From NCBI GenBank assembly GCA_029882215.1, contig JAOULC010000002.1, forward strand, positions 81,681 to 145,680: a DNA stretch of 64,000 nucleotides. Direction: 5' to 3'. The DNA is from Gammaproteobacteria bacterium. GTDB lineage: Bacteria; Pseudomonadota; Gammaproteobacteria; SZUA-229. The notes beneath the pieces were generated by a model, which ran no database searches, had not been told where the DNA came from, and saw only the letters and a program-made list of their open reading frames with translations. Positions 1 through 64,000 of this stretch are shown here, in pieces. Every line of letters begins with the position of its first letter. Within the stretch, counting starts at the first letter, position 1. The position numbers and the translations under genes are program-made.

Positions 1-342
1 ACAGCAGGTATAAGTTTTTAATTTTTATGTTTTGTGGGTGGTTTTTTCGATTATCGAGCGTCTACTGCTGGCCGAAAGTGTGATTCGAATGATAATGCTT
101 TGGTGATAATGTGCCGGTTCGGTACCCATATTCAGTAAAGCCTGTATAGCTGTACCTATATTTGTTGAGGCAGGTGTCCGGGTTAGCCGCTCTCACAATC
201 AGGCTTTAAATATATGTGTCATGTAGCGTTTTTACTGTTATTTTGGCTAATAATAGACTATTGATATAATAAATAGTTGTGCAGGTGTTTTGGTTGAAAA
301 CAAATAATTTTTTAAGTGTTTCATTAAGGGATTTAATATCAA
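1..342. other. Non-coding stretch upstream of the hybrid sensor kinase
   Basis: I see no convincing gene here. The stretch contains an inverted repeat, TAAAGCCTG at 136-144 and CAGGCTTTA at 200-208, enclosing 55 bases, so a transcript of this part could fold into a long-range stem. Whether it is the end of an upstream transcript or a leader RNA cannot be decided. A candidate promoter for the next gene lies at 243-270. Confidence 0.4.
243..270 (+). promoter_or_regulatory. Candidate sigma-70 promoter of the hybrid sensor kinase
   Basis: TTGGCT (243-248) and a perfect TATAAT (265-270) are separated by 16 bases, which fits a housekeeping promoter. Transcription would start near 277, giving a leader of about 65 bases before the kinase gene. 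The assignment rests on sequence match only. Confidence 0.45.
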
Positions 343-3162
343 GTGGCTATGTTTTCTAAATTTACAGGTTTGTTGCTTGTTTTAAGTTGCCTGACCTTTA
401 ATAATGCATTCGCCAAAGAAGGACGCGTAGAAAATACTTTAAGTAGTAAGCATCAGCTAGTTATTGCTTCGTCCAATAATTTCCCCCCCGTTAATTTGCT
501 TGATAAGAATGGTGAGCTAACTGGTTTTGCCAGAGAGCTGTCTGAAGCAGTAGCCAGATCTGTCAATGTTGAAACGCGTTATATTCAAAGTAGCGTCTGG
601 ACTGATGTTCTTAAGTGGCTCGATGAGGGTGAAGCTGATTTGATTCATGATACTGGATATACCCAGGAACGAACGTCCTACCTTGATTTCAGCTTGCCTA
701 TCATAGAGATGCCAGAATCAATTTTTGTTCGTGCGCAGCATTATGATATTAATAATATTAGTTCACTTTCGGGCAAAAAAGTCGCCTGTGTTAATCAGCA
801 TATTACACATATCTATCTTAAACGATTTAAAGAAATTGACTGTTACATTGTTAACACACCCGCAGAAGGCCTGATTGCCCTGATCAATGGCAATGTTGAT
901 GCGTTTATTTATCCTGAACAGATTGTTCTTTATCTGGCGCAGCAACTTGAATTAGAAAAACGAATCAAGGTTGTTGGTAAGCCCTTGCGTGTGCTCAGCT
1001 GGTCAATGACAGTCAAAAAAGGCAATACTGAAGTACTTAAGTTGCTGAACAGGGGTATCAAATCTGTCAAAGAGAGAGGTGAGTACCAGCGTATCTATGA
1101 TAAGTGGTTTGGTAAAAGACTGTTGGTTGGATATACAAAGAATGAAGTACTTATAATCACTGCTGTATCTGTACTCCTGGCATTATTGTTCGTTATCGCA
1201 ATCAGTTTGTTTATATATATCCGTAGCATGCGCACAGCTAATCAGGCGCTTATGGAAAGTGACAATAAATATCGTACTCTTGCTGATAAATTACCCCAAA
1301 GTATTTATCTTAAAGATACAAATTCAGTTTATGTTTCCTGTAATCAGCGTTATGCAGATAGCCTGGGTATCACGCCTGAAGAAATTATTGGCAAGACCGA
1401 TTATGATTTTTTCTCAACTGCTGATGAATATCGCGAAGGTGATCGTAAGATTTTAGAGTCGAAGCAAACCACTGAATTTATCGAAAAAATACATATAGAT
1501 GGCAAGGATCTATGGGTTAATACTATCAAAACACCGGTTTATAACGAAAAAGATGAATTGAGTGGTGTACTGGGTATTTTTTGGGACATTACTGAACAGC
1601 GAGATCTGCTGAAAAAACATGCCGAAATAATAAAAGAATATGATGCGATTACAGCTACTGTGCCAGATATAATGTATAAGCTGAATGATAAGGGTTGTTT
1701 TACCTGGTGGAATGATACTTTTGAAAAAGTTACTGGTTTATCGTCAGATAAAATAAACAATCTTTATGCATCTGAAGTAATAACAGAACGCGATCGCGAC
1801 AGAGTTGTTCTTGCTATGCAGCAGGTATTCGAAAATGGTTTTTCTGAAGTTGAAGCTCATCTTTCAACACTAACAGGTGAGCTGCTCTATAACTTCAATG
1901 GAGCCCGCTTGCTTGATAGTGAAGGTAATTTACTTGGTCTTGCTGGTTCAGGCAGAGACGTGACAAAGCAGAAAGAAAGTGAGCGTCAGCAGGAATTATT
2001 ACAAAGACAATTAGCTCAGGCACAGAGGATAGAATCTATTGGCCAGTTGACGGGAGGTATCGCGCATGATTTCAATAATATCTTAGGCAGTATTCTTGGT
2101 TATGGCGAGTTATCTCTTAGTGTTCTGGAACGTAACCCCCCAATAGAAAAAATTCGCCCGTATCTAACAGAGATTATTCGCTCTGGTGAGCGAGCACGTG
2201 ACCTTGTTAAACAGATGATGGTATTTTCGCGCGATAGCGTAAATAAACCACATTCAGTTAATGTGGCACAATTTATAGATGAGCTTCTTAGTATGTTGCG
2301 CCCTGTTATTCCGAGTACTATCGAAATAACTACAGAGATAGATAAAGATTTACCTGCAATAGTGATTGATTCTGTTATGACATTGCAGATGCTGCTAAAT
2401 TTATGTATTAATGCTCGTGATGCTATGGGAGGAAGTGGCAGGCTAACGATATCTGTTAAACCTAAACAAATAATGCAGAAGATGTGTGATTCATGTCATA
2501 ACGTATTTTCAGGTGAATACATTCAGTTTAGGGTCGGTGATACAGGTGCAGGAATTAATTCAGAGCTAACTAGCAGTATTTTTGAACCGTTCGTGACGAC
2601 TAAAGATGTGGGAAAAGGGACCGGAATGGGGTTGTCTATGGTGCACGGTATTGCGCATAAACACCTTGGTCATATTTGTGTTAATTCAGAGCCAGGTAAA
2701 ACGACTTTTAAAATTTATTTGCCTGTCGGTAATGTGGCTGATGATTCAAGTGTAGTTAACAATAATGACTCAAATATCATAATCAATGATAATGGGGTAC
2801 ATCATATTCTTGTTGTCGATGACGAATTAATAATTGCTGAATTACTAAATGAAATTCTTTCCAGTCACGGATACCGGGTTACTGTAAAGCACAATGGACA
2901 AGATGCCTTAAAGGCATTTACAAATAATACAGGTGAGTATGATATGGTGATTACTGACCAAACAATGCCGAATATGACAGGCAAAGATATGGCCATTAAG
3001 ATACTAAATGTTAAGCCCAGTCTGCCCATTATATTGTGTACTGGATATAGTGAGCAGATTAATGAAGAGGAAGCCAGGAAGATTGGTATTCGAGCTTTTT
3101 TAAGAAAACCCGTCAATACAAATGACTTGTTAAAACTTATTCCCAAAGTTTTAACAGCTTGA
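343..3162 (+). CDS. Hybrid sensor histidine kinase with periplasmic binding-protein domain (BvgS-like)
   Basis: A 939-residue hybrid two-component sensor. The order is: signal-like N-terminus (about 3-25), a family-3 solute-binding domain (about 38-260) expected in the periplasm, one membrane span (about 268-294), two PAS domains (about 306-422 and 433-544), a histidine kinase core with phospho-acceptor His575 in AHDFNNILG, an ATPase domain with N-box near 685 and GTGMGLS near 757, and a C-terminal receiver (about 810-935) with acceptor Asp872 in VITDQTMP. The binding domain suggests it senses a small molecule such as an amino acid. No output DNA-binding domain is fused and no partner regulator lies next to it, so the target is unknown. 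Start: GTG at 343, or ATG at 349 two codons later; neither has a well-spaced Shine-Dalgarno. It contains a cytoplasmic Cys pair (MCDSCH) in the ATPase domain. Confidence 0.9.
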   Translation: MAMFSKFTGLLLVLSCLTFNNAFAKEGRVENTLSSKHQLVIASSNNFPPVNLLDKNGELTGFARELSEAVARSVNVETRYIQSSVWTDVLKWLDEGEADLIHDTGYTQERTSYLDFSLPIIEMPESIFVRAQHYDINNISSLSGKKVACVNQHITHIYLKRFKEIDCYIVNTPAEGLIALINGNVDAFIYPEQIVLYLAQQLELEKRIKVVGKPLRVLSWSMTVKKGNTEVLKLLNRGIKSVKERGEYQRIYDKWFGKRLLVGYTKNEVLIITAVSVLLALLFVIAISLFIYIRSMRTANQALMESDNKYRTLADKLPQSIYLKDTNSVYVSCNQRYADSLGITPEEIIGKTDYDFFSTADEYREGDRKILESKQTTEFIEKIHIDGKDLWVNTIKTPVYNEKDELSGVLGIFWDITEQRDLLKKHAEIIKEYDAITATVPDIMYKLNDKGCFTWWNDTFEKVTGLSSDKINNLYASEVITERDRDRVVLAMQQVFENGFSEVEAHLSTLTGELLYNFNGARLLDSEGNLLGLAGSGRDVTKQKESERQQELLQRQLAQAQRIESIGQLTGGIAHDFNNILGSILGYGELSLSVLERNPPIEKIRPYLTEIIRSGERARDLVKQMMVFSRDSVNKPHSVNVAQFIDELLSMLRPVIPSTIEITTEIDKDLPAIVIDSVMTLQMLLNLCINARDAMGGSGRLTISVKPKQIMQKMCDSCHNVFSGEYIQFRVGDTGAGINSELTSSIFEPFVTTKDVGKGTGMGLSMVHGIAHKHLGHICVNSEPGKTTFKIYLPVGNVADDSSVVNNNDSNIIINDNGVHHILVVDDELIIAELLNEILSSHGYRVTVKHNGQDALKAFTNNTGEYDMVITDQTMPNMTGKDMAIKILNVKPSLPIILCTGYSEQINEEEARKIGIRAFLRKPVNTNDLLKLIPKVLTA

Positions 3163-3257
3163 GAAATAATATAGTAATATTTATCTTAATAGAAATAAAT
3201 TATCGCTGATCTAAATGTTCAAGTCAGGAGTTATTCCAAGCAACTCTTATTGCTTCC

Positions 3258-3315
3258 CCATCATCCGTGATGGTCAGTGCAGGGGATAGAGTAATGCATC
3301 AGTAATTACCGATGC
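3258..3315. terminator. Possible weak terminator region between convergent genes
   Basis: Two small stem-loops lie between the kinase and the convergent protease gene: CCATCA/TGATGG (3258-3263 and 3268-3273, loop TCCG) and a near-palindrome GCATCAGTAATTACCGATGC (3296-3315). Neither is directly followed by a strong T-run, so intrinsic termination is only a guess. Confidence 0.25.
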
Positions 3316-3389
3316 TCTGAGGTTTTATTGAGTTTGTTTTTTTCTCCGTGACTCTGCGGCAGATTTTCCCTTTTTAAATTAATCGATGT

Positions 3390-4508
3390 TTAATTGCTTA
3401 GCTGCGGTCGTTGTATGAGTTCGGCTGTTGTTGAGAAGCTTTGCATTTGCCGGACAGTTTTAATTTCAACTTTTTGTTGTGGCCGGCTGTCTGCAATAGT
3501 GTTGAGGATATCTCTGACATCGTTGATTTTTTTGTCATCAATTTGAGTGATGATATCACCGATTTTTAGCCCGGCTTTATAGGCAGGGCTGTCAATAAAG
3601 ACTTCGGTGATTAGCACACCACTGATATCTTTTAAGCCAACTTTTTTTAGTATTTCCGGATTAACGTCCTGACCCTCAACACCAAGCCAGCCACGCACAA
3701 CCTGACCGTGCTGGGCGAGATCTTGCATGACATCCAGTGCGAGGTTTATTGGAATTGAAAAGCTGATACCCTGATAGCCGCCGGACTGGCTGTAAATGGC
3801 GGAGTTGATGGCGACCAGTTCACCGCGTGTATTGATCAATGCACCGCCTGAGTTACCGGGGTTAATGGCAGCATCGGTTTGAATAAAGTTTTCGTAGGTA
3901 TTGAGTCCGACCCGGTTTCTGCCAGTGGCACTGATAATGCCCTGAGTGACAGTCTGACCAACGCCATAGGGGTTACCGATGGCCAGTACAATATCACCGA
4001 CTTCAAGCTGGTCTGAATTGCTAAGAGGAATGCTGGGCAGGTTATTGAGTTCAATTTTCAATAAGGCTAAATCTGTTTCCGGATCACTGCCTACTCGTTT
4101 ACCACTGACCGAGCGGCCATCCATTAAAGTCACACTGATTTCTTTGGTGTTAGCCACGACATGGTAGTTGGTCAGCACCAGGCCGTCTTTAGTCAGAATC
4201 ACACCGGAGCCTAAACTGGTTTTTGTGTTGAAACGGTTAGTGTGAGGTGAAGTCTGGCCAAAGAAACGCCCCAATAACGGGTCAAGCTGAGAATGGCTTG
4301 ATGTTTCAGCCACCTGAGCGACGGCTTTAATACTGACTACTGAGCGCGATGCGACTTTAACGGCGTGCGCATAGCTATCTCGGGAGTAGGGTGCAGCAGT
4401 GTTTGTGACAGGAGAGCTGAGCTCTTGTTTCTGCAGCTGAATAACAATCGTACTGAACAGACCTATGATTACGCCAGCTGTACCCCAGGTTAAGATATAT
4501 CGCAGCAC
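3390..4508 (-). CDS. degS: Membrane-anchored serine protease with one PDZ domain, DegS/AlgW type
   Basis: A 372-residue HtrA-family protease. An uncleaved N-terminal span (about 5-25) anchors it in the inner membrane with the protease in the periplasm. The catalytic triad is visible: His116 in TNYHVV, Asp146 in ETDLALL, Ser220 in NPGNSGG. A single PDZ domain follows (about 270-360). One PDZ plus a membrane anchor is the DegS/AlgW layout, as opposed to the soluble two-PDZ DegP/DegQ. In that family the protease is activated by misfolded outer-membrane proteins and cuts the RseA/MucA anti-sigma factor, releasing sigma-E; no rseA gene is in this window. It starts at GTG, divergent from the NIF3 gene with only 76 bases between. 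Confidence 0.88.
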   Translation of the reverse strand: MLRYILTWGTAGVIIGLFSTIVIQLQKQELSSPVTNTAAPYSRDSYAHAVKVASRSVVSIKAVAQVAETSSHSQLDPLLGRFFGQTSPHTNRFNTKTSLGSGVILTKDGLVLTNYHVVANTKEISVTLMDGRSVSGKRVGSDPETDLALLKIELNNLPSIPLSNSDQLEVGDIVLAIGNPYGVGQTVTQGIISATGRNRVGLNTYENFIQTDAAINPGNSGGALINTRGELVAINSAIYSQSGGYQGISFSIPINLALDVMQDLAQHGQVVRGWLGVEGQDVNPEILKKVGLKDISGVLITEVFIDSPAYKAGLKIGDIITQIDDKKINDVRDILNTIADSRPQQKVEIKTVRQMQSFSTTAELIQRPQLSN

Positions 4509-4584
4509 TTTGTCTCGCCTTACTTTTATGGCGCTCTGAGTTAGAATGGGCTCTATTATTACTGTCGGAAGAGGTCTTGTATAG

Positions 4585-5346
4585 ATGGTGCAGCGTAAAG
4601 AGCTGGTGGATTATCTGCAGTGTTTCCTAAATGTTGATGATTTTAAGGACTACTGTCCGAATGGGTTGCAGGTTGAGGGTTGTTCTGAGATTAATCATAT
4701 TGTCGCTGGTGTAACCGCGTCACAGGCACTTATTGATCAGGCTGTGGAACAAAATGCCGATGCAATACTGGTGCACCATGGCTACTTTTGGCGGGGAGAG
4801 TCCGAGCCTGTTGTCGGCATTAAACAAAAGCGAATCAAGACCTTGCTACAAGCCGATATTAATCTGTTAGCCTACCATCTACCGCTGGATGCCCATCCGC
4901 AACTGGGTAATAACGCCCAGCTGGCGCGGCAACTAGGGATCGAAGATGCCGTAAGTCGTAAGCATAACGGGGTAAATGATTTACTGTGGGAAGCTAGCCT
5001 CAAACAATCAATGAATGCAGTCGAGCTGGGGCAGTTATTACAGCTGCGACTGGAGCGATCGGCATTATGGCTGCCATCGACGAGCAATCAGCGGATTAAA
5101 AGACTGGTCTGGTGTTCCGGCGGGGCTCAGTCATATATTGAGATGGCTGCCGCGATGGGTGCCGATGCGTATATCAGTGGTGAGGTTTCCGAGCAAACTA
5201 CGCATCTGGCAAAAGAGCTGGATATTCATTACTTTGCAGCTGGGCATCACGCAACGGAGCGTTACGGTGTGCAAGCATTAGCGGCACATTTGGCGGAGAA
5301 ATTTGATATTAGTTATCAATTTATCGATATTGAAAACCCGGTTTAA
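4585..5346 (+). CDS. NIF3/YbgI-family dinuclear metal-binding protein
   Basis: A 253-residue member of the NIF3 (DUF34, YbgI) family. Family hallmarks are the metal-ligand motifs: VHHGYFWRGE near residue 55-64, LPLDAHP near 90, and the C-terminal GEVSEQTTH and GHHATERYG. The family forms toroidal hexamers with a two-metal centre; its biochemical role is not settled (a GTP cyclohydrolase-like activity has been proposed for some members), so I do not assign a reaction. The gene starts with ATG behind GAGG (4571-4574) and is divergent from the DegS-type protease, an association I also recall in Pseudomonas. It has no downstream partner in an operon; about 300 bases follow before petA. Confidence 0.85.
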   Translation: MVQRKELVDYLQCFLNVDDFKDYCPNGLQVEGCSEINHIVAGVTASQALIDQAVEQNADAILVHHGYFWRGESEPVVGIKQKRIKTLLQADINLLAYHLPLDAHPQLGNNAQLARQLGIEDAVSRKHNGVNDLLWEASLKQSMNAVELGQLLQLRLERSALWLPSTSNQRIKRLVWCSGGAQSYIEMAAAMGADAYISGEVSEQTTHLAKELDIHYFAAGHHATERYGVQALAAHLAEKFDISYQFIDIENPV

Positions 5347-5652
5347 GATTTGGCCATACTGTTTATGGGTGAATAAACAATTTTAATGCCATTGTAAGCC
5401 CTTAAAAAATATATAAAAAACACTAATAAAAAATCTGATATAAGAAATTATTTTCTTTAGAATCAAATGCTTATAAATTAATACTTGGTCTTATTGGCAA
5501 CATGCTATATGCTATGCCGCCATTAATGGTCATTAGTCGAATAGTGGCCGAAAGGTAATGAAAAATTGCGTGAATCGAACAGCTTTTTAGGGATGACTTT
5601 CTGAGCGGTTTACTTTGGTTTATTTTTAATTTTGTGTTTTGGAGAGCTGCAC
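5347..5652. other. AT-rich intergenic region ahead of petABC
   Basis: About 300 bases without a gene. The part from about 5400 to 5480 is extremely A+T-rich with A-tracts, as in a promoter UP region. A possible promoter follows: TTGGTC (5485-5490), 17 bases, TATGCT (5508-5513). That match is modest. The Shine-Dalgarno GGAGAG for petA is at 5641-5646. Confidence 0.4.
5641..5646 (+). promoter_or_regulatory. Ribosome binding site fixing the petA start
   Basis: GGAGAG stands six bases before ATG 5653. It decides for this ATG over the in-frame TTG at 5632, which would place the Shine-Dalgarno inside the coding region. Confidence 0.7.
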
Positions 5653-6246
5653 ATGACTACAGATACTGTAGATACAGGCAAACGCCGCACGCTCACACTA
5701 GCCACTTCAGCTGTTGCTGCTGTTGGTGCTGGTTTTGTAGCGGTTCCGTTTGTTTCGTCTTGGGCTCCTAGTGAACGCGCTAAAACAGCGGGTGCACCAG
5801 TTGAGGTTGATATTAGCAAGTTAGATGAAGGCCGTTTATTGACGGTTGAATGGCGCGGTAAGCCCGTCTGGGTTGTTAAGCGTAGCAATAAGACGCTGGA
5901 AGATCTGAAAACATTAGATGATTCACTGCGTGATTCAGCTTCAGAAAATGATCAGCAGCCAGAGTATGCTAAAAACGCATCGCGCTCAAGAAAACCAGAA
6001 ATTCTGGTTTTAGTGGGTATCTGTACTCACCTGGGCTGTTCTCCTACTTTCCGCCCTGATTTGGCGGCGGCTGATTTAGGTGCTGACTGGAAAGGTGGTT
6101 TCTTCTGCCCATGTCACGGTTCTAAATTTGATTTGGCGGGCCGTGTATATCAAGGCGTACCGGCACCATTAAACCTTGAAGTTCCTCCACATTATTATGT
6201 GAGTGATAACGTGATCCTGATTGGTGAAGACGGGAGTGCTGCGTAA
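5653..6246 (+). CDS. petA: Ubiquinol-cytochrome c reductase Rieske iron-sulfur subunit
   Basis: The Rieske 2Fe-2S subunit of the cytochrome bc1 complex, 197 residues from ATG 5653. It oxidises ubiquinol at the outer face of the inner membrane and passes the electron to cytochrome c1. The N-terminus carries a twin-arginine signal (KRRTLTL) followed by a hydrophobic anchor, as expected for export of a folded iron-sulfur protein. The two cluster-binding boxes CTHLGC and CPCHGSKFD supply the Cys and His ligands. The region between anchor and cluster is of ordinary length. It overlaps petB by one base (TAATG) and opens the petABC operon. Confidence 0.96.
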   Translation: MTTDTVDTGKRRTLTLATSAVAAVGAGFVAVPFVSSWAPSERAKTAGAPVEVDISKLDEGRLLTVEWRGKPVWVVKRSNKTLEDLKTLDDSLRDSASENDQQPEYAKNASRSRKPEILVLVGICTHLGCSPTFRPDLAAADLGADWKGGFFCPCHGSKFDLAGRVYQGVPAPLNLEVPPHYYVSDNVILIGEDGSAA

Positions 6247-7457
6247 TGAATAAATTATTAAACTGGGTGGATGAACGCTTTCCACTAAGCTCTTTGTGGA
6301 ATGATCACATGGGCCAATATTATGCACCTAAGAACTTCAACTTCTGGTATTTCTTTGGTTCACTGGCGTTACTGGTTCTGGTTATCCAGATTGTTTCAGG
6401 TATTTTCCTGACCATGCATTACAAGCCAGATGGTGCAACAGCGTTCGCCTCTGTTGAGTACATCATGCGTGACGTGCCTTATGGCTGGTTAATTCGCTAT
6501 ATGCACTCAACCGGTGCCTCGGCATTCTTTATCGTGGTTTATCTGCATATGTTCCGTGGCTTGATGTACGGTTCATACAAGCAGCCACGTGAGCTGATCT
6601 GGTTGTTTGGTATGTTTATCTACCTGGCGCTGATGGCTGAAGCATTCATGGGTTATTTATTACCATGGGGTCAGATGTCATTCTGGGGTGCTCAGGTCAT
6701 CATTTCATTGTTTGGTGCAATTCCTTGGATTGGCGATGCCTTAACACTGTGGATTCGTGGTGACTATGTTATCTCTGACGCAACCCTAAACCGTTTCTTT
6801 GCATTACACGTTATTGCATTGCCATTCGTTCTGGTTGGTCTGATTGTGGCGCATATTATTGCTTTGCATGAAGTGGGTTCTAATAATCCTGACGGTGTTG
6901 AAATCAAGAAAAACAAAGATGAGAACGGCATTCCAAAGGACGGTATCCCATTCCATCCGTACTATTCTGTTAAGGATATAGTGGGCGTTATTGTATTCCT
7001 GATGTTCTTTGTGTCGGTTATGTTCTTTGCGCCTGAAATGGGTGGCTATTTCTTAGAGCACGCTAACTTTGTTCCTGCGGATGCATTGAAAACACCTGAG
7101 CACATTGCTCCGGTCTGGTACTTCACGCCGTTCTATGCAATCTTGCGCGCAGTACCTGATAAGTTGTTGGGTGTTATCGCGATGTTTGCGTCGATTGCAG
7201 TACTGTTTGTATTGCCATGGATTGATCGTTGCAAAGTGAAATCTATTCGTTACCGTGCAGCGATTTACAAAGTAAATCTGGCGGCATTTGTCGTGAGCTT
7301 CCTGGTGCTGGGTTATCTGGGTATGTTACCGACTACGCCGGGTCGTACATTGGTGGCACAGATTGCAAGTATCGTTTATTTTGGTTTCTTTGCGGTGCTT
7401 TGGTATACCTCTAAAAATGAGCAGACTAAGCCGGTTCCAGAAAGGGTGACAAAATGA
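6246..7457 (+). CDS. petB: Cytochrome b of the bc1 complex
   Basis: A 403-residue cytochrome b, the membrane core of the bc1 complex that binds two b hemes and the quinol oxidation and quinone reduction sites. Heme-ligand helices are visible in MHSTGASAFFIVVYLHMFRG and in FFALHVIALPFVLVGLIVAH, the latter followed by HEVGSNNPDG. The quinol-site motif reads PVWY (in HIAPVWYFTPFYAILRA), where mitochondria have PEWY. It is a full-length single-chain cytochrome b, not the split b6/subunit IV form. Translationally coupled: it overlaps petA by one base and petC by four (ATGA). Confidence 0.97.
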   Translation: MNKLLNWVDERFPLSSLWNDHMGQYYAPKNFNFWYFFGSLALLVLVIQIVSGIFLTMHYKPDGATAFASVEYIMRDVPYGWLIRYMHSTGASAFFIVVYLHMFRGLMYGSYKQPRELIWLFGMFIYLALMAEAFMGYLLPWGQMSFWGAQVIISLFGAIPWIGDALTLWIRGDYVISDATLNRFFALHVIALPFVLVGLIVAHIIALHEVGSNNPDGVEIKKNKDENGIPKDGIPFHPYYSVKDIVGVIVFLMFFVSVMFFAPEMGGYFLEHANFVPADALKTPEHIAPVWYFTPFYAILRAVPDKLLGVIAMFASIAVLFVLPWIDRCKVKSIRYRAAIYKVNLAAFVVSFLVLGYLGMLPTTPGRTLVAQIASIVYFGFFAVLWYTSKNEQTKPVPERVTK

Positions 7458-8200
7458 GAAAACTAATTACTGCATTATTATTAGCTGTTGCTCCGTCACT
7501 GGTTCTAGCTGCTGGCGGTGGCATTCAGCTTGATCAAGCGAATGTGGATGTGTCTAATAAAGAATCGATCCAGCGTGGCGCAAAAACTTTTGTGAACTAT
7601 TGCCTAAGTTGTCACTCAGCTGCTTACATGCGTTATAACCGTTTAGGTGCTGACGCGGGTATGACGGATCAGCAGCTGAAAGACAATCTGATATTCACAC
7701 GTAACAAGAAAGGCGAGCAGACTAAAGTCGGTGAGCTGATGAAAGTTGCGATGACTGAGGATTACGCCAAAGAAGCCTTTGGTACCAAGATCCCCGATCT
7801 GACTGTTATTGCCCGTTCACGTGGTGCTGACTGGTTATACACATATCTGCGTACTTTCTATGTCGATACTAAACGTCCTACAGGTCATAACAATAAAGCT
7901 TTCCCGGATGTGGGTATGCCGAATGTGTTATGGGAGCTGCAGGGTGTTCAGGAAGCTGAGATCCGGGTTGATGATAAAGGTACCAAACACGTTGAAAGCC
8001 TGAAAATTACGCAGGCAGGTACACAATCTGTCGCTGAGTTTGATCAGACTGTTAATGACCTGGTGACTTATCTGGTTTACATGGGTGAGCCCATGCAGCT
8101 GGAGCGTAAAACCATTGGTTTATGGACATTAGGATTCCTGTTCATATTCTTTATTCTGGCTTATATGCTTAAGAAAGAGTACTGGAAAGACGTTCACTAA
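7454..8200 (+). CDS. petC: Cytochrome c1 of the bc1 complex
   Basis: A 248-residue cytochrome c1, which takes electrons from the Rieske protein and hands them to a soluble or membrane cytochrome c. It has a cleavable signal peptide ending near LVLAAGG, the heme c attachment motif C50-L-S-C53-H54, a likely axial Met in DVGMPNVLWE, and a C-terminal membrane anchor (about 218-236) ending in a basic tail. It is the last gene of petABC and is closed by a strong hairpin terminator at 8222-8258. Confidence 0.96.
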   Translation: MRKLITALLLAVAPSLVLAAGGGIQLDQANVDVSNKESIQRGAKTFVNYCLSCHSAAYMRYNRLGADAGMTDQQLKDNLIFTRNKKGEQTKVGELMKVAMTEDYAKEAFGTKIPDLTVIARSRGADWLYTYLRTFYVDTKRPTGHNNKAFPDVGMPNVLWELQGVQEAEIRVDDKGTKHVESLKITQAGTQSVAEFDQTVNDLVTYLVYMGEPMQLERKTIGLWTLGFLFIFFILAYMLKKEYWKDVH

Positions 8201-8221
8201 GAGCAATTTGTGATACTCTAG

Positions 8222-8258
8222 CTGCCAGCAGGTGCCAACACATCTGCTGGCAGTTTTT
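8222..8258 (+). terminator. Rho-independent terminator of petABC
   Basis: A perfect 10-bp stem, CTGCCAGCAG (8222-8231) with CTGCTGGCAG (8244-8253), a 12-base loop and TTTTT immediately after. It separates petABC from sspA. Confidence 0.85.
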
Positions 8259-8290
8259 ATTTATAGATTCTGAAAAAACGGAGTATATCT

Positions 8291-8917
8291 ATGGCGACAC
8301 TCGCCAATCGCAGATCAGTAATGAGTTTGTTTTCGTCACCGACATGTCCATATTGTCATCGTACGCGTATCGTATTGTCTGAAAAAGACATTTACTTTGA
8401 AGTGGTTGATGTTGATCTGGATAACTTACCGGAAGATTTGCTGGATCTGAATCCATACCATACCGTACCAACACTGGTTGACCGTGATCTGGTTTTATAT
8501 GACTCGGGTGTGATTACAGAATACCTGGATGAGCGTTTTCCTCATCCGCCACTGATGCCGGTTGATCCGGTTTCCAGAGGTAAGTCTCGTCTTGCGTTGT
8601 ACCGTGTTGAAACTGACTGGTATCCACTGATGCATGACATCATGACGCGTGGTGAAAAAGCCAGTGCTAAAGCACGGAAGATGTTGCGTGAAAGTATTAC
8701 TGCAGCCAACGAAGTGTTTGAAGTTATGCCGTATTTTCTGAGCGAAGAGTTTAGTTTAGTTGACTGCACTATTGCACCCATTTTATGGCGTTTGCCGATA
8801 TTGGGCATTGAACTGCCTGAAGAAGCAAAAGCGGTAAAAGCGTATGCAGAACGCTTATTCAGTCGTCCGTCATTTCAGGCGAGTCTGACTGAAGAAGAAC
8901 GAGATATGCGTTTGTAA
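8291..8917 (+). CDS. sspA: Stringent starvation protein A (glutathione S-transferase fold)
   Basis: A 208-residue protein with thioredoxin-like N-terminal and helical C-terminal GST domains. SspA does not act as a transferase; in E. coli it binds RNA polymerase and affects stress and stationary-phase transcription. The N-terminal SSPTCPYCHRTRIVL carries a CPYC pair, and the family segment NPYHTVPTLVDRDLVLYDSGVITEYLDERFPHP is clear. ATG 8291 follows CGGAG. It lies between petABC and sspB, the standard neighbourhood in gammaproteobacteria; 59 bases separate it from sspB. Confidence 0.93.
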   Translation: MATLANRRSVMSLFSSPTCPYCHRTRIVLSEKDIYFEVVDVDLDNLPEDLLDLNPYHTVPTLVDRDLVLYDSGVITEYLDERFPHPPLMPVDPVSRGKSRLALYRVETDWYPLMHDIMTRGEKASAKARKMLRESITAANEVFEVMPYFLSEEFSLVDCTIAPILWRLPILGIELPEEAKAVKAYAERLFSRPSFQASLTEEERDMRL

Positions 8918-8976
8918 TAGTCACATCATCAGCAAGGCAGAGCTTTGCTGAATGATTTATCAAAATATTTATAATT

Positions 8977-9372
8977 ATGACATCTAGCCGGCCTTATTTA
9001 ATTCGAGCACTTTATCAATGGATTGTAGATAACGGCATGACGCCTTATATTTTAGTTGATGCAGAGTCTCCTGACCTGGTAATACCCAGAGAATTTGTTC
9101 AGGAAGGAAAAATCGTACTCAATATCGCGCCGATGGCGGTTCAGAATCTAATTCTGGCTGATGATATGATTAGTTTTAACGCGCGCTTTAGCGGTGATTC
9201 TATGGATCTTCTGATAATAGTTGACAGTGTTCTGGCGGTATACGCTAAAGAAAATGGTCAGGGTATGATGTTTGGCGAAGAGTCAAACGGTGATCACCCG
9301 ACGGATCCATCGTCACCCACTATTAGCAAAAACAGCAAGCCTAAGAAGCCTACATTACGGGTTGTAAAATAA
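8977..9372 (+). CDS. sspB: ClpXP protease specificity-enhancing factor SspB
   Basis: A 131-residue adaptor that binds the ssrA degradation tag and delivers tagged proteins to ClpXP. The folded SspB domain covers about residues 5-105 (RPYLIRALYQWIVDNGMTPY through SVLAVYAKENGQGM). A polar, disordered linker follows, and the extreme C-terminus KPTLRVVK matches the ClpX-binding tail of the family (LRVVK). It pairs with sspA and is closed by a symmetrical terminator at 9381-9418. Confidence 0.94.
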   Translation: MTSSRPYLIRALYQWIVDNGMTPYILVDAESPDLVIPREFVQEGKIVLNIAPMAVQNLILADDMISFNARFSGDSMDLLIIVDSVLAVYAKENGQGMMFGEESNGDHPTDPSSPTISKNSKPKKPTLRVVK

Positions 9373-9380
9373 TTAACAGT

Positions 9381-9418
9381 AACCGCTTCGGAGCTGAAAT
9401 TTCAGCTCCGAAGCGGTT
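9381..9418. terminator. Perfect 38-bp palindrome acting as bidirectional terminator
   Basis: AACCGCTTCGGAGCTGAAA (9381-9399) is followed directly by its exact reverse complement (9400-9418). It lies between convergent sspB and the FAD-linked oxidase gene, whose stop codon begins only three bases beyond. T-rich stretches lie beyond each arm in the matching direction, though they are interrupted. A terminator serving both strands is the simplest reading. Confidence 0.75.
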
Positions 9419-9420
9419 TG

Positions 9421-10794
9421 TTATTTTTCCGCAGGAATGGTCTTGCCGGGGTTTAGGATACCTTTGGGATCAAAGGCCTGTTTGATTAAATGCATCACCG
9501 CAAGAGCTTCTTTATCCAGTTCACTGGCAATAAACTCCAGTTTGTCGATACCCACACCGTGTTCACCGGATAATGATCCGTTCAGTGATAAAACCAGCTT
9601 AAAGACATCATCAAGGCATAAATAAGCCGCCTCATCTTTTTCCTGAACCAGTAAGTTAACATGAATATTACCGTTGCCGGCATGACCGAAGTTAACAATG
9701 GGGATCTGATGTGCGTTGCTGATTTTTTCCAGTCCGTTAATTAATTTTGGGATGTTAGAAACAGGCACGACCACGTCTTCATTGATTTTTTTTGCAGCAA
9801 CATGGCGTAAACTGGGTGAAAGTGCCTTGCGTGTTTCCCATAGCGCTTTTACTTCAGTCTTATCATGCGCGACGGTAAATAATTCAAGGCCGTCATTTTG
9901 TGCGGCCTGCCCGATGTCTTTTGTCATCTGTTGCAGGTGTTCGGTTTTCCCATCCACCTCAATCATTAACATGGCGCCGGCATCTTCAGGCAAGTCGGCT
10001 TTTGAATATTGACGCACCATATTCAGGGCATTTTTGTCCATAAATTCAAGCGAGCAGGGGGTTGTGCTCTGAGCCATGATTTTTGAAACGGCTTGGGCGG
10101 CACTGTCAATGGTCTTGTATATTGCTTTAATCGTGCTTTTGCTTTCTGTTAAAGGCGTTAGTTTTAAAGTGGCCTCGGTGATGATGGCAAGTGTGCCTTC
10201 GGAGCCAATCAGCAAACGAGTTAAATCATAACCGACAACGCCTTTAGTGGTGTAAACGCCGCAACGCATTATATTGCCGGCACCGCTAACCGCCTCCAGT
10301 CCAAGAGTGTTTTCTCTTGGGGTGCCGTATTTAACCGCTCTTGGTCCGGCTGAGTTATAGGCTAAATTGCCGCCGACTGTACAAAAGGCCGCACTGGTTG
10401 GGTCCGGTGGCCAGAAAAAGCCGTGTTCTGCGGCAGCGATTTGTATCTCTTCGTTGGTGACACCGGGTTGTACGACCATGTAGCGATCATTCGGTGCTAT
10501 CCGCAATATTTTATTCATCCGTTCAGTGGACAAAATGACGCCGCCAGTAATGGGGACCGTGGCGCCGGTTGTGCCGGTGCCTTTGCCGCGAGCAATCAGG
10601 GGGCTGTTGAAACGGTTACAAAGAGCAACAATCTGGCGTACTTGCTCAGTTGTTTCTGGCAGCACAACAAAATCAGCCAGTGCATGGCGGCGGCTATTAT
10701 CCAGACCGTAACTCCAGATATCGGCCGGCTCTGTTTTAACGTGTGTGCGGCCAAGTATTTCAACCAGGCTTTTTTCAAGAGACTTATTAGACAT
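9421..10794 (-). CDS. FAD-linked oxidase of the GlcD / D-lactate dehydrogenase type
   Basis: A 457-residue flavoenzyme of the VAO/PCMH family. The N-terminal FAD-binding domain (about 35-215) shows PLIARGKGTGTTGATVP and the segment TVGGNLAYNSAGPRAVKYG. The C-terminal substrate-cap domain carries NFGHAGNGNIHVN and SGEHGVGIDK and ends in DPKGILNPGKT, typical of GlcD and of D-lactate, D-2-hydroxyglutarate and related 2-hydroxyacid dehydrogenases. The substrate cannot be picked from sequence alone. No glcE or glcF partner is present, so it probably works as a single-subunit dehydrogenase passing electrons to quinone or cytochrome c. It is the last gene of a leftward block, five bases after the SIS-domain gene. 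Confidence 0.88.
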   Translation of the reverse strand: MSNKSLEKSLVEILGRTHVKTEPADIWSYGLDNSRRHALADFVVLPETTEQVRQIVALCNRFNSPLIARGKGTGTTGATVPITGGVILSTERMNKILRIAPNDRYMVVQPGVTNEEIQIAAAEHGFFWPPDPTSAAFCTVGGNLAYNSAGPRAVKYGTPRENTLGLEAVSGAGNIMRCGVYTTKGVVGYDLTRLLIGSEGTLAIITEATLKLTPLTESKSTIKAIYKTIDSAAQAVSKIMAQSTTPCSLEFMDKNALNMVRQYSKADLPEDAGAMLMIEVDGKTEHLQQMTKDIGQAAQNDGLELFTVAHDKTEVKALWETRKALSPSLRHVAAKKINEDVVVPVSNIPKLINGLEKISNAHQIPIVNFGHAGNGNIHVNLLVQEKDEAAYLCLDDVFKLVLSLNGSLSGEHGVGIDKLEFIASELDKEALAVMHLIKQAFDPKGILNPGKTIPAEK

Positions 10795-10799
10795 TAAAG

Positions 10800-11420
<621 letters not shown>

Positions 11421-11434
11421 TTATAGCGTTTAGT

Positions 11435-11788
11435 TTACTCAAATGCGTATTTAATCCAGTTGACTTTGGATTTGTCCGTCAGGCTTGAGAGGGTGACAAC
11501 ATCAAAACGTGCATTCAGTTTGCTGTTATGTTTCTGCATATAGTGTTGTGCTGTTATGCGTAGTTTGCCTTGCTTTTTACTATCGATACTCTCAATCGCA
11601 CCGCCAAATTGTTCGCTTCTTCGGAATCTTACCTCGATAAAAACCAGGGTTTTTGCATCCTGCATAATCAGATCGATTTCACCGTATCGGCAAAAGTAAT
11701 TTTTTTCCAGCAGCTTTAGCTGGTGTGATTCAAGCAGCTGTTGCGCCAGTATCTCGGCTAACTTTCCCTGTTCGCTTTGTCTTTTCAT
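11435..11788 (-). CDS. yraN: YraN/UPF0102-family endonuclease-like protein
   Basis: A 117-residue protein of the UPF0102 family, which has a PD-(D/E)XK nuclease-like fold; the cellular role is unknown. The signature [51 protein letters not shown] contains the candidate metal-binding GEIDLI and FIEVRFR. It lies two bases downstream of lpoA in the same direction and 47 bases before the SIS-domain gene, the same order as in E. coli (lpoA-yraN-diaA). Confidence 0.9.
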   Translation of the reverse strand: MKRQSEQGKLAEILAQQLLESHQLKLLEKNYFCRYGEIDLIMQDAKTLVFIEVRFRRSEQFGGAIESIDSKKQGKLRITAQHYMQKHNSKLNARFDVVTLSSLTDKSKVNWIKYAFE

Positions 11789-11790
11789 TG

Positions 11791-13719
11791 CTAGTTAATA
11801 GTCTGTTGCCCGGGTTCATTATTGTCTGTTGGTTCAGGGTGGTAGATGAGAGACATGTTTTCTGCACTTAGAGGTTGCGGTGTACCACTGATAAACTGCG
11901 CAAAAATCAGTTCCCTGTGAATACGTAACAAAGGGTCGAGTAGCAGGTTACCGGTGTAGCCGCTAAAACGTTCTTCAGAACGTGCTTTTAAGCGGCCAAG
12001 GTACGGAATCAGATGATAAGCATCGGCACCAAGAGCGTACAGGCGAGAGTAATGCTTACTGGTTTGTGGCCAGTTTTTTATAATCGCCGATTTTAATTTG
12101 TTGTCTTCCAGTACCCATGGAATGTCACAATACACTAACTGATTAATATCACGATCGGCACTGTTATCAATAACACCGGAGAAAGCATGCGAGGTTGAGT
12201 AAACCTGTAAGTCGCTAGCATGATGAAACTTTAACTGCGGCAAGATGGATCTGGCTGCTCTGGGGTGGCTGGCAATAAAAATCATATCGATATCTCGCCG
12301 GCGATAAGCTTCAAATTTAAGGTTGTCACCCAGTGTTCGTTTTATTTTATTAAATCGCTGCTGGCTTTGTGTCAGGTTTAGCAGGTGTGTGATCGAATTG
12401 GAAAAATCATTTCGTTTAGTCTGGTAGGTTTGTGTGCTCCGTACTTCTCCGCCTAGCTTAACAAACTGTGCTTCAAATGCATCCTGCAATCGTTGTCCCC
12501 ATGAGGTGGCTGGGACAAGAACAGCGGCATATTTTTTACCTTGTTTAATAGCCAGTTCAGCAATTTGTACGGCTTCATCTTCAGGTAGTAATCCAAACTG
12601 AAACAGGTTGTCTGTAACTGATGTTTGATGTTCGGCATAGTTTAATGTCAGTACAGGTATCTCCAGCTCTTTTACTTTCGACAGCTCTTCTATAGCTGTT
12701 TTTGATAACGGTCCAACAATAAAATCAGAGCCTTTTTGGATAGCAGTCTGGTACTGTTGCCAGATCGGTGTTTCACTTGAGCTGGTATCGATGACTGATA
12801 TTTCGGGCCGGTTATTTGCAGCCGTGCTGAAATGAGCGCTTAAAAATCCGTCTCTGATTGAGCGAGCGGCTGCCGCGTATTTACTTTTAAGTGGCAGTAA
12901 TAATGTAATGTGTTTTGGGTGCTTTATCAGCTCGGTTTGATTTTTTGCCAGAGTAGACAGAAACGTATCGCCGGCCGGATGAAACGGGTGGCTGAGTAAC
13001 CAGTCCTGATAAACCTGCTCAAGATGCTGCCAGTTGTGCTGGTTGTTTTTTGTTGCAATCGCCAGCTCCAGCCAGCCTTTTATGCTTGCATCAAGTTCCA
13101 GTGTGTTGATCTGCTTGAGGCTGTTTAATGACATCATATTTAAAATGCGCCAGATGGTGTACTGGTTGTCATCTATCGGCAGCTTGTCCTGTAATAATGT
13201 GGCTAACTCAAGTCGTGTGCGGATAGCTTCAAAAGGGTAGCCGGCACCCAGAAATGCCTGCGCTCTGATACTGAGTATTTCAATTTTTTGGCTGTTGCTG
13301 AGGTTATCCAGATTTAATGGCAGTGCCTGTAACACATTGAGGTTTTCTCCCTGTGCCAGCATTATCCTGTTTTTTAACAGCGTGGCTTTTTCAACCTGGC
13401 TTGCTGACAGATACTCCGGTTTTATTTTATCTATGGCGGAACGGGCTGCCGGTATTTCAAGTTGTTCATACAGCCATTCGGCCATTTGCAAAATATACTG
13501 TTGTCTTTGCGGGTCACTGCCGCTTTCACTGAGCTGAATATAATCCTTGAGTTTTTCTGTTTGCTGCTCGGAGAGTTGTTTGGTTTGTGACGTCAGTTCC
13601 TTTTCGATTGATACCGGTGGTGCAGCCGGGATCTCTCTGATCTCATCTGGTTTGGGCGCGCAGCCGGTCAGTAAGATCAATACGAAGGCGATAACGTTAA
13701 GAATTAAAGGTTTATTCAT
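11791..13719 (-). CDS. lpoA: Outer-membrane lipoprotein LpoA, activator of penicillin-binding protein
   Basis: An outer-membrane lipoprotein that reaches through the periplasm to activate a bifunctional peptidoglycan synthase (PBP1A in E. coli). I start it at ATG 13719, giving 642 residues, because this yields a compact lipoprotein signal with lipobox LTGC and lipidated Cys20. The longer reading from TTG 13752 adds 11 residues before it. The N-terminal half is helical with TPR-like repeats; the C-terminal half (from about HITLLLPLKSKYAAAARSIRDGF) is a periplasmic-binding-protein-like domain. The length fits the family. It is the first gene of the leftward block, divergent from rsmI, which codes for a neighbour also adjacent in E. 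coli. Confidence 0.88.
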   Translation of the reverse strand: MNKPLILNVIAFVLILLTGCAPKPDEIREIPAAPPVSIEKELTSQTKQLSEQQTEKLKDYIQLSESGSDPQRQQYILQMAEWLYEQLEIPAARSAIDKIKPEYLSASQVEKATLLKNRIMLAQGENLNVLQALPLNLDNLSNSQKIEILSIRAQAFLGAGYPFEAIRTRLELATLLQDKLPIDDNQYTIWRILNMMSLNSLKQINTLELDASIKGWLELAIATKNNQHNWQHLEQVYQDWLLSHPFHPAGDTFLSTLAKNQTELIKHPKHITLLLPLKSKYAAAARSIRDGFLSAHFSTAANNRPEISVIDTSSSETPIWQQYQTAIQKGSDFIVGPLSKTAIEELSKVKELEIPVLTLNYAEHQTSVTDNLFQFGLLPEDEAVQIAELAIKQGKKYAAVLVPATSWGQRLQDAFEAQFVKLGGEVRSTQTYQTKRNDFSNSITHLLNLTQSQQRFNKIKRTLGDNLKFEAYRRRDIDMIFIASHPRAARSILPQLKFHHASDLQVYSTSHAFSGVIDNSADRDINQLVYCDIPWVLEDNKLKSAIIKNWPQTSKHYSRLYALGADAYHLIPYLGRLKARSEERFSGYTGNLLLDPLLRIHRELIFAQFISGTPQPLSAENMSLIYHPEPTDNNEPGQQTIN

Positions 13720-13806
13720 ATATTTATGGTTTGTTAACGAGAGAAAACTCAAATTGAAATACCTATCTATTCTACAATAGCTATTTCATTATGTCTTATA
13801 AACTAA

Positions 13807-14676
13807 GTGCCGGAGAAACAGGCTTTGGAACAGGTAATCGGGAAACTGTACGTGGTGGCAACGCCAATTGGCAATCTGGCAGATATTAGTCAGCGGGCAC
13901 TTGATGTATTGCGGCAGGTTGATCTTATTGCAGCTGAAGATACCCGGCATAGTGCAAGGTTGATGGAGGCGTATTCTATTAATACGCCATTGAAAGCCTA
14001 TCATGATCATAATGAAGACTATCAGTCAGGTGTGCTGGTTGAAAAACTACTTGCCGGGCAGAATATTGCGCTGATCTCAGATGCCGGCACGCCGTTAATC
14101 AATGATCCGGGGTATCGCCTGCTCAGTGCAGTACATGATGCTGGTATTACCGTGGTGCCGGTACCCGGTGCTAATGCGGCGATTGCGCTATTGTCGGTCT
14201 CAGGGCTGGCGGTTAATAGTTTCACCTTTGAGGGATTTCCGCCGGTAAAATCACAGCAGCGCCAGGGTTATTACGCAAAATGGCTGAAAAGCCCGCATAC
14301 CCATGTTTTTTATGAGTCTAGCCACCGTATTGTTGCGTCATTAAGGGATGCGTTATCAGTGCTGGGCCAGGAGAGGCAGGTGGCGATGGGGCGCGAAATC
14401 ACCAAAACCTTTGAGACCATCAAGCGCTGTTCATTGGCTGAGTTGTGTGAATTCGTAGAAGCCGACAATAACCAACAAAAAGGTGAATTCGTGATCGTGG
14501 TGAGTCGTGCAGAAGTCGATGAATCGGGTTCTGAGAATGAGGTCAGGGAAATGTTGGAGAAGGTGTTGCCCATCATTTCGTTAAAGCAGGCGAGTCAGGT
14601 GGTGGCGGAATTAACGGGGCAGAAGAAGAATAAAATTTACCAAATAGCACTGGAAATGCAGGAAGGTGATGGTTAA
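13807..14676 (+). CDS. rsmI: 16S rRNA 2'-O-ribose C1402 methyltransferase RsmI
   Basis: A 289-residue S-adenosylmethionine-dependent methyltransferase of the tetrapyrrole methylase fold that modifies C1402 in the ribosomal decoding centre. Signature segments are LYVVATPIGNLADISQRALDVL, AAEDTRHSARLM, LISDAGTPLINDPGYRL and PVPGANAAIALLSVSGL. The C-terminal extension (about 240-289) with SLKQASQVVAELTG is usual. The start is uncertain: GTG 13807 is used here, and TTG 13825 behind GGAG is an alternative that still keeps the whole domain. It is divergent from lpoA, with RNase P RNA next downstream. Confidence 0.92.
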   Translation: MPEKQALEQVIGKLYVVATPIGNLADISQRALDVLRQVDLIAAEDTRHSARLMEAYSINTPLKAYHDHNEDYQSGVLVEKLLAGQNIALISDAGTPLINDPGYRLLSAVHDAGITVVPVPGANAAIALLSVSGLAVNSFTFEGFPPVKSQQRQGYYAKWLKSPHTHVFYESSHRIVASLRDALSVLGQERQVAMGREITKTFETIKRCSLAELCEFVEADNNQQKGEFVIVVSRAEVDESGSENEVREMLEKVLPIISLKQASQVVAELTGQKKNKIYQIALEMQEGDG

Positions 14677-14731
14677 AAAAGGATCATGATTCTCGCATGC
14701 CGTTAGTGGGAATTCAGGGTTTTAGCTCTTT

Positions 14732-14775
14732 AAAGTCAAAGGCTGCGGGTGCGGGAGCTTACAGTCTTTGACTTT
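14732..14775. repeat. Inverted repeat between rsmI and rnpB
   Basis: AAAGTCAAAG (14732-14741) and its exact complement CTTTGACTTT (14766-14775) enclose 24 bases. There is no T-run typical of a terminator directly after, only TGATTTGAG. It could end the rsmI transcript or be a protein-binding site upstream of rnpB. Confidence 0.4.
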
Positions 14776-14873
14776 GATTTGAGTATTTAGACTCACGCTT
14801 TTGACGTTCACTGTACTCAGATTGAATATCAATATGAGTACTTTAATTTGTATGCTCAGGTGTCGTCTTAACA

Positions 14874-14879
14874 TATAAT
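14874..14879 (+). promoter_or_regulatory. -10 element of the rnpB promoter
   Basis: A perfect TATAAT ends seven bases before the first paired base of the RNase P RNA (14887), the right distance for the transcription start. The -35 element is weak; TTGTAT at 14848-14853 would need a long 20-base spacer. Confidence 0.6.
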
Positions 14880-14886
14880 ACGCTGC

Positions 14887-15240
<354 letters not shown>

Positions 15241-15481
15241 ATTTTTAATCAATTTATAGACCTCTTTATGGGTGCATTCTGTGCTCATATTTAATTTAAA
15301 TACCGTTCGTCAGTTTGTTGTGACTGTATAATGTCGTGCAAACTTAATGTAATGGTTTAAGTTGTCAGTACAAGCCAATGATTTCATTTGAGTTAAAAAT
15401 CAACCTTGATTTTATTTTCTGTAATATCTCCTAACGTATTGACCTACAAGCCTTTTTTTCCACTTAGCCATCGTGAAAACC
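15241..15481. other. Intergenic region between rnpB and the mra promoter
   Basis: No gene seen. A short AT-rich stem, AAAATCAA (15396-15403) and TTGATTTT (15406-15413), is followed by ATTTTCT and might terminate rnpB, although it is far from the RNA end and has almost no loop. A lone TATAAT lies at 15327-15332 without a convincing -35 box. Confidence 0.35.
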
Positions 15482-15511
15482 TTGACTGGTGGGGGCTGCG
15501 GGGACTATAGT
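15482..15511 (+). promoter_or_regulatory. Sigma-70 promoter of the division and cell-wall cluster (Pmra)
   Basis: TTGACT (15482-15487) and TATAGT (15506-15511) stand 18 bases apart, placing the transcription start near 15518, about 30 bases before mraZ. The spacer is G-rich, with TGGGGG at 15490 and CGGGGA at 15499 resembling additional MraZ half-sites. Confidence 0.7.
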
Positions 15512-15520
15512 GCTGATATG

Positions 15521-15550
15521 TGGGGAATAGTGGGTAAGTGTGGGTAATTG
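15521..15550 (+). promoter_or_regulatory. MraZ operator: three 10-bp TGGGKA repeats
   Basis: Three direct repeats with exact 10-bp spacing: TGGGGAATAG (15521), TGGGTAAGTG (15531), TGGGTAATTG (15541). E. coli MraZ is known to bind three TGGGN repeats separated by 5 bases upstream of its own gene, which is the same pattern. The array lies just downstream of the predicted start site and runs into the mraZ start codon, so it should serve autorepression of the cluster. Confidence 0.8.
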
Positions 15551-16005
15551 TGTTTAGGGGAATCAATAATCTGGCTCTTGATACGAAAGGACGTGTGGCT
15601 ATGCCGGCACGCTATCGTGAGCGCTTGCTTGATTGTTGTGGCGGAAAGCTGATTGTTACGATTGAGTTTGACCCTTGCCTGTTAATTTACCCGCTGCCTG
15701 AATGGGAAAAAATTGAAGAAAAATTAGTGGCGCTGCCGTCAATGAACAAGCAGACCCGTACTTTGCAACGGCGGATGATAGGGCATGCAACAGAATGTGA
15801 AATTGACTCTCAGGGTCGTATTCGAGTGCCTGCGATTTTACAAGAGCAGGCCGGTCTGGAGAAACAGGTTGTGATTATCGGGCAGGGGAAAAAGTTTGAG
15901 ATATGGAATGAGGCAACCTGGCAGGATAACCAGAATACCTGGCTGGATGATATTAAAAATGATGATGAAGGTTTGCATTCATCACTAGAAAGCTTGTCCC
16001 TCTAA
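15550..16005 (+). CDS. mraZ: Transcriptional regulator MraZ
   Basis: A 151-residue DNA-binding protein with two SpoVT/AbrB-like swapped-hairpin domains, forming rings that bind TGGGN repeats and repress the division and cell-wall cluster. Family signatures are FRGINNLALDTKGRVAMPARYR at the start and the second-domain copy IDSQGRIRVPAILQE. I start it at GTG 15550 because MFRG-type starts and a length near 152 are normal for the family. GTG 15538 in frame would add only MWVI and is the alternative; no good Shine-Dalgarno supports either. Its operator immediately precedes it. Four bases separate it from rsmH. Confidence 0.93.
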   Translation: MFRGINNLALDTKGRVAMPARYRERLLDCCGGKLIVTIEFDPCLLIYPLPEWEKIEEKLVALPSMNKQTRTLQRRMIGHATECEIDSQGRIRVPAILQEQAGLEKQVVIIGQGKKFEIWNEATWQDNQNTWLDDIKNDDEGLHSSLESLSL

Positions 16006-16009
16006 GCCG

Positions 16010-16945
16010 ATGACAGAAAAATTCACACATCAGCCGGTCCTACTACAAGAAGCGGTTGATGCACTGGCAATCAAAGCCGATGGTATATATATCGACGGTA
16101 CTTTTGGTCGTGGCGGACATAGTGCGCTTATATTGTCTCAGCTGGGTGATGTGGGAAGGCTGATTGCATTTGATCAGGATCCTGAGGCGATTGCTGTTGC
16201 TCACGAACGTTTTGCCGGTGATCAGCGCTTTGAAATTGTGCATGAAAACTTCAGCGTTCTGGGAGAAGTTGTTAAGGCGAAATCCCTGACGGGTAAAGTA
16301 GATGGTGTGTTGCTGGACATAGGTGTTTCCTCGCCGCAGTTTGATGATGCGGAACGTGGCTTTAGTTTTAGTCAGTCGGGTCCGCTCGATATGCGCATGA
16401 ATCCGCAACAGGGTATTTCAGCGGCTGAATGGCTTAGTAAAGCCGAAGCAAGAGACATTGCCCGTGTACTGAGAATTTATGGCGAGGAAAAGTTTGCTAA
16501 CAAAATAGCTTTTGCGATTATTGATCAGCGTGAAGAAAATCCGATTACAACCACACTGGAGCTGGCCAATATTATTAGTGCTGTTGTGCCAAAGAAAAAC
16601 CTGAAAAAACACCCTGCTACCAGAAGCTTTCAGGCGATCAGGATTTATATTAATCGCGAGCTGGAAGTGCTGCAAGAAACGCTTGAGCAGGTTAATGATG
16701 TGCTGGCAATTGGCGGACGCCTGTCAGTTATCAGTTTTCATTCATTGGAAGACAGAATTACAAAACGTTTTATAAAAAAGATGACGAGCGAGCCATCAGC
16801 ATTACATGATTTGCCAATAAAAAACGACGATATTATCAAACCGATGAAAAAAATTGGTAAGTCAATAAAGGCCGGTGAGAAAGAGCTTGAAAAAAACCCG
16901 CGTGCAAGAAGCGCTGTGCTGAGAGTGGCTGAGAGGGTTAGCTGA
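16010..16945 (+). CDS. rsmH: 16S rRNA N4-cytidine C1402 methyltransferase RsmH (MraW)
   Basis: A 311-residue SAM-dependent methyltransferase that adds the N4 methyl to C1402 of 16S rRNA, the same base whose ribose is methylated by RsmI encoded just upstream. Segments typical of the family are HQPVLLQEAVDAL, GTFGRGGHS (SAM binding), GVLLDIGVSSPQFDDAERGFSF, PLDMRMNP, TRSFQAIRIYIN and SVISFHSLEDR. Full length. It overlaps ftsL by one base. Confidence 0.97.
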   Translation: MTEKFTHQPVLLQEAVDALAIKADGIYIDGTFGRGGHSALILSQLGDVGRLIAFDQDPEAIAVAHERFAGDQRFEIVHENFSVLGEVVKAKSLTGKVDGVLLDIGVSSPQFDDAERGFSFSQSGPLDMRMNPQQGISAAEWLSKAEARDIARVLRIYGEEKFANKIAFAIIDQREENPITTTLELANIISAVVPKKNLKKHPATRSFQAIRIYINRELEVLQETLEQVNDVLAIGGRLSVISFHSLEDRITKRFIKKMTSEPSALHDLPIKNDDIIKPMKKIGKSIKAGEKELEKNPRARSAVLRVAERVS

Positions 16946-17211
16946 TGTTTAAAAGCCTGTCTCTTGGGCTACTGGTTTTACTGGTAATGGCTTCCGCTAT
17001 ATCGGTTGTTTATAGCAAGCACCTGAACAGGAAAATGTTTGTGGAATTACAGCAAATTAATAAAAGCATTGATGAGCTGAATATAGAGTGGGGTCGATTG
17101 CAGCTGGAGGAAGGCGCATGGTCCGATCACAGTCGTTTAGAAGAAGTTGCAAGAACAAAACTGAATATGATATTGCCGGGAATTAACTCAGTGGTGTATT
17201 TAAAGCCGTGA
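16945..17211 (+). CDS. ftsL: Cell division protein FtsL
   Basis: An 88-residue bitopic inner-membrane protein of the divisome, where it works with FtsB and FtsQ to activate FtsWI septal synthesis. A short cytoplasmic tail, one membrane span (about 6-24) and a periplasmic coiled coil (about 30-60) are visible. The motif LQLEEGAWSDHSRLEEVARTKLNM is characteristic. Assignment is also firm by position between rsmH and ftsI. It overlaps ftsI by four bases (GTGA). Confidence 0.94.
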   Translation: MFKSLSLGLLVLLVMASAISVVYSKHLNRKMFVELQQINKSIDELNIEWGRLQLEEGAWSDHSRLEEVARTKLNMILPGINSVVYLKP

Positions 17212-18953
17212 ATAGCGCAAAACAACAATTTGCTTTCAGAAGACTAATTATTGCCGGGTTATTTTTGCTCGCAGTTTGTGCTCTTTTGTGGCGTGCGTTT
17301 GATTTGCATATTAGTAGCCAGGTGTTTTTACAAAAGCAGGGTGATGCACGCCATATCCGTACAGTTGAGATCAGTGCGCATCGTGGAAATATATACGACC
17401 GTAATGGGGAGCCGCTGGCTATCAGTACGCCGGTCGACAGTGTGTGGATAAACCCAAAACAAATTACCGGCAGTTTAGATCAGCTGCCAGAACTATCAAA
17501 GCTTCTTGCGATTGAAACAGAGTCTCTGCAAAAACGACTGATAGCAAACGCATCGCGCGAATTCATGTATGTAAAGCGCCGTGTTCAGCCCAGTGTTGCC
17601 GAGCAAGTAAAAAAGCTGGCGGTTGAAGGTGTTTATTTGCAGCGTGAATATCAGCGCTTTTATCCGACGGGTGAAGTCAGTGCGCATGTGCTTGGATTTA
17701 CCAATGTTGATGACGAGGGGCAGGAAGGGATTGAACTTGCCTATAATGAGTTTCTGGCAGGTAAGAGTGGTGCAAAAAAAATCATTCGAGACCGGCTGGG
17801 AAGGGCGGTTGATGATGTTGAACGAATCAGTTCTGCCGAGCCGGGACAAGATCTGACGATCAGTATCGACAGACGTTTACAGTATCTGGCTTACCGGGCG
17901 CTTAAGTCGGCAATGAAAACTCATAAAGCAAAATCGGCATCAGCGGTTGTGCTGGATGTAAAAACGGGTGAAGTTTTGGCAATGGTTAATCAGCCATCTT
18001 ATAACCCGAATGACCGAGCTGATCTGAATCCGTCGAGAACACGTAACCGCGCGGTGACAGACCTGTTTGAGCCGGGCTCTGCGATTAAGCCGATCACAAT
18101 GATTGCGGCGCTGGATAGCGGAAAATGGAAATCAAGTGATGCAGTAAGTACATCACCTGGTTATATGAAAGTTAATCATAATACGATTAAAGACGTCAGA
18201 AATTTTGGTGACTTGTCATTGCCTGCTGTTATTTATAAATCAAGTAATGTGGGTATCTCCAAGATTGCGTTGTCACTTTCAAAAGAACAGCAGTGGCATA
18301 TATACCGGCAGTTCGGGCTGGGTCAGACTACGGGTAGTGGTTTCCCCGGTGAAGTTGCCGGGCATTTTGATTTTTATAAAAACGTGACAGATTTTGAAAG
18401 AGCAACACTGTCGTTTGGCTATGGTATGTCGGTGACACCACTGTTACTGACCAGAGCTTATGCTGCAATCGCAAATCACGGTGTGATAAATCCTGTCAGC
18501 TTTTTAAAACTGAACGAGAAAGCAGAAGGTAAAAGCGTTTCCAGCAGCGTTATAGCAGCTGATGTTATCAGAATGATGGAAACAACGGTTTCCTCAAAAG
18601 GTACGGGTATTCGTGCAGCGGTAAATAATTATCGTGTGGCAGGTAAAACAGGCACGATTCATAAATCCAAGGCAGGCGGTTACGAAGATGATAGTTATCA
18701 GTCTGTGTTTGCCGGTTTTGCGCCGCTCAGTGATCCGCGACTGGCAATGGTTGTGATGGTTAATGAGCCATCGGCAGGTGAATATTATGGTGGTCAGGTG
18801 GCCGCGCCTGTGTTTTCAAATGTCATGATGAATGCCATGCGTTTGCTTGATATTGCCCCCGATAAACTGAACATAGGGAATCAGCTAAGTGACAAAAAGC
18901 AGCGTAAGCGAGTGTCAGTTCTAAGCGATGTGAAAAATGGCGGGCGTGTATGA
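17208..18953 (+). CDS. ftsI: Septal peptidoglycan transpeptidase FtsI (PBP3)
   Basis: A 581-residue class B penicillin-binding protein, the transpeptidase of the septum and partner of FtsW. It has a short cytoplasmic tail, one membrane span (about 12-30), a dimerisation/pedestal domain and a transpeptidase domain with catalytic Ser291 in EPGSAIKP, the SSN motif at 345-347 and KTG at 480-482. All three active-site motifs are intact. It starts at GTG overlapping the ftsL stop and overlaps murE by four bases. The basic C-terminal tail beyond the domain is short. Confidence 0.97.
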   Translation: MNSAKQQFAFRRLIIAGLFLLAVCALLWRAFDLHISSQVFLQKQGDARHIRTVEISAHRGNIYDRNGEPLAISTPVDSVWINPKQITGSLDQLPELSKLLAIETESLQKRLIANASREFMYVKRRVQPSVAEQVKKLAVEGVYLQREYQRFYPTGEVSAHVLGFTNVDDEGQEGIELAYNEFLAGKSGAKKIIRDRLGRAVDDVERISSAEPGQDLTISIDRRLQYLAYRALKSAMKTHKAKSASAVVLDVKTGEVLAMVNQPSYNPNDRADLNPSRTRNRAVTDLFEPGSAIKPITMIAALDSGKWKSSDAVSTSPGYMKVNHNTIKDVRNFGDLSLPAVIYKSSNVGISKIALSLSKEQQWHIYRQFGLGQTTGSGFPGEVAGHFDFYKNVTDFERATLSFGYGMSVTPLLLTRAYAAIANHGVINPVSFLKLNEKAEGKSVSSSVIAADVIRMMETTVSSKGTGIRAAVNNYRVAGKTGTIHKSKAGGYEDDSYQSVFAGFAPLSDPRLAMVVMVNEPSAGEYYGGQVAAPVFSNVMMNAMRLLDIAPDKLNIGNQLSDKKQRKRVSVLSDVKNGGRV

Positions 18954-20473
18954 TGCCGGCAATGAAACAGCAGTCTGGGATGATGTTATCTGAGTTATTT
19001 AAAGGTATACAGCAGATTAATGAGAAAGATGACAGGCAGATTCAATCGTTGCAGACAGACAGCCGCACAGTTGAACAGGGAGATGTATTTATTGCGATGC
19101 CGGGTGTAACGAGGCACGGGCTTTCATATTTATCAGCAATTGTAGAAGCAGGTGCTATTGTCGTTATATATGCAAAAGCTGACGCAGAAAATTACCGCAG
19201 GCAGTTGAATGCATGCCGGGGGAAAGTTGTTCAGATCGAAGTGGCATCAATTAGAGATGTGGCCGGTCAAGTGATTTCACGGTTTTATGATAATGCAAGT
19301 CAGAAAATGTCAGTCATCGGTGTGACAGGAACTGATGGTAAAACATCGGTCAGTCGCTTTATTGCACAGTCTTTGTCTGAGGATAGTAAGACTGCGGTGA
19401 TTGGCACAACGGGCAATGGTATATGGGGTGACTTGACAGAGGCTAGCCATACCACGCCTGATGTATTGTCGTTACACAAAATGTTATCTGAGTTGAAAAA
19501 TAAATCAGCTGACGTTGTTGTAATGGAAGTTTCTTCGCATGGAATAGAGCAGGGAAGAATTTCAGGGGTGGATATTGAGACGGCCATTTTAACAAATGTG
19601 ACACGAGATCACCTTGATTATCACGGTACAGTTGAAACCTACCGGGAAATAAAAAAGCGCTTGTTTTATCAGGACTCGGTAAAAAATATTATTGTCAATC
19701 TGGATGATGCGATAGGTAAAGAACTGGCACAGAGTTTATCAGCCACAAAAAATGTATGGGGCTATAGTCTTTGTGGGGGTTGTGATCCGGCAATAAACAG
19801 TACTTACGCGGCCTTGATCAGCGTAAAAAAGGATGGTTTTAATGTTAAGACGGTAACACCATCGGGTGAAATTGACTTACATGTTCCGTTTCTTGGTCGC
19901 TTTAATATCTCTAATGCGTTAACGGTTTTATGTGTGTTGCTACTGAATAAAATTGAACTGCATGAAGCTGCAAGACGCATAGCTGCGCTGCAAACGGCAC
20001 CGGGCAGAATGGAAGTATTTAAGGCTGAAGAAAAACCACTGGCTGTGGTTGATTTTGCGCATACACCGAAAGCACTGGAGCTTGCTTTGCAGGCAATGGC
20101 TGAGCATTGCAAAGGAAAAATATGGTGTGTTTTTGGCTGTGGAGGTGACAGGGATCAGGGTAAGCGGGCACTCATGGGAGGCATTGCAGAGAAGTATGCG
20201 GATTATGTTGTACTGACGGATGATAACCCGCGGCATGAAAATAGCGCTGACATTATCGCGCAAATATTGTCAGGTATCGAGAACAGCGAGCAGGTTGTTG
20301 TGATTGAAAACAGACGGCTGGCCATTGAGTATGCAGTGCAGCATGCAACAAAAGATGATGTGGTGCTAGTGGCAGGAAAAGGCCATGAGTCATTTCAAAT
20401 AACAGGTGACTTGAAAATGCCGTTTAATGATCGCTTTGAAGTGCAGCGCCTCATAGGAGGAGATCAGTTATGA
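18950..20473 (+). CDS. murE: UDP-MurNAc-tripeptide synthetase MurE (meso-diaminopimelate adding)
   Basis: A 507-residue Mur ligase that adds the third amino acid to the peptidoglycan precursor in the cytoplasm. Motifs: ATP loop GVTGTDGKTS, catalytic-region SSHGIEQGR, and DNPRHEN. The DNPR box is the signature of meso-diaminopimelate-specific enzymes, which agrees with a Gram-negative wall. GTDGKT rather than GTNGKT in the P-loop is a known variant. It overlaps both neighbours by four bases. Confidence 0.97.
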   Translation: MMPAMKQQSGMMLSELFKGIQQINEKDDRQIQSLQTDSRTVEQGDVFIAMPGVTRHGLSYLSAIVEAGAIVVIYAKADAENYRRQLNACRGKVVQIEVASIRDVAGQVISRFYDNASQKMSVIGVTGTDGKTSVSRFIAQSLSEDSKTAVIGTTGNGIWGDLTEASHTTPDVLSLHKMLSELKNKSADVVVMEVSSHGIEQGRISGVDIETAILTNVTRDHLDYHGTVETYREIKKRLFYQDSVKNIIVNLDDAIGKELAQSLSATKNVWGYSLCGGCDPAINSTYAALISVKKDGFNVKTVTPSGEIDLHVPFLGRFNISNALTVLCVLLLNKIELHEAARRIAALQTAPGRMEVFKAEEKPLAVVDFAHTPKALELALQAMAEHCKGKIWCVFGCGGDRDQGKRALMGGIAEKYADYVVLTDDNPRHENSADIIAQILSGIENSEQVVVIENRRLAIEYAVQHATKDDVVLVAGKGHESFQITGDLKMPFNDRFEVQRLIGGDQL

Positions 20474-21825
20474 TGATTTCTGAAGTGGCGAGTATTTTCA
20501 ATACAAAATTTTCTGGCGAAGATAAAAAATTTAATTCGGTTTCTATTGATAGCAGAACCTTGAATCCGGGGGACCTGTTCATCGCATTAAAGGGTGAAAA
20601 TTTTGATGGTCATGAATATTTACAGCTGGCGTCAGAGAAAGGCGCTGTTGCCGCAATTGTTGACCGCAAAATAGAAGCTGATTTGCCGGTTATCGTGGTG
20701 CAGGACACAAAACTTGCCCTTGGACGGCTTGCAACATACTGGCGCCAAAAACTTCAGCTTAAGATAATTGGTTTAACAGGCAGTAACGGTAAAACCACTG
20801 TTAAAGAAATGCTGGTGTGTATTTTTTCAGAGCTTGGGTCTGTCACTGCAACAGCGGGTAACTTTAATAATGACATTGGACTGCCATTAACATTACTCAA
20901 AATGAAGCCGGAACATGAATTTGCTGTGGTAGAGATGGGTGCCAATCATATCGGTGAAATCGAGTATCTGACTAAATTAACGCGGCCGGATGTTGCGCTA
21001 TTAAATAATGCGGCACCGGCGCACCTGGAGGGTTTTGGATCAATGCAGGGTGTGGCTGATGCAAAGGGTGAAATATTTTCAGGCTTAAGCAATAACGGTA
21101 TAGCGGTTATAAATCTTGATGATAAATTTGCCGATTACTGGATTTCACTTTGCGATGATCATAAAAAAATATTTTTTGGTCTGGATGCGGCTGCAGATGT
21201 AACGTCACCCGTGAATGCGGATGAGTATGACGGTATGTTTATATTGCAAACCGCTGCCGGAGATATTGAAATTACACTCAATGTGCTGGGTCTGCATAAT
21301 CTGAAGAATGCACTGGCAGCAAGTGCAGTTGCTGTTGCTTTTGGAGTGGACCTGAATGTTATTAAAGCAGGTCTGGAAAAGTTTAAAGGCGTAAAAGGCC
21401 GGCTGCAGGTCAATAAAATGAAGAATGATTCTGTTGTTATAGATGATTCCTATAACGCAAACCCGGGCTCTGTAAAAGCGGCCATAGATGTGCTGTCGCA
21501 ACAGCAGCCAAGAACAATACTGGTGCTGGGTGATATGGGCGAGCTTGGTGATAATGCCGGAAAGCTTCATGCGGAGTTAGGTGTGTATGCCAGAGAGAAA
21601 GAAATAAATTGTTTGATGACATATGGTGAGTACTCGATGTTTGCAGCAAAAAGTTTTGGTGAAAATGGATTCTCATATGCCAATAAACAGGATTTGATAA
21701 ACGATTTAAAATTAGAGCTGAATGAAAAGGTAGCAGTGCTGGTGAAGGGGTCACGAAGTGTGCATATGGAAGATGTAGTGGCCGAGCTAATTGATAACAA
21801 TCCGGGAGCTGTATCATGTTGCTAA
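20470..21825 (+). CDS. murF: UDP-MurNAc-tripeptide:D-Ala-D-Ala ligase MurF
   Basis: A 451-residue Mur ligase that attaches D-Ala-D-Ala to the tripeptide precursor. The ATP loop [14 protein letters not shown], the segment [12 protein letters not shown] and the C-terminal [18 protein letters not shown] plus LGDMGELG are diagnostic. It acts directly after MurE, and the D-Ala-D-Ala it uses comes from Ddl encoded later in the cluster. It overlaps murE by four bases and mraY by ten. Confidence 0.97.
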
Positions 21826-22898
21826 TATTGACCGAGTATTTGTCGCAATTGTACAGTGCGTTCAATGTGTTTTCGTACCTGACTCTCAGAGGTATATTAG
21901 GTGCACTGACGGCGCTGATAATATCACTGATGATCGGGCCGATGATGATCCGCCACTTATCAAAATATAATATCGGGCAGTCAGTCCGAGATGATGGACC
22001 GGAATCACATTTTTCAAAAGCAGGTACACCGACCATGGGTGGGCTTTTGATTCTGGTTTCGATTGTTATCAGTACACTGCTTTGGGCTGATTTAAGTAAT
22101 TATAAAATCTGGCTTGTATTGGGTGTGACGGTTGCATTTGGAATAATTGGCTGGATTGACGATTACAAAAAAGTTGCACTAAGAAACTCAAAAGGCCTGT
22201 CAGCAAAACATAAATACTTTTGGCAGTCAGTATTTGGATTTGCGGCGGCATACATTCTCTATACAACGGCACAGTCACCAGCGGAAACTCTGCTGAGTGT
22301 ACCGTTTTTTAAAGATCTGATGATCGACATGGGCTGGTTTTTTATCGTCTTTGTTTATCTGGTTATTGTCGGCACCAGTAATGCAGTTAATTTAACGGAT
22401 GGTCTTGATGGTCTGGCAATTATGCCGGCTGTGATGGTAGCGGCTGCACTGGGCGTTATTGCATATTTAACAGGCCATGTGAAATTTGCCGAATACCTTT
22501 CTATTCCATATATAGCTGGCGCCGGAGAAATGATTGTGTTTTGCGGGGCAATGGTGGGCGCCGGACTGGGTTTTCTATGGTTTAACACATACCCTGCGCA
22601 GGTATTTATGGGTGATATTGGTGCACTGGCACTGGGCGCTGCATTAGGTATCGTGGCTGTTGTGATTCGTCAGGAATTATTGCTGTTTATTATGGGGGGG
22701 GTGTTTGTGATGGAAACCCTGTCGGTAATATTGCAGGTGGCATCCTTTAAATTAACCGGCAAGAGAATTTTTAAAATGGCACCTATTCACCATCATTTTG
22801 AATTAAAAGGCTGGCCTGAGCCGCGTGTGATTGTCCGTTTCTGGATTATTACATTCTGTCTGGTTCTGGCTGGTCTGGCAACACTTAAGCTGAGATAG
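21816..22898 (+). CDS. mraY: Phospho-N-acetylmuramoyl-pentapeptide transferase MraY
   Basis: A 360-residue, ten-span inner-membrane enzyme that moves phospho-MurNAc-pentapeptide onto undecaprenyl phosphate, making lipid I. Conserved loops include [47 protein letters not shown] with catalytic Asp residues, [11 protein letters not shown], and the [19 protein letters not shown] segment near the C-terminus. Complete. Twenty-four bases follow before murD, the only small gap in this part of the cluster. Confidence 0.98.
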
Positions 22899-22922
22899 AT
22901 AACGGAAACGTTAGCAACAGAT

Positions 22923-24269
22923 ATGATTAAAGATAATACAACTGTTAGTTTGTCTGAAAATATTATCATTCTCGGTCTGGGAGTGACCGGGTTGTCTGTC
23001 GCTCGTTATTTAAGTGCAAAAAATATTAATCCGCTAGTTGTGGACAGTCGTGAACACCCGCCGGGTGAATCTGATCTGAAGCAGCAGTTTCCTCAGATTG
23101 AGTGTGCTTTTGGTGTGTTCGATAAAGATATGTTAGCAAAGGCCGGACAAATAATAATAAGCCCCGGGATGTCTTTGAAACTTCCGGAAATTGAGTATGC
23201 GCAGTCACAAGGTGTCGAGGTGATTGGCGATATTGAGTTGTTTGCAAGAGAAGTAACAGCACCGGTGATTGCGATAACCGGATCGAATGGCAAAAGTACC
23301 GTCACTACTCTGGTTGGTGCGGTGTTGAAGAAATGTGGATTGAATGTTGGTGTGGGCGGCAATATTGGTGTGCCGGCCCTTGAGTTATTAAGTCATGAAT
23401 ATGATGTTTATGTCTTAGAACTCTCCAGTTTTCAACTGGAAACTTTGCATAGTCTGAAACCTGCGGCAGCCGTGGTGTTAAATATCAGTGAAGATCATAT
23501 GGATAGATATAACGCTATTGAGGATTATGTTGCAGCTAAAGAAAGTATTTATAAGCATGCAAACAAACTAATTATAAATCGTGATGATAATCTGGTTTCA
23601 GCAATGGTTACTGACGGTGAAGGCAGCGGATTCACACTGGGTGAGCCGTCGGGAAATGACTTCGGCTTGAAAGCTGTTAATGGTGAAAGCTGGATTATTA
23701 GAAATAACCGTCCGCTTATCAATACCGCTGACCTGTTTCTTAGTGGTTTGCATAATGTGGCAAATGTTATGGCGGTGCTTGCACTTCTTGATGGCTTTAA
23801 TTTGCCCGAAGACAAGTGCTTTGCAGCCATCAAGGAATTTCCCGGGCTGCCTCATCGAATGCAATATGTGGCCCTGTCTGATGATGTTAGCTGGATTAAT
23901 GACTCAAAAGCGACCAATGTTGGAGCGGCTCAGGCTGCTATCAGTGGGTTAACGGGCGAGATTATTTTGATTGCAGGAGGTGAGTGCAAAGATGCTGACC
24001 TAAGTCTTTTAAGGCGGCCTGTTGAAAGCCACGTAAAAATATTAATACTGATCGGTCGTGATGCAAAGCAGTTAGAGGCGGCATGTAACGGTGTTGTAAA
24101 AATCGTGCACGCCAGTTGTATGTATGATGCAGTCGTTAAAGCCAAACAATATGCGGTAGCCGGTGACAGCGTTTTGCTATCTCCTGCATGTGCAAGTTTT
24201 GATATGTTCAAAAATTATGAGCATCGTGGGCAGGTATTCATTGACTCTGTCAAGGCGGTGCTGGCATGA
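22923..24269 (+). CDS. murD: UDP-MurNAc-L-alanine:D-glutamate ligase MurD
   Basis: A 448-residue Mur ligase adding D-glutamate as the second residue of the stem peptide. It has the N-terminal Rossmann-like GLGVTGLSVARYL, the ATP loop AITGSNGKSTVTTL, LELSSFQLET, NISEDHMDRY, and the C-terminal LPHRMQYV and NDSKATNVGAA. The coding region overlaps ftsW by four bases (ATGA), so it is probably coupled to it. Confidence 0.97.
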   Translation: MIKDNTTVSLSENIIILGLGVTGLSVARYLSAKNINPLVVDSREHPPGESDLKQQFPQIECAFGVFDKDMLAKAGQIIISPGMSLKLPEIEYAQSQGVEVIGDIELFAREVTAPVIAITGSNGKSTVTTLVGAVLKKCGLNVGVGGNIGVPALELLSHEYDVYVLELSSFQLETLHSLKPAAAVVLNISEDHMDRYNAIEDYVAAKESIYKHANKLIINRDDNLVSAMVTDGEGSGFTLGEPSGNDFGLKAVNGESWIIRNNRPLINTADLFLSGLHNVANVMAVLALLDGFNLPEDKCFAAIKEFPGLPHRMQYVALSDDVSWINDSKATNVGAAQAAISGLTGEIILIAGGECKDADLSLLRRPVESHVKILILIGRDAKQLEAACNGVVKIVHASCMYDAVVKAKQYAVAGDSVLLSPACASFDMFKNYEHRGQVFIDSVKAVLA

Positions 24270-25471
24270 GCGCATTAGTAGAGTCATTTATGCAGTCAGC
24301 TAAGCCAGTGTCACAGCAGAATGTAATTGCAAATCAGCTTGATATGAAGTTGCTGTGCGTCGCGCTGTTAATTCTATGTATTGGTCTGGTGATGGTTGAG
24401 TCGGCATCAATTACTACGGCTGACCGTACGCTTGAATCGCCCTTTTATTATCTTAAACGGCAGTTGATATCAGCCTGTATTGGTCTGGGTGCGGCTTATT
24501 TTATTACCAAAATACGTCTGTTGTACTGGGAAAAGTCAGGGCTGCTATTACTGGGTATGGCAATGATCTTACTGCTTGTTGTACTGATACCTGGTGTGGG
24601 TAAAACAGTAAACGGAAGTATGCGCTGGATACCCGTCGGTTTGTTCAACCTGCAGGTATCTGAAGTTGCTAAGCTGTTTTTATTAATCTACACAGCAGGA
24701 TATCTGGTGCGTCATGGCAGTGAAGTGCAGCAGACTTTATGGGGTTTTTTAAAGCCTATGTTGCTGGTTAGTCTTGCGTGTTTACTGTTACTGCTTGAAC
24801 CGGACTTTGGTGCAACCGTGGTGGTTATGCTGACTGTTATGGGGATGATGTATTTAGGGGGAGTGCGTTTTACGCAGTTCTCCGCTTTGATAGTCTCGTT
24901 TGCCGCAGCTGCCAGTTTAATTGTTATTATCTCGCCTTATAGAATGCAGCGTTTAACAGCGTTCGTAAACCCATGGGCAGATCCGTTTGATAGCGGCTTT
25001 CAGCTAACACAGTCATTAATTGCGATTGGACGAGGATCTTGGTCTGGGACCGGACTGGGCGGAAGTGTGCAAAAACTTTTTTATCTGCCGGAAGCACACA
25101 CAGATTTTATCTTTGCGGTATATGCAGAGGAGACCGGACTGATTGGTGTATGCCTGCTGATATTTTTATTCACAATGCTGGTATACCGGGCGTTTATGAA
25201 TGGTCGTGAAGCTGAGAAGCTGGGTAATCGTTTTGCTGCATTTACAGCTTATGGAATTGGTATCTGGCTGGGCTTACAGGCATTTATAAATATTGGCGTC
25301 AATATGGGTGTGCTGCCAACAAAAGGCCTGACCTTGCCCTTGATGAGTTACGGTGGAAGTAGTTTGATTGTTAATTGTGTTGCTATTGGTTTGTTACTGC
25401 GGATTAGTATTGAGAATGCACAGTATGGCAAGCAGGCTTTGAACCGTTCTAAAGCCGGGAGCACTGTATGA
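24266..25471 (+). CDS. ftsW: Septal peptidoglycan glycosyltransferase FtsW
   Basis: A 401-residue SEDS-family polymerase with ten predicted spans that joins lipid II into septal glycan together with FtsI. The family loops NGSMRWIPVGLFNLQVSEVAK, LLLEPDFGATVV, NPWADPFDSGFQLTQSLIAIGRG, LPEAHTDFIFAVYAEETGL and LPTKGLTLPLMSYGGSSL are all present. The conserved Asp of the SEDS active site lies in the EPDFG-type loop region. It overlaps murD and murG by four bases each. Confidence 0.97.
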   Translation: MSALVESFMQSAKPVSQQNVIANQLDMKLLCVALLILCIGLVMVESASITTADRTLESPFYYLKRQLISACIGLGAAYFITKIRLLYWEKSGLLLLGMAMILLLVVLIPGVGKTVNGSMRWIPVGLFNLQVSEVAKLFLLIYTAGYLVRHGSEVQQTLWGFLKPMLLVSLACLLLLLEPDFGATVVVMLTVMGMMYLGGVRFTQFSALIVSFAAAASLIVIISPYRMQRLTAFVNPWADPFDSGFQLTQSLIAIGRGSWSGTGLGGSVQKLFYLPEAHTDFIFAVYAEETGLIGVCLLIFLFTMLVYRAFMNGREAEKLGNRFAAFTAYGIGIWLGLQAFINIGVNMGVLPTKGLTLPLMSYGGSSLIVNCVAIGLLLRISIENAQYGKQALNRSKAGSTV

Positions 25472-26544
25472 CAAGACCTGTATTGATTATGGCAGGTGGT
25501 ACCGGCGGACATGTTTTTCCGGCACTGGCAGTTGCAGATACACTAAAAAAACACGGTGTGCCTGTGGTGTGGCTGGGAACAAAAAAGGGAATTGAAGCGA
25601 GAGTTGTGGTTGATGCCGGCTATGATATTCGCTGGTTAAGCGTGAGTGGGCTGCGCGGGAAAGGCAGGCTTTCATTACTGATTGCGCCATTTAAATTGTT
25701 ACGGGCATGCTGGCAGGCATTCAGGGTAATCATTGAGCTGAAGCCGGTTGCTGTTTTAGGTATGGGGGGCTTTGTATCAGGACCCGGTGGACTAATGGCC
25801 TATGTATGCAGAAAACCATTACTGGTGCATGAGCAAAATGCTATTCCGGGAATGACAAATTCGCTACTGGCTAAAATAGCAGACGTTGTAATGGAATCAT
25901 TCCCTGCAAGTTTCAAAAACAATTCGAGGGTGCGGCTAATCGGTAACCCTGTGCGTAAAGGAATTACAGAAATACGCAATCCACGTGAGCGACTGGCAAA
26001 CAGAAAAAATGAAATTAATATTTTAGTCGTCGGCGGTAGCCTCGGTGCCGCAGTTTTAAATAACACCGTGCCTGAAATGAAGTCGCTGATGCACGAGAGT
26101 ATTGATATAAATATATGGCACCAGACAGGTAATAAGAATTTTGATGATACTTTAAAGATGTATAAAAACTTTAATGTTGAAGCGAGGGTCGATGCGTTTA
26201 TTGAAAATATGGCAGAGGCTTATGACTGGGCGGATGTGGTTATTTGTCGCGCCGGTGCAATGACTGTTTCTGAACTGGCTATGGCCGGTGTTGCATCTAT
26301 ATTGGTGCCTTATCCATATGCGGTCGATGATCACCAGACTGCAAATGCGATGTATCTGGTAGCAAGTGATGCGGCTATCTTGATATCGCAAAATGAACTG
26401 ACAGCTCTGCACTTAAAAGAAGTCGTGGTGTCATTAAACCGGGATAAAATTTTGCAAATGTCAGAAGCTGCAAGGCAGTGTGCTATAGCGCAAGCTGCAG
26501 AAAAAGTAGCGCTGTTATGCATGAAGACAGGGGGCTTGGCATGA
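25468..26544 (+). CDS. murG: Lipid II synthase, GlcNAc transferase MurG
   Basis: A 358-residue GT-B glycosyltransferase on the inner face of the membrane that adds GlcNAc to lipid I. The N-terminal G-loop [17 protein letters not shown], a second glycine-rich [24 protein letters not shown] and the UDP-GlcNAc region [18 protein letters not shown] with [14 protein letters not shown] are intact. It overlaps ftsW and murC by four bases each. Confidence 0.97.
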
Positions 26545-27959
26545 TTACAGATCATCCAATGAGAAGAATAACTAAAGTACACTTTGTTGGGATTGGCGGG
26601 GCCGGCATGTCTGGCATAGCAGAAGTCCTTACCAATCTTGAATATAAAGTGTCAGGCTCAGACCTGAATGAAAATGTCGCGACTAAACGTCTTAGAGATC
26701 TCGGTGCTGTAGTGGCTATCGGTCATGCAGCAGAAAATATTCAGGACTGTGATGTGGTTGTGACATCGACTGCTGTGAATGAGTCTAACCCTGAGGTGAT
26801 TGCTGCGCGGGAAAAACGCATACCCATTATCCCGCGTGCTGAAATGCTGGCAGAGTTAATGCGTTTCAGGTATGGCATAGCAGTAGCTGGTACACATGGT
26901 AAAACAACTACGACCAGTTTAGTTGCCAGTATCCTTGGAGAAGCCGGTCTTGATCCGACTTATGTCATTGGCGGCAAGCTGAATAGTTCTGCAAGTAATG
27001 CAAAACTCGGGGCTGGTCGTTATCTGGTAGCAGAAGCTGATGAAAGTGACGCATCATTTTTATACCTGCAGCCGATGATGTCAGTGGTAACCAATATTGA
27101 TGCCGATCACCTGCCAACTTATGGCGGTGATTTTGAAGTATTGAAAAAGACTTTTGTCGAATTTTTACATCATCTGCCATTTTATGGCCGCGCCATCATG
27201 TGTGTTGATGATGATGAAATAAGAAGTGTTTTAGAACAGGTAACGCGCCCTGTCATTACTTATGGAATTGTCAATGACGCCGATGTGCAGGCATCAAATG
27301 TTTCCTATGATGGTATGGAAAGTCACTTTGATGTGTGTCTGCCGGGGCGGGATAATAAGATAAAAGTAACACTGAGTCTGCCAGGTGAGCATAACGTTTT
27401 GAATGCGCTGGCAGCAATCAGTATCGCGAATCAATTAGGTGTTGAAGATACAGTGATTCAAAAAGCACTGACTGAGTTTCAGGGAATTGGCCGGCGCATG
27501 CAGCAATATGGTGATGTCAGTACAAAAAATGGAACAATAACACTGGTGGATGATTATGGGCACCATCCAACAGAAGTCAGTGCAAGTATTAAGGCAATAC
27601 GTACAGCCTGGCCCAATCGCAGACTGGTAGTTGTTTTTCAGCCGCACAGATTTAGCCGTACACATGATCTGTTTGAAGACTTCAGTCAGGTACTGGCTGT
27701 GCCGGATATTCTTGTACTTAGCGAAGTATATTCTGCCGGTGAGCAATCTATCGCTGGTGCAGATGGCCGCTCCTTAGCCGCGGCTATCAGAGCAAGAGGC
27801 CAGGTAAACCCGGTATTTGTTGATGATATTAATGATGTCGCAGAGGTGCTGATTAATATTATTCAGGATAATGATGTTGTGCTGACGTTAGGAGCGGGCA
27901 GTGTCGGTGCAATAGCGGCCAGTTTGCCTGAAAAACTAGCATTGAAAGTGACCGGATAG
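26541..27959 (+). CDS. murC: UDP-MurNAc:L-alanine ligase MurC
   Basis: A 472-residue Mur ligase that puts the first residue, L-alanine, on UDP-MurNAc. Motifs: [18 protein letters not shown] at the N-terminus, ATP loop [43 protein letters not shown] and [10 protein letters not shown] start it at ATG 26541, which overlaps the murG stop as ATGA like the neighbouring junctions; an upstream in-frame start would add 21 residues lying inside murG and matching nothing in the family. Confidence 0.97.
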
Positions 27960-28856
27960 ATGATGACAGCGGAACAAGATGATTTGTACGCAGGTGAGTT
28001 GAAGCTTAATGAACCTATGTCCAGACATACTACCTGGCGAGTGGGTGGTATTGCCGATCACTATTTTATTCCACAAGATATTGGTGACTTGCGGTGCTAC
28101 CTGCAAACATTAGCGCCAGACGAGTCGTTATTCTGGCTGGGGCTGGGAAGTAATTTACTGGTAAGAGATAAAGGTATCAGAGGCAGTGTGATTGCAACGG
28201 CAAATGCTTTAAGCGGTATTGATTGTCTTGATGGAAATATTGTCGAAGTCGGCGCGGGAGTGCCATGTGCAATATTAGCTAGATTTTGTGCAAGGAATAA
28301 TCTGATCGGCGGAGAATTCTTTGCAGGTATACCGGGCGTGGTTGGCGGTGCTTTACAAATGAATGCGGGTGCATTTGGCGGTGAGACCTGGCCACTTGTC
28401 GTTGAAGTAGAAACGATTAATAGAAGTGGTATCACACAGTGGCGATCTGAAAACGAATATATAACAAGTTACAGAAAAGTTGCAGGACCGGAAGGGGAGT
28501 GGTTTACCAAGGCAAGGTTCAGATTTTCATCTGGTGACGGTGAGAAAGCGGCAGCTGAGATTAAAGCGCTGCTGGCAAAACGTGCTGCATCACAACCAAC
28601 CGGAACTGCGAATTGTGGTTCAGTGTTTAGAAACCCGGAGTCAGGGTTTGCAGCGCAACTTATAGAGCAAACAGGACTGAAAAATTTCAGACTGGGCGGT
28701 GCTTATGTATCTGACAAACATGCAAACTTTATTATTAATGATGGAACGGCCACAGCTGCTGATATAGAGGGGCTGATCTATTATGTTAAGGAACAGGTTC
28801 TGAAAAACACCGGTATAGAACTTATGCCGGAAGTACAAATAGTAGGTGATAAGTAA
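27960..28856 (+). CDS. murB: UDP-N-acetylenolpyruvoylglucosamine reductase MurB
   Basis: A 298-residue FAD enzyme that reduces the enolpyruvyl group to make UDP-MurNAc. FAD-binding segments HTTWRVGGIADHYF and LGLGSNLLVRDKG, GIPGVVGGALQMNAGAFGGE, a catalytic-region NCGSVFRNPE with its Ser, and C-terminal KHANFIINDGTATAADI are visible. At about 300 residues it matches the shorter (type II) MurB form rather than the roughly 340-residue enzyme of E. coli. It starts directly after the murC stop; the second of two adjacent ATG codons is an equal choice. Confidence 0.95.
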   Translation: MMTAEQDDLYAGELKLNEPMSRHTTWRVGGIADHYFIPQDIGDLRCYLQTLAPDESLFWLGLGSNLLVRDKGIRGSVIATANALSGIDCLDGNIVEVGAGVPCAILARFCARNNLIGGEFFAGIPGVVGGALQMNAGAFGGETWPLVVEVETINRSGITQWRSENEYITSYRKVAGPEGEWFTKARFRFSSGDGEKAAAEIKALLAKRAASQPTGTANCGSVFRNPESGFAAQLIEQTGLKNFRLGGAYVSDKHANFIINDGTATAADIEGLIYYVKEQVLKNTGIELMPEVQIVGDK

Positions 28857-29780
28857 ATGCCGGCTGAAAATAAACGATTTGGGAAAGTTGCTGTATTAAT
28901 GGGCGGCTGGTCAGCTGAACGTGAAGTATCTTTAAACAGCGGTGCTGCTGTATTAAGCGCATTACTAAAAGCCGGCGTTGATGCGCATGGAATTGATTTT
29001 AAAAAAGCAGATACTGAGCAGTTAAGTGAATTTGACCGTGTGTTTAATATTTTACACGGCCGTGGTGGTGAAGACGGTGTTGTGCAAGGTTTGCTAGAGT
29101 ATATGGGGATACCTTATACAGGTACCGGGATATTAGGTTCAGCCCTGGCAATGGATAAAATAAGAACAAAAAATATCTGGACCAGTTGCTGCCTGCAAAC
29201 ACCGGAATATAAGACAGTAAAAGACATGGCTGACTGTGAACTTGCTATCAGTGAGCTGGGTTTGCCTGTGATCGTTAAGCCTGCGCTTGAGGGTTCGAGT
29301 ATTGGCATTAGTAAAGTAGAAAAAGCAAGTGATATGAGAGCAGCGTTTGAGCTGGCCAGCAAATGTGACAGTGAAGTGCTAGTAGAAAAGTGGATTGACG
29401 GAGAAGAATATACAGCATCAATTCTTAACAGACAGGTTCTGCCTTTGATACGCCTGAGAACGGCGAATAAGTTTTATGATTATGAGGCAAAATACAAATC
29501 AGATAGCACAGAGTATTTATGCCCGTGTGGATTATCAGAGGAAAAAGAACAGGAAATGACCGGTATCGCGTTGACTGCATTTGATGCAATATCTGCGTCT
29601 GGCTGGGGACGAATTGATTTTATGCTCGATGAGCAACAGCGGCCGTGGTTAATAGAAGCGAATACCGTGCCCGGAATGACGGATCATAGTCTGGTGCCCA
29701 TGGCGGCAAAGCAGGCCGGATATAGCTTTGAAAATTTGGTTGTTGAAATTCTGAAGACATCACTGGATGAGAATGTTTAG
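28857..29780 (+). CDS. ddlB: D-alanine--D-alanine ligase
   Basis: A 307-residue ATP-grasp enzyme that makes the D-Ala-D-Ala dipeptide used by MurF. The N-terminal VLMGGWSAEREVSLNSGAAV, the ATP-grasp segment LPVIVKPALEGSSIGISKV, CPCGLSEEKE loop and the C-terminal IDFMLDEQQRPWLIEANTVPGMTDHSLVPMAA are typical. By position it is the DdlB of the cluster. It directly follows murB without a gap and overlaps ftsQ by 14 bases. Confidence 0.96.
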   Translation: MPAENKRFGKVAVLMGGWSAEREVSLNSGAAVLSALLKAGVDAHGIDFKKADTEQLSEFDRVFNILHGRGGEDGVVQGLLEYMGIPYTGTGILGSALAMDKIRTKNIWTSCCLQTPEYKTVKDMADCELAISELGLPVIVKPALEGSSIGISKVEKASDMRAAFELASKCDSEVLVEKWIDGEEYTASILNRQVLPLIRLRTANKFYDYEAKYKSDSTEYLCPCGLSEEKEQEMTGIALTAFDAISASGWGRIDFMLDEQQRPWLIEANTVPGMTDHSLVPMAAKQAGYSFENLVVEILKTSLDENV

Positions 29781-30627
29781 AAAAAATAAAAACAAGAAAC
29801 ATGTTTCAGCTGTTAAGAAAAATACACAGTCTGAAAAGTCATTGCGAGGAATTATTATAGCAAAGGCTTTCTTGTTGCTACTGGTTGTTGCAGCAGGATA
29901 TGCAGTAACGCAATGGTACAGTACAGCTCATCTTTTTACTGTGAAACAGGTTCGTATTGAGGGGGAGTTCAATTACATCAGTAAAAGCCAGATTAAAGAA
30001 AGAATATCCGGTCACTCCGTAGGTGGGTTTTTTGATCTGGATATTGTTGCCTTACGGAATGAACTTGTGCAGATGCAATGGGTCGGTGACGCCTATATTA
30101 GAAGAGAGTGGCCTGATTCGGTTGTTATCCGGGTTGTTGAAAAAAAACCTGTCGCCAAATGGAATGCTAGTGGTGTGCTAACGGCGAACGGAGATCTTTT
30201 TTATCCGGATGGCTCGGCGAAAAAACTAGAGCTGGTTCAGTTAAACGGGCCACAGGGACGGCACGGTTATGTATTATCTGAATTTAATAAAATGCAGTCT
30301 CTGCTGCATCTGGCTGAGATCAAAGTCAGTCGTCTTTCTCAAAATGAAAGACGTTCGTGGCAGATGACTATAGGTGATATGACGATACATTTGGGTCGAA
30401 AAAATATTTACAAAAAGATAGAAAATCTGGCGGCTGTTTATACAAAATTAATTAAACCAGAAGCTGATGCGATAAGGCAAATTGACTTCCGTTATACCAA
30501 TGGCTTTGCAGTTAACTGGAAAAATAAAGATGTAACAAGTAAAAAATTTGAATATTTACGCGTGACTGAGATGAATCAATTTAAAACTGGAAGTGTTTTT
30601 TTGGTAGGGGCGACGAATAATGTCTAA
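29767..30627 (+). CDS. ftsQ: Cell division protein FtsQ
   Basis: A 286-residue bitopic divisome protein linking early and late division proteins and binding FtsL/FtsB. A basic cytoplasmic tail (about 1-30), one membrane span (about 33-52), a POTRA domain (LFTVKQVRIEGEFNYISKSQI onwards, about 58-127) and the FtsQ beta domain with WPDSVVIRVVEKKPVAKWN are seen. ATG 29767 or ATG 29773 may be the start; both fall inside the end of ddlB. It overlaps ftsA by eight bases. Confidence 0.94.
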   Translation: MRMFRKNKNKKHVSAVKKNTQSEKSLRGIIIAKAFLLLLVVAAGYAVTQWYSTAHLFTVKQVRIEGEFNYISKSQIKERISGHSVGGFFDLDIVALRNELVQMQWVGDAYIRREWPDSVVIRVVEKKPVAKWNASGVLTANGDLFYPDGSAKKLELVQLNGPQGRHGYVLSEFNKMQSLLHLAEIKVSRLSQNERRSWQMTIGDMTIHLGRKNIYKKIENLAAVYTKLIKPEADAIRQIDFRYTNGFAVNWKNKDVTSKKFEYLRVTEMNQFKTGSVFLVGATNNV

Positions 30628-31861
30628 GAGATCAGAAAAAAATATGATTGTAGGACTGGATATTGGAACATCCAAAATTGTTGCTATCGTTGGGGAATAT
30701 GATCCGTCTGTTGACGGTAGCGTCGAGATAATAGGAATCGGTTCTCATCCATCACGCGGACTGAAGAAAGGTGTGGTTGTTAATATTGAGTCGACAGTTC
30801 AATCCATTCAGCGGGCAATTGAAGAGGCGGAGCTGATGGCCGGGTGTCAGATAAATTCTGTCTATGCCGGGATAGCGGGCAGCCATATTAAAAGTCTGAA
30901 TTCACACGGTATTGTGGCGATTAAAGATCGCGAAGTAACAACCGGTGACCTAGATCGAGTTATTGATGCAGCAAGAGCAGTTGCTATTCCGGCTGATCAG
31001 AGAGTACTTCATATTCTGCCGCAGGAATTTATTATCGATAAACAGGAAGGGATTCGAGAACCTATTGGTATGTCTGGAGTCAGGCTTGAGGCTAAAGTTC
31101 ACCTGGTAACCGGGGCGGTTGGTGCTGCACAAAATATTATTAAGTGTGTAAGGCGCTGCGGTTTAGAAGTTGATGACATTATTCTTGAGCAGCTGGCATC
31201 CAGTTACTCAATATTGACTGATGATGAAAAAGAACTGGGTGTTTGTATTGTTGATATTGGCGGTGGTACAACCGATATTGCTGTATTTACAGACGGTGCT
31301 ATCAGGCATACAGCCGTGATACCTATAGCTGGTGATCAGGTTACAAATGATATAGCAGTAGCGCTTAGAACTCCGACACAAAATGCCGAGGAAATTAAAA
31401 TCAAATACGCTTGTGCACTACGCCAGCTGGCAAACCCGGACGAAACTATCGAGGTCCCGAGTGTTGGCGAGCGTGCGGCGCGGCAATTATCACGTCAGAC
31501 GTTGGCAGAAGTTGTTGAACCCAGATATGAAGAGTTGCTGCAGTTAGTGCATGCCGAGCTGAGGAAAAGTGGCTTTGAAGAATTGATTGCAGCAGGTCTG
31601 GTCATGACTGGAGGTAGCTCAAAAATGGATGGGGTTGTAGAACTGGCAGAAGAAATATTTCATATGCCAGTGAGACTGGGCTACCCGCAATATGTTACCG
31701 GGTTATCTGATGTAGTGAGGAATCCGATTTATGCAACGGGTGTCGGCTTGTTGTTATTCGGCAGACATAATCGTGATAGCGGTGAGAGAAGATTTAGTGA
31801 AGATTCGGGAATTAAATCAGTCTGGAGCAGAATGAAAACATGGTTCCAGGGCAACTTTTAA
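30620..31861 (+). CDS. ftsA: Cell division protein FtsA
   Basis: A 413-residue actin-like ATPase that tethers FtsZ to the membrane. The phosphate-1 loop GLDIGTSKIVAIVG, a 1C domain around 85-165, phosphate-2 VDIGGGTTDIAVF and adenosine-loop GLVMTGGSSKMDG are present. The C-terminal SGIKSVWSRMKTWFQGNF is the amphipathic membrane-targeting helix. It is followed by 48 bases and a clear ribosome binding site for ftsZ. Confidence 0.97.
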   Translation: MSKRSEKNMIVGLDIGTSKIVAIVGEYDPSVDGSVEIIGIGSHPSRGLKKGVVVNIESTVQSIQRAIEEAELMAGCQINSVYAGIAGSHIKSLNSHGIVAIKDREVTTGDLDRVIDAARAVAIPADQRVLHILPQEFIIDKQEGIREPIGMSGVRLEAKVHLVTGAVGAAQNIIKCVRRCGLEVDDIILEQLASSYSILTDDEKELGVCIVDIGGGTTDIAVFTDGAIRHTAVIPIAGDQVTNDIAVALRTPTQNAEEIKIKYACALRQLANPDETIEVPSVGERAARQLSRQTLAEVVEPRYEELLQLVHAELRKSGFEELIAAGLVMTGGSSKMDGVVELAEEIFHMPVRLGYPQYVTGLSDVVRNPIYATGVGLLLFGRHNRDSGERRFSEDSGIKSVWSRMKTWFQGNF

Positions 31862-31897
31862 CAAATTTGAAATAAACATAAAAGATTCGTGGCGACG

Positions 31898-31902
31898 AGG
31901 AG
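31898..31902 (+). promoter_or_regulatory. Ribosome binding site fixing the ftsZ start
   Basis: AGGAG stands seven bases before ATG 31910. It favours this ATG over the in-frame GTG at 31889, and gives the family-typical start MFELID. Confidence 0.8.
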
Positions 31903-31909
31903 TAGTAAA

Positions 31910-33046
31910 ATGTTTGAATTAATCGATTCAGTCAATCCAGGGGCAACCATCAAGGTTATCGGAGTTGGTGGCGGTGGTAGTAATGCTGTTATGCACATGG
32001 TGGAAAGTGGAATTGATGGCGTGGAGTTTATCTGCGCCAATACAGATTCTCAGGCTCTGCACAGTGCCAGTGGTGTTATGACATTACAGATAGGTAGCAA
32101 TATAACAAAGGGGCTGGGAGCTGGTGCAAATCCAGAAGTTGGACGTCATGCCGCACTTGAAGACAGAGAAAGGATTCAGGAAGCGATTAATGGTTCAGAT
32201 ATGGTGTTTATCACGGCTGGGATGGGCGGTGGTACAGGTACTGGCGCAGCGCCTATTGTTGCTCAGATTGCGCGTGAAATGGGGATACTGGTTGTTGGTG
32301 TTGTAACAAAACCATTTGGATTTGAAGGCTCAGGTCGTATGAAAATTGCCGCGAGCGGTGCTGAAGAATTGAGTAAACATGTTGATTCACTAATAACCAT
32401 TCCAAATGATAAATTACTAAGTGTCTTTGGTCGTGATTTTGACTTAATGAATGCATTTAAAGGTGCAAATGATGTTTTGCACGGGGCAGTACAGGGTATA
32501 ACTGAGCTGATTACCAGACCGGGTGTTATTAACGTGGATTTCGCCGATGTTAAAACAGTGATGTCGCAAATGGGTCAGGGTATGATGGGAAGTGGTCGGG
32601 CAACGGGAGAAAACCGCGCCAAGCATGCTGCCGAAGCCGCTATCGCGAGTCCGCTACTGGAAGATATTAATCTGGCTGGCGCAAAAGGGATATTAGTCAA
32701 TGTAACTGGGCGCGATTTAACATTGGGTGAGTTTCAGGATATTGGTGACATCATTTCATCGTTCTCTTCTGAGGATGCAACAGTGGTCATGGGTACAGCT
32801 GTTGATGAAGAAATGGGCGATGAGCTGAGAGTGACTGTCGTTGCTACAGGACTGGCAGGCGCAAAGCCGGCAATTAATAAAGTTAAAATCGTACCGAGGA
32901 ATTCGGATGGAAATGTAAACTATGATGCGCTAAATGCACCAGCTATTTCGCGTAGACAGGCGGTTGGAAGGGGTGTCGAATTGCCAGATCATTATGATGG
33001 AGAGATATTAGATATACCTGCATTTTTAAGAAAACAAGCGGATTAG
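31910..33046 (+). CDS. ftsZ: Cell division GTPase FtsZ
   Basis: A 378-residue tubulin homologue that forms the Z ring. The N-terminal GVGGGGSNAVMHM, the tubulin signature GGGTGTGAAPIVA, the T7 segment with NVDFADVKTVMSQMG, and the C-terminal conserved peptide DILDIPAFLRKQAD-like tail (reads EILDIPAFLRKQAD), which binds FtsA, ZipA and ZapD, are present. The disordered linker before the tail is short (roughly 50 residues). It is the last gene of the cluster; about 300 bases follow before lpxC. Confidence 0.98.
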   Translation: MFELIDSVNPGATIKVIGVGGGGSNAVMHMVESGIDGVEFICANTDSQALHSASGVMTLQIGSNITKGLGAGANPEVGRHAALEDRERIQEAINGSDMVFITAGMGGGTGTGAAPIVAQIAREMGILVVGVVTKPFGFEGSGRMKIAASGAEELSKHVDSLITIPNDKLLSVFGRDFDLMNAFKGANDVLHGAVQGITELITRPGVINVDFADVKTVMSQMGQGMMGSGRATGENRAKHAAEAAIASPLLEDINLAGAKGILVNVTGRDLTLGEFQDIGDIISSFSSEDATVVMGTAVDEEMGDELRVTVVATGLAGAKPAINKVKIVPRNSDGNVNYDALNAPAISRRQAVGRGVELPDHYDGEILDIPAFLRKQAD

Positions 33047-33344
33047 TCCTAACTGTTTGATTCTTATATGATTGTTTGCGTGACTGAGGGTTAGATATTG
33101 TCATTTTAAGTAAATTAGCTGTGGCCAATTACAGACTATATATTGTGAAATAAGTCAGGTATGATGCAATGTTCAGAATAAGCCTTGGGGTAAGCAGGGT
33201 TTATTGGGTCGCAAAGCGACCTGTCTTATGCGACGAAGCGAATCATAGCACTGATTAAGTGCTTGATAGAATGCAGATTTTTTATGTGGTTGTGTCATAA
33301 TTGCTACATAACATTTTAATTTGATTGGTTGGAGTAAGTTACTA
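33047..33344. other. ftsZ-lpxC intergenic region with two stem-loops
   Basis: About 300 bases without a gene. Two hairpins are visible: GGTCGC (33207-33212) with GCGACC (33216-33221) around an AAA loop, and AGCACT (33247-33252) with AGTGCT (33258-33263). A TTTTTT run lies about 15 bases after the second. They may end ftsZ transcription or shape the lpxC leader. I could not find a convincing promoter pair, though a separate lpxC promoter is expected. Confidence 0.45.
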
Positions 33345-34259
33345 GTGATAAAACAGCGGACTTTAAAGAATGTAATTCGTGCGACAGGCATTGGTTTACA
33401 TACGGGCGAAAAAGTTTATTTAACGCTGCGCCCAGCAGCACCCGAAACAGGTGTTGTTTTTAGACGTATTGACCTTGATCAACCGGTCGAAATTTGTGCA
33501 ACAGCAGAAAACGTAGGTGACACCACACTATCAACAACACTGTCTAATGGTGATGTTAAAGTATCGACAGTAGAGCACCTGCTTTCAGCTATGGCCGGTC
33601 TTGGCATTGATAACGCATATGTTGATGTCAGTGCGGCAGAAGTCCCAATCATGGATGGAAGTTCTGGTCCATTCGTGTTTCTATTACAATCTGCTGGGAT
33701 TGTTGAACAGGAAGCACCAAAACGATTTATCCGTATTATCAAGCCTGTTATTGTTGAATATGAGAATAAGTGGGCTCGATTTGATCCATTTGACGGTTTT
33801 AAAGTTAAATTTAGTATTGACTTTGATCACCCCGTGTTTAAAGGCTCACCCAGTTCTGCGGAAATTGATTTTTCTACAACATCCTTTGTAAAAGAAGTGA
33901 GTCGTGCCCGAACATTTGGGTTCATGAGTGACCTTGAAAAACTGCGTGCGCAAAATCTTGCATTAGGTGGCAGTATGGATAATGCCATCGTGGTTGATGA
34001 GTATCGGGTGCTTAATGAAGACGGCTTACGCTACGAAGACGAATTTGTAAAACATAAAATATTAGATGCGATTGGCGACCTGTATTTACTGGGGCATAGC
34101 CTGATAGGTGCATTCTCTGGTTACCGTTCAGGTCATGCATTAAATAACAATTTAATAAAAACACTGATCGCCGATAAGACTGCCTGGGAAGAGGTGACTT
34201 TTGAAGATAGTGAGGCGGTTTCACCTATTTCGTATGCGCAACCGGTTCAGGCTTATTGA
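33345..34259 (+). CDS. lpxC: UDP-3-O-acyl-N-acetylglucosamine deacetylase LpxC
   Basis: A 304-residue zinc deacetylase, the committed step of lipid A synthesis in the cytoplasm. I start it at GTG 33345, which gives the family-typical [24 protein letters not shown] and a normal length of about 305; GGAG lies at 33331-33334. The upstream in-frame TTG would add eight unsupported residues. Metal-ligand and active-site segments [17 protein letters not shown] and [33 protein letters not shown] are intact. Its last seven bases overlap the end of the convergent dciA. Confidence 0.96.
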
Positions 34260-34672
34260 TCGGCGTTCTTAGACAGACGAAGCAGCGATTTTTTAAGTTC
34301 TTCGTCTTCAATGGTGCCGGCAGTTTGACGGATTAAAGCGGCCGATTGATTTGACAGGCAAGGCTGGTGTCTTTTAGGTTTTGCTCGGGGTTTAACGGGC
34401 TGCTGAAATTTTATTTTGAAGGCGTTGACAGGAAAGTCCAACTCACTGTTTAGGCTGTTGCAGATTGTTTTGTGCTGTGTTCGTAAGCGAGCAGCCCAAA
34501 CTGGCGAATCGACGATCAAAGTGAGCTCTTGATCGTTTTGGTTATAGTTGGTCGCCTTAATATGTGAACGTGATGCTTCGGGTAGTAAGGGAAGTATGGT
34601 AGTGTTTAGTTTTTCAAGTAGCAGCTTTTTGTCTGTTACTCTAGAGTCTAGAAACTGGTCAATTGATCGCAT
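34253..34672 (-). CDS. dciA: DciA-family helicase-loading protein (DUF721)
   Basis: A 139-residue DUF721 protein. The N-terminal helical part and the KH-like core ([39 protein letters not shown], about 38-80) match DciA, the ancestral loader of the replicative helicase DnaB in bacteria lacking DnaC/DnaI. The C-terminal tail is basic and probably disordered. It lies convergent with lpxC in the same place as in Pseudomonas, with a seven-base overlap of the coding ends. Confidence 0.8.
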
Positions 34673-34749
34673 ATTTGAGAATTATTAGACTAGAAAGCTT
34701 AATTTTATAAGAAAAGATCTATAAATGCAGTGTTATTAAGAAATCATAT

Positions 34750-35658
34750 ATGAATATTATATTATTGACAAAATATCGTGGACGTCCTTGCAGGGTTCAA
34801 ATTGATCACCCTTTTCAATTGTCTTTACTCAGTGTGTTTTTACTCATGGTAATGGGTGTGGCTGGATTTATCGGCTATAAAACCGGAATTACTGCTAAAA
34901 ATGATAATCAAGTAACAGCAATTTATGATCAACTGATGCAACAAAGAGAAGAAATTGGTGAAGCCAAGTTAAATACTCAGGCTGAGCTAGATGCATTGGT
35001 TCGTCGTTCCGGTCAGTTACAGGCACACGTCATTCGTTTGAATGCACTGGGTCAGAAAGTAATGAAGCTGGCAAAAATGGATCCTGATGAGTTTGATTTC
35101 TCAAACCCACCGGCATTAGGCGGCCCTATAGAAGGTGAAACCGATACTCGCATTCGTTTTGATGGTGTTATTGATGATATGTTTACTGTTTTAAATGACC
35201 GTGAGCAGCAATTAACCGTTTTAGAGAGTGTGCTAATGACGACTCATATGGCTGAAGAAACTTCGCCAGAAGGTAGACCGATTAAACGCGGCTGGATATC
35301 TTCCTTTTTTGGTATGCGTACCAACCCTTTTTCGGGTAAGTCTGAAATGCATAAAGGAATGGATTTTGCCGGTAAAATGGGCAGTAAGGTTTATGCTGTG
35401 GCTGGCGGTGTCGTGACCTGGTCTGGACCACGGTATGGTTATGGCAATCTGGTAGAAATAAGTCATGGTAATGGCTATGTCACAAGATACGGACATAATG
35501 CGAGTAATCTTGCTACTGTTGGTGAAGCGGTTAAAAAAGGTCAGGTTATTTCACTGATGGGTTCGACAGGAAGATCAACGGGGCCTCACGTTCATTTTGA
35601 AGTTCTTAAAAAAGGTGTACGTGTCGATCCTTTGAAGTTTGTTCAGGCTCGTAACTAA
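34750..35658 (+). CDS. Membrane-anchored M23-family (LytM) peptidoglycan endopeptidase
   Basis: A 302-residue protein with a short N-terminal cytoplasmic part, one span (about 24-44), a coiled-coil periplasmic stalk (about 55-100) and a C-terminal LytM domain (about 195-295). The zinc site looks complete: HKGMDFAG, then YGHN and HVHFE, so unlike EnvC or NlpD it is predicted to be an active endopeptidase on peptidoglycan cross-links. It stands between dciA/lpxC and secA, as in Pseudomonas and relatives. The natural substrate and regulation are not visible. Confidence 0.88.
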   Translation: MNIILLTKYRGRPCRVQIDHPFQLSLLSVFLLMVMGVAGFIGYKTGITAKNDNQVTAIYDQLMQQREEIGEAKLNTQAELDALVRRSGQLQAHVIRLNALGQKVMKLAKMDPDEFDFSNPPALGGPIEGETDTRIRFDGVIDDMFTVLNDREQQLTVLESVLMTTHMAEETSPEGRPIKRGWISSFFGMRTNPFSGKSEMHKGMDFAGKMGSKVYAVAGGVVTWSGPRYGYGNLVEISHGNGYVTRYGHNASNLATVGEAVKKGQVISLMGSTGRSTGPHVHFEVLKKGVRVDPLKFVQARN

Positions 35659-35672
35659 CTTTAAATCAAATC

Positions 35673-35694
35673 AAAGGTATCGTCTGATACCTTT
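35673..35694 (+). terminator. Possible terminator hairpin after the M23 peptidase gene
   Basis: Perfect nine-pair stem AAAGGTATC/GATACCTTT with a four-base loop, 15 bases after the stop codon. The following tract (ATTGCCTCTTTG) is only moderately T-rich, so termination may be partial. Confidence 0.5.
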
Positions 35695-35846
35695 ATTGCC
35701 TCTTTGTACTTATATACCTGCTTTTTGTCATAATTCCTGCTTTTAGCAAGCAACTGGTTTCTTTTTATCTTATCCTTACGCTCTATTTCAGGCATAATAA
35801 GCATGGTTTGAAAAGTGCTGTTTAGCTGGCTGTAAATTACCTTATT

Positions 35847-35870
35847 AAGGCTCAAAGAAAGGCTCAAAGA
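35847..35870. repeat. Exact tandem duplication of 12 bp
   Basis: AAGGCTCAAAGA occurs twice in a row at 35847-35858 and 35859-35870. Likely a slippage product; no function is evident. Confidence 0.85.
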
Positions 35871-36086
35871 TAACGGAAATTACTGTGCGGCTCCCTAATA
35901 CTATGTGCACTTTTAAGATCAAAAACTTATGTTGCTGAGCCCTCTATACTGCAAGGCTCATGAAAGTTTTTGACTGGAATTCGTTCACGTTTTACAGATC
36001 AGTTATTATTTGGGGTTGTTTTCGCCAATACAGCGCTCAATATTGAATAGCGTTAACACAAAAATTTAAAATTTAAGGGTATTTCA

Positions 36087-38795
36087 ATGATAGGTAAGCT
36101 TGTACGTAAAATTATCGGAAGTCGCAATGACAGACAGGTAAAGCAATACTGGAAAATTGTTGGAAAAATAAATGCTCTTGAAAGTGGTTTTCAAAAACTA
36201 TCTGATCAGGAACTTGCCGGTAAAACGATCGAGTTCCGGGAGAGGCTGACTGCAGGTGAAACAATCGACTCATTATTACCTGAAGCATTTGCCACTGTTC
36301 GTGAGACCAGTAAACGTGTAATGGGTATGCGTCATTACGATGTACAGCTGATTGGTGCTATGGTCCTGAATGATGGAAAAATTTCAGAGATGCGCACCGG
36401 TGAAGGTAAAACTTTAGTAGCAACATTAACCGTATACCTAAATGCTTTGGAAGCCAAAGGTGTGCACGTTGTTACTGTTAATGATTATCTTGCGAGTCGT
36501 GATTCTGCCTGGATGGGCAAGTTATATAGTGCATTGGGATTAAGTACCGGTGTTATTGTCAGTGGAATGGACACACTGGCGCGCAAGCAGGCTTATGCTG
36601 CAGATATTACTTATGGTACTAATAACGAATTCGGCTTTGATTATCTTCGCGATAACATGGCTTTTACTGCTGATGAAAGAGTTCAACGAAACTTGAACTA
36701 TGCCATTATTGATGAAGTTGACTCGATCTTAATCGATGAGGCCAGAACGCCGCTGATTATATCCGGACCGACTAATGATAATTCAGATCTCTATCAGGTT
36801 ATGAACAGGCTTGTTCAGTTGCTTGAGAAAGGTGAAGAATCTAAAGAAGAAGGCGGCGAACCGACAGGCGACTTTACTGTTGATGAAAAGTCGAAACAGA
36901 TTCACCTGACCGAACAAGGCCATGAAAAAATTGAGCAGCTTCTTGAAAAGGAAGGCATCCTGCCCGCGAATGAAAGTCTTTACAGCGCAGCGAATATTAA
37001 TCTGGTCCATTATATCAATGCAGCTATACGCGCCCATGCAATGTACCAGCTCAATGTGCATTACATTATCCAGAATAATGAAGTGATCATTGTCGATGAG
37101 TTCACAGGTCGCACAATGCCCGGGCGACGATGGTCAGAAGGGCTTCATCAGGCAGTAGAAGCTAAAGAAAATGTTGAAATTCAAAATGAAAATCAGACGC
37201 TGGCCTCGATTACCTTTCAGAATTATTTTCGATTATATAACAAACTGTCAGGTATGACGGGCACAGCCGATACAGAGGCTTTTGAGTTTCAGTCAATTTA
37301 CAATCTTGAAGTTATCATTGTGCCAACTAATGCTGAAGTGGCAAGAATTGATAATACCGATCTTGTGTATCTTACCCATGAAGAAAAATTTATGGCTATA
37401 GCAGAAGACATTAAAGACTGTGTGGCCAGAAAACAACCTGTTTTAGCAGGTACGGCATCTATTGAAGCATCAGAATTGCTGTCAAAACTATTAACTCAGT
37501 TAAAAATAAAGCATGAAGTACTAAATGCAAAACAACATGAGCGTGAGGCACATATTATTGCACAAGCTGGTCAACCGGGCGCTGTTACGATTGCAACTAA
37601 CATGGCGGGCCGCGGAACTGACATTGTGCTTGGGGGAAATCTTGAATTTGAGATTGCTGCTGCAGGTGAAAAAGCTGATGTTGCAAAACTGACCAGTGCC
37701 TGGCAGCAGAGACATGATGCTGTTCTCGCGGCTGGTGGTTTGCATGTGATAGGTTCAGAGCGTCATGAATCTCGCCGGATTGATAATCAGTTACGTGGCC
37801 GTTCAGGTCGTCAGGGTGATGCAGGCTCGTCACGCTTCTACCTGTCTTTAAATGATGATCTGATGCGTATTTTTGCCTCTGATCGAGTTGCCGGTATGAT
37901 GAAAAAGCTTGGCATGGAGCAGGGTGAGGCGATAGAGCATCCGTGGGTCAGTCGTGCGATAGAAAATGCTCAGCGAAAAGTTGAGGGACATAATTTCGAT
38001 ATGCGTAAGCAACTGCTTGAATATGACGATGTGGCTAATGACCAGCGAAAAGTTGTTTATGAACAGCGAAATGAACTTATGGATCAGGATGACGTTAGCG
38101 ATATCGTCAAAAATATCCGGGTAGATATTGTCTCTAATATATACGGGGCTTACGTAGCACCCGGTAGTGTTGATGAGCTGTGGGATATCTCTGGTCTGGA
38201 AGAGGCGATTAAATCCGAATTTGGTTTGAGCCTTCCCGTTCAGCAATGGCTGGATGATGATCATGATCTGGATGAAGGCGGTCTTAAACAAAAGATACAT
38301 GATGCCTTAGTACAGTCTTATGCAGAGAAGGAGAACTCAATAGGGGCGGAGGTTCTGCGCCGCTTTGAAAAGTACATTATGTTGCAGGTACTGGACAGTC
38401 ACTGGAAAGATCATCTTGCTGCAATGGATTATTTGCGCCAAAGTATCGGTTTGCGTGGCTACGCACAGAAAAATCCGAAACAGGAGTACCGTCGCGAATC
38501 GTATGAAATGTTTTCACAAATGCTAGACCAGATAAAACAGGAGGTCATATCTGTGTTATCAAAAGTACAGATTCAGACAGAGTCTGAAGTTTCTGAACTG
38601 GAAAAGAGTCAGCAGCATGATGCAAATATGGTGTTCGCGCATGATCAGATGGCTGGTGTTGTTAATGAGTCTGAACAAGAGGTAGAAGAAAAAAGCCAGC
38701 CATTTGTAAGAGACACTCAAAAACTGGGCCGGAATGATCCGTGCTGGTGTGGTTCTGGTAAGAAATTCAAACAATGCCATGGAAAGTTAAATTAA
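36087..38795 (+). CDS. secA: Preprotein translocase ATPase SecA
   Basis: A 902-residue motor that drives unfolded proteins through SecYEG. The first nucleotide-binding fold has [13 protein letters not shown] (Walker A) and [16 protein letters not shown] (Walker B); the second has [13 protein letters not shown] and [26 protein letters not shown]. The helical scaffold and wing region includes [33 protein letters not shown]. The C-terminus ends in a zinc-binding [13 protein letters not shown], which contacts SecB. Full length and complete. It is followed after three bases by argJ. Confidence 0.98.
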
Positions 38796-38798
38796 CAA

Positions 38799-40016
38799 AT
38801 GACTGTCAATATCTCTGAGCCGGAAAAACTATTACCGATTGATGGTATTCGGCTGGCAGCGGGTGCTGCTGGTATTAAAAAAAGCGGTGCCACTGATATC
38901 GTACTTATTGAAATATGTGAGGGTGCGAGGTGCAGTGCTGTCTTTACGCAAAATCGTTTTCGTGCTGCGCCTGTTTTAATATCAGAGAAACATATTAAGC
39001 AGGCAAGCCCAAGGTTGCTGATGATAAATTCCGGTAATGCAAATGCCGGAACTGGCGAGTCTGGCTACCGTAATGCAGTGAAAACATGTGAGCTGGCTGC
39101 TGCGCAATTGGGCTGTTCAGTTGAAGAAGTGTTACCTTTTTCTACAGGTGTTATCGGCGAACATTTACCGGTCGAGTGTTTTTTAAATGCATTGCCGTCT
39201 ATTGTTCAGTCATTGGCAAGTGATTACTGGCTTTCTGCAGCTAAAGGAATAATGACCACTGATACCGTTGCAAAAGCAGTGTCTCGGCAAATAGAAATTG
39301 ACGGTGAAGTCATCACTATCACCGGTATAGCCAAGGGCTCGGGTATGATCAAACCCAATATGGCAACAATGCTTGGTTATATTGCAACGGACGCTGCAAT
39401 TGATCATGCATTGTTGTCTGACTGCCTTAAATCTTCAGTTGAGTCTTCATTTAATTCAATTACAGTGGATGGCGATACATCTACTAATGACAGTTGTGTA
39501 TTGATTGCAACAGGCCGCTCAGCTGTTAGTGAAATAAATAAAAGAGATGAACGCTATGAAGTCTTCATTAAGGCCTTAAATGAAGTAATGCAGTTTCTGG
39601 CGCAGGCAATTATTCGTGATGCCGAGGGTGTCACTAAATTTGTTGAAATTACTGTTAGCAGTGCTGAGTCGTATAATGATGCGAAAACGGTGGCTTATAC
39701 GGTTGCTCACTCACCGTTAGTGAAAACAGCCTTGTTTGCCAGTGACCCGAACTGGGGAAGAATACTGGCAGCAGTTGGCCGTGCAGAAGTTGATAATATC
39801 AATGTGGCAAGTCTGTCTATTTTTCTTGGGGACGTCTGTATCGTCAAAAATGGCGGCAGAGATCCTGCTTATACAGAAGAAGCAGGTCAGACTGTTATGT
39901 CTCAGGATGAAATAGCAATCACGATTGATATGGCACAAGGAGACCAGCAAGCGACTGTCTGGACATCGGATTTGTCCTATGATTATGTCAAAATAAATGC
40001 TGAATATAGAAGTTAA
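38799..40016 (+). CDS. argJ: Glutamate N-acetyltransferase / amino-acid acetyltransferase ArgJ
   Basis: A 405-residue self-cleaving enzyme of arginine synthesis that moves the acetyl group from N-acetylornithine to glutamate, and in bifunctional forms also makes N-acetylglutamate from acetyl-CoA. The autoproteolysis site lies in GSGMIKPNMATMLGYIATDA, where the Thr of MATML becomes the N-terminal nucleophile of the beta chain. SFNSITVDGDTSTNDS and SDPNWGRILAAVGRA are further hallmarks. It is the only arginine gene in the window and sits between secA and the Nudix fusion, as in Pseudomonas. Confidence 0.96.
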   Translation: MTVNISEPEKLLPIDGIRLAAGAAGIKKSGATDIVLIEICEGARCSAVFTQNRFRAAPVLISEKHIKQASPRLLMINSGNANAGTGESGYRNAVKTCELAAAQLGCSVEEVLPFSTGVIGEHLPVECFLNALPSIVQSLASDYWLSAAKGIMTTDTVAKAVSRQIEIDGEVITITGIAKGSGMIKPNMATMLGYIATDAAIDHALLSDCLKSSVESSFNSITVDGDTSTNDSCVLIATGRSAVSEINKRDERYEVFIKALNEVMQFLAQAIIRDAEGVTKFVEITVSSAESYNDAKTVAYTVAHSPLVKTALFASDPNWGRILAAVGRAEVDNINVASLSIFLGDVCIVKNGGRDPAYTEEAGQTVMSQDEIAITIDMAQGDQQATVWTSDLSYDYVKINAEYRS

Positions 40017-40957
40017 TGATGGCAACAACTGTTCAGGTTGCCGTTGGAGTCATTGTTAATGCGAACCATGAAGTCTTCATATCCAAACGCGTATCAGATG
40101 TACACCAGGCAAACTGCTGGGAGTTCCCTGGCGGTAAGGTTGAACCAGACGAAACAATAGAAGCTGCGCTTTGCAGAGAGCTGAAAGAAGAAACGGGAAT
40201 AATCGTACTTAAAAATCAGTTTCTGATGTCCATAGATCATGACTATGGCGATAAGCAAGTTTGCCTGCATACATATATTGTCAGTGATTTTTCAGGTCAG
40301 CCGAGTGGTAGAGAAGGGCAATCGACGCAATGGGTTAATATCGATACGCTTCATAGTTATATCTTCCCGAAGGCGAATTATTCAATCATAAAAACACTAC
40401 AGTTACCTGAAGTTATCCAGATAACAGGTCAATTTTCCTCACTGCATGATTTAGTTAATAAATGTCAGAGATGTTTTGATCAAGGTATTAAGTTTTTGCA
40501 CTTTCGGGCGCATGAGCTGGATGACGAAAGGTATTTGGAGTATGCCACTCACCTGCTAAGACTCTGCCGCCAGCGTAATACAAAGCTGATACTAAACCGC
40601 ACGCTTGACATGTTTAATGCTATTGATGCTGATGGGCTGCATCTGAGCAGGCATGCAATGAAGAATCATTTACAACGACCTGTTGCTATAGATAAACTTT
40701 TTTCTGTCTCCTGTCATAATAAAAGTGAATTAGAGCAGGCACAGATGCTTGTGGCTGATTACGCTTTCCTGTCCCCGGTAAAAAAAGCCTTAAGTCACGA
40801 TGCCGGAGCTGAATTAGGACTTGATGAATTTTCTGTACTGGCGCAAGGCTGTGACATTCCATTGTATGCCCTGGGAGGTATGAATTATGGAGATCTTGAT
40901 CGAATCAGGGGGCTTCAGGGTAAAGGTGTTGCGACAATCTCGGCTTACTGGCTATGA
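40016..40957 (+). CDS. Nudix hydrolase (MutT type) fused to a ThiE-like domain
   Basis: A 313-residue two-domain protein. The N-terminal Nudix domain (about 5-135) has a full box, GGKVEPDETIEAALCRELKEETGI, as in MutT, which removes 8-oxo-dGTP from the nucleotide pool. The C-terminal half (about 140-313) resembles thiamine phosphate synthase but its active-site motifs are altered: LHFRAHEL, LILNRTLDM, DGLHLSRHAM, SVSCHNKSEL, DYAFLSPVKKA and ALGGMN. The fusion is known in gammaproteobacteria. I infer that the Nudix part is active and that the ThiE-like part has lost or changed its reaction. It overlaps argJ by one base and the next gene by four. Confidence 0.88.
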   Translation: MMATTVQVAVGVIVNANHEVFISKRVSDVHQANCWEFPGGKVEPDETIEAALCRELKEETGIIVLKNQFLMSIDHDYGDKQVCLHTYIVSDFSGQPSGREGQSTQWVNIDTLHSYIFPKANYSIIKTLQLPEVIQITGQFSSLHDLVNKCQRCFDQGIKFLHFRAHELDDERYLEYATHLLRLCRQRNTKLILNRTLDMFNAIDADGLHLSRHAMKNHLQRPVAIDKLFSVSCHNKSELEQAQMLVADYAFLSPVKKALSHDAGAELGLDEFSVLAQGCDIPLYALGGMNYGDLDRIRGLQGKGVATISAYWL

Positions 40958-41394
40958 CTGAAAAAAAACGACATCTGTATATTATCTTTTTATTGCTGAT
41001 CGTAATAATCGCAGGTAATTATTTTCTTCGAGAGAGAAACTTTCAAAGTCCTGTCGAACATTCAGGGTGTCAATTAACTATATCAAGCTGTGATATGTCT
41101 GTCAGCGGTAAAAAAATTGAGTTATCTATTGAAGGTGAAGTGAAAGCTTTGCAGCCTTTTATACTGCGTATTAGTGATAAAAATCACGCCATAGATCGTG
41201 CAGTAGCCGTGTTCAGGATGAAAGGAATGGATATGGGAAAAAATGAATATGCCTTTGTAAATATAGATGCGCAAAACTGGATAGCTGAGGTTGTTATTCC
41301 GCTATGTACTGTCGGCCGGAGGGACTGGTCAATTGAGCTTGAGCTATATCAGGGTGATGTTAAGAAAAAACTATCCTTCGATATAAAAATCTAA
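40954..41394 (+). CDS. Small membrane-anchored protein of unknown function
   Basis: A 146-residue protein I cannot assign. It has an N-terminal span (about 8-25) with a basic flank and a periplasmic domain of about 115 residues that looks beta-rich. Two Cys (39 and 46) lie close together after the span and one near 118. The motif FRMKGMDMGKNEY (from about 89) is Met-rich and could bind copper, but I have no firm basis for that. It overlaps the Nudix-ThiE gene by four bases, so the two are probably translated together. It is followed by the convergent zapD. Confidence 0.75.
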   Translation: MTEKKRHLYIIFLLLIVIIAGNYFLRERNFQSPVEHSGCQLTISSCDMSVSGKKIELSIEGEVKALQPFILRISDKNHAIDRAVAVFRMKGMDMGKNEYAFVNIDAQNWIAEVVIPLCTVGRRDWSIELELYQGDVKKKLSFDIKI

Positions 41395-41411
41395 CAAGGT
41401 TTAATTATTAC

Positions 41412-42182
41412 CTATAAATAACAATTACAGAGTATAAATGGTATGTCGCTTTTAACCTGTTCCGGGTTTGAATAGTAACTTCTCGACTGTAAAAAGCGTA
41501 TCGAAAAGCGGTGTTTGCCGGCACTGATCTCCGGGAAATATTCAGCCGAATTAGGTATCGCAACGCGGATTAACTGATACGGTTTTGACAGTTCCAGATT
41601 GTCCTGATAAAAACCGTTCTCCGCAGTGTGGTCAATATTGTCACCACTGTTTCGTATTGTTTTTAAAGCCAGCTTTATGGCATTGCTTAAAGGTTCAAAT
41701 GTCGATGACCATTCTATCAGTTGTTCAGAGCGCTGGCTTGATGACTGGTTTATCCACTGAATATAAAGTGGTGAGTCAAAGTTACCAGAACTGCCGGGTA
41801 GTATGTTTTTTTGTTTCGCAGCATTTAATATGATGTTTTGCTGAAGGTTCTGACCCAGTGATCCATTGATTGCATACAGTTCAGCGCTTAACTGCTTTAT
41901 CTCTTCAAGTAATTTTAATGGTTTTTTGTCACTGACATCAGGCTGTGAGAGAAAGCTTTGCACGATGCTTTGCTGGCGCTCAAGCTCTTTAATAACTTCT
42001 GACTTAATATCTGTCCGGTTGGTAAAAGCCAGAATATCATTAATAATATTTACAGCGTTGGTGTTATCCCAGGTGTTTTTTGCTTTAGAAAAATAAGTCA
42101 GCTGATCAAATAAAAGCTCAAGTCGCATCATAGAGCGAATGCGCTTGTTTATTGGCTGCTCATATATTTGGTAATCTTTCAC
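41412..42182 (-). CDS. zapD: Cell division protein ZapD
   Basis: A 256-residue FtsZ-associated protein (YacF, DUF1342) that bundles FtsZ filaments by binding the FtsZ C-terminal peptide. The start IYEQPINKRIRSMMRLELLFDQL matches the family, as do the LPGSSGNFDSPLYIQWI-type and PYQLIRVAIPNSAEYFPEISAGKHRFSIRFL segments near the end. It follows coaE in the same direction after 69 bases, as in E. coli, but a yacG gene, the usual third partner, is not seen before the convergent neighbour. Confidence 0.92.
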   Translation of the reverse strand: MKDYQIYEQPINKRIRSMMRLELLFDQLTYFSKAKNTWDNTNAVNIINDILAFTNRTDIKSEVIKELERQQSIVQSFLSQPDVSDKKPLKLLEEIKQLSAELYAINGSLGQNLQQNIILNAAKQKNILPGSSGNFDSPLYIQWINQSSSQRSEQLIEWSSTFEPLSNAIKLALKTIRNSGDNIDHTAENGFYQDNLELSKPYQLIRVAIPNSAEYFPEISAGKHRFSIRFLQSRSYYSNPEQVKSDIPFILCNCYL

Positions 42183-42251
42183 AGATAGTAAGCGTTAAGT
42201 TGAAGGTGATATATCATATTACATATTTGCATATAATATAAGTCGATAATG

Positions 42252-42857
42252 TTACAGAGGTCTCTTAGCTGCCAGATTAAGGAATTTATTATGTAAATGT
42301 TTAACCTCGTTCTCAAGGGTATTAACATCACCCGAATTTATGATTACATGATCAGCCAGTTTTATTTTTTCAGTTGCCGGCATCTGATTTTTTATAATGG
42401 CTTTAATATCACCGGTACTTCTATTGTCTCTTTTTTTAACCCGCTTAATCTGCTCTTGTTCCGGGCAATCAATCAGTAATGTTGTGTTAAATCTTGACTG
42501 ATGCTGGCCTTCAAATAAGAGCGGTACAGCGATGATGCAGTATGGTGAACAACTGGCCGCGGCCTGCTGTTCGGTGACAAGCCAGATTAAAGGATGGAGC
42601 AGGTCTTCAAGCAGTGTTTTCTTTTCTGCGCTATGAAAGATTATTTTAGCCAGCTTTTTTCTGTTGATTGTATTCTCGGTTGTTAAAATTTCATCACCAA
42701 AGGTATCGACGATGGCTTCATAAGCCGGACCATCGGGTTGCATAATCTGATGAGCGATGACATCGGTATCAATCACATTAATACCGAGTTTGGAAAACAG
42801 ACTGGCTACTGTAGATTTACCACAGCCTATCCCGCCGGTGAGTCCGACCCTGAACAT
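42252..42857 (-). CDS. coaE: Dephospho-CoA kinase CoaE
   Basis: A 201-residue kinase for the last step of coenzyme A synthesis. The Walker A loop GLTGGIGCGKSTVASLF lies at the N-terminus; DTDVIAHQIMQPDGPAYEAIVDTFG and HPLIWLVTEQQ with VPLLFE are typical of the CoA-binding and lid parts. It lies seven bases after pilD on the leftward strand, the same pairing seen in Pseudomonas (pilBCD-coaE). Confidence 0.95.
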   Translation of the reverse strand: MFRVGLTGGIGCGKSTVASLFSKLGINVIDTDVIAHQIMQPDGPAYEAIVDTFGDEILTTENTINRKKLAKIIFHSAEKKTLLEDLLHPLIWLVTEQQAAASCSPYCIIAVPLLFEGQHQSRFNTTLLIDCPEQEQIKRVKKRDNRSTGDIKAIIKNQMPATEKIKLADHVIINSGDVNTLENEVKHLHNKFLNLAAKRPL

Positions 42858-42864
42858 TGATGCG

Positions 42865-43719
42865 TTAACCGAGATACCAGAGCATGATTTGCTGTCCCCA
42901 GATCAGGGTAATCCAGCCTGCGATAGCAAGATATGGGCCAAAAGGAATGGGGATATCTCGTTTGTGTTTTTTAAATACAATCATAACGATGCCTATAATT
43001 GCACCGCTGGCGGATGACAAGATGATGATCAGTGGCAGAACTTCCCAGCCCAGCCAGGCGCCAAATAATGCTAACAGCTTAAAGTCACCGTAACCCATGC
43101 CCTCTTTACCGGTCACCAGTTTAAAGAGCTGATAGACAGACCATAAGATCATATAACCTGCTATGGCACCTGTAATACTGTTTGCAGGATCGACAAAGAT
43201 ACTAAACAGACTGAGTAATAAGCCTAACCAAAGTACTGGCAGCGTAATATCATCAGGCAAAATCAGCTTTTGCAGATCAATAACCGACATGGCGACTAAT
43301 GACCAGGTTAAGATTAGGCCAAACAGTGTTTGCCATGAAACGCCAAACTTAATGGCAACTGTTAGTGACAGGACTGCTGTTAATAGTTCTACCAGAGGGT
43401 ACTGGATTGAAATAGGGGTGTGGCACTGACTGCATTTACCTTTCAGAAACAGATAGCTGATGAGAGGAATATTCTCCCATATCCGGATCTTATGCTGGCA
43501 TTTAGGGCAAGTTGAAGCTGGCTTTGAAAGTGTAATGACTTGTTCGGTTTGCTGCTTTAACTCCAGCAATTCTCTGCATTGAGCTTTCCAGTCCTTGTCC
43601 AGCATTAACGGCAGCCGATAAATTACAACATTTAGAAAGCTACCGATACTCAGGCCAATGAGAAAGATAAAGCTATAGAATATTCCCGCGTTGTGCAGGA
43701 AAAAATCAACAATACTCAC
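42865..43719 (-). CDS. pilD: Type IV prepilin peptidase and N-methyltransferase PilD
   Basis: A 284-residue polytopic membrane enzyme that cleaves the prepilin leader and methylates the new N-terminal Phe. It has the four-Cys motif CPKCQ and CSQCH in the large cytoplasmic loop (about 72-102), found in bifunctional enzymes, and the two catalytic Asp regions SVIDLQKLILPDD and GMGYGDFKLLALFGAWLG. About seven to eight spans follow the loop. It would also process pseudopilins if type II secretion is present. It follows pilC by 15 bases. Confidence 0.96.
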   Translation of the reverse strand: MSIVDFFLHNAGIFYSFIFLIGLSIGSFLNVVIYRLPLMLDKDWKAQCRELLELKQQTEQVITLSKPASTCPKCQHKIRIWENIPLISYLFLKGKCSQCHTPISIQYPLVELLTAVLSLTVAIKFGVSWQTLFGLILTWSLVAMSVIDLQKLILPDDITLPVLWLGLLLSLFSIFVDPANSITGAIAGYMILWSVYQLFKLVTGKEGMGYGDFKLLALFGAWLGWEVLPLIIILSSASGAIIGIVMIVFKKHKRDIPIPFGPYLAIAGWITLIWGQQIMLWYLG

Positions 43720-43734
43720 AGAGGGATCCTTTGT

Positions 43735-44952
43735 TTAAATTGCGTCGCCCATCATAAAGATAGGCAGGTACATGGCAATAACAAGACCGCCGATTACAAT
43801 CGCAAGGAAAACCATGATCATTGGTTCCATCATGGCTGTCAGCGAGTCCACGGCGTTATCTACCTGTTCTTCATAGTAGTCCGCTACCTTGCTTAGCATG
43901 TCGTCCAGTGCACCCGACTCTTCACCAATAGCAACCATCTGGATAACCATGTTAGGGAACAGGCCGGATTGCTGTAAGCTGATTTGTAACTGTTGTCCGG
44001 CAGAAATGTCATCACGGATGCGTAAAATAGCTTTGGTATAGGTCCGGTTGCCTGCAGCTCCGGCTACCGAGTCCATTGCTTCAACCAATGGCACACCGGC
44101 GGTAAACATGGTTGCCAGCGTTCTTGAAAAACGGGCAATTGCGGCTTTATTGGTCAGCTCACTGATAACCGGCGCTTTTAAAACAAAATTATCAAGCCAG
44201 ACATTAAAGGCTTCAGATTTTTTCTTGAGTGTTTTAAAGCCGAAGATGATGCCGCCAAGTACACCGAAGATGATGTACCAGTTAGCAATGAAACCATCAG
44301 ACAGGCCAACAACAAACTGAGTGAAGACAGGTAAATCTGCACCAAAGCCTTTAAACATGTCAGCAAAGACCGGTACTACGAACATTAAAAGAATAACGGT
44401 AACAATCATTGCCACGACTAAAACAGAGACAGGGTACACCAGTGCTTTTTTAATTTTTGCTTTTAATGACTCTGTTTTTTCTTTGTAGGTAGCAATTTTC
44501 TCCAGCAAGGTTTCAAGAGCACCTGCCTGTTCGCCCGCATCAACCAGATTGCAGAATAGATCATCGAAATAATCCGGGTTTTTTTTCAGTGCCTGATGGA
44601 ATGTACCGCCGGCTTCTACATCGGTTTTAATACCAAGAATTAACTCTCGCATAGCCGGATTTTCATGGCCTTCGCCAACAATACCAAAAGATTGTACCAG
44701 AGGAACGCCGGCTTTTAGCATGGTGGCTAACTGGCGGCTAAAGACAGCAATATCACCGGGTGTGATTTTTTTAGCGCCGCCGAATAAAGGCTGCGCCTTT
44801 TTCTTAACTTTTTTGGGTGTAATGCCTTGCTTGCGTAAATTGGCTTTTACTAAATCGGCAGATACGGCTGTTTCCTCACCTTTTAATTTGTGGCCCTGTT
44901 TATTAACCCCTTCCCATGCAAATTGTATTTTTTTCGCCGCTTTTTTAGCCAT
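43735..44952 (-). CDS. pilC: Type IV pilus inner-membrane platform protein PilC
   Basis: A 405-residue platform protein with two GspF-type domains (about 75-200 and 280-400), each ending in hydrophobic segments. Typical parts are FSRQLATMLKAGVPLVQSFGIV, FDDLFCNLVDAGEQAGALETLLEKIA and the parallel second copy FSRTLATMFTAGVPLVEAMDSVAGAAGN. The N-terminal KKIQFAWEGVNKQGHKLKGEETA is the usual cytoplasmic start. It couples the PilB motor to pilin insertion. It follows pilB by five bases. Confidence 0.96.
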   Translation of the reverse strand: MAKKAAKKIQFAWEGVNKQGHKLKGEETAVSADLVKANLRKQGITPKKVKKKAQPLFGGAKKITPGDIAVFSRQLATMLKAGVPLVQSFGIVGEGHENPAMRELILGIKTDVEAGGTFHQALKKNPDYFDDLFCNLVDAGEQAGALETLLEKIATYKEKTESLKAKIKKALVYPVSVLVVAMIVTVILLMFVVPVFADMFKGFGADLPVFTQFVVGLSDGFIANWYIIFGVLGGIIFGFKTLKKKSEAFNVWLDNFVLKAPVISELTNKAAIARFSRTLATMFTAGVPLVEAMDSVAGAAGNRTYTKAILRIRDDISAGQQLQISLQQSGLFPNMVIQMVAIGEESGALDDMLSKVADYYEEQVDNAVDSLTAMMEPMIMVFLAIVIGGLVIAMYLPIFMMGDAI

Positions 44953-44957
44953 TATTA

Positions 44958-46667
44958 TTAATCCTTAGTAACGCGGTTTAATTCTTTTAAGCTCATGATA
45001 CCTGCTTTAACTTTTTTCAAGCCTGAGCGGCGTAAATCATCTATACCGTCTTTTTTAGCCTGGTCGGCGATATCCATCGCATTACCATTTTGCATGATAA
45101 TTCTGCCGATGGCCTCAGAAACGGGCATAACCTGATAGATGCCGACACGTCCCTTGTTACCGCTATCACACTGATCACAGCCGACAGCCTTGTAAATGGT
45201 CATGCCTTCGGCAATATCTTCTTCGGTAAAGCCTTCTTCAAGCAGGGCTTCTTTGGGTATGTTGTCAACCTCTTTGCACTCGTTACATAATCGTCTGCCG
45301 AGACGCTGAGCAATGATTAGGTTAACTGCTGATGCAATATTAAATGGTGGTACACCCATATTAACAAGACGCGCTAAGGTTTGGGGGGCATCATTGGTGT
45401 GAAGTGTGGACATTACCATATGACCGGTTTGTGCCGCTTTGATGGCTATTTCTGCTGTTTCCAGGTCACGGATTTCTCCGACCATGACAATATCCGGGTC
45501 TTGCCTTAAGAAAGCCCGAAGTGCTGTTCCAAAGTCTAAACCCACTTTCGCATTCACATTAACCTGGTTGATGCCTTCCAGGTTAATTTCAACCGGATCT
45601 TCCGCGGTTGATATATTGGTATCTTCTGTATTGAGGATATTTAAACCGGTATAAAGAGAGACCGTTTTACCACTACCGGTCGGACCAGTAACCAGAATCA
45701 TGCCATAAGGGTTGGCTAAAGCATCAAGATAGAGCTGCTTCTGATCGTCTTCATAGCCCAAAATATCGATCCCTAACTGCGCACTGGATGAATCGAGAAT
45801 ACGTAAAACTATTTTTTCACCGAAAAGTGTCGGGCAGGTATTGACACGGAAGTCGATGGACCGAGTTTTGCTGATATGCATCTTAATTCGGCCATCCTGC
45901 GGTACTCGCCTTTCGGCGGTATCCATTTTGGACATGACCTTAATACGGGCGGTAATACGGGGGGCCATTTGCAGTGGCGGTGAGGCCACTTCTCTTAAAA
46001 TGCCATCAATACGAAATCGAACGCGATAACGTTTTTCATAAGGCTCAAAATGCAGATCAGATGCTTTTTTATTGATTGCGTCGAGGAATACCTTGTTAAC
46101 AAAGCGAACAACAGGTGTGTCATCAACATCACTGGTATCCGCTTCTTCCTTTTTGTCATCTTCGTCGGCATCAGAAAATTCAAGATCATCCAGATCATCA
46201 TCCATCAGGCCATCCATGCCGGTATCCTGTTTGCTCAGGATTTTTTCAATCAGGGTGTCGAGTTTGTCGACTTCACATAGAATGGCTTCAGTGTTAGTAC
46301 CGGTCTGGAATTTGATTTCTTCCAGTGCTATCTGGTTAGCAGGGTCTGCTATACCGACATAAAGGCGGTTACCGCGCTTAAAAAGTGGTATGGCATGATG
46401 CTTTTGGATTAATTTATCATCAACCAGATCAACTGGCAGACTCTCATGGTCGATCGCCGATAAATCAATGAGCGGAATACCAAACTCCTGAGAGGCGGCA
46501 ACAGCAATTTTCTGTGCCGGTAAAACGTTACCTACAACCAGTTGTTTGATAAATGAATTTTTGTCTTTTGCAGCTTGTTGCTGAGTTTTAATGGCATTTT
46601 CTTGTGTTAATAAGCCATCTAAAATCAGTTTTCTAGCGAGACCTGTAAGTTTTGGTGCTTCTGACAT
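44958..46667 (-). CDS. pilB: Type IV pilus assembly ATPase PilB
   Basis: A 569-residue extension motor. An N-terminal MshE/GspE-like domain (about 10-150) precedes a hexameric secretion-ATPase core with Walker A GPTGSGKTVSLYTGLN, Asp box, Walker B with DPDIVMVGEIRD and His box GHMVMSTLHTNDAPQTLARL. A tetra-Cys zinc site (CNEC and CDQC) follows the His box. An acidic stretch (DLDDLEFSDADEDDKKEEAD, about 157-176) links the domains. It is separated from pilA by a terminator and about 210 bases, so it may have its own promoter. Confidence 0.96.
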   Translation of the reverse strand: MSEAPKLTGLARKLILDGLLTQENAIKTQQQAAKDKNSFIKQLVVGNVLPAQKIAVAASQEFGIPLIDLSAIDHESLPVDLVDDKLIQKHHAIPLFKRGNRLYVGIADPANQIALEEIKFQTGTNTEAILCEVDKLDTLIEKILSKQDTGMDGLMDDDLDDLEFSDADEDDKKEEADTSDVDDTPVVRFVNKVFLDAINKKASDLHFEPYEKRYRVRFRIDGILREVASPPLQMAPRITARIKVMSKMDTAERRVPQDGRIKMHISKTRSIDFRVNTCPTLFGEKIVLRILDSSSAQLGIDILGYEDDQKQLYLDALANPYGMILVTGPTGSGKTVSLYTGLNILNTEDTNISTAEDPVEINLEGINQVNVNAKVGLDFGTALRAFLRQDPDIVMVGEIRDLETAEIAIKAAQTGHMVMSTLHTNDAPQTLARLVNMGVPPFNIASAVNLIIAQRLGRRLCNECKEVDNIPKEALLEEGFTEEDIAEGMTIYKAVGCDQCDSGNKGRVGIYQVMPVSEAIGRIIMQNGNAMDIADQAKKDGIDDLRRSGLKKVKAGIMSLKELNRVTKD

Positions 46668-46873
46668 TTTGTTTATTTTAATAGCCCGAATTCATAACCA
46701 GTATAGTTGATTTTCAGGATAAAAAAATAGTTTTATAAGGTAGAAATTTAACTATATTGTTGTTTTAGTAGGCGAAATTTTGAATATTACGAGAATCTTG
46801 CTTTTTTATAAAAATTAATTTCTGCTTTAGCGGTCATTAGTGAACTTTATTAACTTATATCGAGGTATCAGGC
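46668..46873. other. pilA-pilB intergenic region
   Basis: AT-rich and without a gene. Read leftward, a TATACT (complement of 46700-46705) lies about 35 bases before pilB and could be a -10 box, but no good -35 is seen. Confidence 0.35.
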
Positions 46874-46902
46874 AATAAAAAAGCCCTGTAAAAACAGGGC
46901 TT
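46874..46902 (-). terminator. Rho-independent terminator of pilA
   Basis: Read leftward, AAGCCCTGT pairs with ACAGGGCTT (46894-46902 and 46881-46889 on this strand) around a four-base loop, followed by a run of T. It closes the pilA transcript about 45 bases after the stop codon and so lets pilA be made in excess over pilBCD. Confidence 0.88.
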
Positions 46903-46947
46903 CTTTATATCGCTGAGTTGAATCAACTCATTCTGATTAACTCAGAA

Positions 46948-47421
46948 TTAACGACATAGACGAGCAGCTACACAAGTACCAGACATCGTCCAGATTACAT
47001 TACCACTTGTAATAGCTGGTGTAAGGATATATGTAGTTGCTGCTGTTTGACCGAATGCGCCTGCGTAACTTGTTGCAGTGATTACGCCGTTAGCTGCTAC
47101 TGCAATAGTATCAACAGCATCAGCACGAGAACCAGTAACGGTAGCTGCAGGAATATCACCTAGTCGACCTGGTCTAGCGATACCGCCAGCACCATTCTGA
47201 CAAACAGATAAAGGAGTTGGATCTGAAGAGCGTTCCTGTGCACACATTTCAACGCCTAGCTTATATGATGCAACGCCTGTTTCCATTACTTTAAACTCAG
47301 AACGCTGGATGAACGCTTCATACTGTGGAATAGCGATAGATGCAAGAATACCGATGATCGCAACTACGATCATTAATTCGATTAAGGTAAAACCTTGTTG
47401 TGCTTTTTTAGCGATGTTCAT
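46948..47421 (-). CDS. pilA: Type IV major pilin PilA
   Basis: A 157-residue prepilin. The 10-residue basic leader [10 protein letters not shown] is cut before Phe11; the mature N-terminus [24 protein letters not shown] is the canonical helix with Glu at mature position 5. Four Cys are present, the last two near the C-terminus in GTCVAARLC, compatible with a small disulfide loop. The body is rich in Ala, Thr and Gly, as in structural pilins. It is preceded by a sigma-54 promoter and upstream repeats, with GGAG eight bases before ATG 47421, and followed by a strong terminator. PilD, PilC and PilB are encoded next in the same direction. Confidence 0.95.
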
Positions 47422-47486
47422 AATGAAACTCCAAATAATGTTTGAGCAGTTTGCTCGATTAAAACCTTCTAGGTTGCTTGTTATTA

Positions 47487-47503
47487 AGCAGGGGTTGTGC
47501 CAA
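47487..47503 (-). promoter_or_regulatory. Sigma-54 promoter of pilA
   Basis: Read leftward, TTGGCACAACCCCTGCT has the -24 GG and -12 GC at the exact sigma-54 spacing and differs from the consensus only mildly in the -12 part. Transcription would start near 47476, with a 55-base leader. PilR, a sigma-54 activator, is encoded just upstream. Confidence 0.85.
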
Positions 47504-47591
47504 TGTTGATGTGTTTTACTTTATCTTTATAAATCAATTGGATACATAAGAATCAGCTGGAGTAATTGTGCGGGCATGAGGTATATTTCAA

Positions 47592-47630
47592 TGTCCAAAC
47601 TGTACAAAACTGTACAATTTTGTACAGTTT
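47592..47630. promoter_or_regulatory. Phased TGTACA repeat array, probable PilR enhancer of pilA
   Basis: AAACTGTACA occurs as an exact tandem pair (47597-47606, 47607-47616) and once inverted as TGTACAGTTT (47621-47630). This places TGTACA at 47601, 47611 and 47621, exactly one helical turn apart; a weaker TGTCCA is at 47592. The array is about 120-150 bases upstream of the predicted pilA start, the usual place for a sigma-54 activator. PilR binding is inferred. Confidence 0.65.
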
Positions 47631-47653
47631 AGATAATGCTAATATTCTAATTC

Positions 47654-49009
47654 TTAATCGATATTGAACTTTTCTAGCCGATAGAGTAACTGGCGTCTTG
47701 TTAACCCCAGTGCTTTAGCGGTCGCTGTTTTATTCCAGCGAGCCGCGTCCAGTGCGTTAATGATGGATTGTTTATCCATCTCAGTCAGTGATTGTTTGCT
47801 GGCGCTGATGACTTTAGGAGCAGGGGCTGCTGTGTGAGCGTTGTTGTTACTGAGATTGAGATCTGCGCTATGAATGGTGTTGTTTTCGGCCAAGGCTATA
47901 GCGCGCTCGAGGATGTTTTCCAGCTCCCGCACATTCCCGGGGTAGGAATAAGTGCACAGGGCATCGAGTGCATCTTGGGTTAGCTGGGGGGCTTCGATTG
48001 CTAATTTAGTGCTGAGTTTAGCTAATAGCATCTTTGCTAATAGCGGGATGTCGCTGCTTCTTTCACGCAGGCTGGGGGTTTTTAGTTCAATGACATTGAT
48101 TCGATAAAATAAATCTTGCCGGAATTGCGCTTTTTCCACCAATTCAGCCAGGTTTTTATGACTGGCGCTGAGAATGCGTACATCCACTGAAACTTCCTGA
48201 GTATCCCCCACCGCTCTTACGGCTTTCTCCTGAATAGCCCGCAGGAGTTTAACTTGCATATGTAGGGGTAACTCAGCCACCTCATCTAAAAATAATGTGC
48301 CGCCATGGGCTAGTTGAAACAAGCCTTCTTTGTCATGAGTGGCGCCGGTGAAGCTGCCTTTTTTATGACCAAAAAACTCACTTTCCATTAATTCGGCAGG
48401 GATGGCACCGCAGTTAATCGGTACGAAGCGGGCGCTTTTACGCGGGCCCTCATTGTGTATCATTCGCGCGGCCAGTTCTTTACCACTGCCTGATTCACCA
48501 TAAATAAACACCGGTGCCTGACTGCGGGACAGTTTGTGTATTTTTTGTTTTAACGCTTCAATAGGGGGAGATTCACCCAGCAATTGCGAGGCTGGTTGTG
48601 TTGTATTAACAGGCTCGTGCTGTGCTGTGGCTGCGGAATGCACCGGTAATTTAATGGCAGAATTAACCAGGTTGCGTAATATATTGATATCCAGTGGTTT
48701 GGATACGAAATCAAAGGCGCCTGCTTTGAGCGCGCGGACAGCTGACTCCATATTGCCATGAGCGGTGATCACCGCAATCGGCAAATCGGCTTTGGTTTTC
48801 TGGCAATATTCGACCAGCTGAATGCCGTCACCATCCGGTAAGTTCATGTCGGTGAGGCATAAATCAAAGTGTTCTTTATCAATTAATGATATGGCATCGG
48901 AAAAATTTAATGCTGAGTTTGAATCCAGCCCCATACGACCCAAAGTGATTTCGAGTAACTCGCAAATATCTGGCTCATCATCAACAACTAATACTTTTTT
49001 TCTATTCAT
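47654..49009 (-). CDS. pilR: Sigma-54-dependent response regulator PilR
   Basis: A 451-residue NtrC-type activator: receiver (about 1-120) with acceptor Asp in CLTDMNLPDGDG, AAA+ domain with Walker A GESGSGKELAARMIHNEG and the sigma-54 contact loop GSFTGATHDKEG, and a Fis-type helix-turn-helix at the end (NKTATAKALGLTRRQLLYRLEKFNID). It forms a pair with PilS, 20 bases upstream, and is predicted to drive the pilA sigma-54 promoter next to it. Confidence 0.94.
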   Translation of the reverse strand: MNRKKVLVVDDEPDICELLEITLGRMGLDSNSALNFSDAISLIDKEHFDLCLTDMNLPDGDGIQLVEYCQKTKADLPIAVITAHGNMESAVRALKAGAFDFVSKPLDINILRNLVNSAIKLPVHSAATAQHEPVNTTQPASQLLGESPPIEALKQKIHKLSRSQAPVFIYGESGSGKELAARMIHNEGPRKSARFVPINCGAIPAELMESEFFGHKKGSFTGATHDKEGLFQLAHGGTLFLDEVAELPLHMQVKLLRAIQEKAVRAVGDTQEVSVDVRILSASHKNLAELVEKAQFRQDLFYRINVIELKTPSLRERSSDIPLLAKMLLAKLSTKLAIEAPQLTQDALDALCTYSYPGNVRELENILERAIALAENNTIHSADLNLSNNNAHTAAPAPKVISASKQSLTEMDKQSIINALDAARWNKTATAKALGLTRRQLLYRLEKFNID

Positions 49010-49029
49010 AAGAGGACGGATTCCAGTAT

Positions 49030-50688
49030 TTAATGATCGGTGTCTTGGCTGGTTGTGATATCCACATGATGTGTTTTCTGGCTGGCAACGAAGGCAATTC
49101 GGAAACAGCTACCCCCGGTGGGCAAAGAGATATAGTGTATTTTAGCACGATTGCTTTCGATCATTTCTTTTGTGATGTATAGACCCAGCCCAGTGCCTGC
49201 CGGACTGGTGGTGAAAAATGGGTCGAAGATTTGTTGTACCAGATCAGCGGGTATGCCGCTCCCATTATCGATGATGTCGATATAAGGGTGACGTGAATCA
49301 AGGGAAACACCGCCCAGAATTTGAATTCGGACGTGCTGTTTTTGCCCTGAGGAATGCAGTACCGCATTGCTACACAGGTTCCATACGACCTGATGTAGCT
49401 GAGTGCTATCGAAAAGAATATCAGTGTCTGCTGGATTAATCTTAATGCTTAACTGCTCTGCGGGCAGTGCCTGGGAACTGCAAAATTCAGTTTTAAAGTC
49501 GCTGAGCCATGAATGGAGATTGATAGTGTCTCTGTGGCTGGTATTCTGCCTTGAAAGCTGCAGAATATTCTCAATGGTGTGGTTTAGTCGCTGCACCTGA
49601 GTATTAATAATGTTGCCGAGTTTGATGTCCGATGGGTCCTCCAGCGTCTCAGTTAGTAATTGTGCGGCATGTTTAATAGCACCCAGAGGATTACGAATTT
49701 CATGCGCAATACTGGCGGTCAAACGCCCCAGTGAGGCCAGTTTTACTTCCTGAAAGCGCAGATTAAGCTGGGCGGCGTCTTCCAGAAAGATAATGATCTC
49801 ACTGTCCTGACGGTTGATATCCAGCCGGCTCATACCGGGTTGTAACTCGGTTAAGCCTCGCTCCTGTTTGATCGGTAGCTGATCCAGATTGGGTTGTTTT
49901 ATCCATTCCGTCAGTCGTTGATAAAGTGGTGCAGACACAGCTGACAGGTGTGGCTGATTGTCCAGTTTCTGGTTTCCCAGTAACACTTCAGCCGCTTCGT
50001 TCGCCATGTGGATCTGGCCGCTCGGCAATACCACAATAATGCCGGTGTGCATGTTTTTAATGATGTGCTCATTGAGTTTTTCCAGGTCGGCCAGTTCGGC
50101 GGTCGTCTGACTGGCCAAAGCCTGTGACTCACGTGAGCGTGTAGAAAGGGTGGACGCTATGCTCGCAGAACTGAACAGTAAGGCGCCAAGAATACCGGCT
50201 TTGGGGTAATTAATGACTTCAGTCAAAACAAAATAGCTGGAATAAAACTGCTCTATTAACACTGCTAAGGAGGCGAGTGCTGAAATAAAATAAGCATTTT
50301 GCTTTGATAAAAGCACGCTGGCGGCGGTGACATTAACAATCAGCAGCATTCCAAGGCCACTTTCAATGCCGCCGCTAGTGTGCATCAAGATAGTGATGGT
50401 AATGATATCGACAATAGCCTGCAGGCTGACCTGTTTTTTAAAGTCAGGTGAACGGGTATAGGAGGCATAAATAAAGGACAGGCTGATAGCGATGTACAGC
50501 AGGCAGGTCCAGAAAAAAAATGAAGGCTGCTGTGTACCCAGTATCTTGCCGGTAAAATCAGTGACAAAAAAGAGCGCAAAAATGGAAGAGAGAAATAAAC
50601 GGTAATAATTAAGTAGTCTGAGTGGGCGCCAGGTCAGCATATCCTGCAACTGTGCCTGATCAGAAGTGATGCTGTTAATACTTGGCAT
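49030..50688 (-). CDS. pilS: Sensor histidine kinase PilS
   Basis: A 552-residue sensor with about six N-terminal membrane spans (to about residue 180) and almost no periplasmic loops, a PAS-like domain (about 205-300), a dimerisation/phosphoacceptor domain with SIAHEIRNPLGAIKHAAQLL, and an ATPase domain with DNGSGIPADLVQQIFDPFFTTSPAGTGLGLYI. The membrane-embedded sensor fits Pseudomonas PilS, which monitors pilin in the inner membrane. It is encoded directly before pilR on the leftward strand. Confidence 0.92.
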   Translation of the reverse strand: MPSINSITSDQAQLQDMLTWRPLRLLNYYRLFLSSIFALFFVTDFTGKILGTQQPSFFFWTCLLYIAISLSFIYASYTRSPDFKKQVSLQAIVDIITITILMHTSGGIESGLGMLLIVNVTAASVLLSKQNAYFISALASLAVLIEQFYSSYFVLTEVINYPKAGILGALLFSSASIASTLSTRSRESQALASQTTAELADLEKLNEHIIKNMHTGIIVVLPSGQIHMANEAAEVLLGNQKLDNQPHLSAVSAPLYQRLTEWIKQPNLDQLPIKQERGLTELQPGMSRLDINRQDSEIIIFLEDAAQLNLRFQEVKLASLGRLTASIAHEIRNPLGAIKHAAQLLTETLEDPSDIKLGNIINTQVQRLNHTIENILQLSRQNTSHRDTINLHSWLSDFKTEFCSSQALPAEQLSIKINPADTDILFDSTQLHQVVWNLCSNAVLHSSGQKQHVRIQILGGVSLDSRHPYIDIIDNGSGIPADLVQQIFDPFFTTSPAGTGLGLYITKEMIESNRAKIHYISLPTGGSCFRIAFVASQKTHHVDITTSQDTDH

Positions 50689-50770
50689 AATAAAAAATCA
50701 TATTCGTTACTTAGACCATGTAAGAGTGATATCGACTGCGCTGCGCTATAGAGTGAGGCTTGTTAAGCTG

Positions 50771-51007
50771 TTATTGCTCTTCTTGCCATTGCTGTAAGTG
50801 TTCATGGCTACAAAACGAGTATTGATCCTGTTTGACCGACTTGTCTTCCGGAATGAATACTTTACAGACATGACATTGCACGATATTTTTTATCTCATTT
50901 TTTTGCACCGGCTTTGAACTGGACTGCAATGCTTTGTTTTTGATCATACGGCTGATTAGCCAGACAGCCGCCGCAATAGCGATTAATAAAATTAAATTTC
51001 GAAACAT
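50771..51007 (-). CDS. Small membrane protein with zinc-binding cysteines (PP0621 family-like)
   Basis: A 78-residue protein: one N-terminal span (about 3-19), a polar linker, then a likely zinc site CHVC followed about 20 residues later by CSHEH. I recall a family of this layout (PP0621) beside pilSR in Pseudomonas; its function is unknown. The gene lies 82 bases upstream of pilS in the same direction. Confidence 0.75.
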   Translation of the reverse strand: MFRNLILLIAIAAAVWLISRMIKNKALQSSSKPVQKNEIKNIVQCHVCKVFIPEDKSVKQDQYSFCSHEHLQQWQEEQ

Positions 51008-51115
51008 AATAATTGATATCCAGAATTAATGAGACACGGGTTCCGATCCATTATAATAACTTTCCAAACATATTTCCTGATAGAATTCGGCATCACTCAA
51101 TAATCGGTAAACTTT

Positions 51116-52759
51116 ATGGCATCAGACTTAAAAATGGCCCTGATTCAGGAAAATTTTCTGGTGGGAGATACATTCGGTAATACGGAAAAAATTATCTCAC
51201 TGGCTAAACAGCAGGCGCAGCAAGGAATGGATCTGGTGGTGTTTCCCGAGCTGGCTATTACCGGCTATCCGCCGGAAGATTTGCTGTTACGGCCGGCTTT
51301 TTTGCGACAAATTGAAGAGTGCATTAAAAAAATAAGTCATCAGGTTAGCGGTATTGATATTGTTTTTGGTGCGCCAAGATCCGGTACGGGTGACGAAGCA
51401 GGTAAGTTATTTAACAGCGCATTCTGGCTAAGAGATGGTCAGGTGCTCGCGGTATACGATAAAAAAGACCTGCCCAATTATGCTGTTTTTGATGAAAAAA
51501 GGTATTTTTCTGCCGGTCAGGGTGCCAGCATTGTTGAGATTAAGGGTCATAAAATGGCATTGCTGGTGTGTGAAGACATCTGGCAGTCAGAGCCTGCGAT
51601 GCAGGCCATGAACGCGGGTGCGCAACATTTACTGGTATTAAATGCCTCGCCGTTTCACCAGCATAAAAATCAGCAGCGTCTGGCCGAGCTCAAACAACGA
51701 GCCGCAGAAACAGGCTGTAATATTTTTTATCTGAATATGTTTGGCGGCCAGGATGAACTGGTTTTTGACGGTAACTCATTAATAGTGGCGTCAAATCAGA
51801 CGCTGATTAGCAGAGCAGCCGCATTTCAGGCCGATATCATCAACTCAGTGCTGCAAGCCGATGGCAGCTTGAGTTCGGATCATAATGCGCCAGCAGAACA
51901 AAGTCATCTGGCTGATGTTTATCAGGCTCTGGTGCTGGGGGTGAAAGACTATGTTGATAAAAATGCCTTTAAAGGAGTATTGATTGGTTTGTCTGGCGGT
52001 GTGGATTCTGCTTTAACACTTGCTATCGCCGCTGACGCTGTGGGTTCTGATCGTGTTCGTGCGGTCATGATGCCATCACGTTATACCGCGGATATGAGTT
52101 TTGAAGATGCCGAAAGCGAAGCTAAATTATTAGGTGTTCAATATCAGGTTATATCCATTGAGCAGCCCTTTGAAGCCTTTCTTGAGACACTGCACGAGCC
52201 CTTGTTAAAAGGTACAGATGCAGACACTACCGAAGAAAACATTCAGGCCCGTTGTCGCGGGCTTATGTTAATGGCAATTTCTAATAAAACCGGCTTTATG
52301 GTGTTAACCACCGGTAATAAGAGCGAAATGGCTGTTGGTTATGCCACGCTTTATGGTGATATGTCTGGTGGTTTTGCACCATTAAAAGATATTAGTAAGA
52401 CCTTGGTGTATGACCTGTGCCGATACAGAAACTCTTTAGATCACGTGATACCAGAAAGAGTACTGACCCGGCCGCCGTCAGCAGAGCTGGCACCGGGGCA
52501 GGTGGATCAGGATAACCTGCCGCCTTACGATGTGATTGATGCCATTCTGGAAATGTCGGTTGAAAAAGATATGCCAGTAGCGGCTATCGTTGAAGCAGGA
52601 TATGATTTAGACACAGTTGAACGTATTATTAGCATGGTGCAGCGTAACGAATACAAGCGCAGGCAGGCAGCGCCCGGTGTCAGAATTACTCGTCGTGCAT
52701 TTGGTCGGGATAGGCGTTATCCTATAACATCAGGCTACAGACGAAATAAGATTAAATAA
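51116..52759 (+). CDS. nadE: Glutamine-dependent NAD+ synthetase
   Basis: A 547-residue fused enzyme. The N-terminal glutaminase is a nitrilase-type domain (about 1-245) with Glu in VVFPELAITGYPPEDLL, Lys in YDKKDLPNY and Cys in LLVCEDIWQ. The C-terminal NAD synthetase (about 260-547) has the ATP loop GLSGGVDSALTLAIAAD and TTGNKSEMAVGYATLYGDMSGGFAPLKDISKT. It amidates nicotinic acid adenine dinucleotide using ammonia channelled from glutamine. It precedes glnB by 102 bases in the same direction. Confidence 0.97.
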   Translation: MASDLKMALIQENFLVGDTFGNTEKIISLAKQQAQQGMDLVVFPELAITGYPPEDLLLRPAFLRQIEECIKKISHQVSGIDIVFGAPRSGTGDEAGKLFNSAFWLRDGQVLAVYDKKDLPNYAVFDEKRYFSAGQGASIVEIKGHKMALLVCEDIWQSEPAMQAMNAGAQHLLVLNASPFHQHKNQQRLAELKQRAAETGCNIFYLNMFGGQDELVFDGNSLIVASNQTLISRAAAFQADIINSVLQADGSLSSDHNAPAEQSHLADVYQALVLGVKDYVDKNAFKGVLIGLSGGVDSALTLAIAADAVGSDRVRAVMMPSRYTADMSFEDAESEAKLLGVQYQVISIEQPFEAFLETLHEPLLKGTDADTTEENIQARCRGLMLMAISNKTGFMVLTTGNKSEMAVGYATLYGDMSGGFAPLKDISKTLVYDLCRYRNSLDHVIPERVLTRPPSAELAPGQVDQDNLPPYDVIDAILEMSVEKDMPVAAIVEAGYDLDTVERIISMVQRNEYKRRQAAPGVRITRRAFGRDRRYPITSGYRRNKIK

Positions 52760-52858
52760 TTTTGGAATTTTGGTGTCTATGAGCCAGGATTGCGGAAGCC
52801 GGATACCAGTGACAATGGTTTTGTTTTAATGGTAATGGTTTAAAGTTTAGAGAGATGA

Positions 52859-53200
<342 letters not shown>

Positions 53201-53255
53201 AATCTCACATCGCCAGTTTTAAAGATGACCCTGGGGATACCTGCTGATTAATGAG

Positions 53256-54095
53256 TTATTTAACAGCAGGAGTCACAAGGGTTTTATTTTGCTTTAGTTC
53301 TTTAGTTTGCTGTTCAGTCAGACTTTCAGTTTTCACAGATGGATTCATCTTCCTGATTAATCGGCTATCTTCAGCCAGCTTATCCATGCCCAGTTTGCCA
53401 TAGGCGGTGATCATGATATCTAAGGCGCGGTTACGTGCGGGTGAGCGTTGATAGTATTTGATGACATTTTGCGCGCGGTTAACAGCACCCACCCAGGCTT
53501 CACGGCGCATATAGTAATCAGCCGCCCTGATTTCAGCTTCTGCCAGTTTGTTATGTAAATAGAGACTGCGTAAATAGGCATCAGGCGCATAAATGCTTTC
53601 AGGGTAACGCCTGATCAGGTCGTTAAAATCGTTCATCGCCTGTTTTAAGTTTTTAGGGTCGTGTTCAGACAGGTCACGTGGAAATATCATGTCTAATATG
53701 TTGCCACCACGATAAAAGTTGGCTAAGCCTTTCAGGTAAATAGCATAATCGATGTGCGGATTTCGCGGGTGCAGCCGTATAAAACGGTTAACTGCGCTGA
53801 TGGCAGAATCGGGCTCGTCAAACTTATAATAGGCATAGGCGACATCCAGCTGCGCTTGTTTGGCGTAGCTACTGAAAGGGTAGCGCGCTTCCAGTGTCTC
53901 AAGTTTTTTGATGGCGGTTTCAAACTCAGCCAGCCTTAAATCATTACTTGCTTCCGTATAAAAATCTTTAGCCGACCAGTTTGCATAAGGGTCTTCTTTA
54001 ACTTCATCGGAACTACAGCCATATAAAAGGCCAAATACTGTTAAAATGAAAGCTAACCGCAGAAAAGAATGGCAGTGTTTTATAAATGAACTCAT
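53256..54095 (-). CDS. bamD: Outer membrane assembly lipoprotein BamD
   Basis: A lipoprotein of the BAM complex that inserts beta-barrel proteins in the outer membrane. I start it at ATG 54095 (279 residues), where MSSFIKHCHSFLRLAFILTVF leads into lipobox LYGC with lipidated Cys27; the longer frame from 54137 adds 14 residues before the signal. About five TPR units follow (from KDFYTEASNDLRLAEFETAIKKLETLEARYPFSSYAKQAQLD). Length is slightly above the usual 245 because of a C-terminal tail rich in Lys, Thr and Glu. It is divergent from rluD. Confidence 0.92.
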   Translation of the reverse strand: MSSFIKHCHSFLRLAFILTVFGLLYGCSSDEVKEDPYANWSAKDFYTEASNDLRLAEFETAIKKLETLEARYPFSSYAKQAQLDVAYAYYKFDEPDSAISAVNRFIRLHPRNPHIDYAIYLKGLANFYRGGNILDMIFPRDLSEHDPKNLKQAMNDFNDLIRRYPESIYAPDAYLRSLYLHNKLAEAEIRAADYYMRREAWVGAVNRAQNVIKYYQRSPARNRALDIMITAYGKLGMDKLAEDSRLIRKMNPSVKTESLTEQQTKELKQNKTLVTPAVK

Positions 54096-54147
54096 ATAAT
54101 GTCTTACTTTATTCGTTACAATCAAAACGTTACCCATTATAACCGAG

Positions 54148-55134
54148 ATGGAAAAAATTTATCCAATGACTGAAGAATTATTAACAACTATTATCCCTGA
54201 TGAACTGACAGGGCAGCGCTTAGATGCGGCACTGGCCAGCTTGTTCCCCGAATATTCACGCAGCCGTTTGAGTCAGTGGGTGAAACAGGGCTTAATTGAG
54301 TTGGATGAAAAAATTCCACGGGCCCGGGATAAAGTCTATGCCGGGCAGCGGGTGTCGGTAAAAGTGCAGGCGCTTGAGTGCGAGTCGGAAGTTATTGCTG
54401 AGAATATTCCGCTCGATGTGGTTTATGAAGATGATGACCTGCTGGTTATTAATAAACCTGAAGGCATGGTGGTGCATCCGGCAGCAGGCAACTGGAGCGG
54501 TACTTTACAAAATGCGCTGCTATATTATGCCGGTATACTGGCCACGGTGCCGCGTGCGGGTATTGTGCATCGGCTGGATAAAGATACATCTGGCTTACTG
54601 GTAGTGGCTAAAAATCTCAAAGCGCACCGCTCCCTGATCGAGCAGTTACAGGCAAGGACGGTGCACAGAGAATACCACGCGATAGTGAACGGGGTTATGA
54701 CAGCAGGCGGCACGATTGATGAACCGATTGCCAGAGATGCCAGAGAACGTAAACGTATGGCCGTGCGTGAAGAAGGCAAAGAGGCGATCACGCATTACCG
54801 GATCATTGAAAAATTTCGTCGCCATACACATATCCGGGTGTACTTAGAAACCGGACGTACCCATCAGATCCGGGTACATATGAGTTCTATTCGCTACCCG
54901 TTAGTGGGTGATACGTTATACGGCAGCCGGGCGATTGTGCCAAAAGGCGCTTCAGAGGAACTGATAGCTACAATACATGGCTTTAAACGACAGGCATTAC
55001 ATGCGGCAAAACTGGGGCTTATTCATCCTGCTACTGGTGAAGAAATGGAGTGGGAAGTGCCGTTACCGGATGATCTGTTAGCGGTGCTGAATGCACTAAA
55101 AGCAGATGTAATCGCTCATGCAGATGACAACTGA
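54148..55134 (+). CDS. rluD: 23S rRNA pseudouridine synthase RluD
   Basis: A 328-residue pseudouridine synthase for positions 1911, 1915 and 1917 of 23S rRNA. It has an N-terminal S4 RNA-binding domain (about 20-80), then the catalytic domain with the essential Asp in HRLDKDTSGLLVVAK, plus LLVINKPEGMVVHPAAGN and GRTHQIRVHMSSIRYPLVGD. ATG 54148 gives 328 residues; ATG 54166 would remove six. It is divergent from bamD, its conserved neighbour, and followed by pgeF, as in E. coli. Confidence 0.95.
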   Translation: MEKIYPMTEELLTTIIPDELTGQRLDAALASLFPEYSRSRLSQWVKQGLIELDEKIPRARDKVYAGQRVSVKVQALECESEVIAENIPLDVVYEDDDLLVINKPEGMVVHPAAGNWSGTLQNALLYYAGILATVPRAGIVHRLDKDTSGLLVVAKNLKAHRSLIEQLQARTVHREYHAIVNGVMTAGGTIDEPIARDARERKRMAVREEGKEAITHYRIIEKFRRHTHIRVYLETGRTHQIRVHMSSIRYPLVGDTLYGSRAIVPKGASEELIATIHGFKRQALHAAKLGLIHPATGEEMEWEVPLPDDLLAVLNALKADVIAHADDN

Positions 55135-55163
55135 AGCAACAATAGATTAATGACGGGTTTTTA

Positions 55164-55901
55164 ATGAGCGACTTTTTATGGGCCGACTGGCCGGCACCTG
55201 CGAATGTCAGAGCGTTGACAACAACGCGTAAAGGCGGGGTCAGTCAGGGCTGTTACAGCAGTTTAAATCTGGCCGACCATGTAGAAGACAATCCTGCTGA
55301 CGTGAAAAAAAATCGTCAGATTGTTAGTGAGTCGTTAAAGATAACAGAACCGGTCTGGTTAAAACAGGTGCATGGTACCGGCGTTGCTGACGCAGCAACA
55401 GCCAGGCATCACGCAGAGGCGGATGCGGTGTTTTCAAATCGTGTCGATAGTGTTTGCGCTATTTTAACTGCCGATTGTTTGCCATTGCTGTTTTGTAATC
55501 AACAGGCGACCAAAGTGGCAGCGGCTCATGCCGGCTGGCGCGGTCTGGCGAACGGCGTGATAGAAAACACAGTCAGTGCACTGCAGGAAAAGTCTGAAAA
55601 TATAATGGTCTGGCTGGGGCCTGCTATCGGGCCGTCCTGTTTTGAAGTGGGTGGTGATGTGGTTGACGCCTTCGTCTCTGTGCAGGCTGATGCCAGCACA
55701 GCCTTTATAAAAACAGATGCCACTCATTACTTAGCTGATATCTATCAGCTGGCCCGAATGCGTTTAAAACGACTGGGTATTGAACGAGTTTATGGCGGTG
55801 GCTTGTGCACGTATACTGATGAGGAACGTTTTTTTTCATTTAGAAAAAATAAAGTCTGCGGCAGAATGGCGAGCATGATATGGGTCTCGTCAGAAGAATA
55901 A
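55164..55901 (+). CDS. pgeF: Peptidoglycan editing factor PgeF (YfiH, multicopper-oxidase-like fold)
   Basis: A 245-residue YfiH/laccase-domain protein. The motifs VWLKQVHGTGVADA, ILTADCLPLLFCNQ, AAAHAGWRGLANGVIENTV, WLGPAIGPSCFEVGGDV and GGLCTYTDEERFFSFRKNK are family hallmarks and include the His and Cys metal ligands. In E. coli it acts to keep L-Ser out of the first position of the stem peptide. It follows rluD by 29 bases and precedes the ACT protein by 17. Confidence 0.93.
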   Translation: MSDFLWADWPAPANVRALTTTRKGGVSQGCYSSLNLADHVEDNPADVKKNRQIVSESLKITEPVWLKQVHGTGVADAATARHHAEADAVFSNRVDSVCAILTADCLPLLFCNQQATKVAAAHAGWRGLANGVIENTVSALQEKSENIMVWLGPAIGPSCFEVGGDVVDAFVSVQADASTAFIKTDATHYLADIYQLARMRLKRLGIERVYGGGLCTYTDEERFFSFRKNKVCGRMASMIWVSSEE

Positions 55902-55918
55902 AAAGAAAGGGGGGAATA

Positions 55919-56431
55919 ATGAAAAAGTGGAGTTTAATAACACTGGTCGGCGCTGATCAGGCCGGGATTGTGGCGCAGGTTACACAAATACTGGCGGCTG
56001 ATGATTGCGAGCTGGGAGAAACATCGATGGTGCGTATGGGAGGTAGTTTCTCGATGATGCTGAGGGTTCGTCATGATGATATGGATCTTGGGGCTTTATT
56101 AAAAGGGATTTGTGAGTCGCTGAACCTGCATCTGCATGTGGATGAGGACGTGGCGAGTAATTGTGAAGAGACCGACCCGGATGTGAATATTACCGTTTAT
56201 GGTGCGGACCGTAGCGGCATTGTTGCCGAGGTGACAGCGATACTGGCAGATGCCGGGCTCAATATTATCGACCTGGAGACGGCAGTGGCCGGTACAGCCG
56301 ACAAACCCATTTATATTATGACGATAGAGGGTCAGGCATTACAGGGCGTGGATGCATTGACTGAAGCGGCGAAAAAAATCTCTAAAGGTATTGAACTCAA
56401 TATTGTGCCGATACAGACATTACGGGCATAA
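55919..56431 (+). CDS. Tandem-ACT protein, GcvR-like
   Basis: A 170-residue protein made of two ACT domains (about 3-80 and 90-165), first reading KKWSLITLVGADQAGIVAQVTQ and second VNITVYGADRSGIVAEVTAIL. It resembles GcvR, which represses the glycine cleavage operon by binding GcvA, but no gcv genes are near, so that role is unproven. ACT domains usually bind amino acids. ATG 55919 is chosen because AGGGGGG stands five bases before it; the longer frame lacks such support. It lies two bases before def. Confidence 0.85.
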   Translation: MKKWSLITLVGADQAGIVAQVTQILAADDCELGETSMVRMGGSFSMMLRVRHDDMDLGALLKGICESLNLHLHVDEDVASNCEETDPDVNITVYGADRSGIVAEVTAILADAGLNIIDLETAVAGTADKPIYIMTIEGQALQGVDALTEAAKKISKGIELNIVPIQTLRA

Positions 56432-56433
56432 GC

Positions 56434-56940
56434 ATGACGGTTTTAGATATTCTGCAATATCCTGATGAGCGCCTGAAACAGAGCTCAAAAACAGTCGAAA
56501 TATTTGACCAGACATTAAAAGACTTTGTCACCGATCTGGAAGAAACCCGGCTGGCAGGACCTGGCGCTGTGGGTATTGCAGCCCCTCAGGTCGGTTGTGC
56601 AAGACGACTGGTGATTGTCGATGTCTCTCAACTCAAAAAGCCGGTAGATAATCACGGTTATCTGCTGCTGATTAACCCGGAAATAACCAAATGGCAAGGT
56701 ATGGAAAAAGGCCGGGAAGGGTGTTTATCGGTGCCTGATTATACCGGCAATGTGATACGTGCAGAAAGTATCCGGATTCGTTTTCAAAATATTGAAGGTG
56801 AGTGGATTGAATTTGATAGCGGCGGTTATGAAGCACGAGCCATTCAGCATGAATTAGATCATCTCGATGGCATGTTGTTTCTCGACCGGCTGGTTAGCCG
56901 TCGCAGTGATTTGTTTACGCGCAAAACGTACAAAAAATAA
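56434..56940 (+). CDS. def: Peptide deformylase
   Basis: A 168-residue metalloenzyme removing the formyl group from new proteins. The three family motifs are intact: GIAAPQVG, EGCLSVP with the metal-binding Cys, and QHELDHLDG with the two His ligands and catalytic Glu. It is in an operon with the ACT-domain gene and not with fmt, as it is in most gammaproteobacteria; a second def copy may exist elsewhere. Confidence 0.94.
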   Translation: MTVLDILQYPDERLKQSSKTVEIFDQTLKDFVTDLEETRLAGPGAVGIAAPQVGCARRLVIVDVSQLKKPVDNHGYLLLINPEITKWQGMEKGREGCLSVPDYTGNVIRAESIRIRFQNIEGEWIEFDSGGYEARAIQHELDHLDGMLFLDRLVSRRSDLFTRKTYKK

Positions 56941-57132
56941 ATCGATAAAAGCAGACTTTAGGAACACGCAGACTGAATCGGTTGATAAATCCTATTAATA
57001 TCCTCACTTAAATATTGTCAGTGCAACAGTCTGTATAGCTGTTATTATCAGTAATACTTTTCCTGACATTATTCAGCAATAATTTAGTTATTGATCGAAA
57101 TCAACTGCTTAGATTATTTCTGATCTGGCAAC

Positions 57133-57160
57133 CTTGAAAATCACATAAATGACCGTATTT
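57133..57160 (+). promoter_or_regulatory. Heat-shock (sigma-32) promoter of clpB
   Basis: CTTGAAA (57133-57139), a 13-base spacer and CCGTATTT (57153-57160) match the sigma-32 consensus CTTGAAA and CCCCATNT at all but two of the informative positions. A start near 57167 gives a 30-base leader with CGGAGA ahead of clpB. Confidence 0.75.
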
Positions 57161-57197
57161 TTAAGCTAATCTTAAATTAATACTACGGAGACATTCT

Positions 57198-59810
57198 ATG
57201 AGAATGGATCGTTTAACCAGTAAGTTTCAAACCGCAATCAGTGATGCACAATCACTGGCAATCGGTCGTGATCATCAGTTTATAGAACCCAGTCACTTAA
57301 TGCTGGCACTGCTGGATCAGGATGGCGGCACTGTCCGTCATTTATTAACACTGGCTAATGTTAATGCCAGTGCAGTACGCTCACGTCTGGATGAAGAACT
57401 GGACCGGCTGTCAAAAGTTGAAGGCGGCCAGGGTGATGTGCATCTGTCGAATGATCTGGCTAAAGTGCTTAATGTTTGCGATAAAATTGCACAAAAACGT
57501 AAAGATGATTACATCTCCAGTGAACTGTTTGTATTAGCCGTTCTGGAATTAAAAAATTCAGTGGGTGAGATCCTGACTCAGGCGGGTGCGAATCCAAAAG
57601 CGGTTGAAGATGCGATTGAAAAAATTCGTGGCGGGCAAAAAATTGATGACCCGAATGCGGAGGAGCAACGACAGGCACTGGAAAAATATACCGTCGATTT
57701 AACTGAACGCGCAGAGCAGGGTAAACTGGACCCGGTTATTGGCCGGGATGAAGAAATCCGCCGCATTGTTCAGGTACTGCAACGCCGGACCAAAAACAAT
57801 CCGGTCATCATCGGTGAACCCGGTGTCGGTAAAACGGCTATTGTTGAAGGTCTTGCACAGCGTATTATTAACGGCGAAGTACCGGAAGGTTTAAAAAACA
57901 AACGCGTCTTGTCTCTTGATATGGGGGCACTGATTGCCGGAGCAAAATTTCGCGGCGAGTTTGAAGAGCGTTTAAAAGCGGTATTGAGTGATCTTGCAAA
58001 ACAGGAAGGCCAGATCATTTTATTCATCGATGAAATACATACCATGGTCGGTGCTGGTAAAGCCGAAGGCGCGATGGATGCAGGTAATATGTTAAAGCCT
58101 GCTCTTGCACGAGGTGAATTACATTGCGTGGGTGCAACCACACTGGATGAATACCGTCAGAATATTGAAAAAGATCCTGCGCTGGAGCGTCGATTTCAAA
58201 AAGTATTGGTCAACGAGCCAAATGTTGAAGATACGATTGCCATTTTACGCGGCTTAAAAGAACGCTATGAAATTCATCACGGTGTGGATATTACCGATCC
58301 TGCCATCGTGGCAGCAGCAACTTTATCTCATCGTTACATCACTGATCGTCAGTTACCGGATAAAGCCATTGATCTGGTCGATGAAGCGGCCAGTCGCATC
58401 CGTATGGAAATTGATTCCAAACCTGAGGTGATGGACCGTTTAGAACGACGGATGATTCAGTTAAAAATTGAACGTGAAGCACTGAAAAAAGATACCGATG
58501 AAGCCACCAAAAAACGGCTGGCAAATCTTGAAGAAGAACTGAAAAAACTGGAGGCTGAATTTTCAGAATACGAAGAAGTCTGGAAATCTGAAAAAGCCGC
58601 ATTACAGGGTACCGCTCATATTAAAGAAGAGCTGGAACGTGCACGCATGGAAATGGATACGGCAAAGCGAGCCAACGATCTGGCGCGTATGTCAGAATTA
58701 CAATATGGCCGAATTCCTGAACTGGAAAAACAACTGGATATGGCATCGCAGGCTGAAATGCAGGAAATGAGTTTGCTGCGTAATAAAGTCACGGATGAAG
58801 AGATTGCCGATATCGTATCCAAATGGACCGGCATTCCTGTCAGTAAAATGATGGAAGGTGACCGTGAAAAACTGTTACGCATGGAACAGGAACTGTCTGA
58901 GAGAGTCATTGGTCAGACTGAGGCTGTATTGGCCGTGTCCAATGCGATTCGTCGTTCACGTGCCGGGCTGTCTGACCCGAACCGGCCGAATGGCTCATTC
59001 TTGTTCCTTGGGCCAACCGGTGTAGGTAAAACAGAGTTAACGAAAGCCTTAGCTAACTTTATGTTTGATACCGATGACGCGATTGTAAGAATCGATATGT
59101 CAGAGTTTATGGAAAAGCATTCGGTGGCCAGACTGGTTGGAGCTCCACCGGGTTATGTTGGTTATGAAGAGGGCGGCTATTTAACCGAAGCCGTTCGGCG
59201 TAAACCTTATTCTGTGATATTACTGGATGAGGTTGAAAAAGCGCACCCTGATGTATTTAATATTTTGTTACAGGTATTAGATGACGGTCGTCTGACAGAT
59301 GGTCAGGGGCGTACGGTGGATTTCAAAAACACCGTTATTATCATGACTTCGAATTTAGGTTCGCAGCTAATTCAGGAAATGGCCGGCGAAAACAACTACG
59401 AAAAGATGAAAGATGCCGTTATGGAAATTGTCGGTCAGCACTTCAGGCCGGAGTTTATTAACCGGGTAGATGAAAGTGTTGTATTCCATCCACTGGGCAT
59501 GACGCAGATCCGTCGTATTACAGCACTGCAGGTAGAAATATTACGTCAGCGATTAGTGGAGCGCGATATTGATTTGCAGCTGACCGAAGCGGCGCTGGAT
59601 AAACTGGGTGAAGCTGGCTTTGATCCGGTATACGGTGCAAGACCACTCAAGCGGGCAGTGCAGCAACTGCTCGAAAATATACTGGCTCAACAGTTGCTGG
59701 AAGGCCGGTTTATGCCGGGTGATGTTATAGCGGTAGATGTGGACGGAGAAAGTCTGACATTTAACAGCAGTGCCAGTACCTTGAAAAATGATCCGGTAAG
59801 TGCCGAATAA
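57198..59810 (+). CDS. clpB: ATP-dependent disaggregase ClpB
   Basis: An 870-residue Hsp100 chaperone that pulls proteins out of aggregates together with DnaK. In order: N-domain (about 1-145), first AAA+ with Walker [15 protein letters not shown] and [14 protein letters not shown], the long coiled-coil middle domain (about 405-525) that separates ClpB from ClpA, and second AAA+ with [14 protein letters not shown] and [15 protein letters not shown]. No ClpP-binding loop is evident, as expected for ClpB. Length is near the E. coli protein. It is monocistronic by appearance, with a heat-shock promoter ahead and a strong terminator behind. Confidence 0.97.
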
Positions 59811-59846
59811 AATCAGGCGCTGACACAGGGATGTGACTTCAAGGTG

Positions 59847-59880
59847 AATAATCGCGCAATACTGCGCGATTATTTTATAT
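59847..59880 (+). terminator. Rho-independent terminator of clpB
   Basis: A perfect 12-pair stem, AATAATCGCGCA (59847-59858) with TGCGCGATTATT (59863-59874), loop ATAC, then TTATATT. It isolates clpB from the exported protein gene that follows. Confidence 0.85.
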
Positions 59881-59904
59881 TACTATCAGAGGTTAGGGAT
59901 CATT

Positions 59905-60798
59905 GTGAGTATTAAATCCTGCCTGAGTATTATTGTATTATTCTTAATTTCAGCAAACGCGCTGGCGAACGAGTCACGAAAAGCGGCATTACTATCTGTA
60001 TATCAGTCTGTCAAAAATGAAAAGCTGGAATTAATACAAGGTCTGCCTTTAACTCTGAAGTCGGATTTTACGAAAAACCGGTTGAGCGCTGAAGTGTATG
60101 CTATTAAATCTTATGATTTCCTCCGGCTGAGCTCTGAACTTTCAAAACCGGCTCAATGGTGTCAGTTTATTACCCTGCATTTAAATATCAAAGCCTGTGT
60201 ATATCGGACGTCGCCGGGCAATAGCCTGAGCTTTTTTGCCGGCAGGAAGTTTTATCAACCTGCGCAGGATGCGTTTGAATTGCAATACCAGTTCAAGCGG
60301 GAGTATCTGGATGAACACTATTTTAAATTAAGTCTGACGGCAGATAGCGGGCCGTTTGCAACCAAAGATTATCAAATCAATCTGGAAATATTGAAAGTGG
60401 ATCATGATGTGTTGTTGCACATGTCACTTGCTTATCAGACAAGCTTTTCCAGTAGGCTGGGCAGCAGCGTCTATCTGTCGACACTGGGGGCTGATAAAGT
60501 TGGCTTTAGTTTGCGCAGGGATGAAAGCGGAGAGATAAATTTTATTAGCGGAATTGAAGCGATTGTTGAAAGAAATGTTATGCGCTACTTTCTCGCACTT
60601 TCAGTTTATATGGAAAACACTGATACGGATAAAATGATAAAAGCCTGGTATCTGTCAACAGAAAAATACGCAAGACAGTTACATGAGGTTAAAGAGGCGC
60701 AATATATAAAAACTAAGCAGCTGGAATTTAAACAACAAGCTCAAATGCAACAACGAGTTGACGGTGGAAAACCTGTTTTTGATCTGGCTGTTGATTAA
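59905..60798 (+). CDS. Exported protein of unknown function
   Basis: A 297-residue protein I do not recognise. The first 22 residues form a cleavable signal peptide ending ANALA, so it should be periplasmic or secreted. No CXXCH, Tat or lipobox motif is present; one Cys pair lies at WCQFITLHLNIKACVY. The middle is rich in predicted beta strands (LSAEVYAIKSYDF, FELQYQFKREY, ISGIEAIVERNVMRYFLALSVYM) and the last 45 residues form a Lys/Gln-rich helix, likely coiled coil. It starts at GTG and sits alone between clpB and the cytochrome gene, with about 240 bases before the latter. Confidence 0.75.
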   Translation: MSIKSCLSIIVLFLISANALANESRKAALLSVYQSVKNEKLELIQGLPLTLKSDFTKNRLSAEVYAIKSYDFLRLSSELSKPAQWCQFITLHLNIKACVYRTSPGNSLSFFAGRKFYQPAQDAFELQYQFKREYLDEHYFKLSLTADSGPFATKDYQINLEILKVDHDVLLHMSLAYQTSFSSRLGSSVYLSTLGADKVGFSLRRDESGEINFISGIEAIVERNVMRYFLALSVYMENTDTDKMIKAWYLSTEKYARQLHEVKEAQYIKTKQLEFKQQAQMQQRVDGGKPVFDLAVD

Positions 60799-61042
60799 CC
60801 GACTGTTCACATGTTATATCATGATGTAAATATAATAGTTTTCTAATGCTTTCATGAGGCTTGTTTTGTTTCTCAACAGAGTCCTACAGTGTTAGTATGT
60901 GATGCAGTTAATGGATTTGGTGAGTTAAGGGATTTAACGCTGTTATCTGTCACTCCTCCCCTTAAGTACCGCCAACAAAACATTAATCGACTGTCGTTTT
61001 TAAAATAGATTTTTCAATATATCAGGATGTACGGGGATCGTT

Positions 61043-63142
61043 ATGTTTAAAATAATGAAGTGTGGTCGCTTTTGTAAAATAACACTCAGGGTATTTGTTC
61101 TTGTGGTTATCGCAACCGCTGTCTTTACTTCGCTGGTTAAAACAGTGCAGAACTGGGACGATGATCCAGATCGCGGTGCTGTTGTACTGAATGAAAGTGT
61201 ATTCGGTGATCATTTCGACAAAATTTACCCAGGCATTACAAAAGATGACAACGATAAAGAAGTCCCCTGGCAAGGATGGAAGCCAGACGACAGCATGTGG
61301 TATTACACCACAACTCAGGGTTCTGATCTGTTGCCGTATGATTTTTTTATGGTGCTTGAACAAAAAGAATCTAAAGAGTTGTTTCGTTCGGATAAAAACA
61401 TGGACTTCTATCGCTATATTCCCCTTAAGCCGACGTTTAGTAACCCTGATGGCCTGGCGCTGGGTTTTGTCAAGGATGTCTATCAGGGTAAAGAGTATGT
61501 TGGTTTAACCTGCGCTGCCTGCCATACCGCGCAGATAAATCACAAAGGCGTGGCCATGCGTATTGATGGAGGACCGGCGATGGCAGACATGCAAAACTTT
61601 GTCACCGCTCTTAGTGATGCGATGCAGGCCACGATTGACGATGAAGAAAAGGCCAAACGGTTTATTAATGCAGTGATTGATCGTAATGGCGTTGTGCGTA
61701 TGGTTTCTGGTGGTCGTGATTACAGCAGTGAAAAAGATGTCAAAGAAGACATGGCAAAATTTGCTTCACGGCTGAAAGATTACATTACCATGAATCACTC
61801 AAACTTGGACTATGGCTACGCCAGACTGGATGCTTTTGGCCGTATTTATAACCGTACTCTGCAGCATGTTCTGAATAAAAAACACCTAGAAGCGGCTTTA
61901 TTATCTGTGCTTGATAAAGATACGCAAGCCGACAAAATTAAACAGATTAAGGCAGTCTTAAAAACGATACCTAAAGGCGTATTAAAGGGTAACGATTTCG
62001 ATCATGTGATAGGAAGTATTAAAGAAATATTTTCAGAACGTAAAATGGTCGAGTTAAAAAATGAGCTGTTTAATAAGCCGAATGCACCGGTTAGTTACCC
62101 GTTTTTATGGGATATAGCCCAGCATGACTATGTTCAGTGGAATGGTATTGCAGCTAATGCAGGCTTAGGGCCAATTGGCCGGAACACCGGCGAAGTGATA
62201 GGCGTTTTTGGCATGCTGGACTGGCATGAACAGGAGGGCTTTAGTTTGTCGGCATTGATCGGTGGCGAGTTTCCTTTCGGCACGCATGTGAAATATGAGT
62301 CGTCCGTTAATGTTAACAACTTAGAGCGTATTGAAAATCACCTGCGTGACTTAATATCACCACAATGGCCGGAAGATATTCTGGGTAAACTGGATCGGGA
62401 TAAAATAAATTACGGTCAGGTGATTTATGAGCAGCGCTGTGTTTCTTGTCATGCAGTTATTGATCGCGATGACCCTGAGCGCAAGGTGATTGCGAACTTC
62501 ACATCGGTTAAAAAAGCCGGCACCGATCCGAAGATGGCAGTAAATGCATTAACTTATACAGGCCGAAGCGGTATCGTTCAGGATCAATACCTGAACGTTG
62601 GGCTTGGAAATCTGTATATGGAAGAGCAGATGCCTGTTGCAGCACTGTTAACGATTGCGACAACCAATGTTGTGGCAACACCGGATCCTGACAAGTGGTG
62701 GATTAGGCGCGGGGCTGACTGGGCCTATACACTGGTTTCGTCGCTGCTTGATAACCCTGTCAAAGCTTCACTAAAACGCGGTGACTACGAACCGGATACC
62801 ACGGTTAACCCTTTTGCCTCTTTAATGGCTTATAAGGCAAGACCGCTTAATGGCATTTGGGCCACAGCACCTTATTTACATAACGGCTCGGTGCCCAGCT
62901 TGTATGAACTGCTATTGCCGAAAAAGAAAAAAGGCGATGCTGATGGAGAATATCGTCCTGATGTTTTCTATACCGGTAGCCGGGAGTTTGATCCGGTAAA
63001 TGTTGGGTTAAAAAGTCAGGGATATAATGGCAGCCGCTATCTGACAAATTTAGAGGGTAACAGTAATGCCGGTCATAATTATAGCGACGGCATGACAAGA
63101 GACGAGCGACTTTATCTGCTTGAGTACCTTAAATCGCTATAG
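61043..63142 (+). CDS. Large membrane-anchored diheme cytochrome c, RoxA/MauG-related
   Basis: A 699-residue protein with an N-terminal signal anchor (about 10-32) and two heme c sites, C157-A-A-C-H161 and C466-V-S-C-H470. Segments such as GYARLDAFGRIYNRT, RPLNGIWATAPYLHNGSVPSLYELL and FYTGSREFDPVNVG belong to a family of diheme cytochromes related to cytochrome c peroxidase, MauG and the rubber oxygenase RoxA, whose size (about 680 residues) is close. The 309-residue gap between heme motifs is larger than in classical peroxidases. Activity on hydrogen peroxide, lipids or isoprenoids cannot be decided. A cytochrome P450 follows after nine bases, so the two are probably co-expressed. Confidence 0.8.
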   Translation: MFKIMKCGRFCKITLRVFVLVVIATAVFTSLVKTVQNWDDDPDRGAVVLNESVFGDHFDKIYPGITKDDNDKEVPWQGWKPDDSMWYYTTTQGSDLLPYDFFMVLEQKESKELFRSDKNMDFYRYIPLKPTFSNPDGLALGFVKDVYQGKEYVGLTCAACHTAQINHKGVAMRIDGGPAMADMQNFVTALSDAMQATIDDEEKAKRFINAVIDRNGVVRMVSGGRDYSSEKDVKEDMAKFASRLKDYITMNHSNLDYGYARLDAFGRIYNRTLQHVLNKKHLEAALLSVLDKDTQADKIKQIKAVLKTIPKGVLKGNDFDHVIGSIKEIFSERKMVELKNELFNKPNAPVSYPFLWDIAQHDYVQWNGIAANAGLGPIGRNTGEVIGVFGMLDWHEQEGFSLSALIGGEFPFGTHVKYESSVNVNNLERIENHLRDLISPQWPEDILGKLDRDKINYGQVIYEQRCVSCHAVIDRDDPERKVIANFTSVKKAGTDPKMAVNALTYTGRSGIVQDQYLNVGLGNLYMEEQMPVAALLTIATTNVVATPDPDKWWIRRGADWAYTLVSSLLDNPVKASLKRGDYEPDTTVNPFASLMAYKARPLNGIWATAPYLHNGSVPSLYELLLPKKKKGDADGEYRPDVFYTGSREFDPVNVGLKSQGYNGSRYLTNLEGNSNAGHNYSDGMTRDERLYLLEYLKSL

Positions 63143-63150
63143 GGGGCGAT

Positions 63151-64000
63151 ATGTCTGAATTAAAGGATTATTTACAGATTTTTGATGCGACGCCGGAGCA
63201 AGAAAAATTTCCTCTGGTCTATGGCTGGATGCAAACACAGGCCTTAGATTTTTTTAAGCAGTTAAGGGAACGGCGACCGATACTGGTGACACCGGATGCG
63301 ACCATCATTACCTTGTTTGAAGATGTGCGGGATATGTTAATGCTGCCAAAAATTTTTACGGTGGCGTTATATAAACCAAAGATGGCGGATTATCTGATGG
63401 CACACGACGACGATGCGTTGCATGATCGTGAAAAAGCAATTATGCATGCCATGTTAAATCGAGATGATCTTCCTCTGGTCAGAGAGCTGGTGGCAAAAAA
63501 TGCAAGCAGAATTCTTGATGATGCAAAAGGCCAGATCGAAATTGTAGAAAACTACTGTCGCGGTGTGCCGGCCTCTATCGTGCAGGATTACTTTGGACTT
63601 GACGGGGTCGATCCTAAAGACTTAAAGCGCTGGTCATTCTGGACACAATACAATACCTTTCATAATCAGCCTTTCAGTCTGAATTCAAAAGAAAAATATG
63701 AGCATATAGAAAAACAGCATGCGAAAGCATCCGATGAACTGGGGAAATATATTATCGGGCTGATGATCAGAAAGACCTTGTCAGTGAAACTTGGCGAAGC
63801 AAAAAATAAATTCTTTTTTGTCTGGAACTGCATCGTTAAAGCCTATTACTGGATAACGGCTCGCAAGGTCGACAAACTGACGGATAATATAGTAACCAGA
63901 ATGCTAAGCGCATCATACCCGCAGCAGCTGGACTTTGGCATAGAGAGGCAGGGTGTCAATGCGGGTGGTCTTTTAATCGGTGCAATTGAAACCACTTCAC
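63151..64000 (+). CDS. Cytochrome P450, cut by the window end
   Basis: A reading frame open from ATG 63151 to the last base, 283 codons, with GGGGGCG before the start. P450 traits are helix C HDREKAIMHAML (about 101-112) and the I-helix oxygen-activation motif AGGLLIGAIETTS at the end (about 271-283), with acidic Glu-Thr pair. The heme Cys region would lie beyond the window and cannot be checked. There is no signal peptide, so a cytoplasmic location is expected, while its neighbour is periplasmic. The I-helix falls later than in many bacterial P450s because of an insertion with aromatic residues (about 215-245, FFFVWNCIVKAYYWI). Substrate unknown. Confidence 0.82.
   Translation, partial: MSELKDYLQIFDATPEQEKFPLVYGWMQTQALDFFKQLRERRPILVTPDATIITLFEDVRDMLMLPKIFTVALYKPKMADYLMAHDDDALHDREKAIMHAMLNRDDLPLVRELVAKNASRILDDAKGQIEIVENYCRGVPASIVQDYFGLDGVDPKDLKRWSFWTQYNTFHNQPFSLNSKEKYEHIEKQHAKASDELGKYIIGLMIRKTLSVKLGEAKNKFFFVWNCIVKAYYWITARKVDKLTDNIVTRMLSASYPQQLDFGIERQGVNAGGLLIGAIETTS

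Follow-up and report, generated by a model that had tools for sequence, protein, structure and literature searches.

A TGTACA box array ahead of pilA as a probable lineage-specific respelling of the PilR enhancer

The array and the pilA promoter

A phased run of TGTACA boxes lies between pilR and pilA in this gammaproteobacterial genome, which raises the question of what reads these boxes and why their letters differ from those of relatives. The window (the whole stretch of 64,000 nucleotides analysed) carries on its minus strand, in this order, pilS encoding a sensor kinase (49030..50688), pilR (47654..49009), the array, a -24/-12 promoter and pilA (46948..47421). The product of pilR is a response regulator of 451 aa with sigma-54 AAA+ and Fis-type (HTH_8) domains, and pilA encodes a type IV pilin of 157 aa, recognized through NCBIfam and the Pfam N-methylation motif.

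Four boxes compose the array (47592..47626, minus strand). Read towards pilA, they are TGTACA at 47626-47621, 47616-47611 and 47606-47601 and TGGACA at 47597-47592, starting at 124, 114, 104 and 95 bases ahead of the -24 T. A sequence-only reading had listed them as TGTACA at 47601, 47611 and 47621 and TGTCCA at 47592, which we confirmed. Its placement of the array ahead of a sigma-54 promoter and directly behind pilR was also right: the boxes are 90-124 bases from the pilA promoter TGGCACAACCCCTGCT (47487..47502, minus strand, read 47502-47487), which is conserved in relatives, and the array begins 27 bases beyond the stop of pilR, which ends at 47654. As is expected of a PilR enhancer, the array lies upstream of a -24/-12 promoter that serves a type IV pilin gene. 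An IHF-like site with one mismatch (47532..47544, minus strand) was found between array and promoter, 42 bases upstream of the -24 T.

A spacing of exactly one helical turn and a tandem unit with one inverted copy had also been claimed. The three TGTACA boxes are indeed 10 bases apart, but the fourth box is 9 bases from its neighbour. The copies are present, AAACTGTACA at 47597-47606 and 47607-47616 and the inverted TGTACAGTTT at 47621-47630, but TGTACA is itself palindromic, so that "inverted" applies to the AAAC flank alone. An inner palindrome of 15 bp, TGTAC-AGTTT-GGACA (47592..47606, minus strand), begins 104 bases upstream of the -24 element and has the geometry and register of TGTCA-N5-TGACA in relatives; the outer pair, TGTAC-AAAATT-GTACA (47611..47626, minus strand), spans 16 bp with a spacer of 6 instead of 5.

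TGTACA alone showed no enrichment: the window has 9 copies, where 15.8 were expected. The phased triple occurs once even if as many as 3 mismatches are allowed, against an expectation of 0.01, and with the expectation this low a chance origin was rejected.

Position in relatives and in the genome

Nearly all other relatives with pilA behind pilR contained alternating TGTCA/TGACA boxes about 10 bases apart, with the core TGTCA-N5-TGACA. In the family, the starts of this core fall into clusters about one helical turn apart, at roughly 104, 114 or 125 bases ahead of the -24 element. Through 21 family loci (the window and G017 variants counted), the distance from core to -24 element has a mean of 109 and a standard deviation of 6, whereas the distance to the pilR stop in family loci ranges from 34 to more than 1,000 bases (standard deviation 306). 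An IHF-like site with at most one mismatch, 42-43 bases upstream of the -24 element, was found in about half of the family loci, including the window. The window array has helically phased repeated boxes at the relatives' position, but no TGTCA/TGACA box typical of the family was found upstream of its -24 element. On the sequences compared, these letters are not defining across PilRs, as the xRA and xGA PilRs described below use others. The same place and the same phased distances in relatives are the reason for considering the element the PilR enhancer, and to judge from sequence the array is almost certainly a PilR docking array ahead of pilA. The proposal of a distinct enhancer code holds for the box letters, TGTACA against TGTCA, but not for the phased alternating layout, which is general in the family; likewise, conservation in relatives extends to position and layout across the family, but to spelling in one same-genus genome only.

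Several relatives deserve description. Locus L027 (G025), with an ordinary LRQLRYR helix, has the mixed array TGTCA-cttttTGACA-aaatTGTACA, 114-95 bases upstream of the -24 element. It may be an intermediate between spellings, and its letters indicate that TGTACA can occur without helix change, at least as outer box. In L164 (G007:C13:378300-378900), pilA and pilR are divergent instead of tandem, the helix is TPRQLSYRI and the boxes are TGTTA/TGTCA. A small multi-pass membrane protein that by eye resembles the type IV pilin accessory proteins TfpX/TfpZ is encoded on the pilS side of pilSR in L009, L010, L012, L020, L023 and L027.

Among 54 genomes of the order searched, the same triple was found in only one other, the same-genus G002. 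A block around the array (47591..47646, minus strand) is identical at 54 of 56 positions and the -24/-12 element at 15 of 16, while identity is 63% between array and promoter and 61% past the promoter; this conservation points to strong selection on the array. No pilR was found in the G002 assembly, where the contig with the array runs on for only about 275 bases past it.

The palindrome might instead work as RNA, with a hairpin closing the pilSR transcript at its 3' end and serving as a terminator, processing or stability element. It begins close behind pilR, 27 bases past the stop, and the AT-rich minus-strand RNA of 47580-47660 folds to -22.1 kcal/mol (z = -5.1), but any phased palindromic array folds into a hairpin whatever its role. 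No T run follows the stem and no terminator was found, the conserved distance is that to the promoter and not that to the pilR stop, and in G002 no pilR is seen in the roughly 275 bases that follow the array up to the end of the contig, so that we consider an RNA role very improbable. An intrinsic terminator of pilSR, which requires a GC-rich stem and a T run, was rejected on the AT-rich stem and the missing T run.

In the 3.4 Mb genome the phased triple occurs once, and the sole other TGTACAN{3,5}TGTACA pair is inside an unrelated ORF. None of the other 17 of the genome's 18 consensus -24/-12 sites has a comparable palindromic operator. A wider regulon search with TGTCA-N5-TGACA in G000, G001 and G003 revealed a convincing promoter at pilA only, and in two of these three genomes the number of matches was close to that of the control. 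Because the other 17 sites are without such an operator, pilA may be the only direct target of PilR in this genome, and regulator and operator would then be free to change jointly; such a switch may be easy, as the genome yielded no second array-bearing promoter and the pilA site adjoins pilR. Elsewhere in this genome (L037, G000:C24:1-6000), a reverse-transcriptase-like ORF of 392 aa, an ORF of unknown kind of 519 aa, a phosphoribosyltransferase-like ORF of 291 aa and an ORF of 121 aa were recognized by eye, and this cluster may be a mobile or defence island.

That the boxes belong to another pilA regulator using TGTACA was also considered, as TGTACA is a simple palindrome which several unrelated regulators could read. 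However, no other array exists in the genome, and the array takes the place of the PilR-type operator, register included, with no TGTCA/TGACA box left upstream of the promoter; we hold this reading to be extremely improbable. Pho-box and NifA-box readings were rejected because box letters or context do not fit.

Recognition helix and box letters

The window PilR is orthologous to those of relatives, with receiver, sigma-54 AAA+ and Fis-type HTH domains and a best same-genus match of 73-74% identity. Its HTH_8 DNA-binding domain comprises residues 408-448 (47666..47788, minus strand). Compared with PilR of G001, identity is 86% in the receiver, 81% in the AAA+ and 59% in the DNA-binding domain, against 88%, 91% and 87% between G001 and G003; over the C-terminal 47 residues, the window protein shares 59% and 57% with these two same-genus PilRs, which share 87% with each other. 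The changed helix stretch is encoded by codons R438-R439-Q440-L441-L442 (47684..47698, minus strand), where relatives have L-R-Q-L-R. The window helix is LTRRQLLYRL versus ITLRQLRYRM in G001 and G003, both of which have TGTCA arrays, and the changes in window numbering are L438R and R442L.

The RRQ helix is rare; just one more PilR that has it along with a readable pilA promoter was found, in another genus (G017). Its helix is LTRRQFRYRL, its boxes are TGGCCA at 144, 126, 113 and 104 and TGTCCA at 95, in the same register as in the window, and its identities with the PilR of same-genus L020 are 74/85/54% (receiver/AAA+/DNA-binding); in G017 as in the window, the DNA-binding domain is by far the most diverged. 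G353 (PilR TRRQMRFR) was left out, its GC-rich pilA-like locus having no recognisable -24/-12 promoter. A scan of about 85,000 genomes for NKTA..LGxTRRQ returned only the G017 record (G017:C127, a contig of 14,819 bases) and a NifA-like protein with TSRQ. The TGkmC palindrome, a pattern defined post hoc from the window and G017 arrays, occurs in these two only among the 109 loci surveyed.

In Fis, Arg85 is the first recognition-helix residue and contacts a conserved guanine in Fis complexes (PMC4784862). Through our PilR-Fis alignment, the leucine-to-arginine site was matched to Fis Arg85, and a new arginine there would suit boxes whose half-site acquires a C/G pair on its inner side (TGTCA becoming TGTAC or TGGCC). 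There are two RRQ cases only, and because their boxes are unlike each other (TGTACA and TGGCCA), cause is not separated from coincidence.

The array could be a PilR array in which TGTACA is drift tolerated by an ordinary helix, the helix change being unrelated. L027, whose LRQ helix goes with TGTCA, TGACA and one TGTACA box, and G007, whose TPRQLSYRI helix is still accompanied by TGTTA/TGTCA-like boxes, would agree with this. However, every window box was respelled at once and is then constant in G002, the TGkmC palindrome is absent from the 109 loci except the window and G017, and the window PilR DNA-binding domain is disproportionately diverged; drift is therefore regarded as unlikely.

For the survey, 370 genomes of the class were used; a PilR match was obtained in 230, and 109 pilR-pilA pairs were read, pilA being assigned as the first pilin gene downstream. 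Three residues of the recognition helix vary with the box letters: the xRQ(LRYR) helix goes with a TGTCA-type palindrome (39 of 50 loci, versus 7 of 59 elsewhere), the xRA(LRYR) helix with TGACG-N5-CGTCA (17 of 40 versus 0 of 69) and the xGA(LRYR) helix with TGCTG-N5-CAGCA (6 of 9 versus 0 of 100), in counts where related genomes are not independent. Counted by family, TGTCA-type palindromes were found in 17 of 21 xRQ families and 2 of 24 xRA families. Among the seven TGTCA cases outside xRQ, two are xRA and five belong to a small "other" class with serine or valine at the third position; serine there goes with TGTCA. The TGTCA-xRQ association is present in each of three GC strata, so base composition is not the explanation. 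Six loci (L084, L100, L105, L107, L111 and L124) have an F/Y-G-A-LRY helix with TGCTG-N5-CAGCA ahead of pilA, a third spelling.

In a hold-out of 23 usable later loci, the rule was followed with one exception, about half having no exact palindrome at all. Taken alone, with too few loci to decide the matter, the hold-out gave a non-significant 5 of 9 versus 3 of 14 for TGTCA (p=0.11) and a modest 3 of 8 versus 0 of 15 for TGACG (p=0.03). A literature search, with most subscription journals outside its scope, returned no PilR footprint with TGTACA letters and no PilR helix-box rule.

The helix-box association, like the location, conservation and register of the array, is read from the sequences themselves. 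We lean somewhat towards a readable code for PilR and the pilA enhancer, in which the positions of Fis 85, 86 and 87 are matched with inner bases in TGNNN-N5-NNNCA. On this view, respelling of the pair has happened repeatedly in nature, including two cases in the family that came with a leucine-to-arginine change. For the window, it is quite probable that the array is the pilA upstream activator sequence read by PilR, and that box and recognition helix were respelled as a pair in this lineage. We conclude, with an RRQ class of two members, that the known PilR enhancer would have been respelled specifically in this lineage, in step with a helix change; the TGTACA switch looks like a natural co-change of regulator and DNA site. 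Of greater interest than the window array is the broader helix-box rule.

Proposed action and known systems

As dimers, PilR would occupy paired boxes that share one face of the DNA and lie about 95-125 bases ahead of the -24 element, most likely with two dimers on the box pairs 124/114 and 104/95, dimer orientation being ambiguous in alternating arrays. The DNA separating array and promoter is probably bent by IHF, which is usually placed between a sigma-54 promoter and its enhancer (PMC7962754). PilR would then contact sigma-54 RNA polymerase at -24/-12 and open the promoter. The box change from TGTCA to TGTACA would have come alongside the helix change (L438R, R442L). We infer the binding of PilR to the boxes, the looping, and the helix change as cause of the new preference.

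PilR controls pilin synthesis in many Gammaproteobacteria, with binding sites poorly mapped beyond a few species. A helix-to-box rule predicts sites from protein sequence and would explain why the Pseudomonas consensus fails elsewhere. The switch appears recent and inside one genus, with G001 and G003 ordinary, G000 (the window) changed and G002 sharing the new array, so that the order in which regulator and operator changed can be tested directly. If the code is real, this linked and apparently single-target layout would be a compact natural system for the co-change of a regulator and its site without loss of function.

PilR of Pseudomonas aeruginosa has a four-site C/GTGTC consensus. TGTN11AGA and nearby GTCT elements are cited as hallmarks of its PilR-pilA system (PMC6058289). 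The window resembles that enhancer in having several boxes, predicted to be read by PilR, upstream of the pilA -24/-12 promoter; it differs in the box TGTACA, in boxes about 10 bases apart that pair into palindromes of 15-16 bp, and in the helix TRRQLLYRL. NifA, a sigma-54 activator of the same superfamily, has the upstream activator sequence TGT-N10-ACA, which the window TGTACA-N4-TGTACA fits; unlike in NifA systems, the array adjoins the gene of a receiver-domain PilR and has pilA as its target, and relatives use a palindrome of 15 bp. Compared with the PilR operators of its own GTDB family (TGTCA-N5-TGACA), the array is alike in place, register, layout, promoter and orthologous PilR, and unlike in box letters and recognition helix.
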